Virus record (IMG/VR): IMGVR_UViG_3300023174_000255
Location: 1-48,119 of that record
From: a virus
Reading direction: 5' to 3' (one strand)
Length of the DNA stretch: 48,119 nucleotides
Positions 1 through 48,119 of the stretch are shown in pieces. The stretch's first letter is position 1. The number at the start of each line of letters is the position of its first letter. Below the pieces are notes generated by a model. That model saw nothing but the letters and a program-made list of their open reading frames with translations, was not told the origin of the DNA and searched no databases. The position numbers and the translations under genes were made by a program.

Positions 1-22
1 GGACAATTCGGACATTTTCTAG

Positions 23-38
23 TGTGATATAGATCACG
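23..38. promoter_or_regulatory. CRP/GlxR-like palindrome S1 with GC-rich box
   Basis: TGTGA-TATAGA-TCACG, one mismatch from the TGTGA-N6-TCACA consensus, runs directly into a GC box (CGGGGGGCGGCC, 37-48). A partial tandem CGGACAT-type element occupies 1-16. The promoter it would serve is not identified, because the next minus-strand unit would start at or beyond the left edge. Confidence 0.5.
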
Positions 39-111
39 GGGGGCGGCCTTTAAAAAGAAAAGTGAGCCGTTTACGTGGACAATGCTCAGGTCCCTTTGGC
101 CACTTATTTAT

Positions 112-152
112 ACTGGCTGTACCGTAGCCAGTTTTGATAGCCCCCTATCAAA
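112..152 (-). terminator. Two abutting hairpins after the first minus-strand gene
   Basis: Hairpin one has perfect 8-bp arms (133-140 and 145-152, CCCC loop). Hairpin two has 7-bp arms (112-118 and 126-132) and abuts it. Both lie just past the stop codon of the 154-633 gene, so they are probably a 3' end. Neither is followed by a clean U-run on the minus strand, so intrinsic termination is not certain. Confidence 0.45.
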
Positions 153-153
153 T

Positions 154-633
154 TTAGTATTGCTCTTCAACTGAAACTTCGTCAACTCTTAAGTCAGCGT
201 CATAGTCATATGAATTTAAATCAGCCTCAATTGTTACGTTACTAATATCAAACTCTGCAAGGTCTGACATTGGAACACTAATTGTTCCACTGAATGATAT
301 TGTACCTTCTACTTCAATTTCCTTAACTGGATTAATACCAAAGTGCTCACATATTGCTACGAGAACTTCTTCTTTAGAATAGTTAGGGTCAAACCATTCT
401 ACAATTTGCTCTTCAAGAGTATTGATTGTGGTACGCATATTGTTTAGCGCTTTTTTATTTGTGCGACCGTTATGCAGTTCCCATTCAATCTCAGTGACCT
501 TGGATGTTAAATATGTTGGCTCTTCAGGAGCAGCATATGTATCAGGAATTGCCTTGTAAGTGACAAGTAGATTTGAATTATATGGTACCTCTAGTTTGTC
601 AATTGTTACTGCGTCTTGTAGTTCGCTTCCCAT
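154..633 (-). CDS. Hypothetical acidic phage protein
   Basis: A 159-residue acidic protein with no recognised domain. The N-terminal part carries a helical stretch (NNMRTTINTLEEQIVEWF), and the C-terminal part is beta-rich with repeated GTI/SGTI motifs and a run of Asp/Glu. I chose the ATG at 633 over an upstream ATG at 699 because an AAAGAGG Shine-Dalgarno lies just before it and the predicted promoter (-10 at 665-670, start near 658) lies inside the longer version. It is the only gene of its unit and is followed by two hairpins. The overall look recalls small hypothetical proteins of actinophages; no function is proposed. Confidence 0.75.
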   Translation of the reverse strand: MGSELQDAVTIDKLEVPYNSNLLVTYKAIPDTYAAPEEPTYLTSKVTEIEWELHNGRTNKKALNNMRTTINTLEEQIVEWFDPNYSKEEVLVAICEHFGINPVKEIEVEGTISFSGTISVPMSDLAEFDISNVTIEADLNSYDYDADLRVDEVSVEEQY

Positions 634-664
634 AGGGGGCCTCTTTCTGTTGTTGTTTAATATA

Positions 665-741
665 ATAATATCAGTAATATTGGGGGAATGCAAATGCATT
701 TCTTAATTAATCTCACATGCTGAGATGTGATTTGCATCACA
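665..741 (-). promoter_or_regulatory. Early promoter with CRP/GlxR-like site S2
   Basis: On the minus strand: -35 TTGCAT (688-693), 17-bp spacer, extended -10 TGATATTAT (hexamer 665-670). Upstream is a perfect palindrome TGTGA-TTTGCA-TCACA (726-741), 55 bp from the -10. Between the promoter and the palindrome, and abutting it, is a second inverted repeat TCTCA-CATGC-TGAGA (711-725). It drives the 154-633 gene. The boxes and palindrome are directly visible; CRP-type control is inferred. Confidence 0.65.
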
Positions 742-742
742 A

Positions 743-764
743 GGCCGCCCCGTTTTTGCGGGGC
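743..764. repeat. GC-rich 10-mer and GC hairpin
   Basis: GGCCGCCCCG (743-752), the reverse complement of the CGGGGCGGCC element also present at 2801, 5658 and 6444, abuts CRP-like site S2. It overlaps a GCCCCG/CGGGGC hairpin (747-764) with a TTTTTG loop. It could help terminate the unit to its right, but no U-run follows on either strand. Confidence 0.5.
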
Positions 765-853
765 AATTAAAAGATGAGCAGTTTAACATCATACTCAGGA
801 TGATCATCTCAGGGGACGCTTGCTACAAGTAGCGTGGAACGCAGAGATGAAAC

Positions 854-1024
854 TTATTTAGTTGTTGATACCATTGCTAAACGGCGTTGACCATTTGCTA
901 ACTGTAAAGAAACACGAGTTAGTTTTGAGTTAATAGGTGAGAACTTTACAATTCTACCTGTAACGCCTGTTTTGCTTGTGGTGAATAAATCACCTAGTTG
1001 GTAAGTGTATCCTCCGAGAGTCAT
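854..1024 (-). CDS. Small hypothetical protein, paralogue of 1630-1800
   Basis: A 56-residue protein starting MTLGGYTYQLGDLFTT. It aligns along its length with the 56-residue product at 1630-1800: both share a YxxGDxxT motif near residue 10, a TG(R/T)I turn, a P.xN segment, RV.L and NGxxR. The pattern suggests a small beta-barrel (SH3/KOW-like) fold, which is inference only. The stop is TAA at 854-856. A GGAGG inside codons 4-5 is not the ribosome site; the likely one is the AGAAAAGGAAAAAC before the ATG. It is the last gene of the unit that begins at 1800. Confidence 0.65.
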   Translation of the reverse strand: MTLGGYTYQLGDLFTTSKTGVTGRIVKFSPINSKLTRVSLQLANGQRRLAMVSTTK

Positions 1025-1116
1025 TTGTTTTTCCTTTTCTGTTATGGTGGTTTGTATTATTTAATTTTACTAGATTTTGACGGGGGAGTCAAATACCCTC
1101 CCCCATCTTTATCTAG

Positions 1117-1539
1117 TTAGAGATAACGAGCAACTGCGTTGTATGTAGAAGTATTAACTACTTCCTCGTCTGTCATTTTGAGAATACGGATAGCGTTAGA
1201 GATTTCCTCTTTTTGGGTTTCGTATTCGTGCTTATGGAGAGTTGTGTATTGACGCTCAGGCTCAACAGGGAAGTCACCTTCTTTAACTGTTAAGTCAAAA
1301 TCAACATTGAGTGTCTTGTTCCAAGAACGATAGTTAGTGCGTAGGTTTTCTGCCTTAGCAATTCTTTCTACCGCAAACTTCACAACTTCTTTACGCCACG
1401 CTTCCATAGCCTTGTCATACTTTGCTTCGTTTGCTTCTTGTGAAGTCCAATCAAGTTCTAATTTATTTAGTGATTGTTCTAGTGCTTTGATTACTCTCTC
1501 AGTAGGTATCTTTACTGAGATTGCTTTTCCTCTTGCCAT
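1117..1539 (-). CDS. Hypothetical helical phage protein (MARGKxISV family look)
   Basis: A 140-residue, charged, mostly helical protein. It opens MARGKAISVKIPTERVIKAL, continues with a long basic/acidic helix (residues 15-70), a segment NVDFDLTVKEGDFPVEPER, and ends in a conserved-looking NAIRILKMTDEEVVNTSTYN. I recall similar small proteins in actinobacteriophages but know no function. It sits in the middle of a three-gene unit between two 56-residue paralogues, with about 90 untranslated bases on either side. ATG at 1539 is preceded by a purine-rich stretch (AAACGGAAAC). Confidence 0.8.
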   Translation of the reverse strand: MARGKAISVKIPTERVIKALEQSLNKLELDWTSQEANEAKYDKAMEAWRKEVVKFAVERIAKAENLRTNYRSWNKTLNVDFDLTVKEGDFPVEPERQYTTLHKHEYETQKEEISNAIRILKMTDEEVVNTSTYNAVARYL

Positions 1540-1587
1540 TTGTTTTGTTTCCGTTTCTTTTAGGTGGGTTTGATGGGGGTTGTATTG

Positions 1588-1611
1588 AGCAGTTTATTGT
1601 CTTGCTCAGGA
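1588..1611. repeat. Short repeat shared with 774-797
   Basis: TGAGCAGTTTA...CTCAGGA at 1588-1611 recurs at 774-797. Each copy lies just downstream of one of the two 56-residue paralogous genes, so gene and 3' element may have been duplicated together. The copy here can also fold (GAGCA/TGCTC). The role is unknown. Confidence 0.4.
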
Positions 1612-1629
1612 CTATTAGCATTTGCTAAA

Positions 1630-1800
1630 TTACTCTGACTTTGCTGTCCAAGTTGTCCAGCGAGTTGAGCCATTAACATCTAACTTAACACGAACATTAC
1701 CATTTGCCTGTGGCACGATTTCTTGAATTGTTCCTGTTTGCTTTGACTTTTGGCTTGTGTAGGTATCTCCTACTTTGTAAGTTGCGTTTGATACTGCCAT
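1630..1800 (-). CDS. Small hypothetical protein, paralogue of 854-1024
   Basis: A 56-residue protein (MAVSNATYKVGDTYTSQKSK...), first gene of its unit. It matches the 854-1024 product in length and motif order: YxxGDxYT, TGTI, PQANGNVRV, NGSTRWTTW. A good AAAGGAG Shine-Dalgarno precedes the ATG at 1800. No domain is recognised; a small beta fold is plausible. The two copies flank the 140-residue gene. Confidence 0.65.
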   Translation of the reverse strand: MAVSNATYKVGDTYTSQKSKQTGTIQEIVPQANGNVRVKLDVNGSTRWTTWTAKSE

Positions 1801-1822
1801 TTGTTTCTCCTTTGTTTTGTTG

Positions 1823-1916
1823 ATAATACAAGTCTAACATTTTTGGTTAAGAAATACAAGTTGATTTCCTAGATTTCTCACATTTTGAGACAATTATTTT
1901 TGTGAGATACATCACA
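1823..1916 (-). promoter_or_regulatory. Early promoter region with CRP/GlxR-like site S3
   Basis: A -10 candidate TATTAT (hexamer 1823-1828) lies 22 nt upstream of the 1800 start; its -35 is weak. Farther upstream are TCTCA-CATTT-TGAGA (1876-1890) and a perfect TGTGA-GATACA-TCACA (1901-1916). An AAAATGTTAG element resembles the AAATGTC motif found inside the other early promoters. The palindrome-to--10 distance (72 bp) is longer than at the other units. Confidence 0.5.
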
Positions 1917-1923
1917 AGACAAA

Positions 1924-1941
1924 ACGGACATAACGGACATT
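1924..1941. repeat. Tandem CGGACAT direct repeat
   Basis: ACGGACATAACGGACATT: two CGGACAT half-sites with a 9-bp period. On the minus strand it reads ATGTCCG-TT-ATGTCCG-TTTTG. The same tandem structure occurs at 6455-6470 and, degenerate, at 10139-10151 and 1-16. It is probably an operator for an unidentified regulator. Confidence 0.5.
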
Positions 1942-2005
1942 ACTTATGACCTAGCCCTGCTGATAGGATTATGATAAACAGGATAGTTATTATTGCTAAC
2001 TCCAT
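1940..2005 (-). CDS. Possible 21-residue membrane peptide
   Basis: A short frame MELAIITILFIIILSAGLGHK starting 7 nt after the GP88 gene stop. It would be a single hydrophobic helix with a charged tail. A GAGGAG sequence ends only 2 nt before the ATG, closer than usual. It is too short to be sure; it could equally be a chance frame in a 3' untranslated region. Confidence 0.3.
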   Translation of the reverse strand: MELAIITILFIIILSAGLGHK

Positions 2006-2011
2006 AACTCC

Positions 2012-2731
2012 TCACTTCTTGCTTGACGAGAATACTATGTCTGCTTTAGAGTATACACACAATGAGCACGAAACGCAAGCGGAGCCATTTGTTGAGATAA
2101 GCGGAATAGCCTTTTTATTTTCAGGACACTTAGCCCCTACCTTACCAATCATTTCTTTCATTTGTTCTTGACCTACCGCAAAATTTTGTGCAAGGTATGC
2201 CATACGAATGCCATAAGTATTTTTTAGATTAACTGCTTCTTTTATATTCTCACTATCTGCTGAATAGTATAAAGATAAATTATCCATATCTTTTAGCATA
2301 ACTGCGGCAGTTTTAACTCGTGTATAAACCCAAAATTGAATATCAGGATTATTAAGGATTACATGCTTCCAAGCAAATGCGTACTCATCCGAAAAGAAAT
2401 CTCCGTCCCAATGAATACGAAATAGCAATGGAGCATTTTTCTTTTCACAATCTTTTCTGAAACCGTTAATCATTTCAGTAAGTAACGCTTCCATAGTATC
2501 ATGGTCTGCGTCTTTAAGTAATTCCCAATTGTTAAGCAATACTCCTTTAACACCAGGGAATAATTTTTCTAACTTTCCTGCGTAACAGATTCTTTCGCAT
2601 ACACTCGTGGCACTAGGACACGAGAAATTCTTTCCACTAGGTAATCCAAAAGTGTTAGCGATACTTGCTTGTTTTCCGTTTGGTGTGACTGCATTTGCGA
2701 CTTTCCTGTCTTTACTTCTAATTAAGGGCAT
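2012..2731 (-). CDS. GP88-family phage protein, cysteine-rich
   Basis: A 239-residue protein resembling the 'gene product 88' family of mycobacteriophages and relatives. It has an N-terminal cysteine group (C38, C45, C49 in FSCPSATSVCERICYAGK) and a C-terminal group (C202, C219, C222, C225 in ACVSCSLC). Between them is a domain with conserved-looking FRIHWDGDFFS, WVYTR and LYYSADS. Two cysteine clusters suggest metal or iron-sulfur binding, but the family's biochemical role is not established. ATG at 2731 lies 6 nt after a TAAGAT -10 box, so a leaderless message is predicted. The gene forms its own unit, perhaps with a tiny membrane peptide behind it. Confidence 0.75.
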   Translation of the reverse strand: MPLIRSKDRKVANAVTPNGKQASIANTFGLPSGKNFSCPSATSVCERICYAGKLEKLFPGVKGVLLNNWELLKDADHDTMEALLTEMINGFRKDCEKKNAPLLFRIHWDGDFFSDEYAFAWKHVILNNPDIQFWVYTRVKTAAVMLKDMDNLSLYYSADSENIKEAVNLKNTYGIRMAYLAQNFAVGQEQMKEMIGKVGAKCPENKKAIPLISTNGSACVSCSLCVYSKADIVFSSSKK

Positions 2732-2737
2732 AGAATA

Positions 2738-2797
2738 ATCTTACCGTAAATCAGGAAAAATATCAACTCGTCTTAATTCGGTGTGTCCAAGATCACA
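2738..2797 (-). promoter_or_regulatory. Promoter of the GP88 gene with CRP-like site S4
   Basis: On the minus strand: -35 TTGATA (2761-2766), 17-bp spacer, -10 TAAGAT (2738-2743), then 6 nt to the ATG (predicted leaderless). The palindrome TGTGT-CCAAGA-TCACA (2782-2797) lies 38 bp upstream of the -10 and abuts a copy of the GC-rich 10-mer (2801-2810). Confidence 0.6.
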
Positions 2798-2813
2798 GGG
2801 GGCCGCCCCGCTT

Positions 2814-3038
2814 TTATTGCAACATCATTAAATTAAATTGCTGATATTCTTCAACCTGAATTATTTCACGTTCGCCAAAATCATTAACAACTTCAATTGT
2901 GTAACCATCAGGCAATGAAATAATTTCTACAATAGATACAACTTCATCGTCAATTAAAATTAAGTCATCTACTTCTAATTGACCTGAAGTTAAAATATCT
3001 ACTTTTACATATTCCATATTTGTTATTGTAGCAGTCAT
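2814..3038 (-). CDS. Small beta-rich hypothetical protein
   Basis: A 74-residue acidic protein with the core QLEVDDLILIDDEVVSIVEI and IEVVNDFGEREIIQV, a strand-turn-strand pattern that suggests a small barrel. I recall similar short proteins in actinophages; the role is unknown. It is the last gene of the unit starting at 4016, 4 nt after the preceding gene. A second in-frame ATG (MEYVKV, residue 8) is a possible alternative start. Confidence 0.7.
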   Translation of the reverse strand: MTATITNMEYVKVDILTSGQLEVDDLILIDDEVVSIVEIISLPDGYTIEVVNDFGEREIIQVEEYQQFNLMMLQ

Positions 3039-3042
3039 TTAT

Positions 3043-3390
3043 TTATTCCTCATCATATTCTAGTGAGAGTGGAAAGTCATCATGAATCATGCATTCGCTG
3101 CAATCGCAATCCATAGAGTGTGGCAACCAAAATTCTAAGTGGTGTTGTTGAGCAATAGCCCATGCTGGTGCAGTAGTTTTATCCTTATAGAGAATCTGAA
3201 AGTCCCCTACTTTAGGCATGGCAATTTCTCTATCAAAGTCCTCGTCAAAATATGCGTCAATAGCATCTATGCAAGGTTGTACCATTTCTGCGGGTACTGG
3301 TGGATAATGATTACCACGCAAGTGATAAAGAATCTGAGTTTCTAAGTCTAATACGGAATCTTTAATTCCTAGTGCAGTTACGCTTCCCAC
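3043..3390 (-). CDS. Hypothetical protein with CxCxxC motif, GTG start
   Basis: A 115-residue protein. Its start is a GTG at 3390, supported by a strong GGAGGT Shine-Dalgarno 6 nt upstream inside the previous gene's end. Visible features: SVLDLETQILYHLRGNHYPP, PCIDAIDAYFDEDFDREI, a WAIAQQHHLEFWLP segment and a C-terminal MDCDCSECMIHDDFP that could bind a metal. It looks like an actinophage hypothetical family; no function is known to me. Fifth gene of the unit. Confidence 0.75.
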   Translation of the reverse strand: MGSVTALGIKDSVLDLETQILYHLRGNHYPPVPAEMVQPCIDAIDAYFDEDFDREIAMPKVGDFQILYKDKTTAPAWAIAQQHHLEFWLPHSMDCDCSECMIHDDFPLSLEYDEE

Positions 3391-3606
3391 TTATTTACCT
3401 CCAACTGTTCCATTAGCATAAAATACCTTAGTGTGCATTTTGCCACTAGGTTCTGATAGATTAACTGTTGAGTATTCGCTAGCCAATCCATAGTCCACAA
3501 ACTTATTAAACTCATTTACTGCGTCAAGCGCATTATCATAGCGTCCAATCCAATGAGGGGACTTATCACCATCATAGGTGCAAGTTACTGAGTATAGGTA
3601 TTCCAT
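3391..3606 (-). CDS. Small hypothetical protein
   Basis: A 71-residue protein, MEYLYSVTCTYDGDKSPHWI..., with a GRYDNALDAVNEFNKFVDYG segment. The start at 3606 is chosen because its ATG overlaps the upstream gene's TAA (TAATG), the coupling style of this whole region; a longer frame from 3618 would overlap more. No family is recognised. Confidence 0.7.
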   Translation of the reverse strand: MEYLYSVTCTYDGDKSPHWIGRYDNALDAVNEFNKFVDYGLASEYSTVNLSEPSGKMHTKVFYANGTVGGK

Positions 3607-3731
3607 TATTCGTTCCAATCTAGTGTGAGTTCTGAGTCTAGCATTTCTGAGTAGTAGGTGTCAATTCCGCAGTTAAAGCAATAGAATCCGTCTATCGCTT
3701 CATTTTCATTACAAAGTACGCAGGTATCCAT
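3606..3731 (-). CDS. 41-residue zinc-ribbon-like microprotein
   Basis: MDTCVLCNENEAIDGFYCFN followed by C: CxxC at residues 4-7 and CxxC at 18-21 make a compact four-cysteine zinc-ribbon pattern, followed by an acidic tail. The start overlaps the previous stop (TAATG at 3731) and the end overlaps the next start (3606). Too short for family assignment, but the motif and tight coupling argue it is translated. Confidence 0.6.
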   Translation of the reverse strand: MDTCVLCNENEAIDGFYCFNCGIDTYYSEMLDSELTLDWNE

Positions 3732-3859
3732 TAGCAATACCAATCCTCTCCAAGAGCCTTTTCAGCACACCAATCAGCATAGTGCTGGTCACACATGCTG
3801 GAAGGATTAGAATCTATCATAGATATTTTATTAGCATTAGCGTAGCAGATATTACACAT
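3731..3859 (-). CDS. 42-residue cysteine-rich microprotein
   Basis: MCNICYANANKISMIDSNPS... with C2, C5, C23, H26, C31 and a terminal Cys. The CxxC...CxxH arrangement suggests zinc binding. The start overlaps the end of the preceding gene by 8 nt (ATGTGTAA) and its stop overlaps the next ATG (TAATG). Function unknown. Confidence 0.55.
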   Translation of the reverse strand: MCNICYANANKISMIDSNPSSMCDQHYADWCAEKALGEDWYC

Positions 3860-4016
3860 TTACAATTTCTCCGTCCTCGTCAAGAATAAGTGCGTGTGGA
3901 TTACATTCACAATACTCAAAGTCATAGTCCTCACCATTAGCATAACCAATTACGCCTTTACCATAGCATAGGTCACAATTAAGTATTTCGTCAAGTAGGT
4001 TTTTCATTTTACTCAT
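3852..4016 (-). CDS. 54-residue CxxCxGxG microprotein
   Basis: First gene of the unit. It contains CDLCYGKGVIGYANGEDYDF then CECNP, a DnaJ-like CxxCxGxG knuckle paired with CxC. It resembles the 39-residue product at 4753-4872 (CNDCFGQGY...CAC), so the two are probably paralogues. ATG at 4016 is preceded by GAAAGGACAGAAA; a second ATG at 4007 is possible. Metal binding is inferred. Confidence 0.6.
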   Translation of the reverse strand: MSKMKNLLDEILNCDLCYGKGVIGYANGEDYDFEYCECNPHALILDEDGEIVNV

Positions 4017-4041
4017 TTTCTGTCCTTTCTTTCATACTGAA

Positions 4042-4118
4042 AGCCTATCAGATTAAACTGACATTTTCAACGACACGCCGTAAGAATCTGGGAAGATCTG
4101 GGAGTGTTTTTAATCACA
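4042..4118 (-). promoter_or_regulatory. Early promoter with CRP-like site S5 and upstream ACGGCGTGTC box
   Basis: On the minus strand: -35 TTGAAA (4065-4070), 17-bp spacer, extended -10 TGATAGGCT (hexamer 4042-4047). AAAATGTCAGT overlaps the -35 and spacer, as in three other early promoters. ACGGCGTGTC (4071-4080) abuts the -35. AGTGT-TTTTAA-TCACA (4103-4118) lies 55 bp upstream of the -10. It drives the six-gene unit 4016-2814. Confidence 0.65.
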
Positions 4119-4128
4119 TTTTAATACC

Positions 4129-4160
4129 TGTGGATAAACCTGTGGATAACGGGGCGCCCC
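4129..4160. promoter_or_regulatory. Two perfect DnaA boxes and a GC palindrome (possible origin element)
   Basis: TGTGGATAA occurs at 4129-4137 and 4141-4149, each the exact complement of the DnaA box TTATCCACA, 12 bp apart in the same orientation. They are followed by GGGGCGCCCC (4151-4160), then an inverted repeat centred on GTTTTAAAAC (about 4171-4191) and a T-rich tract. A third perfect box is at 6400-6408. The boxes are seen directly; origin or DnaA-control function is inferred. Confidence 0.5.
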
Positions 4161-4203
4161 ATTTTTGTGGAAGCAGTTTTAAAACTTGCTTAGGTTTTTT
4201 ATT

Positions 4204-4353
4204 TTATTTTTTACGACGTTCATCACGCAATGCAATTTGCAAACGTCTAACTTCTTTTTGCAATGCAATGTTTTGTTTTATTGAATAATAAATTACAACA
4301 CCAGCACCAAAGAGTGCAATAATAATTGCAAGCAGATCCCATTCAGTTATCAT
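4204..4353 (-). CDS. 49-residue single-pass membrane protein
   Basis: MITEWDLLAIIIALFGAGVV then IYYSIKQ: one membrane helix (about residues 6-23) followed by a basic coiled tail with heptad-like leucines (NIALQKEVRRLQIALRDE). Last gene of its unit, starting on the TAATG overlap with the preceding stop. It could be a small membrane-active early protein or a spanin/holin-like accessory; nothing specific supports either. Confidence 0.6.
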   Translation of the reverse strand: MITEWDLLAIIIALFGAGVVIYYSIKQNIALQKEVRRLQIALRDERRKK

Positions 4354-4541
4354 TAGTTTAACTCCTCATCTAAAATTTCATAGCAGGCTTCTTGAAATTT
4401 AATTGTAGAAAATCTAGGATTATCAGCAGCAAACATATCGTTAAATTCTAATACTAAGTCCTCAAAAGTAAATTCGTCAATTAAGTCCTTGTATCCATTT
4501 AGAATTTGAGCGGTAGCAACATAGTCCTTGCGAGTCATCAT
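4353..4541 (-). CDS. Small hypothetical protein
   Basis: A 62-residue acidic, helical protein (MMTRKDYVATAQILNGYKDL...). Its EFNDMFAADNPRFSTIKFQ stretch is typical of small phage proteins of unknown role that I recall in actinophages. Two ATG codons in tandem overlap the upstream stop; ATG at 4541 or 4538 may be used. It is followed by a TAATG coupling. Confidence 0.65.
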   Translation of the reverse strand: MMTRKDYVATAQILNGYKDLIDEFTFEDLVLEFNDMFAADNPRFSTIKFQEACYEILDEELN

Positions 4542-4753
4542 TAGTTATCACCAACTTTTAGAACAGCCCACTGATTATTTTCATTAAGTTTATCTAGGAA
4601 GCCTTCATAGATAAGAGCATTAATGAAAGCACTTCGTAGCATTTTTTCCATTTCTAATTCGCTAAGATTAAGGAAAGCAGTTAGCAAATTATCAGGCATT
4701 TTGTTTTCGTCAATTTCTGTGATTAAGTTTATTGAGTGTTTTAGTGCTATCAT
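4541..4753 (-). CDS. Small hypothetical protein
   Basis: A 70-residue, leucine-rich helical acidic protein (MIALKHSINLITEIDENKMP...). No motif is recognised. It is coupled by TAATG at both ends to its neighbours, in the five-gene unit 5060-4204. Confidence 0.6.
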   Translation of the reverse strand: MIALKHSINLITEIDENKMPDNLLTAFLNLSELEMEKMLRSAFINALIYEGFLDKLNENNQWAVLKVGDN

Positions 4754-4872
4754 TAGTTATTCTCCTCTACGCAAGCGCAAGGTTCTACATGATAGTCCTC
4801 GTCATTACCAAAGAATAAGTATCCTTGACCGAAACAGTCATTACAAGGAATAGTCATTACTGAGTTTATCAT
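4753..4872 (-). CDS. 39-residue CxxCxGxG microprotein
   Basis: MINSVMTIPCNDCFGQGYLF ... CACVEENN: the CxxCxGxG then CxC pattern is the same as in the 54-residue product of the neighbouring unit (3852-4016), so the two look like paralogues. An internal ATG (MTIPC) is an alternative start. TAATG overlaps at both ends. Zinc binding is inferred from the cysteines. Confidence 0.55.
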   Translation of the reverse strand: MINSVMTIPCNDCFGQGYLFFGNDEDYHVEPCACVEENN

Positions 4873-5060
4873 TACTTCACCAATGCCTTTCCTCGTAGTG
4901 TGCCACGAATACCAAGTGCGTCACACGCAACTTTTACCGAAATACCAACTGGCAATTTCTCAGGGTAAGTGGAGATGAATTGGGCAACTGCTCCCTTACT
5001 AGGGAGAGCGATGTTTTTAACCTCACCGCTAAAGGTTTCTAGTTTCATAGTGTAAGTCAT
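4872..5060 (-). CDS. Small hypothetical protein, first of its unit
   Basis: A 62-residue protein, MTYTMKLETFSGEVKNIALP SKGAVAQFIST... with a basic C-terminus (GIRGTLRGKALVK). The ATG at 5060 has a GGAAG Shine-Dalgarno; an ATG at 5048 is also possible. It is first behind the promoter at 5092-5157. Function unknown. Confidence 0.65.
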   Translation of the reverse strand: MTYTMKLETFSGEVKNIALPSKGAVAQFISTYPEKLPVGISVKVACDALGIRGTLRGKALVK

Positions 5061-5091
5061 TTTGACTTCCTTTCTTTTTGTTTATACTGTA

Positions 5092-5157
5092 AGCCTACCA
5101 TAGGCTACCGACATTTTTGGTATTTCTAGGGGGTGTTGGGGTGTGAGTTACCTCACA
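5092..5157 (-). promoter_or_regulatory. Early promoter with CRP/GlxR-like site S6
   Basis: On the minus strand: -35 CCAAAA (5115-5120), 17-bp spacer containing ATGTCGGT, extended -10 TGGTAGGCT (hexamer 5092-5097). The perfect palindrome TGTGA-GTTACC-TCACA (5142-5157) lies 44 bp upstream of the -10. That equals the spacing at the two plus-strand promoters at 6.5-6.7 kb. The palindrome also contains the stop codon of the next unit's last gene. Confidence 0.7.
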
Positions 5158-5275
5158 AAGCCCCTTCTTGGAATAACCCTAACTCTAAGGTTAAGAGTTC
5201 ATCAGGGGTAGCCTCTGATAGGTCAACCCAACCAGCACCTTGTTCATCAAGGCGAAAAATTTCTATGTATCCCAT
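5153..5275 (-). CDS. 40-residue acidic hypothetical protein
   Basis: MGYIEIFRLDEQGAGWVDLS EATPDELLTLELGLFQEGAL. The start overlaps the upstream stop (TAATG at 5275), and the TGA stop lies inside the CRP-like palindrome of the next promoter. Pattern I-x-I-F-R-L-D and a C-terminal acidic helix; no family recognised. Confidence 0.55.
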   Translation of the reverse strand: MGYIEIFRLDEQGAGWVDLSEATPDELLTLELGLFQEGAL

Positions 5276-5472
5276 TATTCACCAACCTTTACTGCGATTA
5301 TGCGATAGTGGTCACGATAAGAATAAGGTGTTCTAATTAAAACACGATACGCTTGTTTATCTGAACCAAACCAATGGTCAGTTTTTTCTCCATTTATTAT
5401 TTCACCATTTAGAGAGCGTGAATTATACTCTTTACCTTCTAGAAGGTTTTCTATTGTGTATAAGTTAGCCAT
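5275..5472 (-). CDS. Small hypothetical protein
   Basis: A 65-residue protein (MANLYTIENLLEGKEYNSRS...) with a central NGEKTDHWFGSDKQAYRVLI RT segment and a basic YRDHYRIIAVKVG end. First gene of a two-gene unit, with GGAAGTGGCTATAA before its ATG. The function is not recognised. Confidence 0.65.
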   Translation of the reverse strand: MANLYTIENLLEGKEYNSRSLNGEIINGEKTDHWFGSDKQAYRVLIRTPYSYRDHYRIIAVKVGE

Positions 5473-5509
5473 TTATAGCCACTTCCTTTCTTTATTTTCT
5501 TACTCTGTA

Positions 5510-5617
5510 AGTTTATCAGAATTAGCAGACATTTACAACTTACTAGCAAGTAATCTTAAATAATGAGACGCTCAGCGTTGTGATTTACGCCACAAAAATT
5601 GTGTGATCTTAACCACA
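5510..5617 (-). promoter_or_regulatory. Early promoter with two CRP-like sites S7 and S8
   Basis: On the minus strand: -35 TTGTAA (5533-5538), 17-bp spacer with AAATGTCTG, extended -10 TGATAAACT (hexamer 5510-5515). Two palindromes lie farther upstream: TGTGA-TTTACG-CCACA (5579-5594) and TGTGA-TCTTAA-CCACA (5602-5617), 23 bp apart. The nearer one is 63 bp from the -10. Confidence 0.6.
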
Positions 5618-5644
5618 CTACGTAAGTTATGCACAGGTTGTGTA

Positions 5645-5676
5645 CGACACGCCCGAACGGGGCGGCCTTTTTTAGT
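5645..5676 (+). terminator. GC hairpin with T-run, opposite to flanking genes
   Basis: CGACACGCCCGAACGGGGCG folds as CGCCC/GGGCG and is followed by GCC and six T on the plus strand, an intrinsic-terminator shape. No plus-strand gene lies upstream, so it may serve antisense or divergent transcripts. It also contains the CGACACGCC and CGGGGCGGCC elements repeated elsewhere in the region. Confidence 0.4.
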
Positions 5677-5797
5677 CAAACTTATTTTTATGTTTTATTT
5701 TTCTAGTGTATTTTTTTTTAGATGGAATTGCAGTTGCAGCATTACTACGACGCAACTCTTGAATCCGAATTATTTTATTTTTTATTTCTTTTATCAT
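5672..5797 (-). CDS. 41-residue highly basic microprotein
   Basis: MIKEIKNKIIRIQELRRSNA ATAIPSKKKYTRKIKHKNKFD: an N-terminal amphipathic helix and a strongly lysine/arginine-rich C-terminus that would suit nucleic-acid binding. It begins 1 nt after the previous stop. No family is recognised; translation is supported by position in a tight operon only. Confidence 0.5.
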   Translation of the reverse strand: MIKEIKNKIIRIQELRRSNAATAIPSKKKYTRKIKHKNKFD

Positions 5798-5798
5798 T

Positions 5799-5957
5799 TT
5801 ATTTTTCCATTACTGACTTTATAATTTTCAATTGTTTTTCTGTAAGAAGTGCAGAAGCACTACCCCACAAAGCGACATAAGATAATTGGTTGTTATACTT
5901 TTTATCTGCTAATTCTTTAATTTCTTTTAGCAAAGAATCTTGTTTAGTAGTAGTCAT
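5799..5957 (-). CDS. 52-residue hypothetical protein
   Basis: MTTTKQDSLLKEIKELADKK YNNQLSYVALWGSASALLTE ...: helical and basic, with a short hydrophobic centre (SYVALWGSASALL). Coupled to the previous gene by TAATG at 5957. Function unknown. Confidence 0.55.
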   Translation of the reverse strand: MTTTKQDSLLKEIKELADKKYNNQLSYVALWGSASALLTEKQLKIIKSVMEK

Positions 5958-6079
5958 TATTTAAGTCCTTTCGTTTTTTTAATTACTCGCTTGTGATTAC
6001 AAACTGAGCAGATAAGGTGGAAAGTATTTTTATACCAACGCTCTTTCCAAAATAGCGAATTACATTTAGGACAATTCAT
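5957..6079 (-). CDS. 40-residue zinc-ribbon microprotein
   Basis: MNCPKCNSLFWKERWYKNTF HLICSVCNHKRVIKKTKGLK: CPxC at residues 3-6 and CxxC at 24-27 with intervening aromatic and basic residues form a classical minimal zinc ribbon. TAATG overlap at both ends. It could bind nucleic acid or a host protein; no target is visible. Confidence 0.6.
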   Translation of the reverse strand: MNCPKCNSLFWKERWYKNTFHLICSVCNHKRVIKKTKGLK

Positions 6080-6258
6080 TAGTTAGACACAAACCAATCT
6101 GTCCACATAGGTAGACGCTCAGGGTCTCCATCAAAGTAGAAACGCTCAATGTTACTTTCGCAAATTTCGCAGAAAGTATACTGATTATCTCCAACTTCTG
6201 AGATAGCAGATTTATTAGGTGTGTGCTTCTTGCACACTGTGATTATTGTTGAATTCAT
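6079..6258 (-). CDS. 59-residue cysteine-containing protein, first of its unit
   Basis: MNSTIITVCKKHTPNKSAIS ... FCEICESNIERFYFDGDPER: a CxxH near residue 9 and a CxxC near residue 30 suggest a split zinc knuckle, followed by an acidic aromatic tail (PMWTDWFVSN). AGAAAGGAA precedes the ATG at 6258. It heads the four-gene unit 6258-5672. Confidence 0.6.
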   Translation of the reverse strand: MNSTIITVCKKHTPNKSAISEVGDNQYTFCEICESNIERFYFDGDPERLPMWTDWFVSN

Positions 6259-6308
6259 TTGAATTCCTTTCTAGTTTGAGAACCTTTCTCAACTTTCTTT
6301 ATAATAGA

Positions 6309-6386
6309 AGTATAACACCTACCACTGACATTTTAGGGTGTACAAAACGGACATTTAGTACATAAGCCACTGTGAGTTACACCACA
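6309..6386 (-). promoter_or_regulatory. Early promoter with CRP-like site S9
   Basis: On the minus strand: -35-like CCTAAA (6332-6337), 17-bp spacer containing ATGTCAGT, -10 TATACT (6309-6314). The palindrome TGTGA-GTTACA-CCACA (6371-6386) is 56 bp upstream of the -10. A single CGGACAT half-site lies between them at about 6348-6354. It drives the 6258-5672 unit. Confidence 0.6.
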
Positions 6387-6393
6387 TTTTTAG

Positions 6394-6424
6394 GGGTGAT
6401 TATCCACAACTTAAAGCATCACCC
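6394..6424. promoter_or_regulatory. DnaA box inside a hairpin
   Basis: A perfect DnaA box TTATCCACA (6400-6408) lies between perfect 7-bp arms GGGTGAT (6394-6400) and ATCACCC (6418-6424). It sits in the divergent region between the minus- and plus-strand early units, between CRP-like sites S9 and S10. An origin or regulatory role is inferred. Confidence 0.45.
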
Positions 6425-6430
6425 TGTGGA

Positions 6431-6470
6431 CGACACGCCCGAACGGGGCGGCCCATGTCCGATATGTCCG
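6431..6470. repeat. CGACACGCC box, GC-rich 10-mer and tandem ATGTCCG repeat
   Basis: The same string of elements as at 5645 (CGACACGCCCGAACGGGGCG then GCC) is followed here by ATGTCCG-AT-ATGTCCG (6455-6461, 6464-6470), a direct repeat with 9-bp period. These elements recur only in intergenic DNA of the first 10 kb as far as I could see. Confidence 0.5.
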
Positions 6471-6477
6471 ATTTTGA

Positions 6478-6543
6478 TGTGGTCTAAATCACACACGACA
6501 CGCCGTGTTAGCACTTGACTTTTTGATATTTCTGTGATAGTAT
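6478..6543 (+). promoter_or_regulatory. Early rightward promoter 1 with CRP-like site S10
   Basis: -35 TTGACT (6515-6520), 17-bp spacer, extended -10 TGATAGTAT (hexamer 6538-6543). TGTGG-TCTAAA-TCACA (6478-6493) is 21 bp from the -35 and 44 bp from the -10. CGACACGCC (6496-6504) lies between. Spacing and sequence are repeated at promoter 2 (6630-6695). Confidence 0.75.
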
Positions 6544-6579
6544 TCTACTATACAAATTAAATAGAGATAGATAAGGTCA

Positions 6580-6630
6580 ATGAGCCTAGCAAATAAAACG
6601 AACAGATGTTCGGATGAGCCTAGCGAATAA
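6580..6630 (+). CDS. Possible 16-residue leader peptide
   Basis: ATG at 6580 opens MSLANKTNRCSDEPSE, ending at TAA 6628-6630, behind an AAGG-containing sequence about 30 nt after the predicted start of promoter 1. Its start overlaps the TGAGCCTAGC(A/G)AATAA repeat. It may be a leader peptide or a chance frame. Confidence 0.2.
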   Translation: MSLANKTNRCSDEPSE

Positions 6631-6754
6631 GTGACCTAAATCACACAGAATATACGGCGTGTCATCTTGACTTTTCAGGAAATGTATGCTAGTATTACTA
6701 CTATAAAATTAAATAAGAAATCCTAAGTGAGCCCCTACTAAGTAGGGCAAATAA
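6581..6754 (+). repeat. Three leader copies of TGAGCC...GC(A/G)AATAA
   Basis: Copies at 6581-6596, 6615-6630 and 6728-6754. The third is expanded by a hairpin (CCTAC-TAA-GTAGG) between TGAGCC and GCAAATAA. All lie in the 5' leader RNA of the rightward early operon. CGAACA-GA-TGTTCG (about 6599-6612) is another small hairpin between copies 1 and 2. The function is unknown. Confidence 0.45.
6630..6695 (+). promoter_or_regulatory. Early rightward promoter 2 with CRP-like site S11
   Basis: -35 TTGACT (6667-6672), 17-bp spacer, extended -10 TGCTAGTAT (hexamer 6690-6695). AGTGA-CCTAAA-TCACA (6630-6645) is again 21 bp from the -35 and 44 bp from the -10. ACGGCGTGTC (6654-6663) lies between. The leader to the first gene is about 110 nt. 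Confidence 0.75.
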
Positions 6755-6811
6755 ATTAGGTCAAGGAAAAGATTAGAAAGTCTAATCGCATTAAAAGAAA
6801 GGTTCATCTAA

Positions 6812-6994
6812 ATGAACACTATATATAACGAAATAGCAGATGAGTTTGGTTCATCTGCCCTATCTATTAACAACCCTCTACCTAAGTGGGCTTTAACAAT
6901 TAACCAATGTGCTAAACTCATTGACCAATATGGTTATGAGAAGGCTACGCTAATCGCTAAGCGTTATGCCTCACTACACAAAGTGGGTAAGTAA
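6812..6994 (+). CDS. 60-residue hypothetical early protein
   Basis: MNTIYNEIADEFGSSALSIN NPLPKWALTINQCAKLIDQY GYEKATLIAKRYASLHKVGK: a helical protein with a basic C-terminus. GAAAGG lies about 10 nt before the ATG. First gene of the rightward early operon. The pattern (x)QCAKLIDQYGYEKA suggests a small helical domain; nothing is recognised. Confidence 0.65.
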   Translation: MNTIYNEIADEFGSSALSINNPLPKWALTINQCAKLIDQYGYEKATLIAKRYASLHKVGK

Positions 6995-6996
6995 TT

Positions 6997-7164
6997 ATGA
7001 CTATCACTTACTCAATTTGGCAGGGTAGCAATCTACTCTCAATCAATAACATTGCTAATAACATTAAGGATGTTGATAAGGTTATAGCAGAATTAAACAC
7101 TAGCAATGTTGCTAATAAGGTTAAGTTTTCTGCTAACATCATGAAGGTAGAGGTCAATAAATGA
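6997..7164 (+). CDS. 55-residue hypothetical early protein
   Basis: MTITYSIWQGSNLLSINNIA NNIKDVDKVIAELNTSNVAN KVKFSANIMKVEVNK. It starts 2 nt after the previous stop and overlaps the next ATG by 4 nt (ATGA). Alternating hydrophobic segments; no family is recognised. Confidence 0.6.
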   Translation: MTITYSIWQGSNLLSINNIANNIKDVDKVIAELNTSNVANKVKFSANIMKVEVNK

Positions 7165-7256
7165 ATGACCCACTAGGTTTTGCTAACACAATACAAATTG
7201 ACCATCTAACAGATGAACAAATAGACATACTACTAGAAATTTTTGAGGGTAAATAA
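7161..7256 (+). CDS. 31-residue acidic microprotein
   Basis: MNDPLGFANTIQIDHLTDEQ IDILLEIFEGK, with an acidic amphipathic helix. It starts in the ATGA overlap at 7161, ends directly before the next ATG (7257), and has AGGTC upstream. Supported mainly by the gap-free operon packing. Confidence 0.5.
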   Translation: MNDPLGFANTIQIDHLTDEQIDILLEIFEGK

Positions 7257-7436
7257 ATGAAAGTAACAATTACATCTATGCAAGGTAACACCAGAGACAT
7301 TAACCTGATGACTAAGCAAGAGGTGTTAGACTTTATCAAACTCTATCGCTCAACACTAAAAAGAAATCAACGAGTTAAGATTACATGTGACCTTGTTGGT
7401 ATTGATGGTTATTTGCAGGGAACAAATGTATCCTGA
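7257..7436 (+). CDS. 59-residue hypothetical early protein
   Basis: MKVTITSMQGNTRDINLMTK QEVLDFIKLYRSTLKRNQRV KITCDLVGIDGYLQGTNVS: beta-alpha-beta-like with a basic helix. GAGGGT of the preceding gene acts as Shine-Dalgarno. No family is recognised. Confidence 0.6.
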   Translation: MKVTITSMQGNTRDINLMTKQEVLDFIKLYRSTLKRNQRVKITCDLVGIDGYLQGTNVS

Positions 7437-7512
7437 AATAGAAAAGCGTAGAGAATGGCTCGCTAATGGTGGGACTATAGAGAACTATCCACGAGATCAC
7501 TACGACGAATAA
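7426..7512 (+). CDS. 28-residue hypothetical microprotein
   Basis: MYPEIEKRREWLANGGTIEN YPRDHYDE, overlapping the previous gene by 11 nt, with CAGGGAAC as ribosome site. It is the last gene before the terminator at 7519. Small, charged, unknown. Confidence 0.45.
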   Translation: MYPEIEKRREWLANGGTIENYPRDHYDE

Positions 7513-7518
7513 CTAACC

Positions 7519-7555
7519 TAGTGGGCATGCCAAGTGTGTGCTCACTATTTTTTTG
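7519..7555 (+). terminator. Intrinsic terminator of the rightward early operon
   Basis: TAGTGGGC (7519-7526) pairs with GCTCACTA (7540-7547), one G-T, and is followed by seven T and G. It lies 7 nt after the last plus-strand early gene and faces the convergent unit at 7649-9624. Confidence 0.7.
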
Positions 7556-7648
7556 TATTTTTATTTTTCAAATTACATATCATACATCTCAACAAAATAT
7601 TCAGATTTTAGGAAAACTAGTTTTTACAAAATTTTTCAGATTTCAGAT

Positions 7649-8386
7649 TTACTTGTTTTTATTGAACAGACTTCTGTAGGCCCCATTGCCAGTAAACTTT
7701 GTTTTTAAATTTGTTAAAAAAGCAATTATTTTTTCATTATCTAACTGAGTTATAAGTCTTACATCATAATCAATCTTTTCACGTTTGAATGGAATGTATT
7801 GGACAAAAGGTTCTCCACGTTTAATAAATATCTCAAGATCTTTTTTAGGATTTTTATTATAAACTAGAACTTGCTGATTAATGTCATGGTGTGTATCTGT
7901 ATGAATAATTCCAGGCATCACGCTAAATCTGTTATCAAAATGGTAATAAAGCGGTAATTGCATAACAGACCAACCTGGTTTTGTAATAATTTTCCAAGGA
8001 GATATTGCTTTTAAAACTTTTTGCGCCTCTTGTTCAAAAAGTGCTGGTTTTATGTAATCAATTAATTGTTCGTCAAAATGAATTTCCCAAGTAAAGTCGT
8101 TGTCTCTTCCACACTTCATTGACCAAACTCCAGAACTTGCATTATATTTAATTAAAGTATCTGCCCACATAGGAATGATATATCCTTGTGAAAAATAATC
8201 AGGAAATGACGGACAAGACTTTATTGTCATAGTTTGGTCATACTGTCCTTTATGGTTTGGAATTATTTTCCACCAATCTGGAACAAATTTTTGTGACGGC
8301 TTTGGAGCAACCTCTTCAAGGGTTTCTAGTCCTAGAGATGTGCAGACAAAACTTATTACTGGCTCTTCTTGTTTTTTCTTAAACAC
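7649..8386 (-). CDS. Phage protein of unknown function, paralogue of 16266-16952
   Basis: A 245-residue protein with a clear pattern shared with the 228-residue product at 16.3 kb: P(D/E)W(W/Y)K near the N-terminus, then K(S/-)C(P/M)xFxDxFxxGY, a W-E-I-H/HFTW strand, a G-I-(I/V)-x-(T/I)-D turn and a C-terminal GEPFVQYIPFKRE / GTPILQVIPFKRE. This recalls DUF6065-like proteins I have seen, but I am unsure and no activity is known. It is the last gene of the leftward accessory unit, 3 nt behind the speD-like gene. Confidence 0.6.
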   Translation of the reverse strand: MFKKKQEEPVISFVCTSLGLETLEEVAPKPSQKFVPDWWKIIPNHKGQYDQTMTIKSCPSFPDYFSQGYIIPMWADTLIKYNASSGVWSMKCGRDNDFTWEIHFDEQLIDYIKPALFEQEAQKVLKAISPWKIITKPGWSVMQLPLYYHFDNRFSVMPGIIHTDTHHDINQQVLVYNKNPKKDLEIFIKRGEPFVQYIPFKREKIDYDVRLITQLDNEKIIAFLTNLKTKFTGNGAYRSLFNKNK

Positions 8387-8389
8387 TTT

Positions 8390-8800
8390 TTAGATTTCTA
8401 CAAGAATGTCGTACTTGTCAGGGTATGTTCCACTTTGCTCTAAAACAAAACCTTTTTCTCTATCAAATAAATTATAGTCCATAGACACAATATCAAAGTC
8501 TTCACGAATTGTAAGAAGCACTTCAGACAAGTTCAATTCTCCGCAGGTATACAAATCAAACTGTACTAATCCTGGATCCGCTTCATCCCATATATGAAAT
8601 GCTATATGGCTAGTCTCAATCATTACAATGGCAGTCAAACCTCTATTTCCTGGTTTGTCAACATAAGAAGCAAAAGGTCCTTTAATAATCTTCATATCAA
8701 TGCGTTCAACTAAACGCTTAAGAAAGTCTATTGCCATATCCTCATTGTTCATTGGATTTTTTACTTTGGCATTAATTAACAAATGTTTGTGAAATAACAT
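8390..8800 (-). CDS. speD: S-adenosylmethionine decarboxylase-like protein
   Basis: A 136-residue protein matching the prokaryotic SpeD/AdoMetDC pattern. ETSHIAFHIWDEADPG carries the serine that would become the pyruvoyl cofactor (S64, followed by H65), the proton-donor histidine H69, and FDLYTCG with C86, in the usual order; there are two extra residues between S and C relative to the Thermotoga enzyme I recall. The length fits the short bacterial form. AdoMetDC produces decarboxylated AdoMet for spermidine synthesis; some recent work assigns other decarboxylase activities to relatives. No spermidine synthase is nearby. It has its own promoter and a GGGGGAA ribosome site. Confidence 0.75.
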   Translation of the reverse strand: MLFHKHLLINAKVKNPMNNEDMAIDFLKRLVERIDMKIIKGPFASYVDKPGNRGLTAIVMIETSHIAFHIWDEADPGLVQFDLYTCGELNLSEVLLTIREDFDIVSMDYNLFDREKGFVLEQSGTYPDKYDILVEI

Positions 8801-8824
8801 GTTTCCCCCATATCAATATATTCT

Positions 8825-8853
8825 AGTATACAGTATTGCTCACCACTTGCCAA
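8825..8853 (-). promoter_or_regulatory. Promoter of the speD-like gene
   Basis: On the minus strand: -35 TTGGCA (8848-8853), 17-bp spacer, extended -10 ending in TATACT (8825-8830). It overlaps the end of the zinc-ribbon gene and leaves a 24-nt gap to the ATG containing GGGGGAA. Confidence 0.55.
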
Positions 8854-9031
8854 GTGGACAATAAGCCTTTTCTAATTGAGTTTTCATTTTCATAAAACAT
8901 CCACATTTCTTACATGTCTGCGTAAGTGGTCTAAAGGCAGGGCATGCATGACAAATATCTAATCTCTCTTTAATAACTTCTTCTGGCACTCTAGGAGAGC
9001 CATTGATCATATCCCAAGGTTTGGCACTCAT
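8840..9031 (-). CDS. Small zinc-ribbon protein (DUF6171-like)
   Basis: A 63-residue protein with CHACPAF...TCKKCGCFMKMKTQLEKAYCPLGKW. The CxxCP...CxxCGCxMxxK...ACPxGKW signature is common in short phage proteins near structural or accessory genes and fits a zinc-binding fold (DUF6171-like by memory). Its ATG overlaps the preceding stop (ATGA). The biochemical role is unknown. Confidence 0.7.
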   Translation of the reverse strand: MSAKPWDMINGSPRVPEEVIKERLDICHACPAFRPLTQTCKKCGCFMKMKTQLEKAYCPLGKW

Positions 9032-9624
9032 AATATTTCCAATTTTGTCGGGGCACCAATAAGCGACTCATTAACACTAGTCCATAACTGATAAGACATA
9101 GAGGTATTAATACGTGCTGACATACCTATAGATTCCATAACATAATTATATCCTCCAGACTTGGTTTGAACCTTATTCCATAGTCCGTTATCGTATATTA
9201 GGGTTTGGGATGGAAATATAAATAAATAATATATCTTTTTCTCATTTTGCGAGGGGACAGAAGACCAATCCTGGTCTGACTTTGCAAGACACACATAATA
9301 ATCAGCACTATTAGATACAACACTGGCTATCATATTATCCAAACCATCATGTTTTCCTAGCCTTGATCCAGAAAATGTTAGTGTGTTATTTGCATATACG
9401 CCTGATTTGATAGAGAAAGATTCGCCTGACTCTAAAGACATGTCAACACTGATACTATGGCTTCTATTGGGCTGCCAATCGTTTATATACCCTGCTTCTG
9501 AGAAGGTGTTAGCAATTAATTCTTCTAGAAATTCACTTGTGCACGGAAGTCTATAGACACTGTGATGTATCTTTAACTTTTCTGTCAAACCTTCAATAAG
9601 GGTTTGTTTAATTGCTTCTAGCAC
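9028..9624 (-). CDS. Hypothetical protein, possibly restriction-nuclease-like
   Basis: A 198-residue protein. The core SISVDMSLESGESFSIKSG followed by LTFSGSRLGKHDGLDN and YYVCLAKSDQ looks like the beta-strand core of small PD-(D/E)XK enzymes: an acidic residue in a strand, then x-I-K-S-G, then an SGSR helix cap. However, the (D/E)xK acidic position is a Ser (SIK), so this is only a possibility. GTG start at 9624, 5 nt after a TACAAT -10 (predicted leaderless). First gene of the leftward accessory unit. Confidence 0.5.
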   Translation of the reverse strand: MLEAIKQTLIEGLTEKLKIHHSVYRLPCTSEFLEELIANTFSEAGYINDWQPNRSHSISVDMSLESGESFSIKSGVYANNTLTFSGSRLGKHDGLDNMIASVVSNSADYYVCLAKSDQDWSSVPSQNEKKIYYLFIFPSQTLIYDNGLWNKVQTKSGGYNYVMESIGMSARINTSMSYQLWTSVNESLIGAPTKLEIL

Positions 9625-9629
9625 ATCTC

Positions 9630-9658
9630 ATTGTATCCTATATCGGGATATTAAGCAA
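9630..9658 (-). promoter_or_regulatory. Promoter of the leftward accessory unit
   Basis: On the minus strand: -35 TTGCTT (9653-9658), 17-bp spacer, -10 TACAAT (9630-9635), then 5 nt to the GTG start at 9624. The 9659-9785 remainder of this intergenic region holds a GACTGC-TT-GCAGTC hairpin (9690-9703) and nothing else I recognise. Confidence 0.5.
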
Positions 9659-9785
9659 ACATAGATATTACATCCTATTGACATTGTTAGACTGCTTGCA
9701 GTCACAGTATGTCTTATGTTGGTTTGGTATCTCTATTTTCGGCTTAACTCTTATCCCGCCAAATTTAAAAATTAGTCTCAAATAA

Positions 9786-9794
9786 TGATATAAT
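9786..9794 (+). promoter_or_regulatory. Extended -10 promoter, leaderless type
   Basis: TGATATAAT, 7 nt before the ATG at 9802; no -35 at the expected place. First of a series of the same motif before late genes. Confidence 0.65.
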
Positions 9795-9801
9795 AAACCT
9801 T

Positions 9802-10017
9802 ATGTCACCACAAGACTGGGCAGCATTAACTTTAACACTTCTCACAATTATAACTATTGTTGCTGGTGGAATTCGTTGGCTCGTAAAACATTATTTAAAC
9901 GAACTTAAGCCAAATTCAGGATCCAGTTTAAAAGACTCCGTTAATCGCCTAGAAATAAAAACTGACAAATTGTTTGATCTTTTGATTGAACACATTAATC
10001 ATCATTCTAAAAAATAA
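9802..10017 (+). CDS. Small membrane protein, holin candidate
   Basis: A 71-residue protein with one N-terminal membrane helix (about residues 6-26, ALTLTLLTIITIVAGGIRWL) followed by a soluble coiled tail (SLKDSVNRLEIKTDKLFDLL). Size, single membrane segment and charged tail suit a holin or a small membrane anchor. The lysozyme candidate is 8 kb away. The 7-nt gap to the -10 predicts a leaderless message. A similar 'ELKPNxGSSLKD' protein type is familiar from phages of aquatic actinobacteria; holin function is inference. Confidence 0.65.
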   Translation: MSPQDWAALTLTLLTIITIVAGGIRWLVKHYLNELKPNSGSSLKDSVNRLEIKTDKLFDLLIEHINHHSKK

Positions 10018-10253
10018 TTCACTATATATTATATATAAAAGATATCTTAAAAACTTTACTTGCTAGTTATTCTTTTCTTTATATATTTTAAGTATACACT
10101 ATCGCTACTCTGGACATTCTATAACAAATTACTATAAAACGGACATATCGGATTGTAACAATTGTGTAAATTTTTATACACTGGTCGTAATATACTAAAT
10201 GTCCTTTTTATACCTATTTATACTATTTATAATATAATGTTATAATTTTTAAT
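10018..10253. other. AT-rich intergenic segment with operator-like repeats
   Basis: No gene is seen here. It contains a degenerate tandem repeat CGGACATATCGGAT (10139-10152), an inverted repeat GTGTA-N8-TACAC (10164-10181), and several overlapping TATAAT-like boxes (about 10228-10247). It may be a control region separating the accessory genes from the structural genes. Confidence 0.4.
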
Positions 10254-10309
10254 GCTAGCACCTAAGTTCTACCCCACCCCACTGCGCTTAGGTGTCTAGC
10301 CTTATTTTA
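10254..10309 (+). terminator. Long hairpin before the structural operon
   Basis: GCTAGCACCTAAG (10254-10266) pairs with CTTAGGTGTCTAGC (10287-10300), 13 bp with one bulged T, around a C-rich 20-nt loop, and is followed by CTTATTTTAT. It ends 10 nt before the TGGTATAAT box of the next gene. An intrinsic terminator insulating the late promoter is most likely; a structured small RNA is possible. Confidence 0.5.
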
Positions 10310-10318
10310 TGGTATAAT
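10310..10318 (+). promoter_or_regulatory. Extended -10 promoter, leaderless type
   Basis: TGGTATAAT, 8 nt before the ATG at 10327. The -35 position lies in the hairpin, so recognition would rely on the extended -10. Confidence 0.65.
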
Positions 10319-10326
10319 CATTTATT

Positions 10327-10722
10327 ATGTGTTCATCAACAATTCAAAAATATGGTAATAATCCAATTAGCATACAGTGGACTGTTGTGCGTGGAGATAC
10401 CGCAGTACTGACCGTAGATTTCTTTGAAAATGATGAGACAACAGGCTTTGATTGTACTGGATGGACCTATGAGGCAACATCATATGATACAAACGGTGGG
10501 GTTCTAGATCAACTTACAACAACTGCAACTAACCACTCAGTAACCATTACAGCACCAGCATCAACCACTTTAAACTGGGGCAATACATATAAGAGCGTAG
10601 TCGCAGAACTACCATTTGACCTTCAAGTAAACATTCCAGCGGTAGGCGAAAACACAATTTGGACTCCAATCATTGGTACAATTACTGTTATAGGAGATAT
10701 AACACCAGGAGGAAGTCTATGA
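10327..10722 (+). CDS. Virion beta-sandwich protein (LtfC/BppU-like, RGDT type)
   Basis: A 131-residue protein with the arrangement VVRGDTAVLTVDFFEND...TGFDCTGWTYEA...IIGTITVIGDITPGG. The RGDT start, the 'D(L/C)TGW' strand and the closing GxIxVxxDIT(G/P) are typical of the beta-sandwich modules of phage baseplate or tail-tip proteins (LtfC/p132/Gp6-like, by memory). Two more copies are encoded at 10845 and 18379. It overlaps the next small gene by ATGA. Probably part of a baseplate or fibre attachment. Confidence 0.65.
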   Translation: MCSSTIQKYGNNPISIQWTVVRGDTAVLTVDFFENDETTGFDCTGWTYEATSYDTNGGVLDQLTTTATNHSVTITAPASTTLNWGNTYKSVVAELPFDLQVNIPAVGENTIWTPIIGTITVIGDITPGGSL

Positions 10723-10844
10723 GCATTCCAACAAATATAGTTATTAAGATTAGTTCTGTAAATACAATTCTGCCACCTGTTATTAAAGTAAATAATATTT
10801 CTTTTAAGGTTCAAAACTTAACAACACAGATACAGGAGTCATAA
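10719..10844 (+). CDS. 41-residue hypothetical tail-region protein
   Basis: MSIPTNIVIKISSVNTILPP VIKVNNISFKVQNLTTQIQES: short, beta-prone. The start at 10719 overlaps the previous stop (ATGA), preferred over a longer frame from 10659. The second RGDT protein (18379) is likewise followed by a short coupled gene with a weakly similar I-x-x-S...LP-x-x-V-x-x-N-L-x-F pattern. Confidence 0.55.
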   Translation: MSIPTNIVIKISSVNTILPPVIKVNNISFKVQNLTTQIQES

Positions 10845-11198
10845 ATGGCATTTCCAGGTACATATAATTTTAATTACTATCGTGGTGATACCGCTCAATT
10901 TGTAGTTCGCCCAAAAGCAGCAAATGGAACAGCCTTTGATTTGACTGGCTACAATGCAGATTTCTTTATTGCAAATGTTAGAGGGCCAAGTGCTACAACT
11001 TATCTTGAAGGACAGGCAGTTGTAAATGCAACTACAGACATTGTTACATGTACAATTTTGCCAGGTGTTGGAAGAGATTTAGAACCAGGAACATATGTTT
11101 ATGATGTTCAAATTGATTCTGGAGCATCTTTAATTTATACAATTTTGACTGGAACAATCACAGTAACACAAGACATCACAGGATCAATTGAGTCGTAA
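10845..11198 (+). CDS. Virion beta-sandwich protein (RGDT type)
   Basis: A 117-residue protein: NYYRGDTAQFVVRP...TAFDLTGYNADFFI...YDVQI...TGTITVTQDITGSIES. It contains the whole RGDT-to-DITG module of the 10327 product with little extra, so this may be the minimal form. TAATG coupling to the next gene. Probably a baseplate or fibre-base protein. Confidence 0.65.
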   Translation: MAFPGTYNFNYYRGDTAQFVVRPKAANGTAFDLTGYNADFFIANVRGPSATTYLEGQAVVNATTDIVTCTILPGVGRDLEPGTYVYDVQIDSGASLIYTILTGTITVTQDITGSIES

Positions 11199-11758
11199 TG
11201 GTTGATGTATTATTAAACACAGATGATGTAGTTGTTCTTGGTCCCCCAGAAACTATAGACGTTCAAGTTGACATTGGTCCAACAGGGCAAAGAGGAAGTC
11301 AAGTTTTTGTTGGCTCTGGAGATCCAAACGTTGTAGATATTGGACAGACCCCTATTTATAACGATCTTTATATAAATACAAACCCAGGAACTGACTACAG
11401 TTATATGTATCAATACATATCACAGCCTGGAGGAGATGCCTGGGTTGAGATTTTAAGTATTAATCCAGCAATTTATTCATCAATCGTAACAGCAACATTT
11501 ACAACTGGTAGCGCAAGCGTTACTATTCCAGTTTCTAATATTGTTACAGTTACTGGTTCTCCACTTACCGCTTCAAATTTTAATATTCAGTATTCAATTG
11601 AAGGAACAAATGCTATTGCCTCAGCAGTTGCAATTCCAGCACTTGTTGCTCCAGGAACAAACCTAGTTCTTAACTTTAAAGCAATTTCCTATAATGGAAG
11701 TACATGGGCAAACCTAACTGGAAGTAAAAAAATTCATTTATTTATTTCTATAGTATAA
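11198..11758 (+). CDS. Tail fibre-region protein with short collagen-like start
   Basis: A 186-residue protein. N-terminal VDIGPTGQRGSQVFVGSGDP is a short Gly-X-Y run as in many fibre proteins, followed by NDLYINTNPGTDYSYMYQYI and then a Ser/Thr-rich beta domain (TATFTTGSASVTIPVSNIVT...). The start overlaps the preceding stop (TAATG). Structural, presumably fibre or adhesin; the receptor is unknown. Confidence 0.6.
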   Translation: MVDVLLNTDDVVVLGPPETIDVQVDIGPTGQRGSQVFVGSGDPNVVDIGQTPIYNDLYINTNPGTDYSYMYQYISQPGGDAWVEILSINPAIYSSIVTATFTTGSASVTIPVSNIVTVTGSPLTASNFNIQYSIEGTNAIASAVAIPALVAPGTNLVLNFKAISYNGSTWANLTGSKKIHLFISIV

Positions 11759-11761
11759 AAA

Positions 11762-11770
11762 TGGTATAAT
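11762..11770 (+). promoter_or_regulatory. Extended -10 promoter, leader type
   Basis: TGGTATAAT, 17 nt before the ATG at 11788, with GAGGTG Shine-Dalgarno in the short leader. Confidence 0.65.
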
Positions 11771-11787
11771 CTAGTAGAGGTGAAAAC

Positions 11788-12948
11788 ATGGCTGTAGAAA
11801 ATATCGGAATACTTATACCAACCAAGATTCCTGCATACGTAGACGATGCTGATATCAAGTCAGCCCTAAGAGCCTACCACTACGGTTCATATGATTTTGA
11901 CCCAAATGAAACAGATCCAGCAGAACTTTTAACACCATCTATTGCTAAAACAATTTATGACATACAAACAGATATAACTGCTCTAGAAGCAAAGAAATTT
12001 GCATCAGCACAAAATAACGTACCAGTTGCTGGAGACTTTCCACCAAATGCTTTACAGGATGATTTTATTTGGGTAGACAAAAATGCAGCAACTCCAACAG
12101 TTCCAAACTCTGCAACAGCCGTATATACAGATACAGCACCATCTACTAGCCTTGCCAACGGATTAATTTGGGTAAAGAAAAATGCAAGCCCAAAAGAAAT
12201 GTATGCATATAATTCTGGAACAACTACGTTTGATTTAATCAACATAGGCCCTTCTGGAATAGTTGCAGTAAATGCTCCAATAACTAACTCTGGCACTAAC
12301 ACATCTGCAAACCTATCTTTAGGTTATGGCTATGGCTTAACAACAAGTTCTAGCAACTTGGTTGTAGATAACACTGTCTTAATGCCAATTAGTACAATAC
12401 AGTCTTGGAGTGGTCAATCATCTACCGCTTTAGATATCATGCCAAGATGGACAGTTAATTCTTCATCAACCATTTCTAATGGAACTATGTATTTCTATTA
12501 CTTTACTCCATTGTTTAATTTTACTGCAAGTAATATTTCTATGTCTTCCGCAGAAATCGCATCCGATGGAGCAACGTTAGCAAGAATGGGAGTTTATTTA
12601 GTTAACCCATCAACACAGGCCTTATCACTTGTTGCAAGAACAGAAAACGATACAACACTATTTCAATCAACAAACACTGTTTACACAAAAGCATTTAACA
12701 CAACTGGAGGGTATCCATCAACATATTCATTTATTGCTGGAACTAGATATGCAGCATCAGTAATCCTTGTGGGACAAACAACAAACGCAAAACTAGCATC
12801 TTCTGGATCTGTTGGGTATTCACAAATTGCAGGATTGTCTCCAAAAATGGTTGCTTCAGTTTCATCAGAGTCTGATCTTGGAACAACAGTTACTAATGCA
12901 AATGCTACCGCAAGCAATAATGCACCAGCATGGGTTAGGTTCACATAA
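11788..12948 (+). CDS. Tail fibre / adhesin protein
   Basis: A 386-residue protein. The N-terminus (MAVENIGILIPTKIPAYVDD ADIKSALRAYHYG) looks like a virion-attachment module. It is followed by two related segments, DDFIWVDKNAATPTVP and NGLIWVKKNASPKEMY, and then a long Ser/Thr/Asn-rich beta region (residues 180-386) with a TLARMGVYLVN...AARTEND-like jelly-roll pattern. TAATG coupling to the next gene. A fibre or receptor-binding role is inferred from composition and context. Confidence 0.6.
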   Translation: MAVENIGILIPTKIPAYVDDADIKSALRAYHYGSYDFDPNETDPAELLTPSIAKTIYDIQTDITALEAKKFASAQNNVPVAGDFPPNALQDDFIWVDKNAATPTVPNSATAVYTDTAPSTSLANGLIWVKKNASPKEMYAYNSGTTTFDLINIGPSGIVAVNAPITNSGTNTSANLSLGYGYGLTTSSSNLVVDNTVLMPISTIQSWSGQSSTALDIMPRWTVNSSSTISNGTMYFYYFTPLFNFTASNISMSSAEIASDGATLARMGVYLVNPSTQALSLVARTENDTTLFQSTNTVYTKAFNTTGGYPSTYSFIAGTRYAASVILVGQTTNAKLASSGSVGYSQIAGLSPKMVASVSSESDLGTTVTNANATASNNAPAWVRFT

Positions 12949-13379
12949 TGCCAGTATTATATGACGAAACAGGAAAACCAGCCTATATCTATAGTTCAGA
13001 GTCAGATACTTGGTATTTAATCTCTGGAGTTGTAAATACTGCTGCATCTTATCAGTGGCAAAGCGATAATACATTTTTATCTACCGTGACAATTGTGGAT
13101 CACCTTGTAGGCAAAAAGGGTATAAATAATTTCTTAAATCCAGCGGCCAGAGATGCATCAATTACATCTCCAACTAGTGGTATAATATGTTTAATAAGAC
13201 AAAATTCATCTGGAACTACTGTTAACGAAATACAGTATTACGATGGATCTTCTTGGAGAAGTCTCATTCCTAGTCAAACAGGAAAAGATGGAAAATATCT
13301 TAAAACAAATGGTACAATTACTTCATGGGACGATGTTCCAGAAGCGTTAACAGCAACGCTAATGCTGATGGGAGGATAA
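12948..13379 (+). CDS. Fibre-region protein
   Basis: A 143-residue protein starting MPVLYDETGKPAYIYSSESD and ending ...YYDGSSWRSLIPSQTGKDGKYLKTNGTITSWDDVPEAL. The DGKYLKTNGTxxSW(D) ending is a common fibre-tip or linker motif. It overlaps the previous gene by TAATG. Probably a small fibre or baseplate-accessory subunit. Confidence 0.55.
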   Translation: MPVLYDETGKPAYIYSSESDTWYLISGVVNTAASYQWQSDNTFLSTVTIVDHLVGKKGINNFLNPAARDASITSPTSGIICLIRQNSSGTTVNEIQYYDGSSWRSLIPSQTGKDGKYLKTNGTITSWDDVPEALTATLMLMGG

Positions 13380-13382
13380 ACA

Positions 13383-13712
13383 GTGGCAAGTGTATATAAA
13401 GTATTAGCACAGTCAAACCCAAGTGCAAGCACACTGACTACAGCCTATACTGTTCCAGCAGATAGAGCAACAGTAATTTCTACAGTTGTTATTACTAATT
13501 ATGGTCCTTCTCCAGCAAGTTATAGAATTGCTATACGTCCAGCAGGGGCATCAATTACTCAGCCTATGTACATTGCATATGATATTACAGTTCCCGCTCT
13601 TGACGCATCAGCACTTACTCTTGGTCTTACATTAGCAACAACAGATGTTGTTAGCGTATATTCTTCAACTGGACTAGTTAACTTTAATATCTTTGGAAGC
13701 GAGATTTCATAA
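13383..13712 (+). CDS. Small virion beta protein, GTG start
   Basis: A 109-residue protein: MASVYKVLAQSNPSAST...VISTVVITNYGPSPASYRIAI RPAGA...LATTDVVSVYSSTGLVNFNIFGSEIS. This compact module is frequent among marine and freshwater phage virion proteins by memory. Its second half matches the C-terminal 70 residues of the 15010-15813 product. A GTG at 13383 is used, 3 nt after the previous stop. Confidence 0.6.
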   Translation: MASVYKVLAQSNPSASTLTTAYTVPADRATVISTVVITNYGPSPASYRIAIRPAGASITQPMYIAYDITVPALDASALTLGLTLATTDVVSVYSSTGLVNFNIFGSEIS

Positions 13713-14770
13713 TGGCAATTGGTAATTTTAGTCAAGGTATAACACCATCAGCACTTCCACTACCAGTTACAACTGCTAGTGCAACAACTTCTGCAACAAC
13801 AACAGATGTTACGGTTACATGGACAGCAGACACAAAAGGTTCAGTTCCAACAGCATATTCAGTAACTGGAACAGCATCAGGTGGCTTTACGACAACTGCT
13901 ACAACAACTGCAACTTCAGTAACAATGTCTCGTCAAAATGGTGGAAGAGCATATACTTTTGCAGTTACATCGCAAAATAGATTTGGTAATGCATCTGCAA
14001 CAAATACATCTGCAGTAACACCACCTTTCGTTTATAGAGAAGCAATTACAGCAACATCAACTACAACATACACAATTCCAACAGGATACAGTAAAATGGC
14101 TGCAATTGTTTATGGTGGTGGAGGAAATGGAACTGCTGGTGCCCAAGGTACTCCTAGTAGTCAGTATCCTGGTAAAGGTGGCGGTGGAGCAGGCGCAGTT
14201 GCCTTTCAAGAATATTCTATTTCACAAACTCAAGTTTATACACTTACAGTAGCCGCAGCAGGCGGTCAATCCTCAATTACAGCACCTGGATCAGTGGTTA
14301 TTGCTTCTGCAAATGGTGGAGCACAAGGTGGATATGGAGTAGGAACTAATGCTGGAGGAACAGCAACAAGTCAAGTAGCAACCAATGCAACAATAACTGG
14401 TGGTACTGGTGGCGGTGGCGCTAATGGTTTCGTAGGATCAAACGCTCTTGGGCAAGCAGGAGGAAATGGAACTGCAACATCTTTTACAGTTTTAAGTGGA
14501 TACATGCTTCCAAACCCTGTTTCTGTTGCTTTAGGTGGTGGCGGTGGAGGTAGTGCTGGACGAAAATGTATTGATGGAAGTTATAGCGAATACCAAGGAA
14601 GTAACAACGCAGGCGGTTCAGGTGGTACAGGAGGTGCTTCTGGCAGTTCAGGTGGCGATGTTCAGGTAACTGATCGTGGATATCAAGGCGCTGGTGGTGG
14701 TGGCGGAGGATTTGCTGCAGGATCAAGCACCAATGGTGGAGTTGGAAGAGTTGTTGTTTATATTGCATAA
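13712..14770 (+). CDS. Adhesin with fibronectin III and polyglycine domain
   Basis: A 352-residue protein. Residues about 15-105 are a fibronectin type III-like domain (TTDVTVTWTADTKGSVPTAY ... RAYTFAVTSQNRFG). Residues about 108-352 begin YREAITATSTTTYTIPTGYS and then have many Gly-rich loops (GKGGGGAGAV, GGTGGGGANG, ALGGGGGGSAG, GAGGGGGGFAA) separated by hydrophobic strands, the glycine-rich phage adhesin layout (compare polyglycine-sandwich adhesins). It probably contacts the host surface. Coupled by TAATG to the preceding gene. Confidence 0.7.
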   Translation: MAIGNFSQGITPSALPLPVTTASATTSATTTDVTVTWTADTKGSVPTAYSVTGTASGGFTTTATTTATSVTMSRQNGGRAYTFAVTSQNRFGNASATNTSAVTPPFVYREAITATSTTTYTIPTGYSKMAAIVYGGGGNGTAGAQGTPSSQYPGKGGGGAGAVAFQEYSISQTQVYTLTVAAAGGQSSITAPGSVVIASANGGAQGGYGVGTNAGGTATSQVATNATITGGTGGGGANGFVGSNALGQAGGNGTATSFTVLSGYMLPNPVSVALGGGGGGSAGRKCIDGSYSEYQGSNNAGGSGGTGGASGSSGGDVQVTDRGYQGAGGGGGGFAAGSSTNGGVGRVVVYIA

Positions 14771-14782
14771 GGAGTGTAAATA

Positions 14783-15010
14783 ATGTTAAACTTTATTGTT
14801 GTTGAAAATGACATAATTACTAATTTAATTCTTGCACAGTCAAAAGACATTGCAGAGGAAATTACAGGCACAACATGCATTCAATATGACAATACACTGG
14901 TTAATCCTCATATTGGACAATCTGTTGTAGATGGTGAAGTTGTAGACCTAGAAGTATACCCAATTTTAGAAGTTGAAGATTTAGAACTAAGTGAAAATGG
15001 AGAATCATAA
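14783..15010 (+). CDS. Small acidic tail-region protein
   Basis: A 75-residue protein, MLNFIVVENDIITNLILAQS ... HIGQSVVDGEVVDLEV, with an acidic C-terminus. The pattern (V-E-N-D-x-I-x-N, then D-N...V-x-P-x-I-G) is often found in short tail-fibre-associated proteins. It is TAATG-coupled to the next gene and preceded by AAGGAG. Role inferred from position only. Confidence 0.55.
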   Translation: MLNFIVVENDIITNLILAQSKDIAEEITGTTCIQYDNTLVNPHIGQSVVDGEVVDLEVYPILEVEDLELSENGES

Positions 15011-15813
15011 TGGCTACTAACGAAACAATTTATAGAGGATCTCCTCACCTTAATTTAGGCACACAAAACTATTATCAAATTTCAAATAAAGTATGTACTT
15101 CAAATATTGCTACTATTTCAACATCAGTAGTGCACAATATTCCATCTGCTGGAACTTTAGCAGTAATAAGTGGAGTAGATTCTACATTTGATGGTACACA
15201 CATTGTTGCATCTATACCAAGTCTAGCACTAGATTTTGCTGGTCCTGGATCAAATACATTTACTTACGGAACAACTGCTGGAAACGTAAGCACTGCAGCG
15301 GTTTCACCAAATGGCCAACTAATTTGGAGTGATGCTTATATAGGCGGTACAGTAACAAATATTGCTGTTGTAAACTATGTTGGAACAGTAACAACAGGTG
15401 CAGCCCATGGACTTGTAGTTGGAGATATTATTGGAGTAGAAACAAAATCTAATATAACTCTTGGTGCAAGAGTATTATCAATACCAACTTCAACAACCTT
15501 TACATATGAAAGTTCAACTGCAACAGTTGCAAATGGTGCCACAACTGGAGCATGGACAAAGATTCCACCAGTTTATGTAGCACCAGCAAATGCTTCAAAG
15601 AAAATTAATAACATTGTAGTAGCCAATAAAGCACCTGTTATAGGATCATATAGCATCTATATTGGCGGATACCCAATTGCAGAAAACACATCAATTGCTG
15701 GAGGAACAACACAGTATATTGACCTAGAACAAGTTATCTTTAATGGTGAAAAACTTATTGTTTGTGCATCTAACAATGACATTAAGTTCCATATCTCAGG
15801 AGAAAATGTTTAA
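15010..15813 (+). CDS. Fibre-region protein with duplicated beta modules
   Basis: A 267-residue protein. Two tandem modules share the pattern x-A-T-(I/V)-(S/T)-T...H-(N/G)-(I/L)-x-x-(A/V)-G...: SNIATISTSVVHNIPSAGTL and VGTVTTGAAHGLVVGDIIGV. A C-terminal module from about residue 195 (INNIVVANKAPVIGSYSIYI ... LIVCASNNDIKFHISGENV) resembles the 13383 product. Probably virion-associated. Confidence 0.55.
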   Translation: MATNETIYRGSPHLNLGTQNYYQISNKVCTSNIATISTSVVHNIPSAGTLAVISGVDSTFDGTHIVASIPSLALDFAGPGSNTFTYGTTAGNVSTAAVSPNGQLIWSDAYIGGTVTNIAVVNYVGTVTTGAAHGLVVGDIIGVETKSNITLGARVLSIPTSTTFTYESSTATVANGATTGAWTKIPPVYVAPANASKKINNIVVANKAPVIGSYSIYIGGYPIAENTSIAGGTTQYIDLEQVIFNGEKLIVCASNNDIKFHISGENV

Positions 15814-15815
15814 TT

Positions 15816-16220
15816 ATGTCATTAACTCTTGGGGCAAACTCATCTAGCGACAATGTTCCAGTAGGAGCAATTATCCCAATGGCTGCTCCATCAGTTCCAG
15901 CAGGATTTCTTGAATGTAATGGTGCAACCGTAAAACGTTCAGACTATCCAGCACTTTTTTCATTAATTGGAACAACATATGGTGCTGGAGACAGTACTAC
16001 TACTTTTACAATTCCAGATCTTCGTGGCGCATTTGTTCGTGGTTGGGACAACGGTCGCACCGTAGATAATGGAAGAGCCTTTGCAGGTACACAAACATCG
16101 GCACCTTCAGGTCATCAACATAATCCAGGAGCAGGTACTGGTACTGGTGGTTCTACTGCAATAACAGCGGTACAGGGTTTCCCATATAACGTAGCAATGT
16201 ATTATATTATTAAATTCTAA
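15816..16220 (+). CDS. Tail collar domain protein
   Basis: A 134-residue protein with a phage tail collar domain: VPVGAIIPMAAPSVPAGFLE C-NG, DYPALFSLIGTTYGAGDSTT TFTIPDLRGAFVRGWDNGRT and a histidine-containing end (SGHQHNPG). Such domains bind sugars or form fibre tips in many phages. It starts 2 nt after the preceding stop and closes this fibre operon before a new promoter. Confidence 0.8.
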   Translation: MSLTLGANSSSDNVPVGAIIPMAAPSVPAGFLECNGATVKRSDYPALFSLIGTTYGAGDSTTTFTIPDLRGAFVRGWDNGRTVDNGRAFAGTQTSAPSGHQHNPGAGTGTGGSTAITAVQGFPYNVAMYYIIKF

Positions 16221-16248
16221 TTGACTTTTACACGATTCAGAGTATAAT
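16221..16248 (+). promoter_or_regulatory. Sigma-70-type promoter
   Basis: -35 TTGACT (16221-16226), 16-bp spacer, -10 TATAAT (16243-16248), 17 nt before the ATG at 16266 with a GGGGGT ribosome site. It is the only late promoter here with an obvious -35; it lacks the TG of the extended -10. Confidence 0.7.
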
Positions 16249-16265
16249 TATAACTGGGGGTAGTT

Positions 16266-16952
16266 ATGAATATTTTAAATTTTAATTCCGTTGGTGATTA
16301 CATGCCAGATATTAAACCAGCAAAAAACCATATTCCAGAGTGGTATAAAAATATTAAAGGGTATAACAAAAATAATTTAAAGTTTGAAAATGACCAAAGT
16401 CCTCCAACAATAAATTTAAAATCCTGCATGCCATTTTTTGATTCATTTAATATTGGGTATATGATAGAACTTGCTCAAGATTTATATGTTGAGACTAAAG
16501 ATAATGAGCCGTATATTCACTGGACGTCAAAACCAGATCCAATAGGTTTTAGAGAAGTTGGAGAAAATATTATTCCAATTCCAGATGGTTATTCACAAAA
16601 TCATTTTACTTGGAAAAACCCACATATTTTAAGTGCTAAAAAAGGATATAGTGCAATAGTTACTCATCCATTTAATAGACATGATTTACCATTTATTAGT
16701 CTTACTGGCATTGTTGATATTGACACATTGGTTGGAAATGGGAATATACCGTTTTTTATTCAGCAAGGGTTTGAGGGTTTAATTCCAAGAGGAACTCCAA
16801 TCCTCCAAGTCATACCTTTTAAAAGAGAGTCTTGGAAAATTAACAAAGATGATTTACTTATAGAAAAAAACTATAAAGAAAATATTGATAAAGGACGATC
16901 AATGATCGGTTGGTATAAATCTAACCGTTGGCAAAAAAAGGAATTTAATTGA
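16266..16952 (+). CDS. Phage protein of unknown function, paralogue of 7649-8386
   Basis: A 228-residue protein related to the leftward accessory protein. Shared points: HIPEWYKNIKGY near residue 30, INLKSCMPFFDSFNIGYMIE, HFTWKNPH, a GIVDIDT turn and LIPRGTPILQVIPFKRESW. Its stop overlaps the TTG start of the glycosyltransferase, so the two are probably made together. Its own well-formed promoter sets it apart from the fibre genes. No activity is known; a DUF6065-like relation is only a memory-based suggestion. Confidence 0.6.
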   Translation: MNILNFNSVGDYMPDIKPAKNHIPEWYKNIKGYNKNNLKFENDQSPPTINLKSCMPFFDSFNIGYMIELAQDLYVETKDNEPYIHWTSKPDPIGFREVGENIIPIPDGYSQNHFTWKNPHILSAKKGYSAIVTHPFNRHDLPFISLTGIVDIDTLVGNGNIPFFIQQGFEGLIPRGTPILQVIPFKRESWKINKDDLLIEKNYKENIDKGRSMIGWYKSNRWQKKEFN

Positions 16953-17656
16953 TTAATACACAAGAAGAAACACTAACAATTGCTTGGTGTGATAATGGAA
17001 ATACCGACGGTAAATTTACAGAAGGACTTTTATATACAGTTATTCATGCACAACATATTGGTATTAAAGTTCATGGAGCAGTTCGTGTAAGTGGTAATCA
17101 AATAGCAAGACAGAGACAAACACTTTTTGATAACTGGGCAGATACTTTAAAGACCGATTGGCTATTATGGGTAGATTCAGACATAGTTTTAACTATTGAG
17201 TCTTTAGGAAGGCTTCTAGAGGCTGCAGATAAGGATACAGCAAAGATTGTAAGCGGTCTATACTTTGTGTCAAATGAGCCAGAAAAATCTTTAATGAAGC
17301 CAATCCCATGTGCCTATAACTTTATTAATAATATGGAGCAAATAGAACATTTAACAAACCTTCCAAACGATCAAGTTATAGAAGCAGATGCTGCTGGAAT
17401 GGGGTTAATACTTATGCATAAATCAATTATTGAGCCAATCAGAAAAGTAACTAAAGATAATTTTATTTTTGCTGAAACAAATGGTGTAGGGGCTAAGTTT
17501 GTTGGCGAAGATATATCATTTTTCAAGAATATTAAAAGGGCTGGAATTCAAGCCTATCTTCATACTGGTGCTATTGCTGATCATATGAAGAGATTTACCT
17601 TTGATATTAATTATCATAACTTCTACTGGGAAAATAAAAATACCCCCCAAAATTAA
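16949..17656 (+). CDS. Glycosyltransferase, GT-A-like (TTG start)
   Basis: A 235-residue protein with the signature of a small GT-A enzyme: N-terminal TIAWCDNGNTDGKFTEGLLY, QIARQRQTLFDNW, then DWLLWVDSDIVL with the metal-binding DSD (residues about 75-77), IVSGLYF, and later EADAAGMGLILMHKSIIEPI and GVGAKFVGEDISFFKNIKRA with the conserved-type GED(I/V)xFF. The TTG start overlaps the preceding TGA. Possible substrates are virion, DNA base or host glycan; none is indicated. Last gene before a bidirectional terminator. Confidence 0.75.
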   Translation: MINTQEETLTIAWCDNGNTDGKFTEGLLYTVIHAQHIGIKVHGAVRVSGNQIARQRQTLFDNWADTLKTDWLLWVDSDIVLTIESLGRLLEAADKDTAKIVSGLYFVSNEPEKSLMKPIPCAYNFINNMEQIEHLTNLPNDQVIEADAAGMGLILMHKSIIEPIRKVTKDNFIFAETNGVGAKFVGEDISFFKNIKRAGIQAYLHTGAIADHMKRFTFDINYHNFYWENKNTPQN

Positions 17657-17668
17657 TTGAGGGGCATT
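17643..17668. terminator. Bidirectional terminator-like hairpin
   Basis: CCCC-c-CAA and TTG-a-GGGG pair across an AATTAA loop at about 17645-17664, between the convergent glycosyltransferase and lysozyme genes. T-rich sequence follows on the plus side. Only moderately strong. Confidence 0.4.
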
Positions 17669-17682
17669 CTTACTATCTAATT

Positions 17683-18234
17683 TTATTTTTTACATGGATA
17701 CTTGTTGTACCATTCTTGGTACCGCTTTCCATTTACAGAACTCCAGGAAGACCAGTCAGAGCCTCCATCTGTCATATGTAGAGCAACCTTTGCGTTTGTA
17801 ACTGGATTTAACAGTTCAGCGTTAGAACCCAACTTAAACAGATCTCTACGGTCTGGACCTAATTCCCCTATCATGTTTATTTGAAACATTCCATAAGAAC
17901 TATCTCCAGTTTTTTGGTTTCCGTTAAAAGCCAATGGGCGACCATTGCTTTCAGCCTTTGCTACAGCACAGGCACTACGAAGACCGCTTTTCTCAAACCC
18001 AACAGCCCTTAAAAGTTCAACAAGTTGATCATCCGTTAAAGATGTCGCATTTTCGTACTTTTTAAGAATGTCCTCCTTAGAAACTGAAAAAGCCACCTTT
18101 AGGGTGGCGACTTTAGTCTCAAGGACAGGTTTACTTAATAAATTGTTTTCAGTAGTTGCTTTTGCTGCCCCAGAAAAAATGGCACTGCAAAAAACCAACC
18201 CTAAAACCCCTATCCAAACTTTTGCTTCTCTCAT
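17683..18234 (-). CDS. Secreted lysozyme-like endolysin candidate
   Basis: A 183-residue protein. It has an N-terminal signal peptide (MREAKVWIGVLGLVFCSAIF SGAAKA, cleavage near residue 26), a linker, then a lysozyme/transglycosylase-like domain: ACAVAKAESNGRPLAFNGNQ with the putative catalytic Glu, TGDSSYGMFQINM, and LLNPVTNAKVALHMTDGGSD WSSW. The only minus-strand gene inside the late region, with its own strong promoter, hairpin and AGGAGG. Either a secreted endolysin or another wall-cutting enzyme. Confidence 0.7.
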   Translation of the reverse strand: MREAKVWIGVLGLVFCSAIFSGAAKATTENNLLSKPVLETKVATLKVAFSVSKEDILKKYENATSLTDDQLVELLRAVGFEKSGLRSACAVAKAESNGRPLAFNGNQKTGDSSYGMFQINMIGELGPDRRDLFKLGSNAELLNPVTNAKVALHMTDGGSDWSSWSSVNGKRYQEWYNKYPCKK

Positions 18235-18243
18235 TGTAAATTA

Positions 18244-18314
18244 CCTCCTAGAGAACAAATGCTACCTGTTGGTAGCATGTATTAATTATAACACGAATTT
18301 AACCCACAAGTCAA
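18244..18314 (-). promoter_or_regulatory. Promoter and hairpin/operator of the lysozyme gene
   Basis: On the minus strand: -35 TTGACT (18309-18314), 18-bp spacer, -10 TATAAT (18285-18290). The leader carries a perfect 8-bp inverted repeat ATGCTACC-AACA-GGTAGCAT (18259-18278), followed by AGGAGG (18244-18249). The repeat is close to the predicted start and could be an operator or an RNA hairpin regulating translation. Confidence 0.65.
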
Positions 18315-18360
18315 CTTTTGTACATAAATATAAAAATATTTTTATTATTTATTTAGTTGG

Positions 18361-18369
18361 TGGTATAAT
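18361..18369 (+). promoter_or_regulatory. Extended -10 promoter, leaderless type
   Basis: TGGTATAAT, 9 nt before the ATG at 18379, divergent from the lysozyme promoter. Confidence 0.65.
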
Positions 18370-18378
18370 AAAAGCATT

Positions 18379-18771
18379 ATGGCTAACTATAGAAATCAAG
18401 GATCAGACTCATTCTCAATTGGCTCTGCGCCACCAACAATCAGTTGGACTTTTGTCAGAGGAGATACCCCAGCATTTAGAGTCTATGTAACTGATTCAGA
18501 CAGACTTCCATTAAATGTTCCTGAATGGAATATCAAAATGGATATTATTAGACCAGATGATTCTGGTGCATTTTTACTTTCATTAACTCCATCGGTAACT
18601 GGAGAAGATGATGAAGGAGAGTTTACAGTTTCATTAACAGCAGAGCAATCAGAAATACTTGAAACTGGCGATATTTTTGATATTCAATTGTCTGACGATA
18701 TTCGTGTTTGGACGGTTTGCAGAGGAAGCGTTGTAGTTATTGAAGATGTAACTGGCCCATACGAGAGTTAA
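18379..18771 (+). CDS. Virion beta-sandwich protein (RGDT type, third copy)
   Basis: A 130-residue protein: ISWTFVRGDTPAFRVYVTDS DRLPLNVPEWNIKMDI ... FDIQLSD...VWTVCRGSVVVIEDVTGPYES. The order (RGDT, W/Y strand, xDIQ, GxxxVxxD(I/V)TG) matches the 10327 and 10845 products. It is TAATG-coupled to a short gene, as at 10327. Probably tail tip or fibre base. Confidence 0.65.
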   Translation: MANYRNQGSDSFSIGSAPPTISWTFVRGDTPAFRVYVTDSDRLPLNVPEWNIKMDIIRPDDSGAFLLSLTPSVTGEDDEGEFTVSLTAEQSEILETGDIFDIQLSDDIRVWTVCRGSVVVIEDVTGPYES

Positions 18772-18968
18772 TGATGGAACGTAGAAGTTTTGTTGAATTA
18801 GAAACTCGTAATGTAGATGTAAGGCAAGTTGCTATAACTGCATCACAAATTAAAAATGTTTTACCATTTCGTGTCAGGTTTACTAATTTAAACTTTGGTG
18901 CATCATCTGCTAACTCAACCCCAGGCATTGGCGTAATGGTTATCGGTAGCAGTTTTTATATTTTATGA
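18771..18968 (+). CDS. 65-residue tail-region protein
   Basis: MMERRSFVELETRNVDVRQV AITASQIKNVLPFRVRFTNL NFGASS...VMVIGSSFYIL. Two adjacent ATGs overlap the previous stop. The IT-x-S...LPFRVRFTNLNF pattern is weakly like the 41-residue gene behind the first RGDT protein. Function unknown. Confidence 0.55.
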   Translation: MMERRSFVELETRNVDVRQVAITASQIKNVLPFRVRFTNLNFGASSANSTPGIGVMVIGSSFYIL

Positions 18969-18974
18969 TATAAT
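18966..18974 (+). promoter_or_regulatory. Extended -10 promoter, leaderless type
   Basis: TGATATAAT, 7 nt before the ATG at 18982; it overlaps the stop of the preceding gene (TGATAT). Confidence 0.65.
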
Positions 18975-18981
18975 CACTTAT

Positions 18982-19419
18982 ATGGCCGTTATTCCAATTA
19001 TTACACTAAAGACAAAATTTGAGTCTGGAGACAGGCCTACAGGTCAAGATTTTGCTGATTTAATTGATACTACCTCATACCGTGCAGAAGCCATAGGTGG
19101 CGATGGAAACAACTCATCAACCATCAATGGCATTGAAAATCCAACGGTATTTGACACAATTGACACAACAACCTGGAGAACGATTAAGTATGTGATTCAG
19201 ATGTCAAAAGCATCTGTTGGATATTTTAAAAGCACAGAACTTAATTTAGTATTTGACGGAACAAACATAAACATTTCCGAATTCGGAACAGTATCAAACT
19301 ATGGAAGTGAAATAGGTGTGATATCTGCAAGCCTAAATGCTGGTATAATTAGCATGACGGTAACACCATCAATAACCCCAATAACCGTGAGATTTTATCG
19401 CACTGGTTTGAAGGCCTAA
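18982..19419 (+). CDS. Virion protein with module shared with the 780-residue fibre
   Basis: A 145-residue protein. The N-terminus TLKTKFESGDRPTGQDFADL I-D is a recurrent phage virion module. The C-terminal 85 residues (RTIKYVIQMSKASVGYFKST ELNLVFDGTNINISEFGTV ...) match the last 85 residues of the 19438-21780 product ([37 protein letters not shown]). This is therefore a mobile beta module at protein ends, perhaps a trimerisation or tip domain. Confidence 0.6.
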   Translation: MAVIPIITLKTKFESGDRPTGQDFADLIDTTSYRAEAIGGDGNNSSTINGIENPTVFDTIDTTTWRTIKYVIQMSKASVGYFKSTELNLVFDGTNINISEFGTVSNYGSEIGVISASLNAGIISMTVTPSITPITVRFYRTGLKA

Positions 19420-19437
19420 CATAAAAGGAGCACCACC

Positions 19438-21780
19438 ATGGCAACAGTAACAAAAGACTTTAGAGTCAAAAATGGTTTGATCGTTGAAGGAAGCACCGCT
19501 ACCGTCAACGGGTCAACAGTATTAACAGAAGCATCAACTGAATTTCTCCAAGATACCACAGCAGGTATGTTTGACGGAGGACATACAGGAGTTACTTTTA
19601 CTTATAATGATACAACAGGAAAATTAACAGCAGCAGTAGATGCTAACCCAGCATTTACAACAAGCATTACTTTTGAAGGTGCAACAGCAGACGCTTATGA
19701 AACAACACTTCAAGTAACAGATCCAACAGCAGATCGTACAATTACTCTTCCAGATGCAACAGGTACAGTAGCACTTACTTCAGATATTCCTTCATCAACA
19801 ACAGGACTTTCAGAAGGTACAAATCTTTACTTTACAAATGAAAGAGCGCAGGATGCAGTTGGAACAATTCTTGGCTCAGGACTTACATACAATGATCCAG
19901 CAAACACAATTACAGTAGACTCTTCAGTTGTTCAACTTAGAGTTGCAAACGTATCTGATACTGAAATTGGATACCTTGATGGCGTAACATCTTCAATCCA
20001 GACACAAATTGGAAACAAGGCTGATTCCTCAAGTCTTACAACTCACACAGGCGCTTCTACTGGAGTGCACGGGGTAACAGGTTCAGTAGTTGGAACAACC
20101 GATACACAAACACTTACAAACAAGACTCTTACAAGCCCAGTAGTTACTGGTCTTACTCTTAATGATTCAAGCATTGTTTTTGAAGGTGCTACAGCAGATG
20201 CATATGAAACAACTCTTACTGTAACAGACCCAACAGCAGATCGCACAATTACTATTCCTAACGTAACTGGTACAGTTATTACAAGTGGTGATTCTGGCAC
20301 AGTAACTAGTACAATGATTGCAGATGGAACTATTGTTGACGGCGATATTAATGCAACCGCAGAAATTGCACAGTCAAAGATTTCAGGACTTACAACAGAT
20401 CTTGCAGCCAAACTAGCGCTTGCTGGTGGAACAATGTCTGGCGCAATTGCAATGGGTACAAACAAGATCACAGGTCTTGGAGATCCAACATCTGCACAAG
20501 ATGCAGCAACAAAGGCTTATGTAGATTCAGCAGCACAAGGAATTGACTGGAAAGCATCAGTACGTGCAGCAACAACTGCCAATGGAACATTATCATCAGC
20601 GTTTGCTAATGGTTCTGTAATTGACGGTGTAACTCTTGCAACTGGAGATAGAATACTTATAAAGAATCAAAATACTGGATCACAAAACGGTATTTATGTA
20701 GTTAAGGCATCTGGCGCTCCAGATCGTTCAACTGATGCAGATACAGCCGCAGAAATTACAGCCTCTTTTGCAGTTTTTGTTGAAGAAGGAACTACAAACG
20801 CAGATTCTGGCTGGACACTAACTAATGATGGTGCCGTAACAGTTGGAACTACAGCACTTACATTTACTCAGTTTACTGGTCTTGGACAAATTACTGCAGG
20901 AACTGGACTTTCAAAGTCTGGTAATACAATTTCTGTAGATACTGCAACAATTCAAGTAAGAGTTGCAAATGTATCTGATACTGAAATTGGATACCTTGAT
21001 GGAGTAACATCTTCAATCCAGACACAAATTGGAAACAAAGCCGACTCTTCAGCACTTACAACTCACACAGGTGCTTCTACTGGAGTCCACGGGATAACAG
21101 GTTCAGTAGTTGGAACAACTGATACACAGACTCTAACAAACAAAACTCTTACTAGCCCAACATTAACAAGCCCAGCACTTGGAACACCAGCATCTGGAAC
21201 AATGACAAATGTAACTGGATTGCCATTATCAACTGGTGTGACTGGAACTCTTCCAGTAGCCAATGGTGGTACAGGAATAACATCTTTTGGAGCAGGAATT
21301 GCAACATTCCTTGGAACTCCATCTTCTGCAAACCTTGCAGCAGCACTTACTGATGAATCAGGTTCCTCAACAGTAGCATTTACAAACAGCCCATCATTTG
21401 TTACACCAAATATTGGAGCAGCAACAGGTTCAAGTCTTGATTTAACTGGATCTATTACACTTCCAGATGCATTAATGGGAACTGCTATACAATCAATTAC
21501 AAGTGGCAGTGCAACTGTAGTTGATTCATGGGCAGTAACAAGTTATTCATCTGCAAAGTATATTGTGCAAATGAAAAACGGCAATGACATTGAAGTTCTA
21601 GAAGTTCTTGTAACAGTTGATGGAAACAACAATGTTTATTTAACAGAATATGCTGATGTAATTAGCAATACAGAACTTGGAACAACAGATGCAGACTACC
21701 TAAGTGGAAATGTTCGCTTAAAGGTAACATCATCAAACGGTACAACAGTAAAGGTTCACAAAACGCTTATTGAAGCGTAA
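19438..21780 (+). CDS. Large repeat-rich tail fibre protein
   Basis: A 780-residue protein. The N-terminal [18 protein letters not shown] is shared in type with the 21808 product. Two copies of the [13 protein letters not shown](Q/T)[11 protein letters not shown](L/I)P module lie at 19672-19770 and 20179-20277. A tandem repeat of about 68 residues ([20 protein letters not shown] ... GASTGVHG) occurs at 19938-20143 and 20958-21163. Between them is a fibre module [11 protein letters not shown]...[20 protein letters not shown]. The C-terminal 85 residues match the 18982 product. Shine-Dalgarno AAAGGAG. Probably a side or central fibre. Confidence 0.75.
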
Positions 21781-21807
21781 TGTGGGCTGAAGGGATAGTG
21801 ATCTTCA

Positions 21808-22002
21808 GTGGCAACTACAGATAGAAACTTCAAAGTAAAAAGAGGTTTAACGGTTGCCGCTGAAGGTATCACTTTCTCGGATGGATCAACTTTAGTAAGT
21901 GCAGAGGGCCTTGGCGGTTCAGCAGGTGCAGTTGACGGTGGAAGTCCATCTTCAATTTACTCAGATACTTTAGATGGTGGATCACCATCAACAGTGTTCT
22001 GA
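21808..22002 (+). CDS. Short virion protein with fibre-like N-terminus, GTG start
   Basis: A 64-residue protein, MATTDRNFKVKRGLTVAAEG ITFSDGSTLV...VDGGSPSSIYSDTLDGGSPSTVF. The start resembles the first 20 residues of the 780-residue fibre, and the repeated DGGSPS end is typical of aquatic-phage virion proteins by memory. GTG at 21808. A truncated fibre or adaptor is possible. Confidence 0.55.
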   Translation: MATTDRNFKVKRGLTVAAEGITFSDGSTLVSAEGLGGSAGAVDGGSPSSIYSDTLDGGSPSTVF

Positions 22003-22008
22003 TATAAT
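22000..22008 (+). promoter_or_regulatory. Extended -10 promoter, leader type
   Basis: TGATATAAT, 17 nt before the ATG at 22026 with GAGGAG in between; the TGA is the stop of the preceding gene. Confidence 0.65.
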
Positions 22009-22025
22009 GGCATTGAGGAGATATT

Positions 22026-23126
22026 ATGGCAAGTAGAATTCAGATCAGACGTGGTACAACCACTGAATGGTCTAATGCAAACCCTGTCGTTGGACAAGGC
22101 GAACTTGTATATAATACAACTCTTGATCAAATAAAAATAGGTGATGGAACTACAAACTTTGCATCCCTTGAATATTTTCCAACATTAAGCGATGCTCAAA
22201 CATTTACAAATAAAACACTCACTAGTCCAACAATCAGCAGTCCTTTAATTACTGGTGATGGTGTTGTTTTTGAAGGTGCAACTAATGATGCATATGAAAC
22301 AACTTTAACTGTTACAGATCCAACATCAGATAGATCAATAGTATTGCCTAACGTTTCTGGAAATGTTATTACAACAGGAAATTTATCTGAAATCACATCA
22401 ACTGGAACCCTTACATCTTTAACAATTAGTGGAAACCTTACAGTTAATGGAACTACAACAACTATTAACTCAACAACTCTTTCTGTTGATGATAAAAATA
22501 TTGAACTTGGAAGCGTTGATACCCCATCAGACACTACAGCAGATGGTGGAGGTCTAACACTCAAGGGCGCTACAGATAAAACCTTTAATTGGATAAACGC
22601 ATCAAGCGCTTGGACATCTTCAGAGCATATTGCTCTTGCTGCTGGCAAGACACTTATTTTTGAAGGTACCACAGATGATGCTTTTGAAACAACACTTACA
22701 GTTGTGGATCCTACAGCAGACAGAACATTAACATTACCAAATGCTACTACTACACTCGTTGGGCATGATACAACGCAAACACTTACAAATAAAACCTTAA
22801 CTAGCCCTATTGTTGATGGGGATGGAATTGTTTTTGAAGGATTAACAAACGACGCTTTTGAAACCACGCTTACAGTTGTAGACCCTACTTCTGATCGCAC
22901 AATTACATTGCCAAATTTAAGCGGTACTGTTATTATTAACTCAGATTTTACTGCTAAAGGTCATTTACTTGTAGGAACTGGAGCAGGAACATTTGTTTCT
23001 CTTGCACCAGGAACTGCTGGACAAAGTTTAATTGTTGACAGTGGAGAAACTGCTGGTATGCGATGGGCAACATCTGCAGGTGGTGGTGGAGCAGCATTTA
23101 GCGAGTTCATGCTTGCAGGAGCATAA
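22026..23126 (+). CDS. Fibre protein with Mtd-like N-terminus and three repeats
   Basis: A 366-residue protein. Residues 1-50 (MASRIQIRRGTTTEWSNANP VVGQGELVYNTTLDQIKIGD GTTNF) fit the Mtd/fibre N-terminal module that attaches to the virion. Three copies of the FEG(A/T/L)T(N/D)DA(Y/F)ETTLTV(T/V)DPT module begin at 22269, 22659 and 22833. The C-terminus is glycine-rich and ends SEFMLAGA. The repeats are those of the 780-residue fibre, so the two fibres share modules. Confidence 0.75.
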   Translation: MASRIQIRRGTTTEWSNANPVVGQGELVYNTTLDQIKIGDGTTNFASLEYFPTLSDAQTFTNKTLTSPTISSPLITGDGVVFEGATNDAYETTLTVTDPTSDRSIVLPNVSGNVITTGNLSEITSTGTLTSLTISGNLTVNGTTTTINSTTLSVDDKNIELGSVDTPSDTTADGGGLTLKGATDKTFNWINASSAWTSSEHIALAAGKTLIFEGTTDDAFETTLTVVDPTADRTLTLPNATTTLVGHDTTQTLTNKTLTSPIVDGDGIVFEGLTNDAFETTLTVVDPTSDRTITLPNLSGTVIINSDFTAKGHLLVGTGAGTFVSLAPGTAGQSLIVDSGETAGMRWATSAGGGGAAFSEFMLAGA

Positions 23127-23152
23127 ACAACTTTAATAAAACAAAAGTACTC

Positions 23153-23186
23153 AACATCAACTACATCTTTATAGTTGGTGTTTTGT
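23153..23186 (+). terminator. Intrinsic terminator after the fibre genes
   Basis: An 11-bp stem (AACATCAACTA 23153-23163 with TAGTTGGTGTT 23172-23182, one G-T), 8-nt loop, then a short T-run (TTTTG). It lies 27 nt after the last fibre gene. Confidence 0.65.
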
Positions 23187-23218
23187 GCTTATTACAACTT
23201 TTTTATTTGTAAAATTTG

Positions 23219-23227
23219 TGCTACAAT
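23219..23227 (+). promoter_or_regulatory. Promoter of the ribonucleotide reductase gene
   Basis: Extended -10 TGCTACAAT, 63 nt before the ATG at 23291; a longer leader than at most late promoters here. Confidence 0.5.
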
Positions 23228-23232
23228 ATGGT

Positions 23233-23257
23233 AGTGCTTTGAAAAACATAAAGCACT
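23233..23257 (+). promoter_or_regulatory. Leader hairpin of the ribonucleotide reductase gene
   Basis: Perfect 8-bp arms AGTGCTTT (23233-23240) and AAAGCACT (23250-23257) with loop GAAAAACAT, followed by a T-rich stretch, in the leader about where the message begins. It may be an operator, an attenuator or an mRNA-stabilising end. Too small for a cobalamin riboswitch. Confidence 0.45.
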
Positions 23258-23290
23258 TCATTATTTTTATTTGAGAGGTCGTTAAATTCT

Positions 23291-25324
23291 ATGTCTGACA
23301 GTGTTTTTTCTTTTCGTTTATCAGAAGATTTTGTAACAAAATATTCAACTACTCCTGCTCCATTTGGATTTTCAGATGCAGGATCTAACTCACTTGGAGA
23401 AATTACGTTTATTCGTACATATTCTCGTATGAAGGAAGACGGAACCAAAGAACGTTGGCATGAGGTTTGTCGCCGTGTAATTGAGGGTATGTATTCAGTC
23501 CAAAAGAATCATGCTAAAGATAATCGTTTACCATGGAACGATAATAAGGCTCAGAAGTCTGCTCAAGAAGCATTCCAAAGAATGTTTGAGTTAAAGTGGA
23601 CACCACCAGGAAGAGGTCTTTGGGCATTTGGTACACCTATGACTATGGAGAAGCGTAACTCTGCATCCCTTCAAAACTGTGCCATGGTTTCAACTCGTGA
23701 CATTGATCGTAATGATCCAGGTGCTCTATTTGCCTGGGTTATGGATGCATTAATGTTGGGTATAGGTGTAGGATTTGATACTATTGGAAATGAAAAAAAT
23801 CTACCTATATATGCACCCACTGAACCATCAATTACTTATGAAATTCCAGATACTCGTGAAGGATGGGTTGAATCTGTAAGATATCTTATAAACTCATTTT
23901 TACGTCAAAATCAGTCTATTCAAGAATTTGACTATAGCCTAATACGTCCACTAGGTGCCTCAATTAAGGGCTTTGGAGGCGTTGCAAGCGGTCCGCAGCC
24001 ACTCATGGATCTCCATACACGTATTCGTAAAATTATTGGCTCCAGAGCAGGTGAAACACTTGACTCTCGTGCAATTGTAGATATTGTAAACCTTATTGGA
24101 ACATGTGTTGTTTCTGGCAATGTTCGTCGTTCTGCTACTCTTGCTCTTGGAGCACCAGGGGATGAAACATTTATTAATCTTAAAAATCCAGAAGTATTTC
24201 CAGAACGTAACTCATACGATCCAGAAAAACCAGGATGGGCATGGATGTCTAATAATTCTATTGCAGCAGAGGTAGGAACAAAGTATGAAGACTATGTTGA
24301 TTTAATTGCAGACAATGGAGAACCAGGTTTTATTTGGCTTGATGTTGCTCGTAACTATGGTCGCCTTGCAGATGCTCCAGACTATAAAGATTCTAGAATT
24401 ATGGGATTTAACCCTTGTGCAGAACAACCACTTGAATCTTATGAACTATGTACTCTTGTAGAAGTTCACTTAAATCGTCATGAATCCAAAGAAGACTTTC
24501 TTAAGACATTAAAGTTTGCATATCTTTATGGAAAGACTGTAACACTAATGCCAACACACTGGCAACAAACAAACGGTATTATGCAACGCAATCGTCGTAT
24601 TGGCACATCCCTTACAGGTATTGCTGCTTTTGCTGATGAGCATGGTTTGCCAGTTATTCGTGAATGGATGGATGAAGGATATAATACAATTCGTAAATAT
24701 GATCATTCATATTCAGAGTGGCTATGTGTTCGTGAATCAGTTCGTGTAACAACAGTTAAGCCATCAGGTTCTGTATCGCTTCTTTCTGGTGCTACTCCTG
24801 GAGTTCACTGGGGACCTGGAGGAGAATTTTATCTTCGTGCTATTCGTTTTGGAAATACAGATCCAATGATGCATTTGTTTAAAGCAGCAGGGTATAAAAT
24901 TGAAGATGACGTAGTATCAGCAAATACATCAGTAGTTTATTTTCCAGTTGCATCAGGACACAAACGCTCTGAAAAACAAGTAAGTCTATTTGAAAAGATT
25001 GGTTTGGCAGCAACTGCTCAAAAGTACTGGTCAGATAATGGTGTTTCTGTAACATTGTCATTTGATAAAGAAGAGGAAAAAAAGTTTGTTGCTCCAGCAC
25101 TTAATATGTATGAAGGCCAACTAAAGGCAGTCTCATTCCTTCCAATGGGAAATAAGACTTATCCTCAACAACCTTATACAGAAATAACAAGAGAGCAATA
25201 TAATGCATATGTAGGAACTATTGGAAAGATTGATTGGTCTGCTATCTATGATGGTAAAGATAATTTAGATGCAGAGTCTGAAAAATATTGTTCAACAGAT
25301 GCATGTGAGATTAAACTTTATTAA
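23291..25324 (+). CDS. nrdJ: Class II (adenosylcobalamin) ribonucleotide reductase, monomeric type
   Basis: A 677-residue protein resembling Lactobacillus leichmannii RTPR. The expected catalytic residues are in place: C130 (LQNCAMV) and C387 (YELC) as the reducing pair, C376 as the thiyl-radical cysteine and E378 in NPCAEQ, and C667/C672 (KYCSTDAC) as the C-terminal shuttle pair. The 376-387 spacing of 11 equals that of RTPR (408-419). It would reduce ribonucleotides with adenosylcobalamin from the host, in air or without it. No intein or frame break is seen. Isolated among virion genes, with its own promoter and terminator upstream; GAGAGG precedes the ATG. Confidence 0.9.
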   Translation: MSDSVFSFRLSEDFVTKYSTTPAPFGFSDAGSNSLGEITFIRTYSRMKEDGTKERWHEVCRRVIEGMYSVQKNHAKDNRLPWNDNKAQKSAQEAFQRMFELKWTPPGRGLWAFGTPMTMEKRNSASLQNCAMVSTRDIDRNDPGALFAWVMDALMLGIGVGFDTIGNEKNLPIYAPTEPSITYEIPDTREGWVESVRYLINSFLRQNQSIQEFDYSLIRPLGASIKGFGGVASGPQPLMDLHTRIRKIIGSRAGETLDSRAIVDIVNLIGTCVVSGNVRRSATLALGAPGDETFINLKNPEVFPERNSYDPEKPGWAWMSNNSIAAEVGTKYEDYVDLIADNGEPGFIWLDVARNYGRLADAPDYKDSRIMGFNPCAEQPLESYELCTLVEVHLNRHESKEDFLKTLKFAYLYGKTVTLMPTHWQQTNGIMQRNRRIGTSLTGIAAFADEHGLPVIREWMDEGYNTIRKYDHSYSEWLCVRESVRVTTVKPSGSVSLLSGATPGVHWGPGGEFYLRAIRFGNTDPMMHLFKAAGYKIEDDVVSANTSVVYFPVASGHKRSEKQVSLFEKIGLAATAQKYWSDNGVSVTLSFDKEEEKKFVAPALNMYEGQLKAVSFLPMGNKTYPQQPYTEITREQYNAYVGTIGKIDWSAIYDGKDNLDAESEKYCSTDACEIKLY

Positions 25325-25333
25325 TCTCTATCC

Positions 25334-25342
25334 TGCTATAAT
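25334..25342 (+). promoter_or_regulatory. Extended -10 promoter, leader type
   Basis: TGCTATAAT, 17 nt before the ATG at 25360; GGATAGGAG ribosome site. CTATCC/GGATAG arms (25328-25333, 25347-25352) flank the -10. Confidence 0.65.
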
Positions 25343-25359
25343 AAGGGGATAGGAGAAAA

Positions 25360-28300
25360 ATGTCTAATCCATCAAATTTATATGCAGAGAAGATTTATTC
25401 TGAGCACCCACTAGTTCTTTGGGCATTAGATGATCAACTTGATTACATCTCTTTAATTACAGAAAATCAACGGAATATAAACAGTGGATGGACTATAACC
25501 AATGGTACAACTTCATCTGGATCATCCATTAGTGGAGAACCATTTTCTGACAGTGTAACAACCATATTAACAGGAAACTTATCAGTTAATCCAACAATGG
25601 ATATTACTGCAATTAGTCCAACAATTATCAATATAAATACACTTAACAATGATTTAGAAACATTTTCTATAGGTACATACTTTTACTCAAATAGTATTTA
25701 TTTAAGAAATGTTTCAATTGGATATGAATATACGGATCCAAGCACAATGACAGTTGTTCAAAATTTAAAAACATTTTCTACAATTTTTAATGAAAGATGG
25801 TCATATATATCTGAAACATTTGAAAAACCAAACGTAAATGCTAACTTAAGAATAGTATTAGTTGTCGGAATTATTGAAGGTGCATCAAATACATCAGAAA
25901 ATCAATTTTATTTTAATGGACTATCTCTTGGTCAGTGGTCAGAAGAATTTCAAGTAAACTCACTTGGACTAAATACAACAACAGTTCCAGCAGAAGTTAG
26001 CCAGTATGGTGGGCTAGATGCTGTTGAAGCACAAGCCTATGGTATTGCTGAAGACAGCGCTTACTATATTGCAGAATCAAGACTTTATGCTACTAACTCT
26101 GGCATACCGCTTGTATATGGTGCATCTGGAGTTACAGTTTTAAAACCATATAGCGATGCATCACTTATTCTTCCTGGAAAAGGATTTTTAAATCAAAAAG
26201 GACAACATAACGATTACACTGTAGAATTTTGGGCAAGAATAAATGCCAATACATCAGCACCGTTTAGAATATTTGGGCCAATTGCTTCTGAAGATGGCTT
26301 GTATGTTGAGGGTGGATTTATAACACTAGTTATTGGAGATCAGTTTGCATCTCACTTTGTTGGTGAGTGGTATAGACCAATGCTTATTCATATTCGTTTA
26401 ATTAGAAACTCAGCCTCACTTTTAATAAATGGCGAAGAAGTTTTGTCTTTAACTATTGATACATCAAGTCTTGTGCTTCCAACAGAACTATCTGAAGAAT
26501 CTGGAGATGTCGGTAATAATCAAGACTGGGTAGGATTTTATTCATCTGCAGATATATCACCATTTGAAGTTGACTGTGTTGCCATTTATTCATATCAGGT
26601 TCCAGTTACATTAGCAAAACGTAGATGGGTATATGGCCAAGGAGTTATTTCTCCAGAAGGAATTAACTCAGCCTATGGTGGAACCACAGCCTTTATTGAC
26701 TATCCATTCTCAAACTATGCTGTAAATTATAACTATCCAGATTTTGCACAGTGGCAGCAGGGTACATTTGATAATTTATTAACTACCGCAACCACACTAA
26801 GAACCCCAGAGTATTCTTTGCCAGAAATATTTTTAGGTAACAAAACGTTAGATGAACTGTATGCAGATAATCAAGAGTTACAAACTATTGACTCAGGGCC
26901 ATTTTTAGACAACAAGTTCATACGCTTAAGACCAAATGCTAGTTGGAACTCAACAAACTCATACATTAACTTTTCAAGACTAAACATCCTGGCTGATCAA
27001 ATCCACACAGTGTACGGAGTATTTTCAATAATAAATAATACGGAAGATAATACAATATTATTAAAGGTTGTTAATTCACAAAATGGAAACTATTTTGAAG
27101 TAAAGACATTAGACGCAGACATAGTTTATACATTATTTTATAATGGGGTAGAAGAAGAAATATATGTTGAAGAATATGGAATACCAGATGCTGCATTGTT
27201 TTCCGCTGGATTCCAGATAAGTTCATTAGTCAATAACTATGGTGGAAATCTTGCTGCATTCTTTGGCAATCAAAATGGATTAAATTTATATGTTGGTGGA
27301 GATGGAACAAGCAACGTGTTTAGTGGAAGAATTTACTCAGTTGGACTTTCAACAGCAATAAATGCTTCATATGTAGCAACTCATTTTGCAGATAATGGAA
27401 TTGCAATAGCATCATCAGGTCAAGAACTTCTTGATCACACAGCAAGTTATACGCTTTTGCCAACAGAGTCCTATGGTAAATATTTCTTAGATATTGGTGT
27501 TGCTTCATACTGGCAAGACTATCTACCACTTTCTTACTTTGCAAAATATGTAACTGATGAGACTGGCAGCAGTCATTATGATTTAGACTTTTTGCAATTT
27601 AATATTGGATATCCATCGCCTGCAGAACTTACAGAAGATTCTGGTGGAGAATATTATTATGATACAACCAACTCAGAAATCAAGAGTTATGCAACCTTTC
27701 AGTATGTAGTAGATGGAGCCAACTCTGTTGAAGAGTATGCCGATATAGTAAAGCCAAACCAATATAATATTATTGATCTAAATGACTATACTGATTGGGA
27801 AACTACAAAGTTTGAAATTATAAACAATACAATTATATATCCAAAACAAAACATTGACTTTAACTCTTTGGCAATTGTATACAATTTAGAGATTACAAGT
27901 CGTGGCATATTAACAAAGCCAATACTATTAAATAAACTTCAATTTGCTTCACAAGTCTTAAATAGTAACTCATCAAATCCAGTTGGCACAAGATTTGGCG
28001 TAGATCTTTTCCCATATAAAAAGAGTGGAATCTATTATGATTATAAAACCAAGAATCCATTTAGCATATATAAAGAAAGCACACCATATCTGTATTTAAC
28101 AAAAAATTCAGGTATAGAGATAAGGGGAGAGCAAAACAATTTAATTAATCGTGGAATTTCTTTCCCAATAAATAGCCAACTTGCTTCAAACTATAGAATT
28201 AGCGCAACCCAATTGTGGTTTAGATATGACAAAGATTTTTTCCCAGCAGATCCAGTTGAGTTATTTGAAATAAACCATAAACAGGGTACTGTTAAAGTTT

Positions 28301-28836
28301 ACGTGGTAGCCAACAGCGATTCTGGAAATAGAGGAAGGCTTTTTGCTTTAAACGCATCAGGAACTCCTTATGAGGGTATATCATTTTATCTGAACGGATC
28401 AATAGTTAGAGAGCCAGTCTTAAACATTAAAGAATGGTCAGTTATTGGCATATCCTTTGCGGTATCTTTATTATTTGACTCATATCTTGGAAATATTAAT
28501 CTTACAGGCCCAGCGGTATTTAATAATATTGCATATTATCAGGCAAATAGTATTAGAGAAGTTCAGAGCAGTGCAAAGCGACCTTGGCTCAAGGTTTTGA
28601 CAGATACAGTTACCACCTTTCAATGGCAGTTCTGGTTAAATAGTTTTACATGGGACGGTGTGCTTAATCTAGGACAGACAGAATTTTATTTTGTAAATCC
28701 ATCAGATATTTATAAGACCTATACTGGAACTAATAAGATTATTGTTGATGATGCTCAGGGAATATCGTATGCACCAGAATTAATCAAGATATATACAGAG
28801 ACAGAATGGTCAACAAGTATCTCTACACCAGTATAA
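25360..28836 (+). CDS. Large minor tail protein with LamG/ConA-like domain
   Basis: A 1158-residue protein. N-terminal SNLYAEKIYSEHPLVLWALD D is typical of this tail-protein type. A concanavalin/LamG-like sandwich lies around residues 285-380 (HNDYTVEFWARINANTSAPF, then LIHIRLIRNSASLLINGEEV), with further similar beta domains at about 540-680 and 940-1060 (a second SFYLNGS-type unit). Likely a structural tail or tip protein with carbohydrate-binding ability. No membrane segment is seen. Confidence 0.65.
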   Translation: MSNPSNLYAEKIYSEHPLVLWALDDQLDYISLITENQRNINSGWTITNGTTSSGSSISGEPFSDSVTTILTGNLSVNPTMDITAISPTIININTLNNDLETFSIGTYFYSNSIYLRNVSIGYEYTDPSTMTVVQNLKTFSTIFNERWSYISETFEKPNVNANLRIVLVVGIIEGASNTSENQFYFNGLSLGQWSEEFQVNSLGLNTTTVPAEVSQYGGLDAVEAQAYGIAEDSAYYIAESRLYATNSGIPLVYGASGVTVLKPYSDASLILPGKGFLNQKGQHNDYTVEFWARINANTSAPFRIFGPIASEDGLYVEGGFITLVIGDQFASHFVGEWYRPMLIHIRLIRNSASLLINGEEVLSLTIDTSSLVLPTELSEESGDVGNNQDWVGFYSSADISPFEVDCVAIYSYQVPVTLAKRRWVYGQGVISPEGINSAYGGTTAFIDYPFSNYAVNYNYPDFAQWQQGTFDNLLTTATTLRTPEYSLPEIFLGNKTLDELYADNQELQTIDSGPFLDNKFIRLRPNASWNSTNSYINFSRLNILADQIHTVYGVFSIINNTEDNTILLKVVNSQNGNYFEVKTLDADIVYTLFYNGVEEEIYVEEYGIPDAALFSAGFQISSLVNNYGGNLAAFFGNQNGLNLYVGGDGTSNVFSGRIYSVGLSTAINASYVATHFADNGIAIASSGQELLDHTASYTLLPTESYGKYFLDIGVASYWQDYLPLSYFAKYVTDETGSSHYDLDFLQFNIGYPSPAELTEDSGGEYYYDTTNSEIKSYATFQYVVDGANSVEEYADIVKPNQYNIIDLNDYTDWETTKFEIINNTIIYPKQNIDFNSLAIVYNLEITSRGILTKPILLNKLQFASQVLNSNSSNPVGTRFGVDLFPYKKSGIYYDYKTKNPFSIYKESTPYLYLTKNSGIEIRGEQNNLINRGISFPINSQLASNYRISATQLWFRYDKDFFPADPVELFEINHKQGTVKVYVVANSDSGNRGRLFALNASGTPYEGISFYLNGSIVREPVLNIKEWSVIGISFAVSLLFDSYLGNINLTGPAVFNNIAYYQANSIREVQSSAKRPWLKVLTDTVTTFQWQFWLNSFTWDGVLNLGQTEFYFVNPSDIYKTYTGTNKIIVDDAQGISYAPELIKIYTETEWSTSISTPV

Positions 28837-28838
28837 TC

Positions 28839-28847
28839 TGCTATACT
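28839..28847 (+). promoter_or_regulatory. Extended -10 promoter, leaderless type
   Basis: TGCTATACT, 7 nt before the ATG at 28855 (only 1 nt before the ATG at 28849, which argues for the second). Confidence 0.5.
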
Positions 28848-28854
28848 TATGGCT

Positions 28855-29253
28855 ATGGAATCGTTAATTAATCCAAAAACTGGTAAACCCTATGTAAAGA
28901 ATGTGCGACGCAAGGTAATTGAAAAGCACTATGACTGGGGACTATATGTATATAAAAAGTCAAATGGGAAGTGGTTCACTGATAACGAAGGATCAGTTTT
29001 AAACATACCTGCAGAGCGAGGGGATCTTTCAAAGATTTCTGAACTAAGAAGTGCTGCAGTCTTATACGGCGATGATGGAGAAGGCAAGGCAGTATTTGTT
29101 CCTGGCCTACATAGAATTAGTGAAGAAGAATATTCAGAACAAAAAGAAAGACTTAATGCTGGATTAATTCCTTCAATGAACGATTTGGGTGCTTGGCATG
29201 CAGCACAACAAACATTAGACAAACATGGAAGAGACTCATACGAAAATGGCTGA
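28855..29253 (+). CDS. Hypothetical protein upstream of portal
   Basis: A 132-residue protein (MESLINPKTGKPYVKNVRRK...) with KHYDWGLYVYKKSNGKWFTD NEG and PSMNDLGAWHAAQQTLDKHG. I take the ATG at 28855 over 28849 because the -10 is 7 nt before it. It overlaps the portal start. Conserved-looking in actinophage late regions by memory; function unknown. Confidence 0.65.
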   Translation: MESLINPKTGKPYVKNVRRKVIEKHYDWGLYVYKKSNGKWFTDNEGSVLNIPAERGDLSKISELRSAAVLYGDDGEGKAVFVPGLHRISEEEYSEQKERLNAGLIPSMNDLGAWHAAQQTLDKHGRDSYENG

Positions 29254-30850
29254 TCAAGAATACGTACGTGCAGGATTAAATACGCAAGAGCGTGATGAAA
29301 ATATTTTTAAGTCTCAAGACCCATTTAATAAGTCTTGGGAAAATTTAAAAGATTATTCTGGTCTTGATCAAAATTTCCGTCGTAGAACAACACGCAATAT
29401 GTCAAAGTATGTTAACCCAGAAGGCAACGAAGCATATTTAAATGCTGCAAACGTAACCCCTTCAGGTGTTGATTCTGGATCAAAACAAATTAATCCTGGT
29501 ACCGTATATCGTAATGGTTATGGTTTGTTTGACGTAATTACACCACCATATAATATGTATGAGTTGGCCAACTTCTATGATACATCTTTTGCTAATCATG
29601 CTGCAATTGATGCCAAAGTAGAAAATGTTGTTGGTCTTGGATACCGTTTTGATGTAACAGATAGAACTATGCTACGTTTTGAAAATAACGATGACCAAGC
29701 AGCCGTTGATCGTGCACGTCGTCGTATTGAAAGAATGAAAATTGAATTACGTGACTGGCTAGAGAACCTTAATGATGATGACAGTTTTACTAAAACAATG
29801 GAAAAAGTTTATACAGATCTTCAGGCAACTGGAAATGGATTTATTGAAGTAGGAAGAACAACAGCAGGAGAGATTGGATATGTTGGTCATATTCCAGCAA
29901 CGACTGTTCGTGTTCGTCGTCTTCGTGACGGATTTGTTCAAATCATTGGACAGAAAGTAGTTTACTTTAGAAACTTTAGCGCAAAGAATCCAAACCCAAT
30001 GGGAACAGATCCAAGACCAAATGAGATTATTCATCTTAAAGAATACTCACCATTAAATACATTTTATGGAATTCCAGACATTATTGCAGCAATGCCATCT
30101 TTAGTTGGAGACCAACTTGCATCTCAGTATAATATTGACTACTTTGAAAATAAGGCTGTTCCAAGATATGTTGTAACTCTTAAAGGAGCAAAACTTTCAG
30201 GGGATGCCGAAGACAAGATGTTTAGATTCCTTCAGACTGGACTAAAGGCTCAATCACACAGAACCCTCTACATACCACTTCCTGGTGATACTGATACCAA
30301 CAAGGTTGAGTTTAAGATGGAGCCAATTGAAAATGGTATCCAAGATGGATCATTTAAAGAGTATCGTAAGCAGAATCGTGATGACATTTTAATTGCTCAT
30401 CAGGTTCCAATGTCCAAACTTGGTGGTGCAGACTCTGGCGGCATTGCAGCAGCACTATCTCAGGATCGTACATTTAAAGAACAGGTATCTCGTCCAGCAC
30501 AAAGGCACCTGGAAAAGATTGTGAACAAGATTATTAAGGAAAAAACAGATGTCCTTGAGTTAAAGTTTAATGAGTTGACACTAACTGATGAAATTGCACA
30601 GTCTCAGATTCTTGAAAGATATGTAAAGACACAAGTCATGACTCCAAACGAGGCTCGTGAAAAACTTGACTTGCCACAAAGAGCAGACGGGGATGAACCA
30701 TTTATTATGTCTCCAAGACAAGCAACTGATGCTAGAGCAAATTTAGCAGGTACACGACAAAGAGATGCAGAACGAACAAATAATAATTCTGATTCAACAA
30801 CAACAGTTTCTGGACGCAATCCACAAGGAGAAGGAAGAGCATCTCAATAG
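29246..30850 (+). CDS. Portal protein
   Basis: A 534-residue protein with the features of HK97-family portals: N-terminal YRNGYGLFDVITPPYNMYEL, a central LQATGNGFIEVGR...VRVRRLRDG, PNEIIHLKEYSPLNTFYGIP, then QYNIDYFENKAVPRYVVTLK and ILIAHQVPMSKLGGADSGGI, and a charged C-terminus. It forms the dodecameric channel for DNA packaging. The ATG at 29246 is preferred over 29225, which has no ribosome site and overlaps the upstream gene by 29 nt. Confidence 0.85.
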   Translation: MADQEYVRAGLNTQERDENIFKSQDPFNKSWENLKDYSGLDQNFRRRTTRNMSKYVNPEGNEAYLNAANVTPSGVDSGSKQINPGTVYRNGYGLFDVITPPYNMYELANFYDTSFANHAAIDAKVENVVGLGYRFDVTDRTMLRFENNDDQAAVDRARRRIERMKIELRDWLENLNDDDSFTKTMEKVYTDLQATGNGFIEVGRTTAGEIGYVGHIPATTVRVRRLRDGFVQIIGQKVVYFRNFSAKNPNPMGTDPRPNEIIHLKEYSPLNTFYGIPDIIAAMPSLVGDQLASQYNIDYFENKAVPRYVVTLKGAKLSGDAEDKMFRFLQTGLKAQSHRTLYIPLPGDTDTNKVEFKMEPIENGIQDGSFKEYRKQNRDDILIAHQVPMSKLGGADSGGIAAALSQDRTFKEQVSRPAQRHLEKIVNKIIKEKTDVLELKFNELTLTDEIAQSQILERYVKTQVMTPNEAREKLDLPQRADGDEPFIMSPRQATDARANLAGTRQRDAERTNNNSDSTTTVSGRNPQGEGRASQ

Positions 30851-30872
30851 ATGAGAAAACCTTATAAACAAA

Positions 30873-30881
30873 TGCTATAAT
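30873..30881 (+). promoter_or_regulatory. Extended -10 promoter, leaderless/short leader
   Basis: TGCTATAAT, 9 nt before the ATG at 30891 (AGGAAGG in the gap). Confidence 0.6.
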
Positions 30882-30890
30882 AGGAAGGCT

Positions 30891-32195
30891 ATGTTAATAA
30901 ATAAGGCTCATTGGGTAACTGAAGGTGACAATGTTCGCCTCTCAATGCCCATCGGAAAAGTAGATGTTGAACGCCGTATGGTGTCAGGCTTTGCAACGCT
31001 TGATAACGTTGATCGCCAAGGAGATATTGTAACAACAGAATCTAGCGTAGATGCATTTAAAAACTTTCGTGGCAATCTTCGTGAAATGCACCAACCATCA
31101 GCAGTTGGAAAGATCGTTTCATTTAAAGAAGACAAATATTTTGATCCAAATGATAAAAAGTTTTATAGCGGAGTTTATGTATCTGCATACGTTTCAAAGG
31201 GTGCACAGGATGCATGGGAAAAGGTTTTAGACGGAACATATACTGGTTTTTCAATCGGTGGAAATATTAAGTCATGGGATGATGCCTATGATGAAAAAAT
31301 GGATAAGTCAATCCGTGTAATTAAAAATTATGAACTACATGAACTTTCTCTTGTTGATAATCCAGCAAATCAGTTTGCAAACATTGTATCTATTGAAAAA
31401 GTAAATGGCCAAAACGTTGTTGATGGATATTTATCAAAAACAGAGATTGAAAATGTTTTCTGGGATTCAGAAAGCGGTATTGTTATGGTATCAGATTCTG
31501 ATTCAGCAGTAAGTCCAACTAACGGTAATAAGATGCAAAATATAGGTTTTATAGAAAAAAATGATAAAGAAAATACTGAAATGATAAAATTCTTAGTTGA
31601 TAGTGCTAAAGGCATTAGTACAATTAAGATTACTAAGGAGGTAAATCCAATGACAGAATCAACAGAAACAGCCGTAGACGCTGTAGTTGAAAATGCAGAG
31701 GTTGCTCCAGAGGTACAACCAGCAGATGTTGTTGAAACACCTGTAGTTGCTGAAGAAGTTGCAGTTGCTGAAGAAGCACCTGTTGCAGAAGCAGTTGACG
31801 GTGGTGCAGATTCTCCTGTTGCAGAAGCAGCAGTAGAAGTAGAGAAATCAGAAACAACAGTAGATGCTGTTTCAGAAGTTAAAGAAGAAGTTGCTAAAGC
31901 AGTTTCAGAAATTAATGCTTCTCTAACTAATGCCTTTGGCGATCTTGCTGCAACTATTAAGTCTCTTAATGAGCAGGTAGCAGCAGTAACAAAGTCTCTT
32001 GATACAGTAACATCTGATGTTAACAATATTAAGAGTAACTTTAACGAGTTTGGCAAGCGAGTAGATCTTGTAGAACAAGACACCGCTTTCCGCAAGTCTG
32101 GCGATCTAGGCGAGATCGTACAGGAATCACCACAAGTGGTTCAAAAATCCCTATGGGGCGGTCGTTTCCTCACAAATACCGACCTATTTAACTAA
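30891..32195 (+). CDS. Prohead protease fused in frame to scaffold
   Basis: A 434-residue protein. Residues about 1-170 are an XkdF/S78-like prohead protease: RMVSGFATLDNVDRQGDIVT, the histidine in MHQPSAVGKIV, GTYTGFSIGG with the catalytic-type Ser, and ELHELSLVDNPAN. The C-terminal 181 residues are an acidic Val/Ala/Glu-rich linker and a coiled coil (VSEINASLTNAFGDLAATIK ...NEFGKRVDLVEQD), as expected of a scaffold. A strong internal start at 31650 may make the scaffold alone. Between portal and capsid, as in HK97-like phages. Confidence 0.8.
   Translation: MLINKAHWVTEGDNVRLSMPIGKVDVERRMVSGFATLDNVDRQGDIVTTESSVDAFKNFRGNLREMHQPSAVGKIVSFKEDKYFDPNDKKFYSGVYVSAYVSKGAQDAWEKVLDGTYTGFSIGGNIKSWDDAYDEKMDKSIRVIKNYELHELSLVDNPANQFANIVSIEKVNGQNVVDGYLSKTEIENVFWDSESGIVMVSDSDSAVSPTNGNKMQNIGFIEKNDKENTEMIKFLVDSAKGISTIKITKEVNPMTESTETAVDAVVENAEVAPEVQPADVVETPVVAEEVAVAEEAPVAEAVDGGADSPVAEAAVEVEKSETTVDAVSEVKEEVAKAVSEINASLTNAFGDLAATIKSLNEQVAAVTKSLDTVTSDVNNIKSNFNEFGKRVDLVEQDTAFRKSGDLGEIVQESPQVVQKSLWGGRFLTNTDLFN
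31650..32195 (+). CDS. Nested scaffolding protein from an internal start
   Basis: An in-frame ATG at 31650 is preceded by AAGGAGGT with a 7-nt gap, the best Shine-Dalgarno in this gene. It would give a 181-residue acidic, coiled-coil protein identical to the protease's C-terminal part. The arrangement parallels the lambda C/Nu3 pair, where the scaffold is the C-terminal part of the protease gene. The signal is seen in the sequence; independent translation is inferred. Confidence 0.6.
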   Translation: MTESTETAVDAVVENAEVAPEVQPADVVETPVVAEEVAVAEEAPVAEAVDGGADSPVAEAAVEVEKSETTVDAVSEVKEEVAKAVSEINASLTNAFGDLAATIKSLNEQVAAVTKSLDTVTSDVNNIKSNFNEFGKRVDLVEQDTAFRKSGDLGEIVQESPQVVQKSLWGGRFLTNTDLFN

Positions 32196-32222
32196 GGTAT
32201 ATATCACTAGGAGGTGAACAAT

Positions 32223-33377
32223 ATGTCGGAACAAAATACAAATATAGAAAAAAACTATCCAGGTTCAGGTGGCTCAGGAGCAGAACTTAACTCCCAAGGC
32301 GCATTAGTATCTGGTGGTGTTGGTGGTGCAACAGGACGTAATGCTGACGGTAACGTAAGTCCAGCAGCAGCGCTTGGTAACACAGCAACAGCAGCATTTG
32401 GTTCTACAACAGGAGCAAATGCCGTAAATCCTACAGGAGTCTCTGGTGGTATTCTAGCACCTGAACAAGCACGTCGTTTTATTGACTACGTGTGGGATGC
32501 AACTGTTCTCGCCAAGGATGGCCGTAAGGTCACTATGCGAGCAAATACAATGGAAATTGAGAAGGTCAACGTTGGAGAGCGTGTTATCCGTGCAGCAGCA
32601 CAGGGTGCACCAGACTACACAAACGTTGGTGCTACATTTTCTAAGGTAGAACTCACAACAAAGAAGATTCGTTTGGACTGGGAAGTTTCTACAGAATCAC
32701 TAGAAGACAATATTGAAGGTGCAGCACTTGAAGATCATCTAGTTCGCTTGATGACAAATGCTTTCGCTAACGATATTGAAGATCTTGCAATTAATGGAAC
32801 TGGATCTGGCGCAGACGCATTCCTTTCAATTATGCCTGGCTTCGTTGCTCAGGTAAACCAAGTTGCAGCAAATGATGCTCACGAAGCAGCAGTTACTGTA
32901 GCAAACAACGAGTGGACAACAGCCACAATGCAAAGCATTATCTTGGCCATGCCACGTAAGTATCGTGCAATTAAGAGCAATCTTAAGTTCTATGCAGGTA
33001 CAGATGCATTCCAAGGTATCGTTAAGAACAACGGTACACTTGCAGATGCAGTAGCAGAAGCATTCGCTACTCGTACAGCAGGAACACCAGCAAACCGTCA
33101 AGATTACCTTGATGGAAATGCACAAACACTTGGTAACTCACGCACAACTCGTGTACTAGGTGTAGATGTTCTTGAAGTTCCTTACTACCCTGCAGGTTAT
33201 GTAGATCTTACATTCCCAGCAAACCGTGTATGGGGATTCCAGAGAGACATCACTGTAAACCGTGAATACAAGCCAAAGAAGGACACAATTGAATACACAG
33301 TATTCGTCCGTTTTGGTATTCAATGGGAAGAACTAGACGCTGTATCTTATGCAGATGCAGATGCAACTGATTCGTAA
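32223..33377 (+). CDS. Major capsid protein (HK97-fold-like)
   Basis: A 384-residue protein with a flexible Gly/Ala-rich N-terminus (residues 1-80). It continues VSGGILAPEQARRFIDYVWD, KVTMRANTMEIEKVNVGERV, TTKKIRLDWEVSTESLEDNI EG, FANDIEDLAINGTG and a C-terminal RDITVNREYKPKKDTIEYTV with VRFGIQWEELDAV. Order and neighbours (protease/scaffold before, connectors after) identify it. The ATG at 32223 is chosen over a GTG at 32214, because AGGAGG (32209-32214) sits 8 nt upstream of the ATG. Confidence 0.9.
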   Translation: MSEQNTNIEKNYPGSGGSGAELNSQGALVSGGVGGATGRNADGNVSPAAALGNTATAAFGSTTGANAVNPTGVSGGILAPEQARRFIDYVWDATVLAKDGRKVTMRANTMEIEKVNVGERVIRAAAQGAPDYTNVGATFSKVELTTKKIRLDWEVSTESLEDNIEGAALEDHLVRLMTNAFANDIEDLAINGTGSGADAFLSIMPGFVAQVNQVAANDAHEAAVTVANNEWTTATMQSIILAMPRKYRAIKSNLKFYAGTDAFQGIVKNNGTLADAVAEAFATRTAGTPANRQDYLDGNAQTLGNSRTTRVLGVDVLEVPYYPAGYVDLTFPANRVWGFQRDITVNREYKPKKDTIEYTVFVRFGIQWEELDAVSYADADATDS

Positions 33378-33396
33378 TCATTGACCACCCAGATTG

Positions 33397-33426
33397 AGGG
33401 AGGATGGATTAATTTCTGTCCTCCCT
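33397..33426 (+). terminator. Hairpin after the major capsid gene
   Basis: AGGGAGGA (33397-33404) pairs perfectly with TCCTCCCT (33419-33426) around a 14-nt loop, but no T-run follows. It is possibly a partial terminator or mRNA-stabilising hairpin reducing expression downstream of the capsid gene. Confidence 0.45.
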
Positions 33427-33437
33427 TAGTCATATTC

Positions 33438-33446
33438 TGGTATAAT
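33438..33446 (+). promoter_or_regulatory. Extended -10 promoter
   Basis: TGGTATAAT, 5 nt before the first ATG (33452) and 23 nt before a third ATG (33470) that has its own GGGAG ribosome site. Confidence 0.6.
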
Positions 33447-33451
33447 TACAA

Positions 33452-33808
33452 ATGAGTATGGGAGATTATATGACAATTGAAGAATTAGCAAAAAAGACCG
33501 TAATGGAACTAAAATCTTATGCTAAGAAAAATAACATTGATCTATTTGGGGTATCTACTAAATTAGAAATTTTAGAAGTAATTGCAAGTTTTATTCCAAA
33601 CGGACAAACAGAAGTCGTTACAGAACAAAAAGCACCAGTTGAAAAGGTAGCACTTTATTCAGATAGAAACATCTATTGGGATGGGGTTGGAGAAGTAAAA
33701 GTGGGATATAACATCGTCTCAAAGGAGGCATCGGAAAAGTGGATTACTCGTAAGGCAGTCAGAATTGCACAGCCTGAAGAAGTAGCCTCATACTACGGTA
33801 AACAATAA
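33452..33808 (+). CDS. Head-region protein with Rho-N/SAP-like N-terminus
   Basis: A 118-residue protein. MTIEELAKKTVMELKSYAKK NNIDLFG then STKLEILEVI resembles the helix-extended-helix Rho-N/SAP-like motif often found in small phage head proteins next to the capsid gene. The C-terminal half (YWDGVGEVKVGYNIVSKEAS EKWITRKAVR) is a beta-alpha segment. Starts at 33452, 33458 or 33470 are possible; the last has the better ribosome site. Often annotated near head-tail joining genes; role unproven. TAATG to the next gene. Confidence 0.6.
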   Translation: MSMGDYMTIEELAKKTVMELKSYAKKNNIDLFGVSTKLEILEVIASFIPNGQTEVVTEQKAPVEKVALYSDRNIYWDGVGEVKVGYNIVSKEASEKWITRKAVRIAQPEEVASYYGKQ

Positions 33809-34794
33809 TGTCAGTCATTCTTCGCATTCCACCATACCCGCTTTCTGTAACCTATACAGTTCCAGATGAGTCAGCAGATTACATACTTGTTATTGAAGAC
33901 GTACCAGAGCAAACAGAACTTGAAGTGTTTGTCAGTGGAGAGTCTGGACAAACATCTTCATCAGAAGGAACCATAACATACACCCTGTCTGGAGACTTTG
34001 TAAAATATGATAAGTCTTATTCTGTAACAGTATATGAAGACATTGATGGCGAACGTGGAGATATTGTTATTGAAGACAATCTACAGATTGAACGTCCATA
34101 TGTTGATCCAAATACTTTAGGAACAACAGCAACAGAAATAGCAGAATATAAACAACACGAATCTTTGGCTAGAGCAATTATTGATTCAATAGTTGATGGG
34201 TTTTATTATAAACGAAATTACCTAGAAGTTGTAGGTCAAGAGACAGACTACATCCCTCTTTGGGATAGAACACATAAAATTTTAAAGGCATATGAAAATG
34301 CAGAACTTGTATATGATGTAAGTGACCCAGACGGTCCAGCACTTGGAGAGTTTAATTATATTATTACAAAAGATAAAACAGCAATCACAAAAGATCCAGT
34401 TCAAGTAACAGATTCATTAAATAGAGCAGAAAGACGCCCATCAAGAATTCCTTTAGCAGTATCTGACTCATACGCACTTTTTGATACAGAAGATAGTGGA
34501 AACACACAGACAATTACACCTGGTGTAGGCTTTAGGCAAGGAACAGATTATATTTTCTTGCTAGAAACTGGATACAAGGTTGTTCCGATTGATATTCAAG
34601 ATGCAACCATGCTACTAATTAACGATATTAAATGTGGCAAATTAGATTATTATAAGAGATATGTAAAGAACTACAGCACTGATCAATTTAAGATTGAGTA
34701 CGATAAGAGAATGATTGAGGGTACTGGAAATATTATTGTAGACAAGATTTTGTCTAAATATGTTAATAATATTGTTCGTCCTGGAGTGTTGTAA
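33808..34794 (+). CDS. Head-tail adaptor / connector-region protein
   Basis: A 328-residue protein. The N-terminal 100 residues are a beta domain (LRIPPYPLSVTYTVPDESAD ...SYSVTVYEDIDGERG). Residues about 110-150 (ATEIAEYKQHESLARAIIDS IVDGFYYKRNYLEVVGQETD) form the helical adaptor-like part, followed by a long mixed domain ending YKRYVKNYSTDQFKIEYDKR. Position just behind the capsid genes and the helical motif support a head-completion adaptor. TAATG on both sides. Confidence 0.65.
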   Translation: MSVILRIPPYPLSVTYTVPDESADYILVIEDVPEQTELEVFVSGESGQTSSSEGTITYTLSGDFVKYDKSYSVTVYEDIDGERGDIVIEDNLQIERPYVDPNTLGTTATEIAEYKQHESLARAIIDSIVDGFYYKRNYLEVVGQETDYIPLWDRTHKILKAYENAELVYDVSDPDGPALGEFNYIITKDKTAITKDPVQVTDSLNRAERRPSRIPLAVSDSYALFDTEDSGNTQTITPGVGFRQGTDYIFLLETGYKVVPIDIQDATMLLINDIKCGKLDYYKRYVKNYSTDQFKIEYDKRMIEGTGNIIVDKILSKYVNNIVRPGVL

Positions 34795-35243
34795 TGACTG
34801 TATGCGAAACTACAGAATTCATGTTTCCAATGAAGGCAGATATATACTTTCCAATCCTTCAACAAGGTGATTATGGACAACCTAAAAAAGACTGGGTATA
34901 TGATAGAACAATTATATGTAATGCTACACCAGTAGGCGGTTTAGGCAATGAAGATATTAAGCCAGAAGCATTTCTACAATATGAGAATAAACTTATTGTA
35001 AGAACAAAAAATGACCCAAGAGTATCATCAAATAATGCAAATAATGCAATTACTAATATTTTAGTTACCAACATTAGAGATGCTGGAGACGTTGTTATAT
35101 ATAGAGAAACTGCTGGCCCAAGGTCTGGCAGAGGAACCATTTATGAAGTAGCAACAGTAGAACCATTTACTGGACCATTTGGCTCAGTAGAATATTACAA
35201 AATGTTATGGCGTAGAACTGAGAATCAAACGGTAGGCGACTAA
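34794..35243 (+). CDS. Head-closure (stopper-like) protein
   Basis: A 149-residue beta-rich protein: MFPMKADIYFPILQQGDYGQ PKKDW, CNATPVGGLGN, LIVRTKNDPR and a C-terminal TIYEVATVEPFTGPFGSVEY YKMLWRR. Size, order in the late operon and beta pattern fit the stopper class. Overlap TAATG with its neighbours. Confidence 0.6.
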   Translation: MTVCETTEFMFPMKADIYFPILQQGDYGQPKKDWVYDRTIICNATPVGGLGNEDIKPEAFLQYENKLIVRTKNDPRVSSNNANNAITNILVTNIRDAGDVVIYRETAGPRSGRGTIYEVATVEPFTGPFGSVEYYKMLWRRTENQTVGD

Positions 35244-35920
35244 TGATAGTCACAATGAACTCTAAAAGTTTTGAAATGCAGATGAACAATATAATTAACT
35301 ATTCCTTTGGTTTTTTAGAAGGCGTTCAAAAAGGTAAAAAAATATTTCTTGATAAACTAGGTAAAGGCGTAATACAAGCCCTTGCTCAATATATTGACGC
35401 TGAGGCAAGGTCTAATCCAAAAGCATTGCATCATGTTTATGAGTGGAATCAAACTGGAAGTCCTACATCTAGATTGTTTGATCTTAATTACACAGTTAGC
35501 AATCTTGGGTTATCAATTAATTCTACATTTAGACAATCAAGAACAGTGTCAGAAAATATGACAGTGCCTTTTTATAATAAAGCAAAGATTATGGAAAATG
35601 GAATTCCAGTTACAATTTCACCAACCAAATCACAAGTCTTAAGATTTAGCGGTCCAAGCGGAGATGTATTTACTAAAAAACCAATCAAGGTTGATTCTCC
35701 AGGAGGAGACGAAGTGTTTGGTAGTTTTGAATCTACAGTTGATATTTTTATTTCAAGATACTTTAAGCAATCATTTTTAAGAGCATCTGGACTTTACGAT
35801 TATATTAAAAAACCAGTTCTATATAAAAAGAACTTTGCTGCTGGATCTAAACTTGGAAGAAGCAAGGGCGTTGATACTGGATTTAAATGGATAGCAAATG
35901 CAATAATTGGAGTAGAATAG
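35243..35920 (+). CDS. Neck / tail-completion protein
   Basis: A 225-residue protein (NSKSFEMQMNNIINYSFGFL EGVQKGKKIFLDKLGKGVIQ ALAQYIDAEARSNP...). The N-terminal helix and central TPVT...basic region resemble HK97 gp10-like tail-completion proteins. The long C-terminal part (EVFGSFESTVDIFISRYFKQ SFLRASGLYDYI) is specific. Assigned mainly from position. Confidence 0.55.
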   Translation: MIVTMNSKSFEMQMNNIINYSFGFLEGVQKGKKIFLDKLGKGVIQALAQYIDAEARSNPKALHHVYEWNQTGSPTSRLFDLNYTVSNLGLSINSTFRQSRTVSENMTVPFYNKAKIMENGIPVTISPTKSQVLRFSGPSGDVFTKKPIKVDSPGGDEVFGSFESTVDIFISRYFKQSFLRASGLYDYIKKPVLYKKNFAAGSKLGRSKGVDTGFKWIANAIIGVE

Positions 35921-35924
35921 ACTT

Positions 35925-36494
35925 ATGACTATATTAACAGATACGGGATTCCCACCAACATTTCTAAACGGCTATATTCTTTCAGAGTTGGCTCACTATA
36001 ATTTAATTGCAGATGCAGATTTAGTTAATCCAAGTCCAATGGTTCCAGCGCAATTTCCTACAAATATTGAAGACCTATACAACGATAGCATTATAATTAG
36101 ACAGACAGAAAGTCCATTGCTAGTTGTATATGACAGACTCATGAGGTTTAGACCAACACCATTCTATGCTCGCAAGAGAGAGCAATTAATCTATTTCTTA
36201 TATTCTACAGATGTTGGCAAACTGATAGACTCTGTTCGTGTAATATCAAATGCCCTGGATCGTGAAGACTCATCTGCTCAAGACATTAATTCATGGGCAG
36301 TTAATAATCCTATTTTAAATTCCCAAGGAAGCGTAATCCCATATAATATTTTCTTCCATAATACAAGGGTATACCAAGCAGACGAAAGCAGAGACGTTGC
36401 AGAATTGGCATCGGCTAGAACCTTGTTTGTAAACAAGATTATTGTTGAATATGACTATCATATTAAGACTGAGCCAGATTCTAGATATACATAA
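35925..36494 (+). CDS. Tail terminator protein candidate
   Basis: A 189-residue protein: YILSELAHYNLIADADLVNP, SIIIRQTESPLLVVYDRLMR FRPTPFY, LIYFLYSTDVGKLIDSVRVI, ILNSQGSVIPYNIFFHNTRV YQADESRDVAELASARTLFV. The place directly before the tail tube and the beta-alpha pattern fit a tail terminator. No closer evidence. Confidence 0.55.
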   Translation: MTILTDTGFPPTFLNGYILSELAHYNLIADADLVNPSPMVPAQFPTNIEDLYNDSIIIRQTESPLLVVYDRLMRFRPTPFYARKREQLIYFLYSTDVGKLIDSVRVISNALDREDSSAQDINSWAVNNPILNSQGSVIPYNIFFHNTRVYQADESRDVAELASARTLFVNKIIVEYDYHIKTEPDSRYT

Positions 36495-36501
36495 AAGGTT
36501 G

Positions 36502-36507
36502 TATAAT
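36502..36507 (+). promoter_or_regulatory. -10 box before the tail tube gene
   Basis: TATAAT preceded by TTG rather than TGn, 59 nt upstream of the ATG at 36567. The leader contains AAAGAGGTGAA as ribosome site. Confidence 0.45.
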
Positions 36508-36566
36508 TAGTCTTGAGGAAACACGCCAAACAACTTAATAATACTTTATGAAAGAGGTGAACAAAT

Positions 36567-37199
36567 ATGCCATATAGCCGTGGTACGTCAAATAACATTA
36601 TCGTTGGTGCAGCAGCACTTTTTGTTGCGGATACAACACTTACTCCAGGTACACTGGAAGGTTTTGATTCAAGCGAGTCTTTTAAGACTACGCTTTCAGC
36701 AGACGCAGCATATACTAACGTAGGTTACACCATGAACGGTCTTGAACTACAATTCCAACCTGACTTCGGTGAGGTTGCAGTTGATCAGATTCTTGACGTT
36801 GCAAAACTATATAAGCAAGGTATGCAGGTTAATCTTGCTACCGCTTTTGCTGAAGCAACATTAGAAAACTTGCTTCTTGCACTAGCATTCAAAGAGACAC
36901 AACTTACAGGAAACAAGAATGCATCTACAGGTAAGACACTTAATCTATCTGCAGGTGAACTTGGAGAATGTCCAGTAGAACGAGGAATCGTTGCTGTTGG
37001 TCCAGGAACTGGAGATTGCGATGCATCTGACACCGTTGAGCGTGTTTATACAGCCTACCGTGCTCTATCAATTGAGAACGTAACTGTATCCGCTAAGCGT
37101 GATGAGCCATCAATGTTTGAAGTTTCATTCCGTCTTCTTCCTGAAGACACATCTGGATCCTACGGTAAGATCGTAGATCGTACTTGGGGCCAGTCATAA
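36567..37199 (+). CDS. Major tail (tube) protein
   Basis: A 210-residue protein: NIIVGAAALFVADTTLTPGT, FKTTLSADAAYTNVGYTMNG LELQFQPDFGEVAVDQILDV, a central loop and a C-terminal YRALSIENVTVSAKRDEPSM FEVSFRLLPE. The strands before and after the long helix region match the tail-tube fold of siphoviruses. It is followed by a strong terminator, as usual for an abundant product, and lies directly before the chaperone and tape-measure genes. Confidence 0.8.
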   Translation: MPYSRGTSNNIIVGAAALFVADTTLTPGTLEGFDSSESFKTTLSADAAYTNVGYTMNGLELQFQPDFGEVAVDQILDVAKLYKQGMQVNLATAFAEATLENLLLALAFKETQLTGNKNASTGKTLNLSAGELGECPVERGIVAVGPGTGDCDASDTVERVYTAYRALSIENVTVSAKRDEPSMFEVSFRLLPEDTSGSYGKIVDRTWGQS

Positions 37200-37218
37200 T
37201 CTAGATTTAGATTAACTC

Positions 37219-37254
37219 AAAGCCCATCTCTAACGAGGTGGGTTTTTTGTTTTG
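37219..37254 (+). terminator. Strong intrinsic terminator after the tail tube gene
   Basis: CCCATCTC pairs with GAGGTGGG (one T-G), extended by A/T pairs, loop TAAC, then TTTTTTGTTTTG. The clearest terminator in the window. Confidence 0.85.
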
Positions 37255-37258
37255 TCTG

Positions 37259-37267
37259 TGATAGAAT
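37259..37267 (+). promoter_or_regulatory. Extended -10-like promoter, leaderless type
   Basis: TGATAGAAT, 9 nt before the ATG at 37277, directly after the strong terminator, so this gene pair needs its own promoter. Confidence 0.5.
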
Positions 37268-37276
37268 AGAAAGATT

Positions 37277-37972
37277 ATGGCAACAACCGTTTATCAAAGC
37301 AAAATAATAAATCTAATTGATGGTTCAGAATTAGAGATAACTCCATTAAAAATAAAATATTTGCGTGAATTTATGGAGGCATTTGAGAATGTTAAATTAA
37401 CAAAAAATGATGACGAAGCCATAGAAAGTTTAGTTGAATGCGTAAGGATAGCAATGAAACAATACTATCCAGAAATATCAAAAACAAAAGAAGTCGTAGA
37501 AGATAGTTTTGACATGCCAACAATTTATAAAATACTGGATGTGTCTGCTGGAATCAAGATTAATCAAAAATCAGAAGAACCTGTAAAGGATCAAGCAACA
37601 GATAGCGGAGCCACATGGTCAGACCTAGATCTTGCAAAAATAGAGTCTGAGGTTTTCTTGCTGGGTATATGGAAGGATTATAAAGAACTTGAAGAATCTT
37701 TATCAATGCCAGAGTTAATGGCAACTCTTTCAAGTCGTAGAGAACTTGACTATGAAGAAAAAAAGTTTTTTGCAGCAATACAGGGTGTGGATTTAGAACA
37801 ACAGGCTGGATCTAGTAGGGGGCAAAAAGAATGGGAAGATATGAAAGCAAGAGTATTTAGTCAAGGTGCAACAAATGATAGCAATGATATATTAGCACTT
37901 CAAGGTCAGAATGCAAGGCAAGCAGGGTTTGGAATTGGAATGGGTATTGATTATGAAGACCTTAGAAAATAA
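37277..37972 (+). CDS. Tail-assembly chaperone, long form (GT-like)
   Basis: A 231-residue protein. The N-terminal 96 residues align with the whole 109-residue product at 38014: LIDGSELEITPLKIKYLREF MEAFENV / LIDGTKVTVRPLKISLLRPF MKKFEGV, VECVRIAMKQYYPEISK / MECVQIAMKQYKPELSE, DMPTIYKILDVSAGIKI / DLPTVYKIVEAASGIKL. The C-terminal 130 residues are the extension expected of a frameshifted G-T product, but here they are in the same frame in a separate gene. It helps assemble the tail tube around the tape measure. Own promoter. Confidence 0.75.
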   Translation: MATTVYQSKIINLIDGSELEITPLKIKYLREFMEAFENVKLTKNDDEAIESLVECVRIAMKQYYPEISKTKEVVEDSFDMPTIYKILDVSAGIKINQKSEEPVKDQATDSGATWSDLDLAKIESEVFLLGIWKDYKELEESLSMPELMATLSSRRELDYEEKKFFAAIQGVDLEQQAGSSRGQKEWEDMKARVFSQGATNDSNDILALQGQNARQAGFGIGMGIDYEDLRK

Positions 37973-37980
37973 TGTTTTTA

Positions 37981-37989
37981 TGCTATAAT
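37981..37989 (+). promoter_or_regulatory. Extended -10 promoter, leader type
   Basis: TGCTATAAT, 24 nt before the ATG at 38014; AGGAGGAA ribosome site. Confidence 0.65.
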
Positions 37990-38013
37990 TAACATAACCT
38001 ATAGGAGGAAATA

Positions 38014-38343
38014 ATGGCAACAACTACGCATGAGGAAACAACTCTTACGTTAATTGATGGCACAAAGGTTACAGTACGTCCTCTAAAAATCTCTCTACTT
38101 CGTCCATTTATGAAGAAGTTTGAGGGTGTGGGAGCAGTGGCGGATAACAACGAAAAGTCTATGGACATTCTTATGGAATGTGTTCAGATTGCGATGAAAC
38201 AATATAAGCCAGAACTCTCAGAAGACGTAGCAAAGTTAGAAGAGATTGTTGATCTTCCAACTGTTTACAAGATCGTAGAAGCAGCATCAGGAATTAAACT
38301 TGCTGAAGTTTCAGACGTTCTTGGCGTAACTATGGCTGAATAA
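38014..38343 (+). CDS. Tail-assembly chaperone, short form (G-like)
   Basis: A 109-residue protein, paralogue of the N-terminal half of the upstream 231-residue product (see there for aligned motifs). It ends EVSDVLGVTMAE 22 nt before the tape measure. No slippery heptamer is seen near its end, so a -1 frameshift is not evident. Strong ribosome site. It would supply the short chaperone normally made from the unshifted frame. Confidence 0.75.
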   Translation: MATTTHEETTLTLIDGTKVTVRPLKISLLRPFMKKFEGVGAVADNNEKSMDILMECVQIAMKQYKPELSEDVAKLEEIVDLPTVYKIVEAASGIKLAEVSDVLGVTMAE

Positions 38344-38365
38344 TTTAAAAGAGGTATGGAACTAA

Positions 38366-41300
38366 ATGGCTGATGTTAATGCAAATATTGACATTAATAT
38401 TGATTCATCTGCTGCATTAGCACAGTTAAAATCTCTTCAACGACAGATTTCGCAGTTCCATACCTCAATAGCCAAATCAAGTGAAACAGCAGCACTTGCA
38501 CAAAAAAGCCTACAAAAAAATCTTTTAGGCAGCATAAACTCAATCGGTGCTTTTACAGCCGAGATGCGAACAGTAAGAACATCTGCAGAATCATTTACTG
38601 ATTCATTAGAAAAGAACAAGTTCTCAATGCGAGAATACTTCCGCTATGCGGGAGCATCAACAAAAACATTTGGTCGTTTATTTAAAACAGAGTTTGACAC
38701 AATTGGCAAGGTAGCAGAAGAACGTGTAAAGAAACTCCAAACACAATATATTAAGATGGGCCGTGATTCAAGCGGTGCAATGAGAGCAATGGCTATTATG
38801 CCTACAGAACTTAATATGGATGATTATGGAACACAAGTTCAACTAACAGCACAAAAACAAGCACTATTTAATCAATTAATGAAGCAGGGGTCAACTAACC
38901 TACTGAACTTTGGTAAGAATACACAGTGGGCTGGTCGTCAGTTGATGGTTGGTTTTACTCTTCCTTTGGTGGCATTTGGAAGCACAGCATCAAAAGCCTT
39001 CATGGATATGGAAACACAGGCATTAAAATTTAGAAAGGTTTATGGAGATTTATTTACAACTCCAGGAGAAACAAATGCTGCACTTGCTGGAGTTAAAGAA
39101 CTTGCTAATTCATTTACACAATATGGTATTGCAGCATCACAAACAGTCGGACTCGCTGCAGATGCAGCAGCAGCAGGCTTTAAAGGACTAGATTTACAAG
39201 CGCAAACAAAAGAAGCAACTAGACTTTCTGTTCTTGGTCAAATTGATCAACAACAGGCTCTACAAACAACTATTGCACTTCAAAATGCATTTAGTATTTC
39301 TTCACAAGATCTTGCTTCTAATATTGACTTTTTAAATGCGGTAGAAAACCAAACTGTAACATCTCTAGATGATATTACAACAGCAATTCCAAAGGTTGCT
39401 CCAGTAATTAAACAACTTGGTGGAAATGTTAAAGATTTAGCCTTTTTCTTAACAGCAATGAAAGAAGGTGGTGTTAATGCATCAGAAGGTGCTAACGCAC
39501 TTAAATCTGGTCTTGCATCATTAATTAATCCAACTAAAAAAGCAAAAGATATGCTTAGTGGTTTGGGTATTGATATAGTAGGAATTGTTCAAAAAGACAA
39601 AGGTAATTTACGTGCTACTGTTGTTGATTTTGCAAAAGCATTAGATAGGCTTGCTCCGTTACAAAGAGCACAAGCAATTGAACAAATGTTTGGTAAATTT
39701 CAGTTTGCACGTTTATCTACATTATTCCAAAATGTTACAAAAGATGGAACACAAGCATCTCGTGTTCTTGATTTAGCATCTGCAAGTGTTGAAGATTTAG
39801 CAAATGTATCCAATAAAGAGTTAGGCATGACTGCTGATTCTGCTATGAATAAATTTAAAAAGAGTGTTGAAGATTTAAAGATAGCACTTGTTCCAGTTGG
39901 TAAAGCATTCTTAGAAGCAGCAACACCAATAGTTGAATTTGTTGGAAATATTCTTGAAAAATTTGCTAATCTTTCAGATGGAACAAAAAGAGTAATTACA
40001 TTATTAACTGTTGGAATAGGTGCTGCTGGACCAATTCTTCTTATGACATTTGGTTTGCTTGCTAATGGTCTTGCAAATATTATTAAATTATTTTTAACAC
40101 TTCGTAATGGATATTTAAGATTAACTGGACAAACACAGGTTCTTGGTGAACAAACACAGTATATGACAATGGAGCAGTTAGATGCTACAGCAGCAGCACA
40201 CTCTCTTAATCAAACACACGCCAACCTAATACAAACATTTACAGCAGAAGCATCTGCAGTTAAAGATCTTGTCACTGCATATCAATCTGCAATTTCAGCA
40301 TCAGCAAGATTTGCAGCAACAAATCCAGGAATGATGATGCCTATTAAAGGACGCAAAAAGTTTGCTAAAGGTGGTGTAGTTCTAGGATCTGGAAATAAAG
40401 ATAGCGTTCCAGCCATGCTTACTCCTGGAGAAGTTGTTGTTCCAAAGGGTATTGCTCAAGAAAACATGTCACTACTTGGATCGTTATTTGCAGGCAAGGT
40501 TGCACGTAGATATGCAGAAGGTACATTAAATGTAGGTGGTAAAGCAGTTCAAATGCAGTTCTTAAATGCTAAGAATATGTCTGCTATACAGAATATTATT
40601 AATAAACTTGTTTCTGGTGCTGCTAAATTAAGTGATGCAGAAGGTGTTGTTGCTGAAACTCTTTATAGATTGTCAACAGATACAAAAGCAAGTGCTACTA
40701 AGTTTGTTAAAGAACTTGACATTGTTGCAGGAGAAATGGAAAAAATACAGATTCCTGAAAACATTGTTGGAGAAAGAGATTATAGTGCATCTGGAGCAGG
40801 TATAAAGGGTAGTGTAGCAACACAGTTAGGCACAACAAGAGGTGCTGCAGGTGCAGAAGAATATCGTCGTGCACAAATTGCTGCAGAAGCAACTCAAAAG
40901 GCATACGAGGCAATGGGTGTAAGTGGTCAACAATTAGCACAATCAATTCAAGTAGACCGTGCACATATTGTTGAGGTAACACAAGCAGAAAAACGCTACA
41001 GAGAAGCATGGGATACTAGATTATTTGTTGCACAGGCAAGAGCAGAAAATGAAATGAGTATGCTTTTAACAAATGAAAAAAATCAAAAAGCATATGTAAA
41101 TGTTCTTCAGCAATCAGGTGAGTCTGAAGAAATGAAACGTTCAATACTTAATAAAATTACAAAAGATATTGCATTAACAGAGGATGAGTTACAGGCTCAA
41201 GTAAGAATCCTTGAAGCAATGCAAAAAGATACTGCTCTTATGAAAACAACAACTGGACAGTTTGGTAGAGTTGCAGTTGGAACTATTGCTGCAGGTAAAG

Positions 41301-44300
41301 CAAGGGCAGCATTGGGGCCAGCAGCCTCTGGTGTTGGTTCAAGAACTGCAGCAGAAACAGAAATGGCACGACAAGCACTAATTAGAACAAAATTTAGAGG
41401 CGATACAACATTTATTAGAAAATTACAAGGACAGGGCACACAGGCAGTTGATAATTTAATTATTGCTATGGAAAAAAGTGCACAAACAAAGTCTCCATCA
41501 AGAAGAACAAGAAAACTAGGAAAAGACATTATGTCTGGACTAGTTGTTGGAATGCAAGATGAAGAAAGAATACTTCAGGCACAAGCACAAAAAACAGCAG
41601 ATATTGCAACACTATCAAAAACAAGTTTATATGGAACAACTGGTGGAATTGATCCTGTTCAAAAATCTATTCGCAGACAATTAGACAAGAGAGCAAGACT
41701 TTCTGAAATACAGCAGGGTATGGCTATTGGTCCAGGAATTATGGGAAGAGTAGGTCAACAGTCACAAAAGCCTAGCATACTTGGAAGATTAAAGAACGTT
41801 AATCCAATGAAAGCAAGCATAGGCATCATGGGTGTAGGCATGGCTGCATCAATGCTTCCTGGACAGGCTGGAAATATTGCAGGACAGATTTCAGGCATTG
41901 CCTTTGTTGCACAAGCAATGATGATGCTACCAGGACCTTTAAAACTAGTTGCTGGTGGGCTTGCAGGAATGTATGGAATTATGAAGTTAACAAATGCACT
42001 TAGAGAAAAAGAACGTCAAGCAATTGAAGGACTTGGTAAGGCTGCAAATCTTTCATCTAGCCAAATTGATAAACTTGGTGGAGTTTTAGGATTTACACCA
42101 TTAAAGAGTAATCTTGAAATGGCAAAGCCAGCAGTATCTGGTTTGACACCAGAAAAAAGCAAGCAAGTTGCAGAAGTTCAAAAATTATTGGGTAGTGATA
42201 AAGAGTTTAAGAATCAAGTTGCATCAGTAAAGAAAGCAACAAACGAGCAGGCAGATATTATATTTAAGTCACTTGCCTTAAGATTGACTGGACAGGGTGC
42301 AACTAAAGATGCAGTAACAAATTATATTTATGCACTTCAACAAGAAGCAGGAAAGACAGATGTAAAGTTTTATGTTAAGAGCATTGATATTAAAACAAAG
42401 GAAGGACAGGCTAATCTACAAAAGTCTGTTGATACACTTCTTAATGATTATAAATCTGCATTTGATAAAGGCTATAAGAAATCAAAGATTTTTGTTGGTG
42501 GAGGAAGAGGTGGTGGAGTAGTTAAAGATGTTGATATTCTTTCAACAGATCTAAAGAAAAAGTTTGCAACAGTATCAAATGTACTTCAAAATACTTTTAT
42601 GGCACTTGACACACAACTTCGTACTGGAATAATTAATGCAGAACAATTTGGACAATCATTTGATGGAATATCTGCAAGTATTAATAAAATGCCAAAGGCT
42701 GATGCTCTTTATCTAATGTCACAACTTATGAGGTCTTTACCTTCAGAACTTGCACAATCAGCAGCAGGAATTAAAAATGTTTCAGATCAAATGATGATTC
42801 TTAAAGCAGCAACACTGGGTGTAGCAGTTACTTCTTCAATGCTTAATACTCTTGCAATTCAAAGTGGTGAGGGTGGAAATGAACGTGCTAAAGGAAGAAT
42901 TAGGGCAGAACTAACAAAACAAATTAAAGATAGAATGAAAATGGTAGAAGAAATTGCAAAATCTATTGCTGGAACACAGACTGGAACTAAAACTGGAACC
43001 CCAGGTCTTACCAATATGGAAAAATATAATAAGTATTATGCAATCATAAAGAACTTTTTTGATACACAAGAAGCATTAATTAGACGTCAAAGAAAGTCTG
43101 AAGCAGATCTTTTACAGACTAAGATTGATAATGCTCAAAAGGCAGTAGATGCAGCACAAAAGGAAATTAATGCAAAGCAAGAACTAATTGATGCAAATAG
43201 CCATGAAATAGATTTATTGAATCGTAAGGTTGAACTTAACTATGATCGCCCAATTGAAAAACTTCAAGATGAATCTGCAGTTTTAAATAATAATCTTGAT
43301 ATTATTCGTAATCAAGAAGACGGAATTAATAAACAATATGATGCACAAATAACTGCACTTGAAAAAATTTCTTCACTTAATCAGGAAGTTGCAGCACAAG
43401 AAAAGTCAAGACTTACAATTGCTGATGCTTTAACTACTGGAGACATTTCTGCAGCAGCGGTTGCAATTCAAGAAGCAAGAGCACAAGCAGCAGCATCAAG
43501 AATAGACCAACAAAAAACAGCAATGGAGGCATCTCGTCAACAGGCTCTTTCTGGTTTAACTGCTGGTGGAATGACTAAAGATCAAATTGAAGCACGTGCA
43601 TATCAAATTGGACAACAAACATTTTTACTTGAACAACAAAAAAAACTTATACAAGATCAAATTGTGGCTATTCAAGATAAGAACTATGAAATTGAACAAC
43701 AAATTTATAACATTAAAGAAGCATCATTAGTTCCAAACCAAAAAATAGTTGATAGTACTTCGGAAATACTAAAGAACTACAACGATACTACAGATAAAAT
43801 TGTTGCTAGTGTTACATATCTTAAACAAACTGCTGATGAATGGGAAACAAATAGAATTAAAGTTGAGGCTGCAAATGCTCAAATTGAATTTACTAAACAA
43901 AATTTAATTGATGCAAAATCAGCAGCACAGGCTATATTTGATATATGGAATAAAATAACAAGTAAAGTTATAACTATTACAACAAATTATGTAACCAGTG
44001 GCTCAGTATCTTCTGGTCGTACCAGCATGTATGGTGGAAAAATAAAACCAATGTCTATGGGAGGAATCGTTCCTAAATATTTTGCAAGTGGTGGAAGAAT
44101 AGGATCTGATTCAGTTCCTACCATGCTTACTCCTGGAGAGTTTGTTGTAAATAAAGCAGCATCTAAGAAGTTTGGACCATTGCTTTCAATGTTAAACGAG
44201 TCTAAATATCCATCAATGATTGGTGGAGGAAATTCAGGGTATGCAACTCCAATAAATAATGTATCTAGTTCTGTAAGCGATAACTCCACAGCAGTGTATA

Positions 44301-44419
44301 ATTATAGTCTAGGCTTTAATATTAATGGAAATAACTCAAATGCTAATGATATAGCACGAGCCGTTATGACACAGATTAAACAAGTTGATGCACAAAGAAT
44401 TAGGAGACAAAGAGCATAA
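38366..44419 (+). CDS. Tail tape measure protein
   Basis: A 2017-residue protein of the TP901-type tape measure family. Residues about 190-420 hold the core (NFGKNTQWAGRQLMVGFTLP LVAFGSTASKAFMDME, GVKELANSFTQYGIAASQTV, FFLTAMKEGGVNASEGANAL). Hydrophobic segments lie at about 541-577 (VITLLTVGIGAAGPILLMTF) and 1150-1205. A long coiled region is at about 1560-1810. Two copies of GG...DSVP(A/T)MLTPGE(V/F)VV occur at about 666 and 1900. At about 1.5 angstrom per residue the tail would be near 300 nm. Ribosome site AAGAGG. Confidence 0.9.
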   Translation: MADVNANIDINIDSSAALAQLKSLQRQISQFHTSIAKSSETAALAQKSLQKNLLGSINSIGAFTAEMRTVRTSAESFTDSLEKNKFSMREYFRYAGASTKTFGRLFKTEFDTIGKVAEERVKKLQTQYIKMGRDSSGAMRAMAIMPTELNMDDYGTQVQLTAQKQALFNQLMKQGSTNLLNFGKNTQWAGRQLMVGFTLPLVAFGSTASKAFMDMETQALKFRKVYGDLFTTPGETNAALAGVKELANSFTQYGIAASQTVGLAADAAAAGFKGLDLQAQTKEATRLSVLGQIDQQQALQTTIALQNAFSISSQDLASNIDFLNAVENQTVTSLDDITTAIPKVAPVIKQLGGNVKDLAFFLTAMKEGGVNASEGANALKSGLASLINPTKKAKDMLSGLGIDIVGIVQKDKGNLRATVVDFAKALDRLAPLQRAQAIEQMFGKFQFARLSTLFQNVTKDGTQASRVLDLASASVEDLANVSNKELGMTADSAMNKFKKSVEDLKIALVPVGKAFLEAATPIVEFVGNILEKFANLSDGTKRVITLLTVGIGAAGPILLMTFGLLANGLANIIKLFLTLRNGYLRLTGQTQVLGEQTQYMTMEQLDATAAAHSLNQTHANLIQTFTAEASAVKDLVTAYQSAISASARFAATNPGMMMPIKGRKKFAKGGVVLGSGNKDSVPAMLTPGEVVVPKGIAQENMSLLGSLFAGKVARRYAEGTLNVGGKAVQMQFLNAKNMSAIQNIINKLVSGAAKLSDAEGVVAETLYRLSTDTKASATKFVKELDIVAGEMEKIQIPENIVGERDYSASGAGIKGSVATQLGTTRGAAGAEEYRRAQIAAEATQKAYEAMGVSGQQLAQSIQVDRAHIVEVTQAEKRYREAWDTRLFVAQARAENEMSMLLTNEKNQKAYVNVLQQSGESEEMKRSILNKITKDIALTEDELQAQVRILEAMQKDTALMKTTTGQFGRVAVGTIAAGKARAALGPAASGVGSRTAAETEMARQALIRTKFRGDTTFIRKLQGQGTQAVDNLIIAMEKSAQTKSPSRRTRKLGKDIMSGLVVGMQDEERILQAQAQKTADIATLSKTSLYGTTGGIDPVQKSIRRQLDKRARLSEIQQGMAIGPGIMGRVGQQSQKPSILGRLKNVNPMKASIGIMGVGMAASMLPGQAGNIAGQISGIAFVAQAMMMLPGPLKLVAGGLAGMYGIMKLTNALREKERQAIEGLGKAANLSSSQIDKLGGVLGFTPLKSNLEMAKPAVSGLTPEKSKQVAEVQKLLGSDKEFKNQVASVKKATNEQADIIFKSLALRLTGQGATKDAVTNYIYALQQEAGKTDVKFYVKSIDIKTKEGQANLQKSVDTLLNDYKSAFDKGYKKSKIFVGGGRGGGVVKDVDILSTDLKKKFATVSNVLQNTFMALDTQLRTGIINAEQFGQSFDGISASINKMPKADALYLMSQLMRSLPSELAQSAAGIKNVSDQMMILKAATLGVAVTSSMLNTLAIQSGEGGNERAKGRIRAELTKQIKDRMKMVEEIAKSIAGTQTGTKTGTPGLTNMEKYNKYYAIIKNFFDTQEALIRRQRKSEADLLQTKIDNAQKAVDAAQKEINAKQELIDANSHEIDLLNRKVELNYDRPIEKLQDESAVLNNNLDIIRNQEDGINKQYDAQITALEKISSLNQEVAAQEKSRLTIADALTTGDISAAAVAIQEARAQAAASRIDQQKTAMEASRQQALSGLTAGGMTKDQIEARAYQIGQQTFLLEQQKKLIQDQIVAIQDKNYEIEQQIYNIKEASLVPNQKIVDSTSEILKNYNDTTDKIVASVTYLKQTADEWETNRIKVEAANAQIEFTKQNLIDAKSAAQAIFDIWNKITSKVITITTNYVTSGSVSSGRTSMYGGKIKPMSMGGIVPKYFASGGRIGSDSVPTMLTPGEFVVNKAASKKFGPLLSMLNESKYPSMIGGGNSGYATPINNVSSSVSDNSTAVYNYSLGFNINGNNSNANDIARAVMTQIKQVDAQRIRRQRA

Positions 44420-45051
44420 TGGCTACAAGCGCTTATATCTCTGGAAGAAAAAGATATCAAAGACCACAGGGAATTTTATGGTCAGAAAATGCTGGAACGC
44501 TAAGCAATGGGCTATATGTTCCAACTGGGTTTGAAGTTGGTGCAGACACTAATTCAACAGACCCAAATCTATTAGATCAGTTTATTATATTAACAGATCA
44601 CAATCGTTCTGAAATGAATTTTGTACCACAAAGAATTGAACAAAGAAAAAGAACAATTAATGGTCGCATGCGCTCATATCATATTGCAGATAAACTTAGC
44701 ATGACTGTTTCTTGGGATATGGTTCCATCAAGATCGTACGCAGATGATCCAAACTTTAACACTACAACTGGAAAATCTTCAAACTTTAATACAACAAATG
44801 AATATACATCAGACGGTGGTGCAGGTGGAGGAGAAATTCTTGAATGGTATGAAAATCATCAAGGACCATTTTGGATGTACCTTGCATATGACAAGCATAA
44901 TAATTTTTCAGGAGTAGATGAATATAATCATCTTGGACAATATAATCAAATAATTCAAGTTTACTTTGCAGACTTTAATTATTCCGTTGTTAAACGTGGT
45001 GGGAATAATCATGACCTTTGGAATATTTCGGTAAATCTGGAAGAGGTCTAA
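44419..45051 (+). CDS. Distal-tail-like protein
   Basis: A 210-residue protein directly after the tape measure (TAATG). RKRYQRPQGILWSENAGTLS NGLYVPTGFEVG, FIILTDHNRSEMNFVPQRIE QRKRTINGRMRSYHIADKLS MTVSWDMVPSR, and DYNQIIQVYFADFNYSVVKR-like C-terminal strands (here NQIIQVYFADFNYSVVKRGG). Place and strand pattern fit a distal tail protein of the tail tip; no sequence signature is decisive. Confidence 0.6.
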   Translation: MATSAYISGRKRYQRPQGILWSENAGTLSNGLYVPTGFEVGADTNSTDPNLLDQFIILTDHNRSEMNFVPQRIEQRKRTINGRMRSYHIADKLSMTVSWDMVPSRSYADDPNFNTTTGKSSNFNTTNEYTSDGGAGGGEILEWYENHQGPFWMYLAYDKHNNFSGVDEYNHLGQYNQIIQVYFADFNYSVVKRGGNNHDLWNISVNLEEV

Positions 45052-45052
45052 A

Positions 45053-48000
45053 TTGTTTGTTAGTGAAGCATTAAAAACACATTTAGAAACATCAGCAACG
45101 ATACAGGCGGAATCTTTAGTTCTTGCTGAATGGAATATGAATATGCCAGATAATATTTCTAAACTTGGCAACTATAGATACAGACCTCTTGGTTCAGACG
45201 CACAGTTAAGAAATTTACCAATATCATTTGATAATCAGGATGCTGGAAATTACTATACTGGTGCAACAGATGCAGACATAATTGTAGATGGTGGTTTTCA
45301 AAATAATGGAACGCCAGTAAGTTTTACATCAACTAATGAAAAAATGAAAATGATATATTCATTAGAAGATTGCATTAAACCATTCAGACCAAGATCTGGA
45401 ATTAATAAACCACTTTATTTTGCTGGAGACTATCTTCCAAATTCTGGAGCAAACCTAGCAAGACGACCAAGATATTATATGCCATCTAAATATGATCAAT
45501 TTAAATATTGGACATCTTATAGAACTGAAGACGGAATTGAGCGAGGTATATCAAATAATATTTCAAATGGTAATTATTATATTGATGACGCTGTACCATT
45601 TGTAGTATATAAAGAAGAAGTGCCAACAAACAGGCTTATAGTTAAAATGCAAACAAACGTTGGGGACATTGATCTTGGACCCTTTACAAATGCCTCAGAA
45701 GCCTTTAATGACCCATTCTATGGCAATGCTAATAGAACAACTCCATCAAGATGGAAGATTCAATATTTAAAAAATAATCAATGGCAGGATGCTTATTCAT
45801 TTACAGAAAATGATCTACGTGAAGATGGATCTGTAATAGTTGGCTATGACGGATATGTTGAGTTACAGTATGGGCTAATAGTTCCAGATAAGTATAAAAA
45901 CTCTTTTGTTTTTGCAGAAACATTTTCTTCATCAACACTTTTGCCAAATGTTTCTTTAAATGGATATGCATACCTAGTAATTGAAACAAATAATAGTATT
46001 GGTGTTTTTTACATTTGGGATTCAGCAACTGGAGAATACGAAACCTTTATTCCAAATTATGGATGGTATCTTGGATCAGAAGAAATTGATAATAAAACAA
46101 GTTTTGTTACAGACCTTACATCACCACTTTCGTATATTAGTACAACAGATGGCACAACAAAATATAGAGAGTTTGAATATATTCAAGGAATAAGAATTGT
46201 TGTAGAAACAATGAATAAGTTTGACTGTACTTTTGATTTAATTGAAATGTCTCCAAGATTAATAGTTAACATGTCAGATAAAACAATTGATTATTCTATA
46301 AATAAAATTCTTTCAGATTTAGGAAACTCTGCTTTGCCAGTTGGACAGTTACTCGCATCAACTGGTTCAATAACACTTTTTGATGATGATCAAGCACTTA
46401 ATGATAACAACACAACAAGTATTGTTTCAAAGTATATTCGCAAAAATATTAAATTTAATTTTTACGAAAAGATATTAAACGTTGATGGATTTGACTATTG
46501 GGTTCCAATTAAAACTTTATACTCTGAAGGTTTCCCACAAGCAGATACTACTGGTGCAACGCTTCAAATTCAACTAAGAGATTTTTATTTTTTCCTAGAA
46601 TCAATGCCAGCGCCAAGAATGCTTGTTACACAAGTATCTTTAAGTTACGCAACAAGTTTACTTCTTGACTACATTGGCTTTAGCAATTATTCATTTAATA
46701 GAATTGATTCTGAAAATGATCCAATCATTCCATATTTCTTTATTTCCCCTGATCAAAATGTTGCAGAAGTTTTAAATCAATTAGCAGTTTCAACACAGAC
46801 TGCAATGTTTTTTGATGAATATAATAACTTTATTATTATGAGTAAAAACTATATACTTCCAACTATTGACGACAGAGATACTGACATGGTTTTATCAGGA
46901 ACAAATAATCAAACACAAGATGGAATTATAGAAAACCAAAGTAGTGGTATCTTGCCAAACATTCTTGATATAACATCACAAAATAAAAAAGTTTATAATA
47001 ATGGAAAAATTAATTATACGACTAGATACATACAAAGATCATACGGGTCGGTAAAACAAGCAAACATGATTGACAAAGAAAAAACATGGATCTATAAGCC
47101 AGTTTTATTGTGGGAAGTTGCAGGAACGGATGAGTTAAAAACAATTAACTCTGTAGTTTCAAAACAGGGAAGTTATGTGCTTGGGGCCATGCCTTTAAAT
47201 TCAGACCTTACAGACTCAGAGCCAACAGTTGTAAATAATCAACTAATAAATAATATTATAGACATTGGAGAAAATGTTTACGGCTTAACAAGATACAATG
47301 GTTTTCTTTATGCTAATGGCGAAATAATTAAATATGACGCAGCAGAATATAACGTCACTGGCACTGGGAATGTTTGGATTTCTAGTAATCAAGAATATCA
47401 AAATTATTTTTCTTCATTACCATTTAATGGAAAAATATATCCAACTGGTTCAATAAGAATTTATACAGAGCCATACTATGAAACAGTTGATGGCATTACT
47501 CGTTTAAAGAATGGAAATGTCTACCAGCATGGTCGTGCACAATTTGGAACATCAATAGCAAGTCATTCGGCTGGATTATCATCATATTGGTCCAATAATG
47601 ATTATGTTCGTGGATGCGACATGAAATCACAATACTTGTATACAACTACATTATTAAGCGACATAACAACACCAGCCACTACAACAGGCGCTGCAGGTGT
47701 TAATAATACAAAAGCAAGGCAAACATCTAGAAATGGAATTATTAAAAACTTTGCATCTTCTGCATTTTTAACAGAAACAGATGTAAACAAATTAAATTCT
47801 ACACAAAGTGGAACAGTTCAATCATCAGCATTTATTATGAATGGTCCATCATTTACAACTACAGAGACACCAATTAATTTTATTTCTTATGTTTATAAAG
47901 AACTAGACAATGCATATAAACATTTTGGAACAAGAATGCGTATCGTTGGAAAAATTGAAAATAACGAAAATAGAACACAAACACCAATTGGTAGCACAAC

Positions 48001-48119
48001 GTTTTATCAAGTAACTGGATCAGCACCAGATAAAAATGTTAGCATTGGTGGTGGCTCTGGTGGAATAGCAATGTTGCTCAATCCAACAACCAATAATGGC
48101 TATTATTTTGAAATTGCAG
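45053..48119 (+). CDS. Large tail-tip protein, partial at right edge
   Basis: An open frame of 1022 codons continues past the window. It starts at TTG (45053), 1 nt after the previous stop, with GGAAGAGG 6 nt upstream; the first in-frame ATG is about 35 codons later and less suitable. It begins FVSEALKTHLETSATIQAES LVLAEWNMNMPDN and contains many Tyr/Asn-rich beta segments, FYEKILNVDGFDYWVPI, QLRDFYFFLESMPAPRM and LNPTTNNGYYFEI near the cut. Position behind the distal-tail protein fits the Tal/tail-hub or host-specificity protein class. No stop codon was found. Confidence 0.75.
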   Translation, partial: MFVSEALKTHLETSATIQAESLVLAEWNMNMPDNISKLGNYRYRPLGSDAQLRNLPISFDNQDAGNYYTGATDADIIVDGGFQNNGTPVSFTSTNEKMKMIYSLEDCIKPFRPRSGINKPLYFAGDYLPNSGANLARRPRYYMPSKYDQFKYWTSYRTEDGIERGISNNISNGNYYIDDAVPFVVYKEEVPTNRLIVKMQTNVGDIDLGPFTNASEAFNDPFYGNANRTTPSRWKIQYLKNNQWQDAYSFTENDLREDGSVIVGYDGYVELQYGLIVPDKYKNSFVFAETFSSSTLLPNVSLNGYAYLVIETNNSIGVFYIWDSATGEYETFIPNYGWYLGSEEIDNKTSFVTDLTSPLSYISTTDGTTKYREFEYIQGIRIVVETMNKFDCTFDLIEMSPRLIVNMSDKTIDYSINKILSDLGNSALPVGQLLASTGSITLFDDDQALNDNNTTSIVSKYIRKNIKFNFYEKILNVDGFDYWVPIKTLYSEGFPQADTTGATLQIQLRDFYFFLESMPAPRMLVTQVSLSYATSLLLDYIGFSNYSFNRIDSENDPIIPYFFISPDQNVAEVLNQLAVSTQTAMFFDEYNNFIIMSKNYILPTIDDRDTDMVLSGTNNQTQDGIIENQSSGILPNILDITSQNKKVYNNGKINYTTRYIQRSYGSVKQANMIDKEKTWIYKPVLLWEVAGTDELKTINSVVSKQGSYVLGAMPLNSDLTDSEPTVVNNQLINNIIDIGENVYGLTRYNGFLYANGEIIKYDAAEYNVTGTGNVWISSNQEYQNYFSSLPFNGKIYPTGSIRIYTEPYYETVDGITRLKNGNVYQHGRAQFGTSIASHSAGLSSYWSNNDYVRGCDMKSQYLYTTTLLSDITTPATTTGAAGVNNTKARQTSRNGIIKNFASSAFLTETDVNKLNSTQSGTVQSSAFIMNGPSFTTTETPINFISYVYKELDNAYKHFGTRMRIVGKIENNENRTQTPIGSTTFYQVTGSAPDKNVSIGGGSGGIAMLLNPTTNNGYYFEIA

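Follow-up and report, generated by a model that had tools for sequence, protein, structure and literature searches.

Which protein reads the repeated palindromes of the form TGTGA-N6-TCACA that crowd one end of this phage DNA, and what does it do to the adjacent promoters? A rescan of the window, i.e. the whole analysed stretch of 48,119 nucleotides, recovered each of the eleven boxes of the original prediction, three of them exact, seven with one mismatch and one with two. A central TA, a trait of the GlxR consensus, is present in seven of the eleven, as had been claimed. The boxes, the promoters assigned to them and the gene used as a query are listed below; gap denotes the distance between box and -10 element.

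23-38, minus strand: box TGTGATATAGATCACG, one mismatch, central TA; it would serve a leftward unit past the window end, with the promoter outside the window
665-693, minus strand: promoter TTGCAT-N17-TATTAT
726-741, minus strand: exact box, gap 55 bp to the -10 at 665-670
1901-1916, minus strand: exact box, central TA, gap 64 bp to the -10 at 1831-1836 (weak -35; -10 picked by judgement)
2012-2731, minus strand: gene of the GP88 family (PF17338)
2782-2797, minus strand: box preceding the GP88 gene, one mismatch, gap 38 or 44 bp (two candidate -10 elements)
4042-4063, minus strand: type B promoter TGTCAG-N10-TAGGCT (also TTGAAA-N17)
4103-4118, minus strand: box with two mismatches, gap 55 bp to the -10 at 4042-4047
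5092-5113, minus strand: type B promoter TGTCGG-N10-TAGGCT
5142-5157, minus strand: exact box, central TA, gap 44 bp to the -10 at 5092-5097
5510-5531, minus strand: type B-like promoter TGTCTG-N10-TAAACT
5579-5594, minus strand: box, one mismatch, central TA, gap 63 bp to the -10 of promoter 5510-5531
5602-5617, minus strand: second box of promoter 5510-5531, one mismatch, gap 86 bp to the same -10
6309-6330, minus strand: type B promoter TGTCAG-N10-TATACT
6371-6386, minus strand: box, one mismatch, central TA, gap 56 bp to the -10 at 6309-6314
6478-6493, plus strand: box, one mismatch, central TA, gap 44 bp to the rightward -10 at 6538-6543
6515-6543, plus strand: type A promoter TTGACT-N17-TAGTAT
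6630-6645, plus strand: box, one mismatch, central TA, gap 44 bp to the rightward -10 at 6690-6695
6667-6695, plus strand: type A promoter TTGACT-N17-TAGTAT

The pattern was strongly enriched over shuffled DNA. At up to one mismatch 10 boxes were observed in positions 1-6700 versus 0.28 expected, with a maximum of 2 in 300 dinucleotide shuffles, while the other 41 kb (6701 to the end) held 0 versus 2.56 expected. Among the 1024 five-base palindromes with an N6 spacer TGTGA-N6-TCACA ranked first in positions 1-6700, the runner-up reaching 4. At up to two mismatches positions 1-6700 gave 13 matches, which equals the maximum of 300 shuffles (mean 3.9), and the whole window gave 24, under the shuffled mean of 34.6. 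The box signal is local and confined to near-perfect boxes. Two further two-mismatch matches, at 1486 and 5301, lie inside the open reading frames 1117-1539 and 5275-5472, respectively.

With the GP88-family gene as the query for relatives, the boxes proved to be conserved. Every one of the 80 relatives fetched first carries 3 to 17 boxes, and all 99 further, non-overlapping loci carry 1 to 15, in total 946 versus 52 for a control pattern. With both strands taken into account, 60% of the 521 distinct sites had T as their eighth base, in agreement with a central TA. The loci L091 and L352 have one box each despite being related; a classification of L091 as a distant relative, made from a figure of 48%, was dropped at 71% and 83% over two parts. 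Three other contigs (L238, L264 and L260) are rich in boxes and have no homologues of the window's genes. The original prediction had the phage tie its whole early programme to the host's cAMP-CRP/GlxR state, which is too wide: the boxes are confined to a single block of some 6.7 kb, and a relative of 109 kb has 14 of its 16 boxes within a 20.7-kb stretch. That this block is early we infer from gene order.

The promoters were compared as two types with different -35 regions, TTGAC-N18/19-TANNNT (type A) and TGTCRG-N10-TANNNT (type B). Gaps of 33/34, 44, 54 and 64/65 bp were common to both, with a periodicity of 10.3 bp. In the first set (n = 158) the Rayleigh power was 67.3 at 10.3 bp versus 1.9 at 7 and 8 bp, and the phasing was seen for each promoter type taken separately. 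It was repeated in the further loci, whose flanks are dissimilar to those of the first set, with a Rayleigh power of 82.9 at 10.3 bp (n = 214). A promoter of type A or B was located 25 to 80 bp away from 526 of 819 boxes, 428 of them in register; for the controls the counts were 125 among 2430 positions drawn at random and 160 among 1633 positions displaced by 150 bp. The gaps of 44 bp at 5092, 6538 and 6690, of 55 bp at 665 and 4042 and of 56 bp at 6309 were reproduced, and the one-turn difference read from them in the manner of class I activation belongs to a series of 33/44/54/65 bp that recurs in the further loci. Judged from the DNA, such phased gaps at two promoter types are the layout expected of an activator that sits 5' of the promoter and always on the same side of the double helix. 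Since both types keep one register from box to -10, the predicted bound protein probably acts on the polymerase rather than on one type of -35 element.

Class I CRP-dependent promoters such as E. coli lac, at which CRP contacts the C-terminal domain of the polymerase alpha subunit, share the arrangement of a box 5' of the -35 element and steps of helical turns. The class I register of E. coli is -61.5 and helical turns from there, and the gap of lac is 41 bp. Compared with lac the phage gaps of 33/44/54/65 bp, counted to predicted -10 elements, would follow a register about 3 bp longer, and the phage promoters of type B differ in having TGTCRG 10 bp from the -10.

A phage-encoded CRP as the reader of the boxes was rejected, none being found in the records searched (window, relatives and cultured phages; many are fragments). 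There was no CRP-family protein in the window and no CRP domain in 48 viral relatives and 4 cultured phages, many of these records being fragments; HTH_Crp_2 was found in 0 of 21 phage records, and the cNMP domain was likewise absent from the phage records searched. WhiB, taken as a mark of actinophages, scored above cut-off in 16 of the 21 records, including all 8 longer than 85 kb, the 48-kb window itself being without it. Thus the hosts of the box-bearing clade are probably actinobacteria. As a separate observation, the Shine-Dalgarno motif AGAAAGG precedes 5 of 57 chosen starts versus 0.27 in shuffles, a weak host marker that fits actinobacteria.

The best candidate host order was reached via one bin (G010) that contains the phage contig L091. 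Such bin-based evidence is weak because bins mix in phage contigs. A screen of 296 genomes of its order found GP88 in G010 alone, and a screen of 388 genomes of its class found it in G009, besides one weak match; no CRP was seen in G010 itself. The pattern Box-N19-22-TTGAC, with 39 matches in 81 viral sequences, was discarded as a host pointer, as 3 matches in 396 Actinomycetota genomes (control 0) singled out no host. Of the 31 genomes sampled from the candidate order, 30 encode a Crp/GlxR orthologue. It matches PDB entries 3i54 and 4cyd with E values of 1e-75 to 1e-79, and the match covers the full length of 4cyd/4byy and 3i54/3d0s, which we take to be GlxR and M. tuberculosis Crp, respectively. 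All 12 orthologues read contain the segment TQEELAQLVGASRETVNKALADFA, and a matching DNA-reading helix was found in this protein of the candidate order.

The search for adenylate cyclases in the candidate order covered class III and CYTH proteins and detected neither in the 31 genomes. The order had no box excess of its own either (2 exact boxes in 17 genomes versus 5 for the control pattern), and in the genome G070 the phage-derived site profile showed no enrichment between genes and no excess of sites. The lack of these cyclases and of a box excess leaves the proposed coupling to host cAMP unsupported. Should the candidate order be the host, its GlxR would probably act without cAMP, and the boxes would be a standing boost, not a nutrient sensor.

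The boxes are probably binding sites for a host activator of the GlxR/Crp type that would recruit polymerase to phage promoters. After entry of the phage DNA into an actinobacterial cell, host GlxR would occupy the boxes at whole helical turns 5' of the polymerase site, and box-bound GlxR would bring polymerase to the roughly nine promoters that drive a single phage gene block, in the mode of CRP at class I promoters. We infer both binding and activation from the sites and their spacing. The boxes match the consensus of Corynebacterium glutamicum GlxR, TGTGANNTANNTCACA, as given in PMC4254451 and as correctly quoted in the original prediction. The system differs from GlxR of C. glutamicum and Crp of mycobacteria in that the sites are on phages and that neither class III nor CYTH cyclases occur in the 31 genomes sampled from the candidate order.

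That another phage or host protein reads the boxes is unlikely. Most phage genes in the block belong to no known family and the candidate host genomes show no excess of boxes, which would suit such a reader; against it stand the fit with the consensus of GlxR, central TA included (PMC4254451), the Crp/GlxR orthologue of the candidate order and the absence of HTH_Crp_2 and cNMP domains from the phage records searched. Host CRP/GlxR might instead silence phage genes through the boxes until conditions change. A precedent is phage T1, whose pir, dam and recE promoters are repressed by cAMP-CRP (PMC6737242); it resembles the present case, with its probable GlxR/Crp sites, in having host CRP on several phage promoters. 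Yet the boxes lie 33 to 65 bp 5' of the -10, off the core promoter and helically phased with the -10, and whereas repression was shown for T1, the geometry in the present case is that of activation, at about nine promoters and conserved across a clade; repression is quite unlikely.

A decoy array that titrates host GlxR and alters host transcription, with secondary effects on phage promoters, would account for at least 10 near-perfect boxes per phage versus few in candidate host genomes. Such a decoy requires no fixed spacing, while the boxes are strongly phased to -10 elements, and we regard it as very unlikely. Chance or base composition may be invoked for the two-mismatch matches, fewer across the window than in shuffles, and is virtually precluded by the enrichment of near-perfect boxes, their presence in relatives, the helical phasing and its repetition in further loci.

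In favour of a host activator of the GlxR type, the cultured 'Ca. Planktophila' phages LanE43-AprE7 (E7) and LanE43-AprF5 (F5), of another lineage, have two exact boxes each, a number reached for E7 in one of at least 60 shuffles. At one mismatch there was no excess, with 2 and 4 boxes versus 2.2 and 2.0 in shuffles. E7 has TTTACA at a gap of 11 and TTGACT at a gap of 31 from its boxes, and F5 has neither TTGAC nor TTTACA within 45 bp of either exact box. Both differ from the clade of the window by 39-kb genomes, a GC content of 45% and fewer boxes. The paper on the Planktophila phages mentions whiB and a sigma factor and no such boxes (PMC10202952), and a literature search of open-licence papers did not turn up any description of CRP/GlxR boxes in phages of freshwater actinobacteria. 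The Stanwilliamsviridae of Streptomyces have the closest cultured-phage portals (45-46% identity among the matches listed). They differ in showing no box excess, with 4, 2 and 3 boxes in BoomerJR, Daubenski and Tomas versus 4, 3 and 3 for the control.

Individual phages are known whose promoters are acted on by host CRP. In the present case a single regulator of the host seems to act at about nine promoters in the window and to have been kept across a large clade. The near-perfect sites, spaced from the promoters by whole helical turns, suggest that a large group of freshwater actinobacterial viruses uses a host gene-control protein as an on-switch. For this group of freshwater actinophages, whose likely hosts lack CRISPR spacers from which a host could be predicted (PMC10202952), the boxes provide a sequence signature. 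The collected boxes, over 1700 in number and each with its spacing, form a natural library on the activation of actinobacterial polymerase by GlxR/Crp. The finding raises the question of whether GlxR senses any signal, and which, in bacteria without a recognised adenylate cyclase, a question that E7 and F5 make testable. Possible, though rather doubtful, is a wider view in which GlxR persists in streamlined freshwater actinobacteria as a signal-free DNA-binding protein, having lost its cAMP supply and showing no excess of strong sites in the host genome, and at least two phage lineages have made it their main activator. If this is true, most of the strong GlxR sites present during infection would belong to the phages, giving a host protein a regulon that phages own.

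The eleven CRP/GlxR-type boxes (TGTGA-N6-TCACA) of the original prediction were all recovered at their positions by a pattern search of the window. With up to one mismatch they were enriched over chance in 1-6700: 3 boxes there are exact, and the count rises to 10 when one mismatch is allowed; 300 shuffles keeping dinucleotides gave means of 0.007 and 0.28 with maxima of 1 and 2. TGTGA ranked first among 1024 five-base palindromes with an N6 spacer (10 matches, runner-up 4). No box with at most one mismatch was present in 6701-48119 vs 2.56 expected. At up to two mismatches the signal weakened, the whole window containing 24 matches vs 34.6 expected in shuffles.

From 1 to about 6.3 kb the window carries several groups of short leftward genes; short rightward genes start at 6.8 kb and are followed by structural genes. 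In the gene layout as interpreted the boxes are intergenic, while some mechanical ORFs run over them and the end of ORF 5153-5275 reaches into box 5142-5157. The GC content of this 48,119-bp IMG/VR virus record is 31-42% (2-kb steps), and its genes include those for ribonucleotide reductase, a portal protein and a head maturation protease. Because relatives reach up to 114 kb, the window is probably a fragment of a larger genome. An S-adenosylmethionine decarboxylase gene (PF02675) lies at 8390-8800 (-).

Conservation of the boxes in related phages was seen in two sets of loci. The GP88 gene (2012-2731, PF17338) yielded at least 594 viral stretches, and each of the best 80 had 3-17 boxes at up to one mismatch. 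As a check on selection, the GP88 protein of contig L081 and the window gene 3043-3390 were used as further queries. They gave 153 new loci; the 99 without overlap with earlier loci all carried boxes (1-15 each), 946 in total vs 52 for a control pattern. Box counts in eight whole records (86-114 kb) were 11-20 each, vs 1-4 for the backward pattern. Two relatives were poor in boxes, L352 with one in 12 kb and L091 with one in 4.7 kb (GP88 identity 71% and 83% in two parts). No excess over the control appeared in cultured phages whose portal or GP88 genes are related (BoomerJR 4 vs 4, Daubenski 2 vs 3, Tomas 3 vs 3, KingCyrus 1 vs 0). L081 itself is a 110-kb phage contig of the clade (GP88 69%, 7 boxes in 19.8 kb), whose place in a bin titled cyanobacterium is probably a binning error.

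When viral contigs were scanned for box-N19-22-TTGAC, 30 of 80 loci among the matches listed had at least five boxes, and 29 of these 30 show homology to the 30 window genes tried. Groups of 6, 4 and 4 boxes, some with TTGAC downstream, occur in L238 (7611-8476), L264 (7011-8467) and L260 (9457-9617); homologues of the window genes tried were not detected there, and these are perhaps other phages with the same kind of regulator. A direct repeat, TGTCC-N4-TGTCC, often lies close to a box and was counted 130 times in the 80 relatives vs 0-2 for periods 7, 8, 10, 11 and 12.

Direct repeats TGTCC-N4-TGTCC in the window
1-14 (-)
1645-1658 (+), inside a gene
1926-1939 (-)
6456-6469 (+)

Promoter spacing was analysed in both flanks of 819 boxes from 81 sequences, clustered at 70% identity to 710, which reduces and does not abolish shared ancestry among the flanks. 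Two promoter types emerged. One has TTGAC 18 or 19 bases from the -10 box (180 and 109 vs 1-17 elsewhere). The other has TGTCAG at 10 bases, 287 times in the 81 viral sequences vs 1-8 at N8-9 and N11-14, and only 2 times in the bacterial genome G070. By its place this element resembles the box of T4 middle promoters.

TGTCRG elements 10 bp ahead of the -10 box, within the usual spacer, in the window
4042-4063 (-)
5092-5113 (-)
6309-6330 (-)

For both types the gap from box to -10 was mostly 44, 54 or 64/65 bp, with a smaller group at 33/34. At a period of 10.3 bp the Rayleigh power was 67.3 (n=158, 28-80 bp), vs 1.9 at 7 and 8 bp. This periodicity was repeated in the further loci, in flanks sharing under 70% identity with the first set (82.9 at 10.3 bp, n=214; 4.1 at 7 bp, 1.6 at 8 bp). 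TTGAC alone, the -10 being ignored, peaked at 9.6 bp with a power of 46.9 (99.9% point of the uniform null, 11.2). A strict promoter lay 25-80 bp from 526 of the 819 boxes, 428 of them in register; controls gave 125/2430 for random positions and 160/1633 for positions shifted by 150 bp. The predicted gaps of 44 and 55-56 bp were found again in the window, where the order is 55, 64, 38 or 44, 55, 44, 63 (and 86), 56, 44, 44; four boxes only (5142, 6371, 6478, 6630) have strict promoters, box 4103 with two mismatches falls outside that set, and the gaps of the remaining boxes depend on looser patterns. Of 36 rightward genes checked in 9802-38014 (+), 12 have TATAAT in the 40 bases next to the start codon, at a distance of 5-24, often as TGNTATAAT; these are possibly leaderless late promoters without boxes.

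Boxes also occur in a second lineage. L245, a 39.7-kb contig (GC 44% over 1.9 kb examined), carries three boxes, with gaps of 20, 10 and 10 to TTGACT. A 1-kb stretch, judged a terminase from Streptomyces phage matches, shares 73-74% identity with OX376640 and OX376641, by their record titles LanE43-AprE7 (E7) and LanE43-AprF5 (F5), which were isolated on 'Ca. Planktophila' (PMC10202952). Both records (L306 and L305) bear the database organism name 'Caudovirales sp. ct2KA10', with host and annotation blank.

Boxes of E7 and F5 outside ORFs of at least 70 aa
E7, 1435 and 2477, exact
F5, 22684 and 22761, exact
F5, 23522, one mismatch

A fourth F5 box, at 3256, is inside a gene. Exact boxes expected from 60 shuffles were 0.08 for E7 (maximum 2) and 0.02 for F5 (maximum 1); at up to one mismatch there was no excess (E7 2 vs 2.2, F5 4 vs 2.0). 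One E7 box has TTTACA at gap 11. The other is flanked on one side by TTGACC (gap 5) and TTGACT (gap 31), and on the opposite side by TTGACC (gap 13). F5 has TTTACA at gap 11; its exact boxes have no TTGAC or TTTACA element within 45 bp. We regard E7 and F5 as moderate support.

Profile searches detected no cNMP-binding domain in the window, 48 viral relatives or four cultured phages, and no HTH_Crp_2 in 21 phage records. WhiB was above cut-off in 16 of the 21 records, including all 8 longer than 85 kb, and was absent from the window; among 14 genomes the control search matched C. glutamicum alone. These WhiB matches point to actinobacteria as the most likely hosts. L091 belongs to the 'Actinomycetota' bin G010. 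Genomes sampled from the order of G010 measure 1.2-2.2 Mb. A CRP-family protein is encoded in 30 of the 31; none was found in G010 itself. All 12 such proteins read contain TQEELAQLVGASRETVNKALADFA. Two match the structures of M. tuberculosis Crp (3i54/3d0s) and 4cyd/4byy/3r6s, which include GlxR chains, with E of 1e-75 to 1e-79, and an aligned segment differs from 3i54 by one residue. Size and GC agree with 'Ca. Nanopelagicales' as described in PMC5301498 and PMC6802176; we infer that the order is this one, and it is the best candidate for the host order of the window.

We consider it likely that host GlxR, bound to the upstream boxes, recruits polymerase in class I style; in this reading binding, activation and timing are predicted, as is the host of the window. 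Less probably, the boxes serve repression of phage genes as in T1, for which PMC6737242 provides a precedent, form a decoy array, or are read by a regulator other than GlxR. Against the simple reading, the candidate order showed no box excess (2 exact in 17 genomes vs 5 for the control), and a phage-derived profile at 11 bits or more found 1 intergenic site in G070 vs 1.6 for permuted profiles.

Host CRP action on phage promoters is already known; for clade-wide phased GlxR/CRP boxes in actinophages, searches of an open-licence library of papers listed no report. The proposed coupling of the phage to host cAMP was not supported in the candidate order: neither a class III cyclase nor a CYTH protein was found in any of the 31 genomes, C. 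glutamicum being positive in both control searches. Thus GlxR may act independently of cAMP in this order, a reading that applies here only if the true host belongs to it.

Follow-up and report, generated by a model that had tools for sequence, protein, structure and literature searches.

A SpeD-family gene in a probable actinophage: a predicted pyruvoyl-dependent ornithine or arginine decarboxylase

Introduction

Phage genes of the SpeD family are routinely annotated as S-adenosylmethionine decarboxylase (AdoMetDC) and taken to serve spermidine or AdoMet metabolism. One such gene lies on the minus strand of a 48,119-nucleotide stretch of viral DNA (IMG/VR record IMGVR_UViG_3300023174_000255, positions 1 to 48,119), which is called the window below. 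The question raised by this locus is whether the encoded enzyme acts on AdoMet or on another substrate. The evidence collected here points to putrescine or agmatine production. Judged from its sequence, the protein is probably a pyruvoyl-dependent ornithine or arginine decarboxylase (SpeDC or SpeDA) that derives from SpeD, is no longer an AdoMet decarboxylase, and would supply putrescine. The enzyme class, first described in 2023, and its occurrence in freshwater phages are already published. An actinophage-specific clade of the enzyme appears to be new, being absent from the literature searched, which comprised openly licensed texts.

Gene, family, and fold

The open reading frame starts with ATG, and the purine-rich ATGGGGGAAAC just 5' of this codon could be its ribosome-binding site. 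The protein of 136 residues matches PF02675 (Pfam AdoMet_dc) with 54 bits (cut-off 25, E 2.5e-14) and phrog_3125 with 64 bits, and a search of its own genome gives an E value of 7.4e-16. At the level of sequence, the similarity to the SpeD superfamily is far beyond chance. The structure model that the first-pass annotation had proposed as a check was obtained with AlphaFold2 (pLDDT 92.4, pTM 0.84) and has the fold of the Thermotoga maritima AdoMetDC, with a TM-score of 0.82 by target length and an rmsd of 1.7 Å to 1vr7. The Pfam gathering score, the AdoMetDC fold, and the Ser, His, and Cys of the pyruvoyl enzymes all place the protein in the SpeD superfamily. The gene is intact in the loci read and is under purifying selection, with a dN/dS of about 0.1 (0.08-0.17 against its relatives, and 0.06-0.19 among these relatives). 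Its position, the residues discussed below, and the neighbouring genes are listed in Table 1.

Table 1. Positions in the window of the SpeD-family gene, its active-site features, and its neighbours
Feature	Position	Strand	Remarks
SpeD-family gene, 136 aa	8390..8800	-	predicted pyruvoyl-dependent ornithine/arginine decarboxylase (SpeDC/SpeDA type, 'WDE' family)
Predicted self-cleavage site, codons E62-T63-S64	8609..8617	-	from alignment, with position 8800 as the ORF start; S64 would become the pyruvoyl group
Codon H69 (T. maritima H68)	8594..8596	-	from alignment
Codon C86 (T. maritima C83)	8543..8545	-	from alignment
WDExxP motif, W71-D72-E73-A74-D75-P76	8573..8590	-	replaces AdoMetDC WPE; contains the two-residue insertion (D75, P76)
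Residues 48-51, second insertion in comparison with AdoMetDC	8648..8659	-	from alignment; loop into invariant G51-N52
63-aa Cys-rich protein (DUF6171 / phrog_13558)	8840..9031	-	upstream, co-directional; homologue in the flanks of 25/80 related phage loci
198-aa protein, no family	9028..9624	-	4-nt overlap with the 63-aa gene; in 17/80 related loci
245-aa phrog_7084 protein	7649..8386	-	begins 3 nt past the SpeD stop; partner varies, 14/80 loci, not always adjacent

Active-site residues and insertions

The pyruvoyl-enzyme residues S64, H69, and C86, equivalent to S63, H68, and C83 of T. maritima, are present and had been placed correctly by the first reading of the sequence. In an alignment of 116 phage and bacterial sequences, S64 and H69 are found in 116 of 116 and C86 in 115, the remaining sequence having a gap. 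The spacing from S to H is 5, which is canonical, whereas that from H to C is 17 compared with 15 in AdoMetDCs. The two-residue insertion between S and C, to which a change in specificity had tentatively been ascribed, is thus real and sits between H69 and C86, but it is a trait of the family, including the protein of phage HTVC201P, and no peculiarity of this gene. Three further differences had been missed. A second insertion follows Y46, the proline of the AdoMetDC WPE motif is replaced by D72, and glutamate gives way to threonine just before the processing serine, where bona fide AdoMetDCs have x-E-S (A/S-E-S-H becoming E-T-S-H).

The phage family of the window protein is marked by the motifs ETSH, WDExxP, and QxDxY. 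Across the 116 sequences, Y46, G51-N52, T56, E/D-T-S-H, W-D-E, P76, Q80, D82, and Y84 are invariant or nearly so, and T63, Q80, and Y84, which do not vary in the family, are mostly unlike AdoMetDC. A cationic side chain would be well accommodated by the D72 and E73 pair close to the active site. The residues diagnostic of ornithine decarboxylation in SpeDC are Gln, Thr, Phe, and Tyr at four positions (PMC10407285 Fig. 8). A guessed mapping of these onto Q59, T63, F71, and Y84 was dropped; the pattern is absent from CPR sequences.

A different cleavage motif occurs in proteins in which BpsA_C (PF01861, 124 bits) is fused to a C-terminal SpeD domain (PF02675, 65-70 bits). These were found at L156:442-1818 (+) and L163:540-1847 (-), and in the same phylum some 15 genomes have open frames of 437-481 residues with this fusion. 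Their motif is ANSNL or SNSNL and not AESHI, so that the serine is kept and the histidine after it is replaced. The fusion could be a branched-chain polyamine synthase with a built-in AdoMetDC, or its SpeD domain could be dead.

Family scores and phylogeny

The NCBIfam equivalog of AdoMetDC, TIGR03330, scores 45.5 bits, below its cut-off of 75.65. One central-region proline is shared by every proven AdoMetDC, whereas SpeDA arginine decarboxylases do not conserve it (PMC10407285). We take this gamma-Pro to be the proline of WPE, which in the alignment is the sole central-region proline that is conserved in AdoMetDCs and lost here. The first-pass label of an S-adenosylmethionine decarboxylase-like gene is supported as to the SpeD-fold pyruvoyl enzyme and unsupported as to the AdoMet decarboxylase activity, given the equivalog score, the lost proline, and a family whose tested members do not act on AdoMet.

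Among sequenced phages, the best matches are pelagiphages with 38-49% identity, and cyanophage SpeDs follow with about 26-37% and E values near 1e-3. In a FastTree phylogeny, which had been suggested as a check against neofunctionalised SpeD groups, the window protein falls in the family of the HTVC201P protein, a SpeDA, and not with the AdoMetDCs. This family and an HTF-type group are joined with a support of 0.999, apart from the AdoMetDCs, and the clade of the window protein has a support of 1.0. Support for the branching order among the phage groups is weak (0.0-0.9), and no sister group is claimed.

The protein of pelagiphage HTVC201P (AXH71538, locus L083) is 43% identical to the window protein in the alignment. 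In published assays, it decarboxylates L-arginine with a kcat/Km of 290 M-1 s-1, uses neither ornithine nor lysine, has no AdoMetDC activity, and fails to bring back spermidine in E. coli lacking speD (PMC9992855). An aside in the first-pass annotation had already raised a SpeD relative with another decarboxylase activity, and in this it is supported. Five homologues from freshwater phages, described as similar to that of HTVC201P, are ornithine decarboxylases, one of which also uses arginine appreciably (PMC9992855). The same study found one bona fide AdoMetDC, from a Sinorhizobium phage, inside the phage ornithine decarboxylase clade, and clade membership alone is therefore no proof of function.

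Phage locus and host

The gene is the third of four in an apparent operon on the minus strand, which runs from the 198-residue protein through the DUF6171 protein and SpeD to the phrog_7084 protein. Scans of IMG/VR gave 217 relatives at first and at least 595 when broadened. In about 40 related loci, the surrounding genes are syntenic and the immediate partners vary, which fits a stable accessory gene. Spermidine synthase (PF01564) is absent from the window and from 40 of 41 related phage records, the remaining one having a weak match of 23.5 bits.

The window phage probably infects Actinobacteria. An accessory unit in a phage with actinobacterial features had been described from the sequence, and this agrees with a portal that shares 46% identity with those of Streptomyces phages, a GP88 domain, and whiB in relatives. 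Of the 26 records in the window clade, 17 carry whiB, against 0 of 9 from the other clades of the family (hypergeometric P 7e-4, for records that are non-independent and possibly fragments). The window itself, a linear and possibly partial record, has no whiB, and a syntenic record (L040/G325), whose GP88 is 96% identical, carries one. The samples are presumably freshwater, as we take from the IMG sample numbers, and Actinobacteria are abundant in lakes. With the well-supported clade in whiB-bearing phages, the account of phage SpeDA and SpeDC, so far concerned with phages of SAR11 and unassigned ones, comes to include phages that infect Actinobacteria.

Other features of the window include a second phrog_7084 protein at 16266-16952 (+), which is 27% identical (E 7e-11) to its paralogue at 7649-8386 (-). 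Relatives of phrog_7084 occur in haloviruses and in cyanophage S-RIM44, in the latter beside a tryptophan halogenase annotation. The structural arm of the phage contains a gene for a B12-dependent (class II) ribonucleotide reductase at 23291-25324 (+). Just upstream of the portal region, an open frame of 1158 residues at 25360-28836 (+) has no match in Pfam and none by tblastn in 50,697 phage records.

Bacterial relatives

In prokaryote assemblies, 26 loci encode the WDE type, several of them resembling phage contigs. Four of these (L090, L093, L098, and L108) are probably phage contigs and were left out. They sit in assemblies assigned to Paceibacterota, Thermoplasmatales, Gammaproteobacteria, and Pacearchaeota, and anyone tracing the gene to a 'host' would be led astray by them.

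Twenty genomes with the WDE type, whose assemblies may be incomplete, were searched for decarboxylases. A deltaproteobacterial genome has the WDE-type gene in tandem with an HTWPE-type (bona fide-type) SpeD (121 bits) and SpeE, and neither a PF02784 nor a PF01276 decarboxylase (the PLP-dependent ornithine and arginine decarboxylases) was found in it. The WDE-type gene adjoins speE in several gammaproteobacterial genomes. Six of these have an additional weak PF02675 match in a frame of about 250 residues, and one such frame, when examined, looked like class 1a AdoMetDC, with a TIGR03331 score of 38 bits that falls short of the cut-off. The PLP decarboxylase matches that were sampled from the other genomes are LysA, and PF01276 does not exceed its cut-off in any of the genomes searched. 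One genome, G007, has in addition a SpeA-sized PF02784 protein, and its WDE-type gene is on a phage-like contig. Bacterial genomes with the WDE type mostly lack other ornithine or arginine decarboxylases, and genes of the agmatinase family or for agmatine deiminase are present in 15 of 19. Following the logic of PMC10407285, this gene content points indirectly to arginine decarboxylation in most of the bacterial relatives and to ornithine decarboxylation in the deltaproteobacterium.

Proposed function and alternative explanations

The proenzyme would cleave itself between T63 and S64, and S64, with the help of H69 and C86, would be converted to the pyruvoyl group. This group would form a Schiff base with the substrate, followed by the loss of CO2. 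With ornithine the product would be putrescine; with arginine it would be agmatine, which host enzymes would then convert. During infection, putrescine-derived polyamines may thereby rise and serve phage DNA packaging and translation, without the need for PLP or AdoMet. Ornithine, which could well be the substrate, is slightly favoured, since the homologues from freshwater phages proved to be ornithine decarboxylases when assayed. Arginine is a somewhat less probable substrate, yet close behind, because the one assayed relative open to sequence comparison is an arginine decarboxylase and a route through agmatine exists in most bacterial relatives. Both assignments are extrapolated across about 40-50% identity, and from tested freshwater phage enzymes of 117-122 residues to a clade of at least 126.

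A bona fide AdoMetDC would instead deliver decarboxylated AdoMet to a host spermidine synthase and raise spermidine. The Pfam match, the conserved Ser, His, and Cys, and the fold agree with such an enzyme, and cyanophage SpeDs such as that of S-PM2 are functional AdoMetDCs (PMC9992855). However, this explanation is rejected as very unlikely on the equivalog cut-off, the lost WPE proline, and the relatives; the two insertions are foreign to AdoMetDCs, and the nearest tested relative is an arginine decarboxylase that does not act on AdoMet (PMC9992855). The window also lacks a spermidine synthase gene, although the host could supply one. The suggestion in the first-pass annotation that the enzyme lowers AdoMet and so blocks host methylation-based defence, as a functional analogue of the T3 and Svi3-3 SAM lyases, is still less likely. 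Phage enzymes that degrade SAM exist (SAM lyase, PMC7877911), and one of them (6zm9, TMq 0.38) matches the model, though very weakly, in structure. This weak fold match, on which SAM-lyase-like depletion is rejected, is far below the AdoMetDC matches, and the protein belongs to a pyruvoyl-enzyme family with its Ser, His, and Cys conserved. Moreover, it lacks the AdoMetDC proline, the tested members of its family do not decarboxylate AdoMet, and no recognisable defence or methylation gene is among the neighbours.

Decarboxylation of another amino acid or amine precursor, possibly specific to actinophage hosts, would be consistent with a clade that is distinct, conserved, and often found in phages with whiB. 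It is nevertheless improbable in view of a catalytic core nearly identical to that of HTVC201P and of published tests of the family, which gave arginine or ornithine and never lysine. Slightly less improbable is the broader proposal that the actinophage clade is a separate and widespread specificity branch of the pyruvoyl SpeD fold, with a new substrate or a dual activity on ornithine, arginine, or AdoMet, tuned to freshwater Actinobacteria; if so, many lake actinophages would rewire host polyamine metabolism. Phage accessory genes can decay, but nothing direct favours a non-catalytic relic or a regulatory protein, which is highly improbable for an intact gene with a dN/dS of about 0.1 and invariant catalytic residues. 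The preferred reading is that of a SpeDC- or SpeDA-type decarboxylase.

Comparison with known systems

The window protein resembles the SpeDA of HTVC201P in its catalytic core (ETSHIAFHxWDExxP and QxDxYTC), its insertions, its similar length, and its nature as a phage accessory gene. In contrast, the HTVC201P gene lies beside ribonucleotide reductase genes in a phage with a SAR11 host, whereas the window gene is part of a minus-strand accessory operon and its host is probably actinobacterial. The SpeDC ornithine decarboxylases of freshwater phages (LBP ATV46410 and UCP01-04; PMC9992855) share the freshwater phage origin and the similarity to the HTVC201P protein, and have no AdoMetDC activity. 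They are shorter than the members of the window clade (126-182 residues), and are compared here by description only.

Class 1b AdoMetDCs, such as those of T. maritima, B. subtilis, and cyanophage S-PM2, have the same fold and the same pyruvoyl Ser, His, and Cys. They differ in having x-E-S-H in place of E-T-S-H, WPE in place of WDExxP, F in place of Y46, and A in place of Q80, and they lack both insertions. A further arrangement is seen in a record named Microcystis phage MaAM05 (L088:486-2324), where adjacent WPE-type and HSF-type SpeD genes are followed by speE, which is the layout of published bacterial SpeD/SpeDC/SpeE clusters. The bacterial WDE-type SpeDs of marine Gammaproteobacteria, Deltaproteobacteria, and Phycisphaerae (L091-L115) have the same signature as the window protein and are 39-53% identical to it. 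Unlike the window gene, they are chromosomal, and they often lie beside speE or in a genome with a route from agmatine to putrescine.
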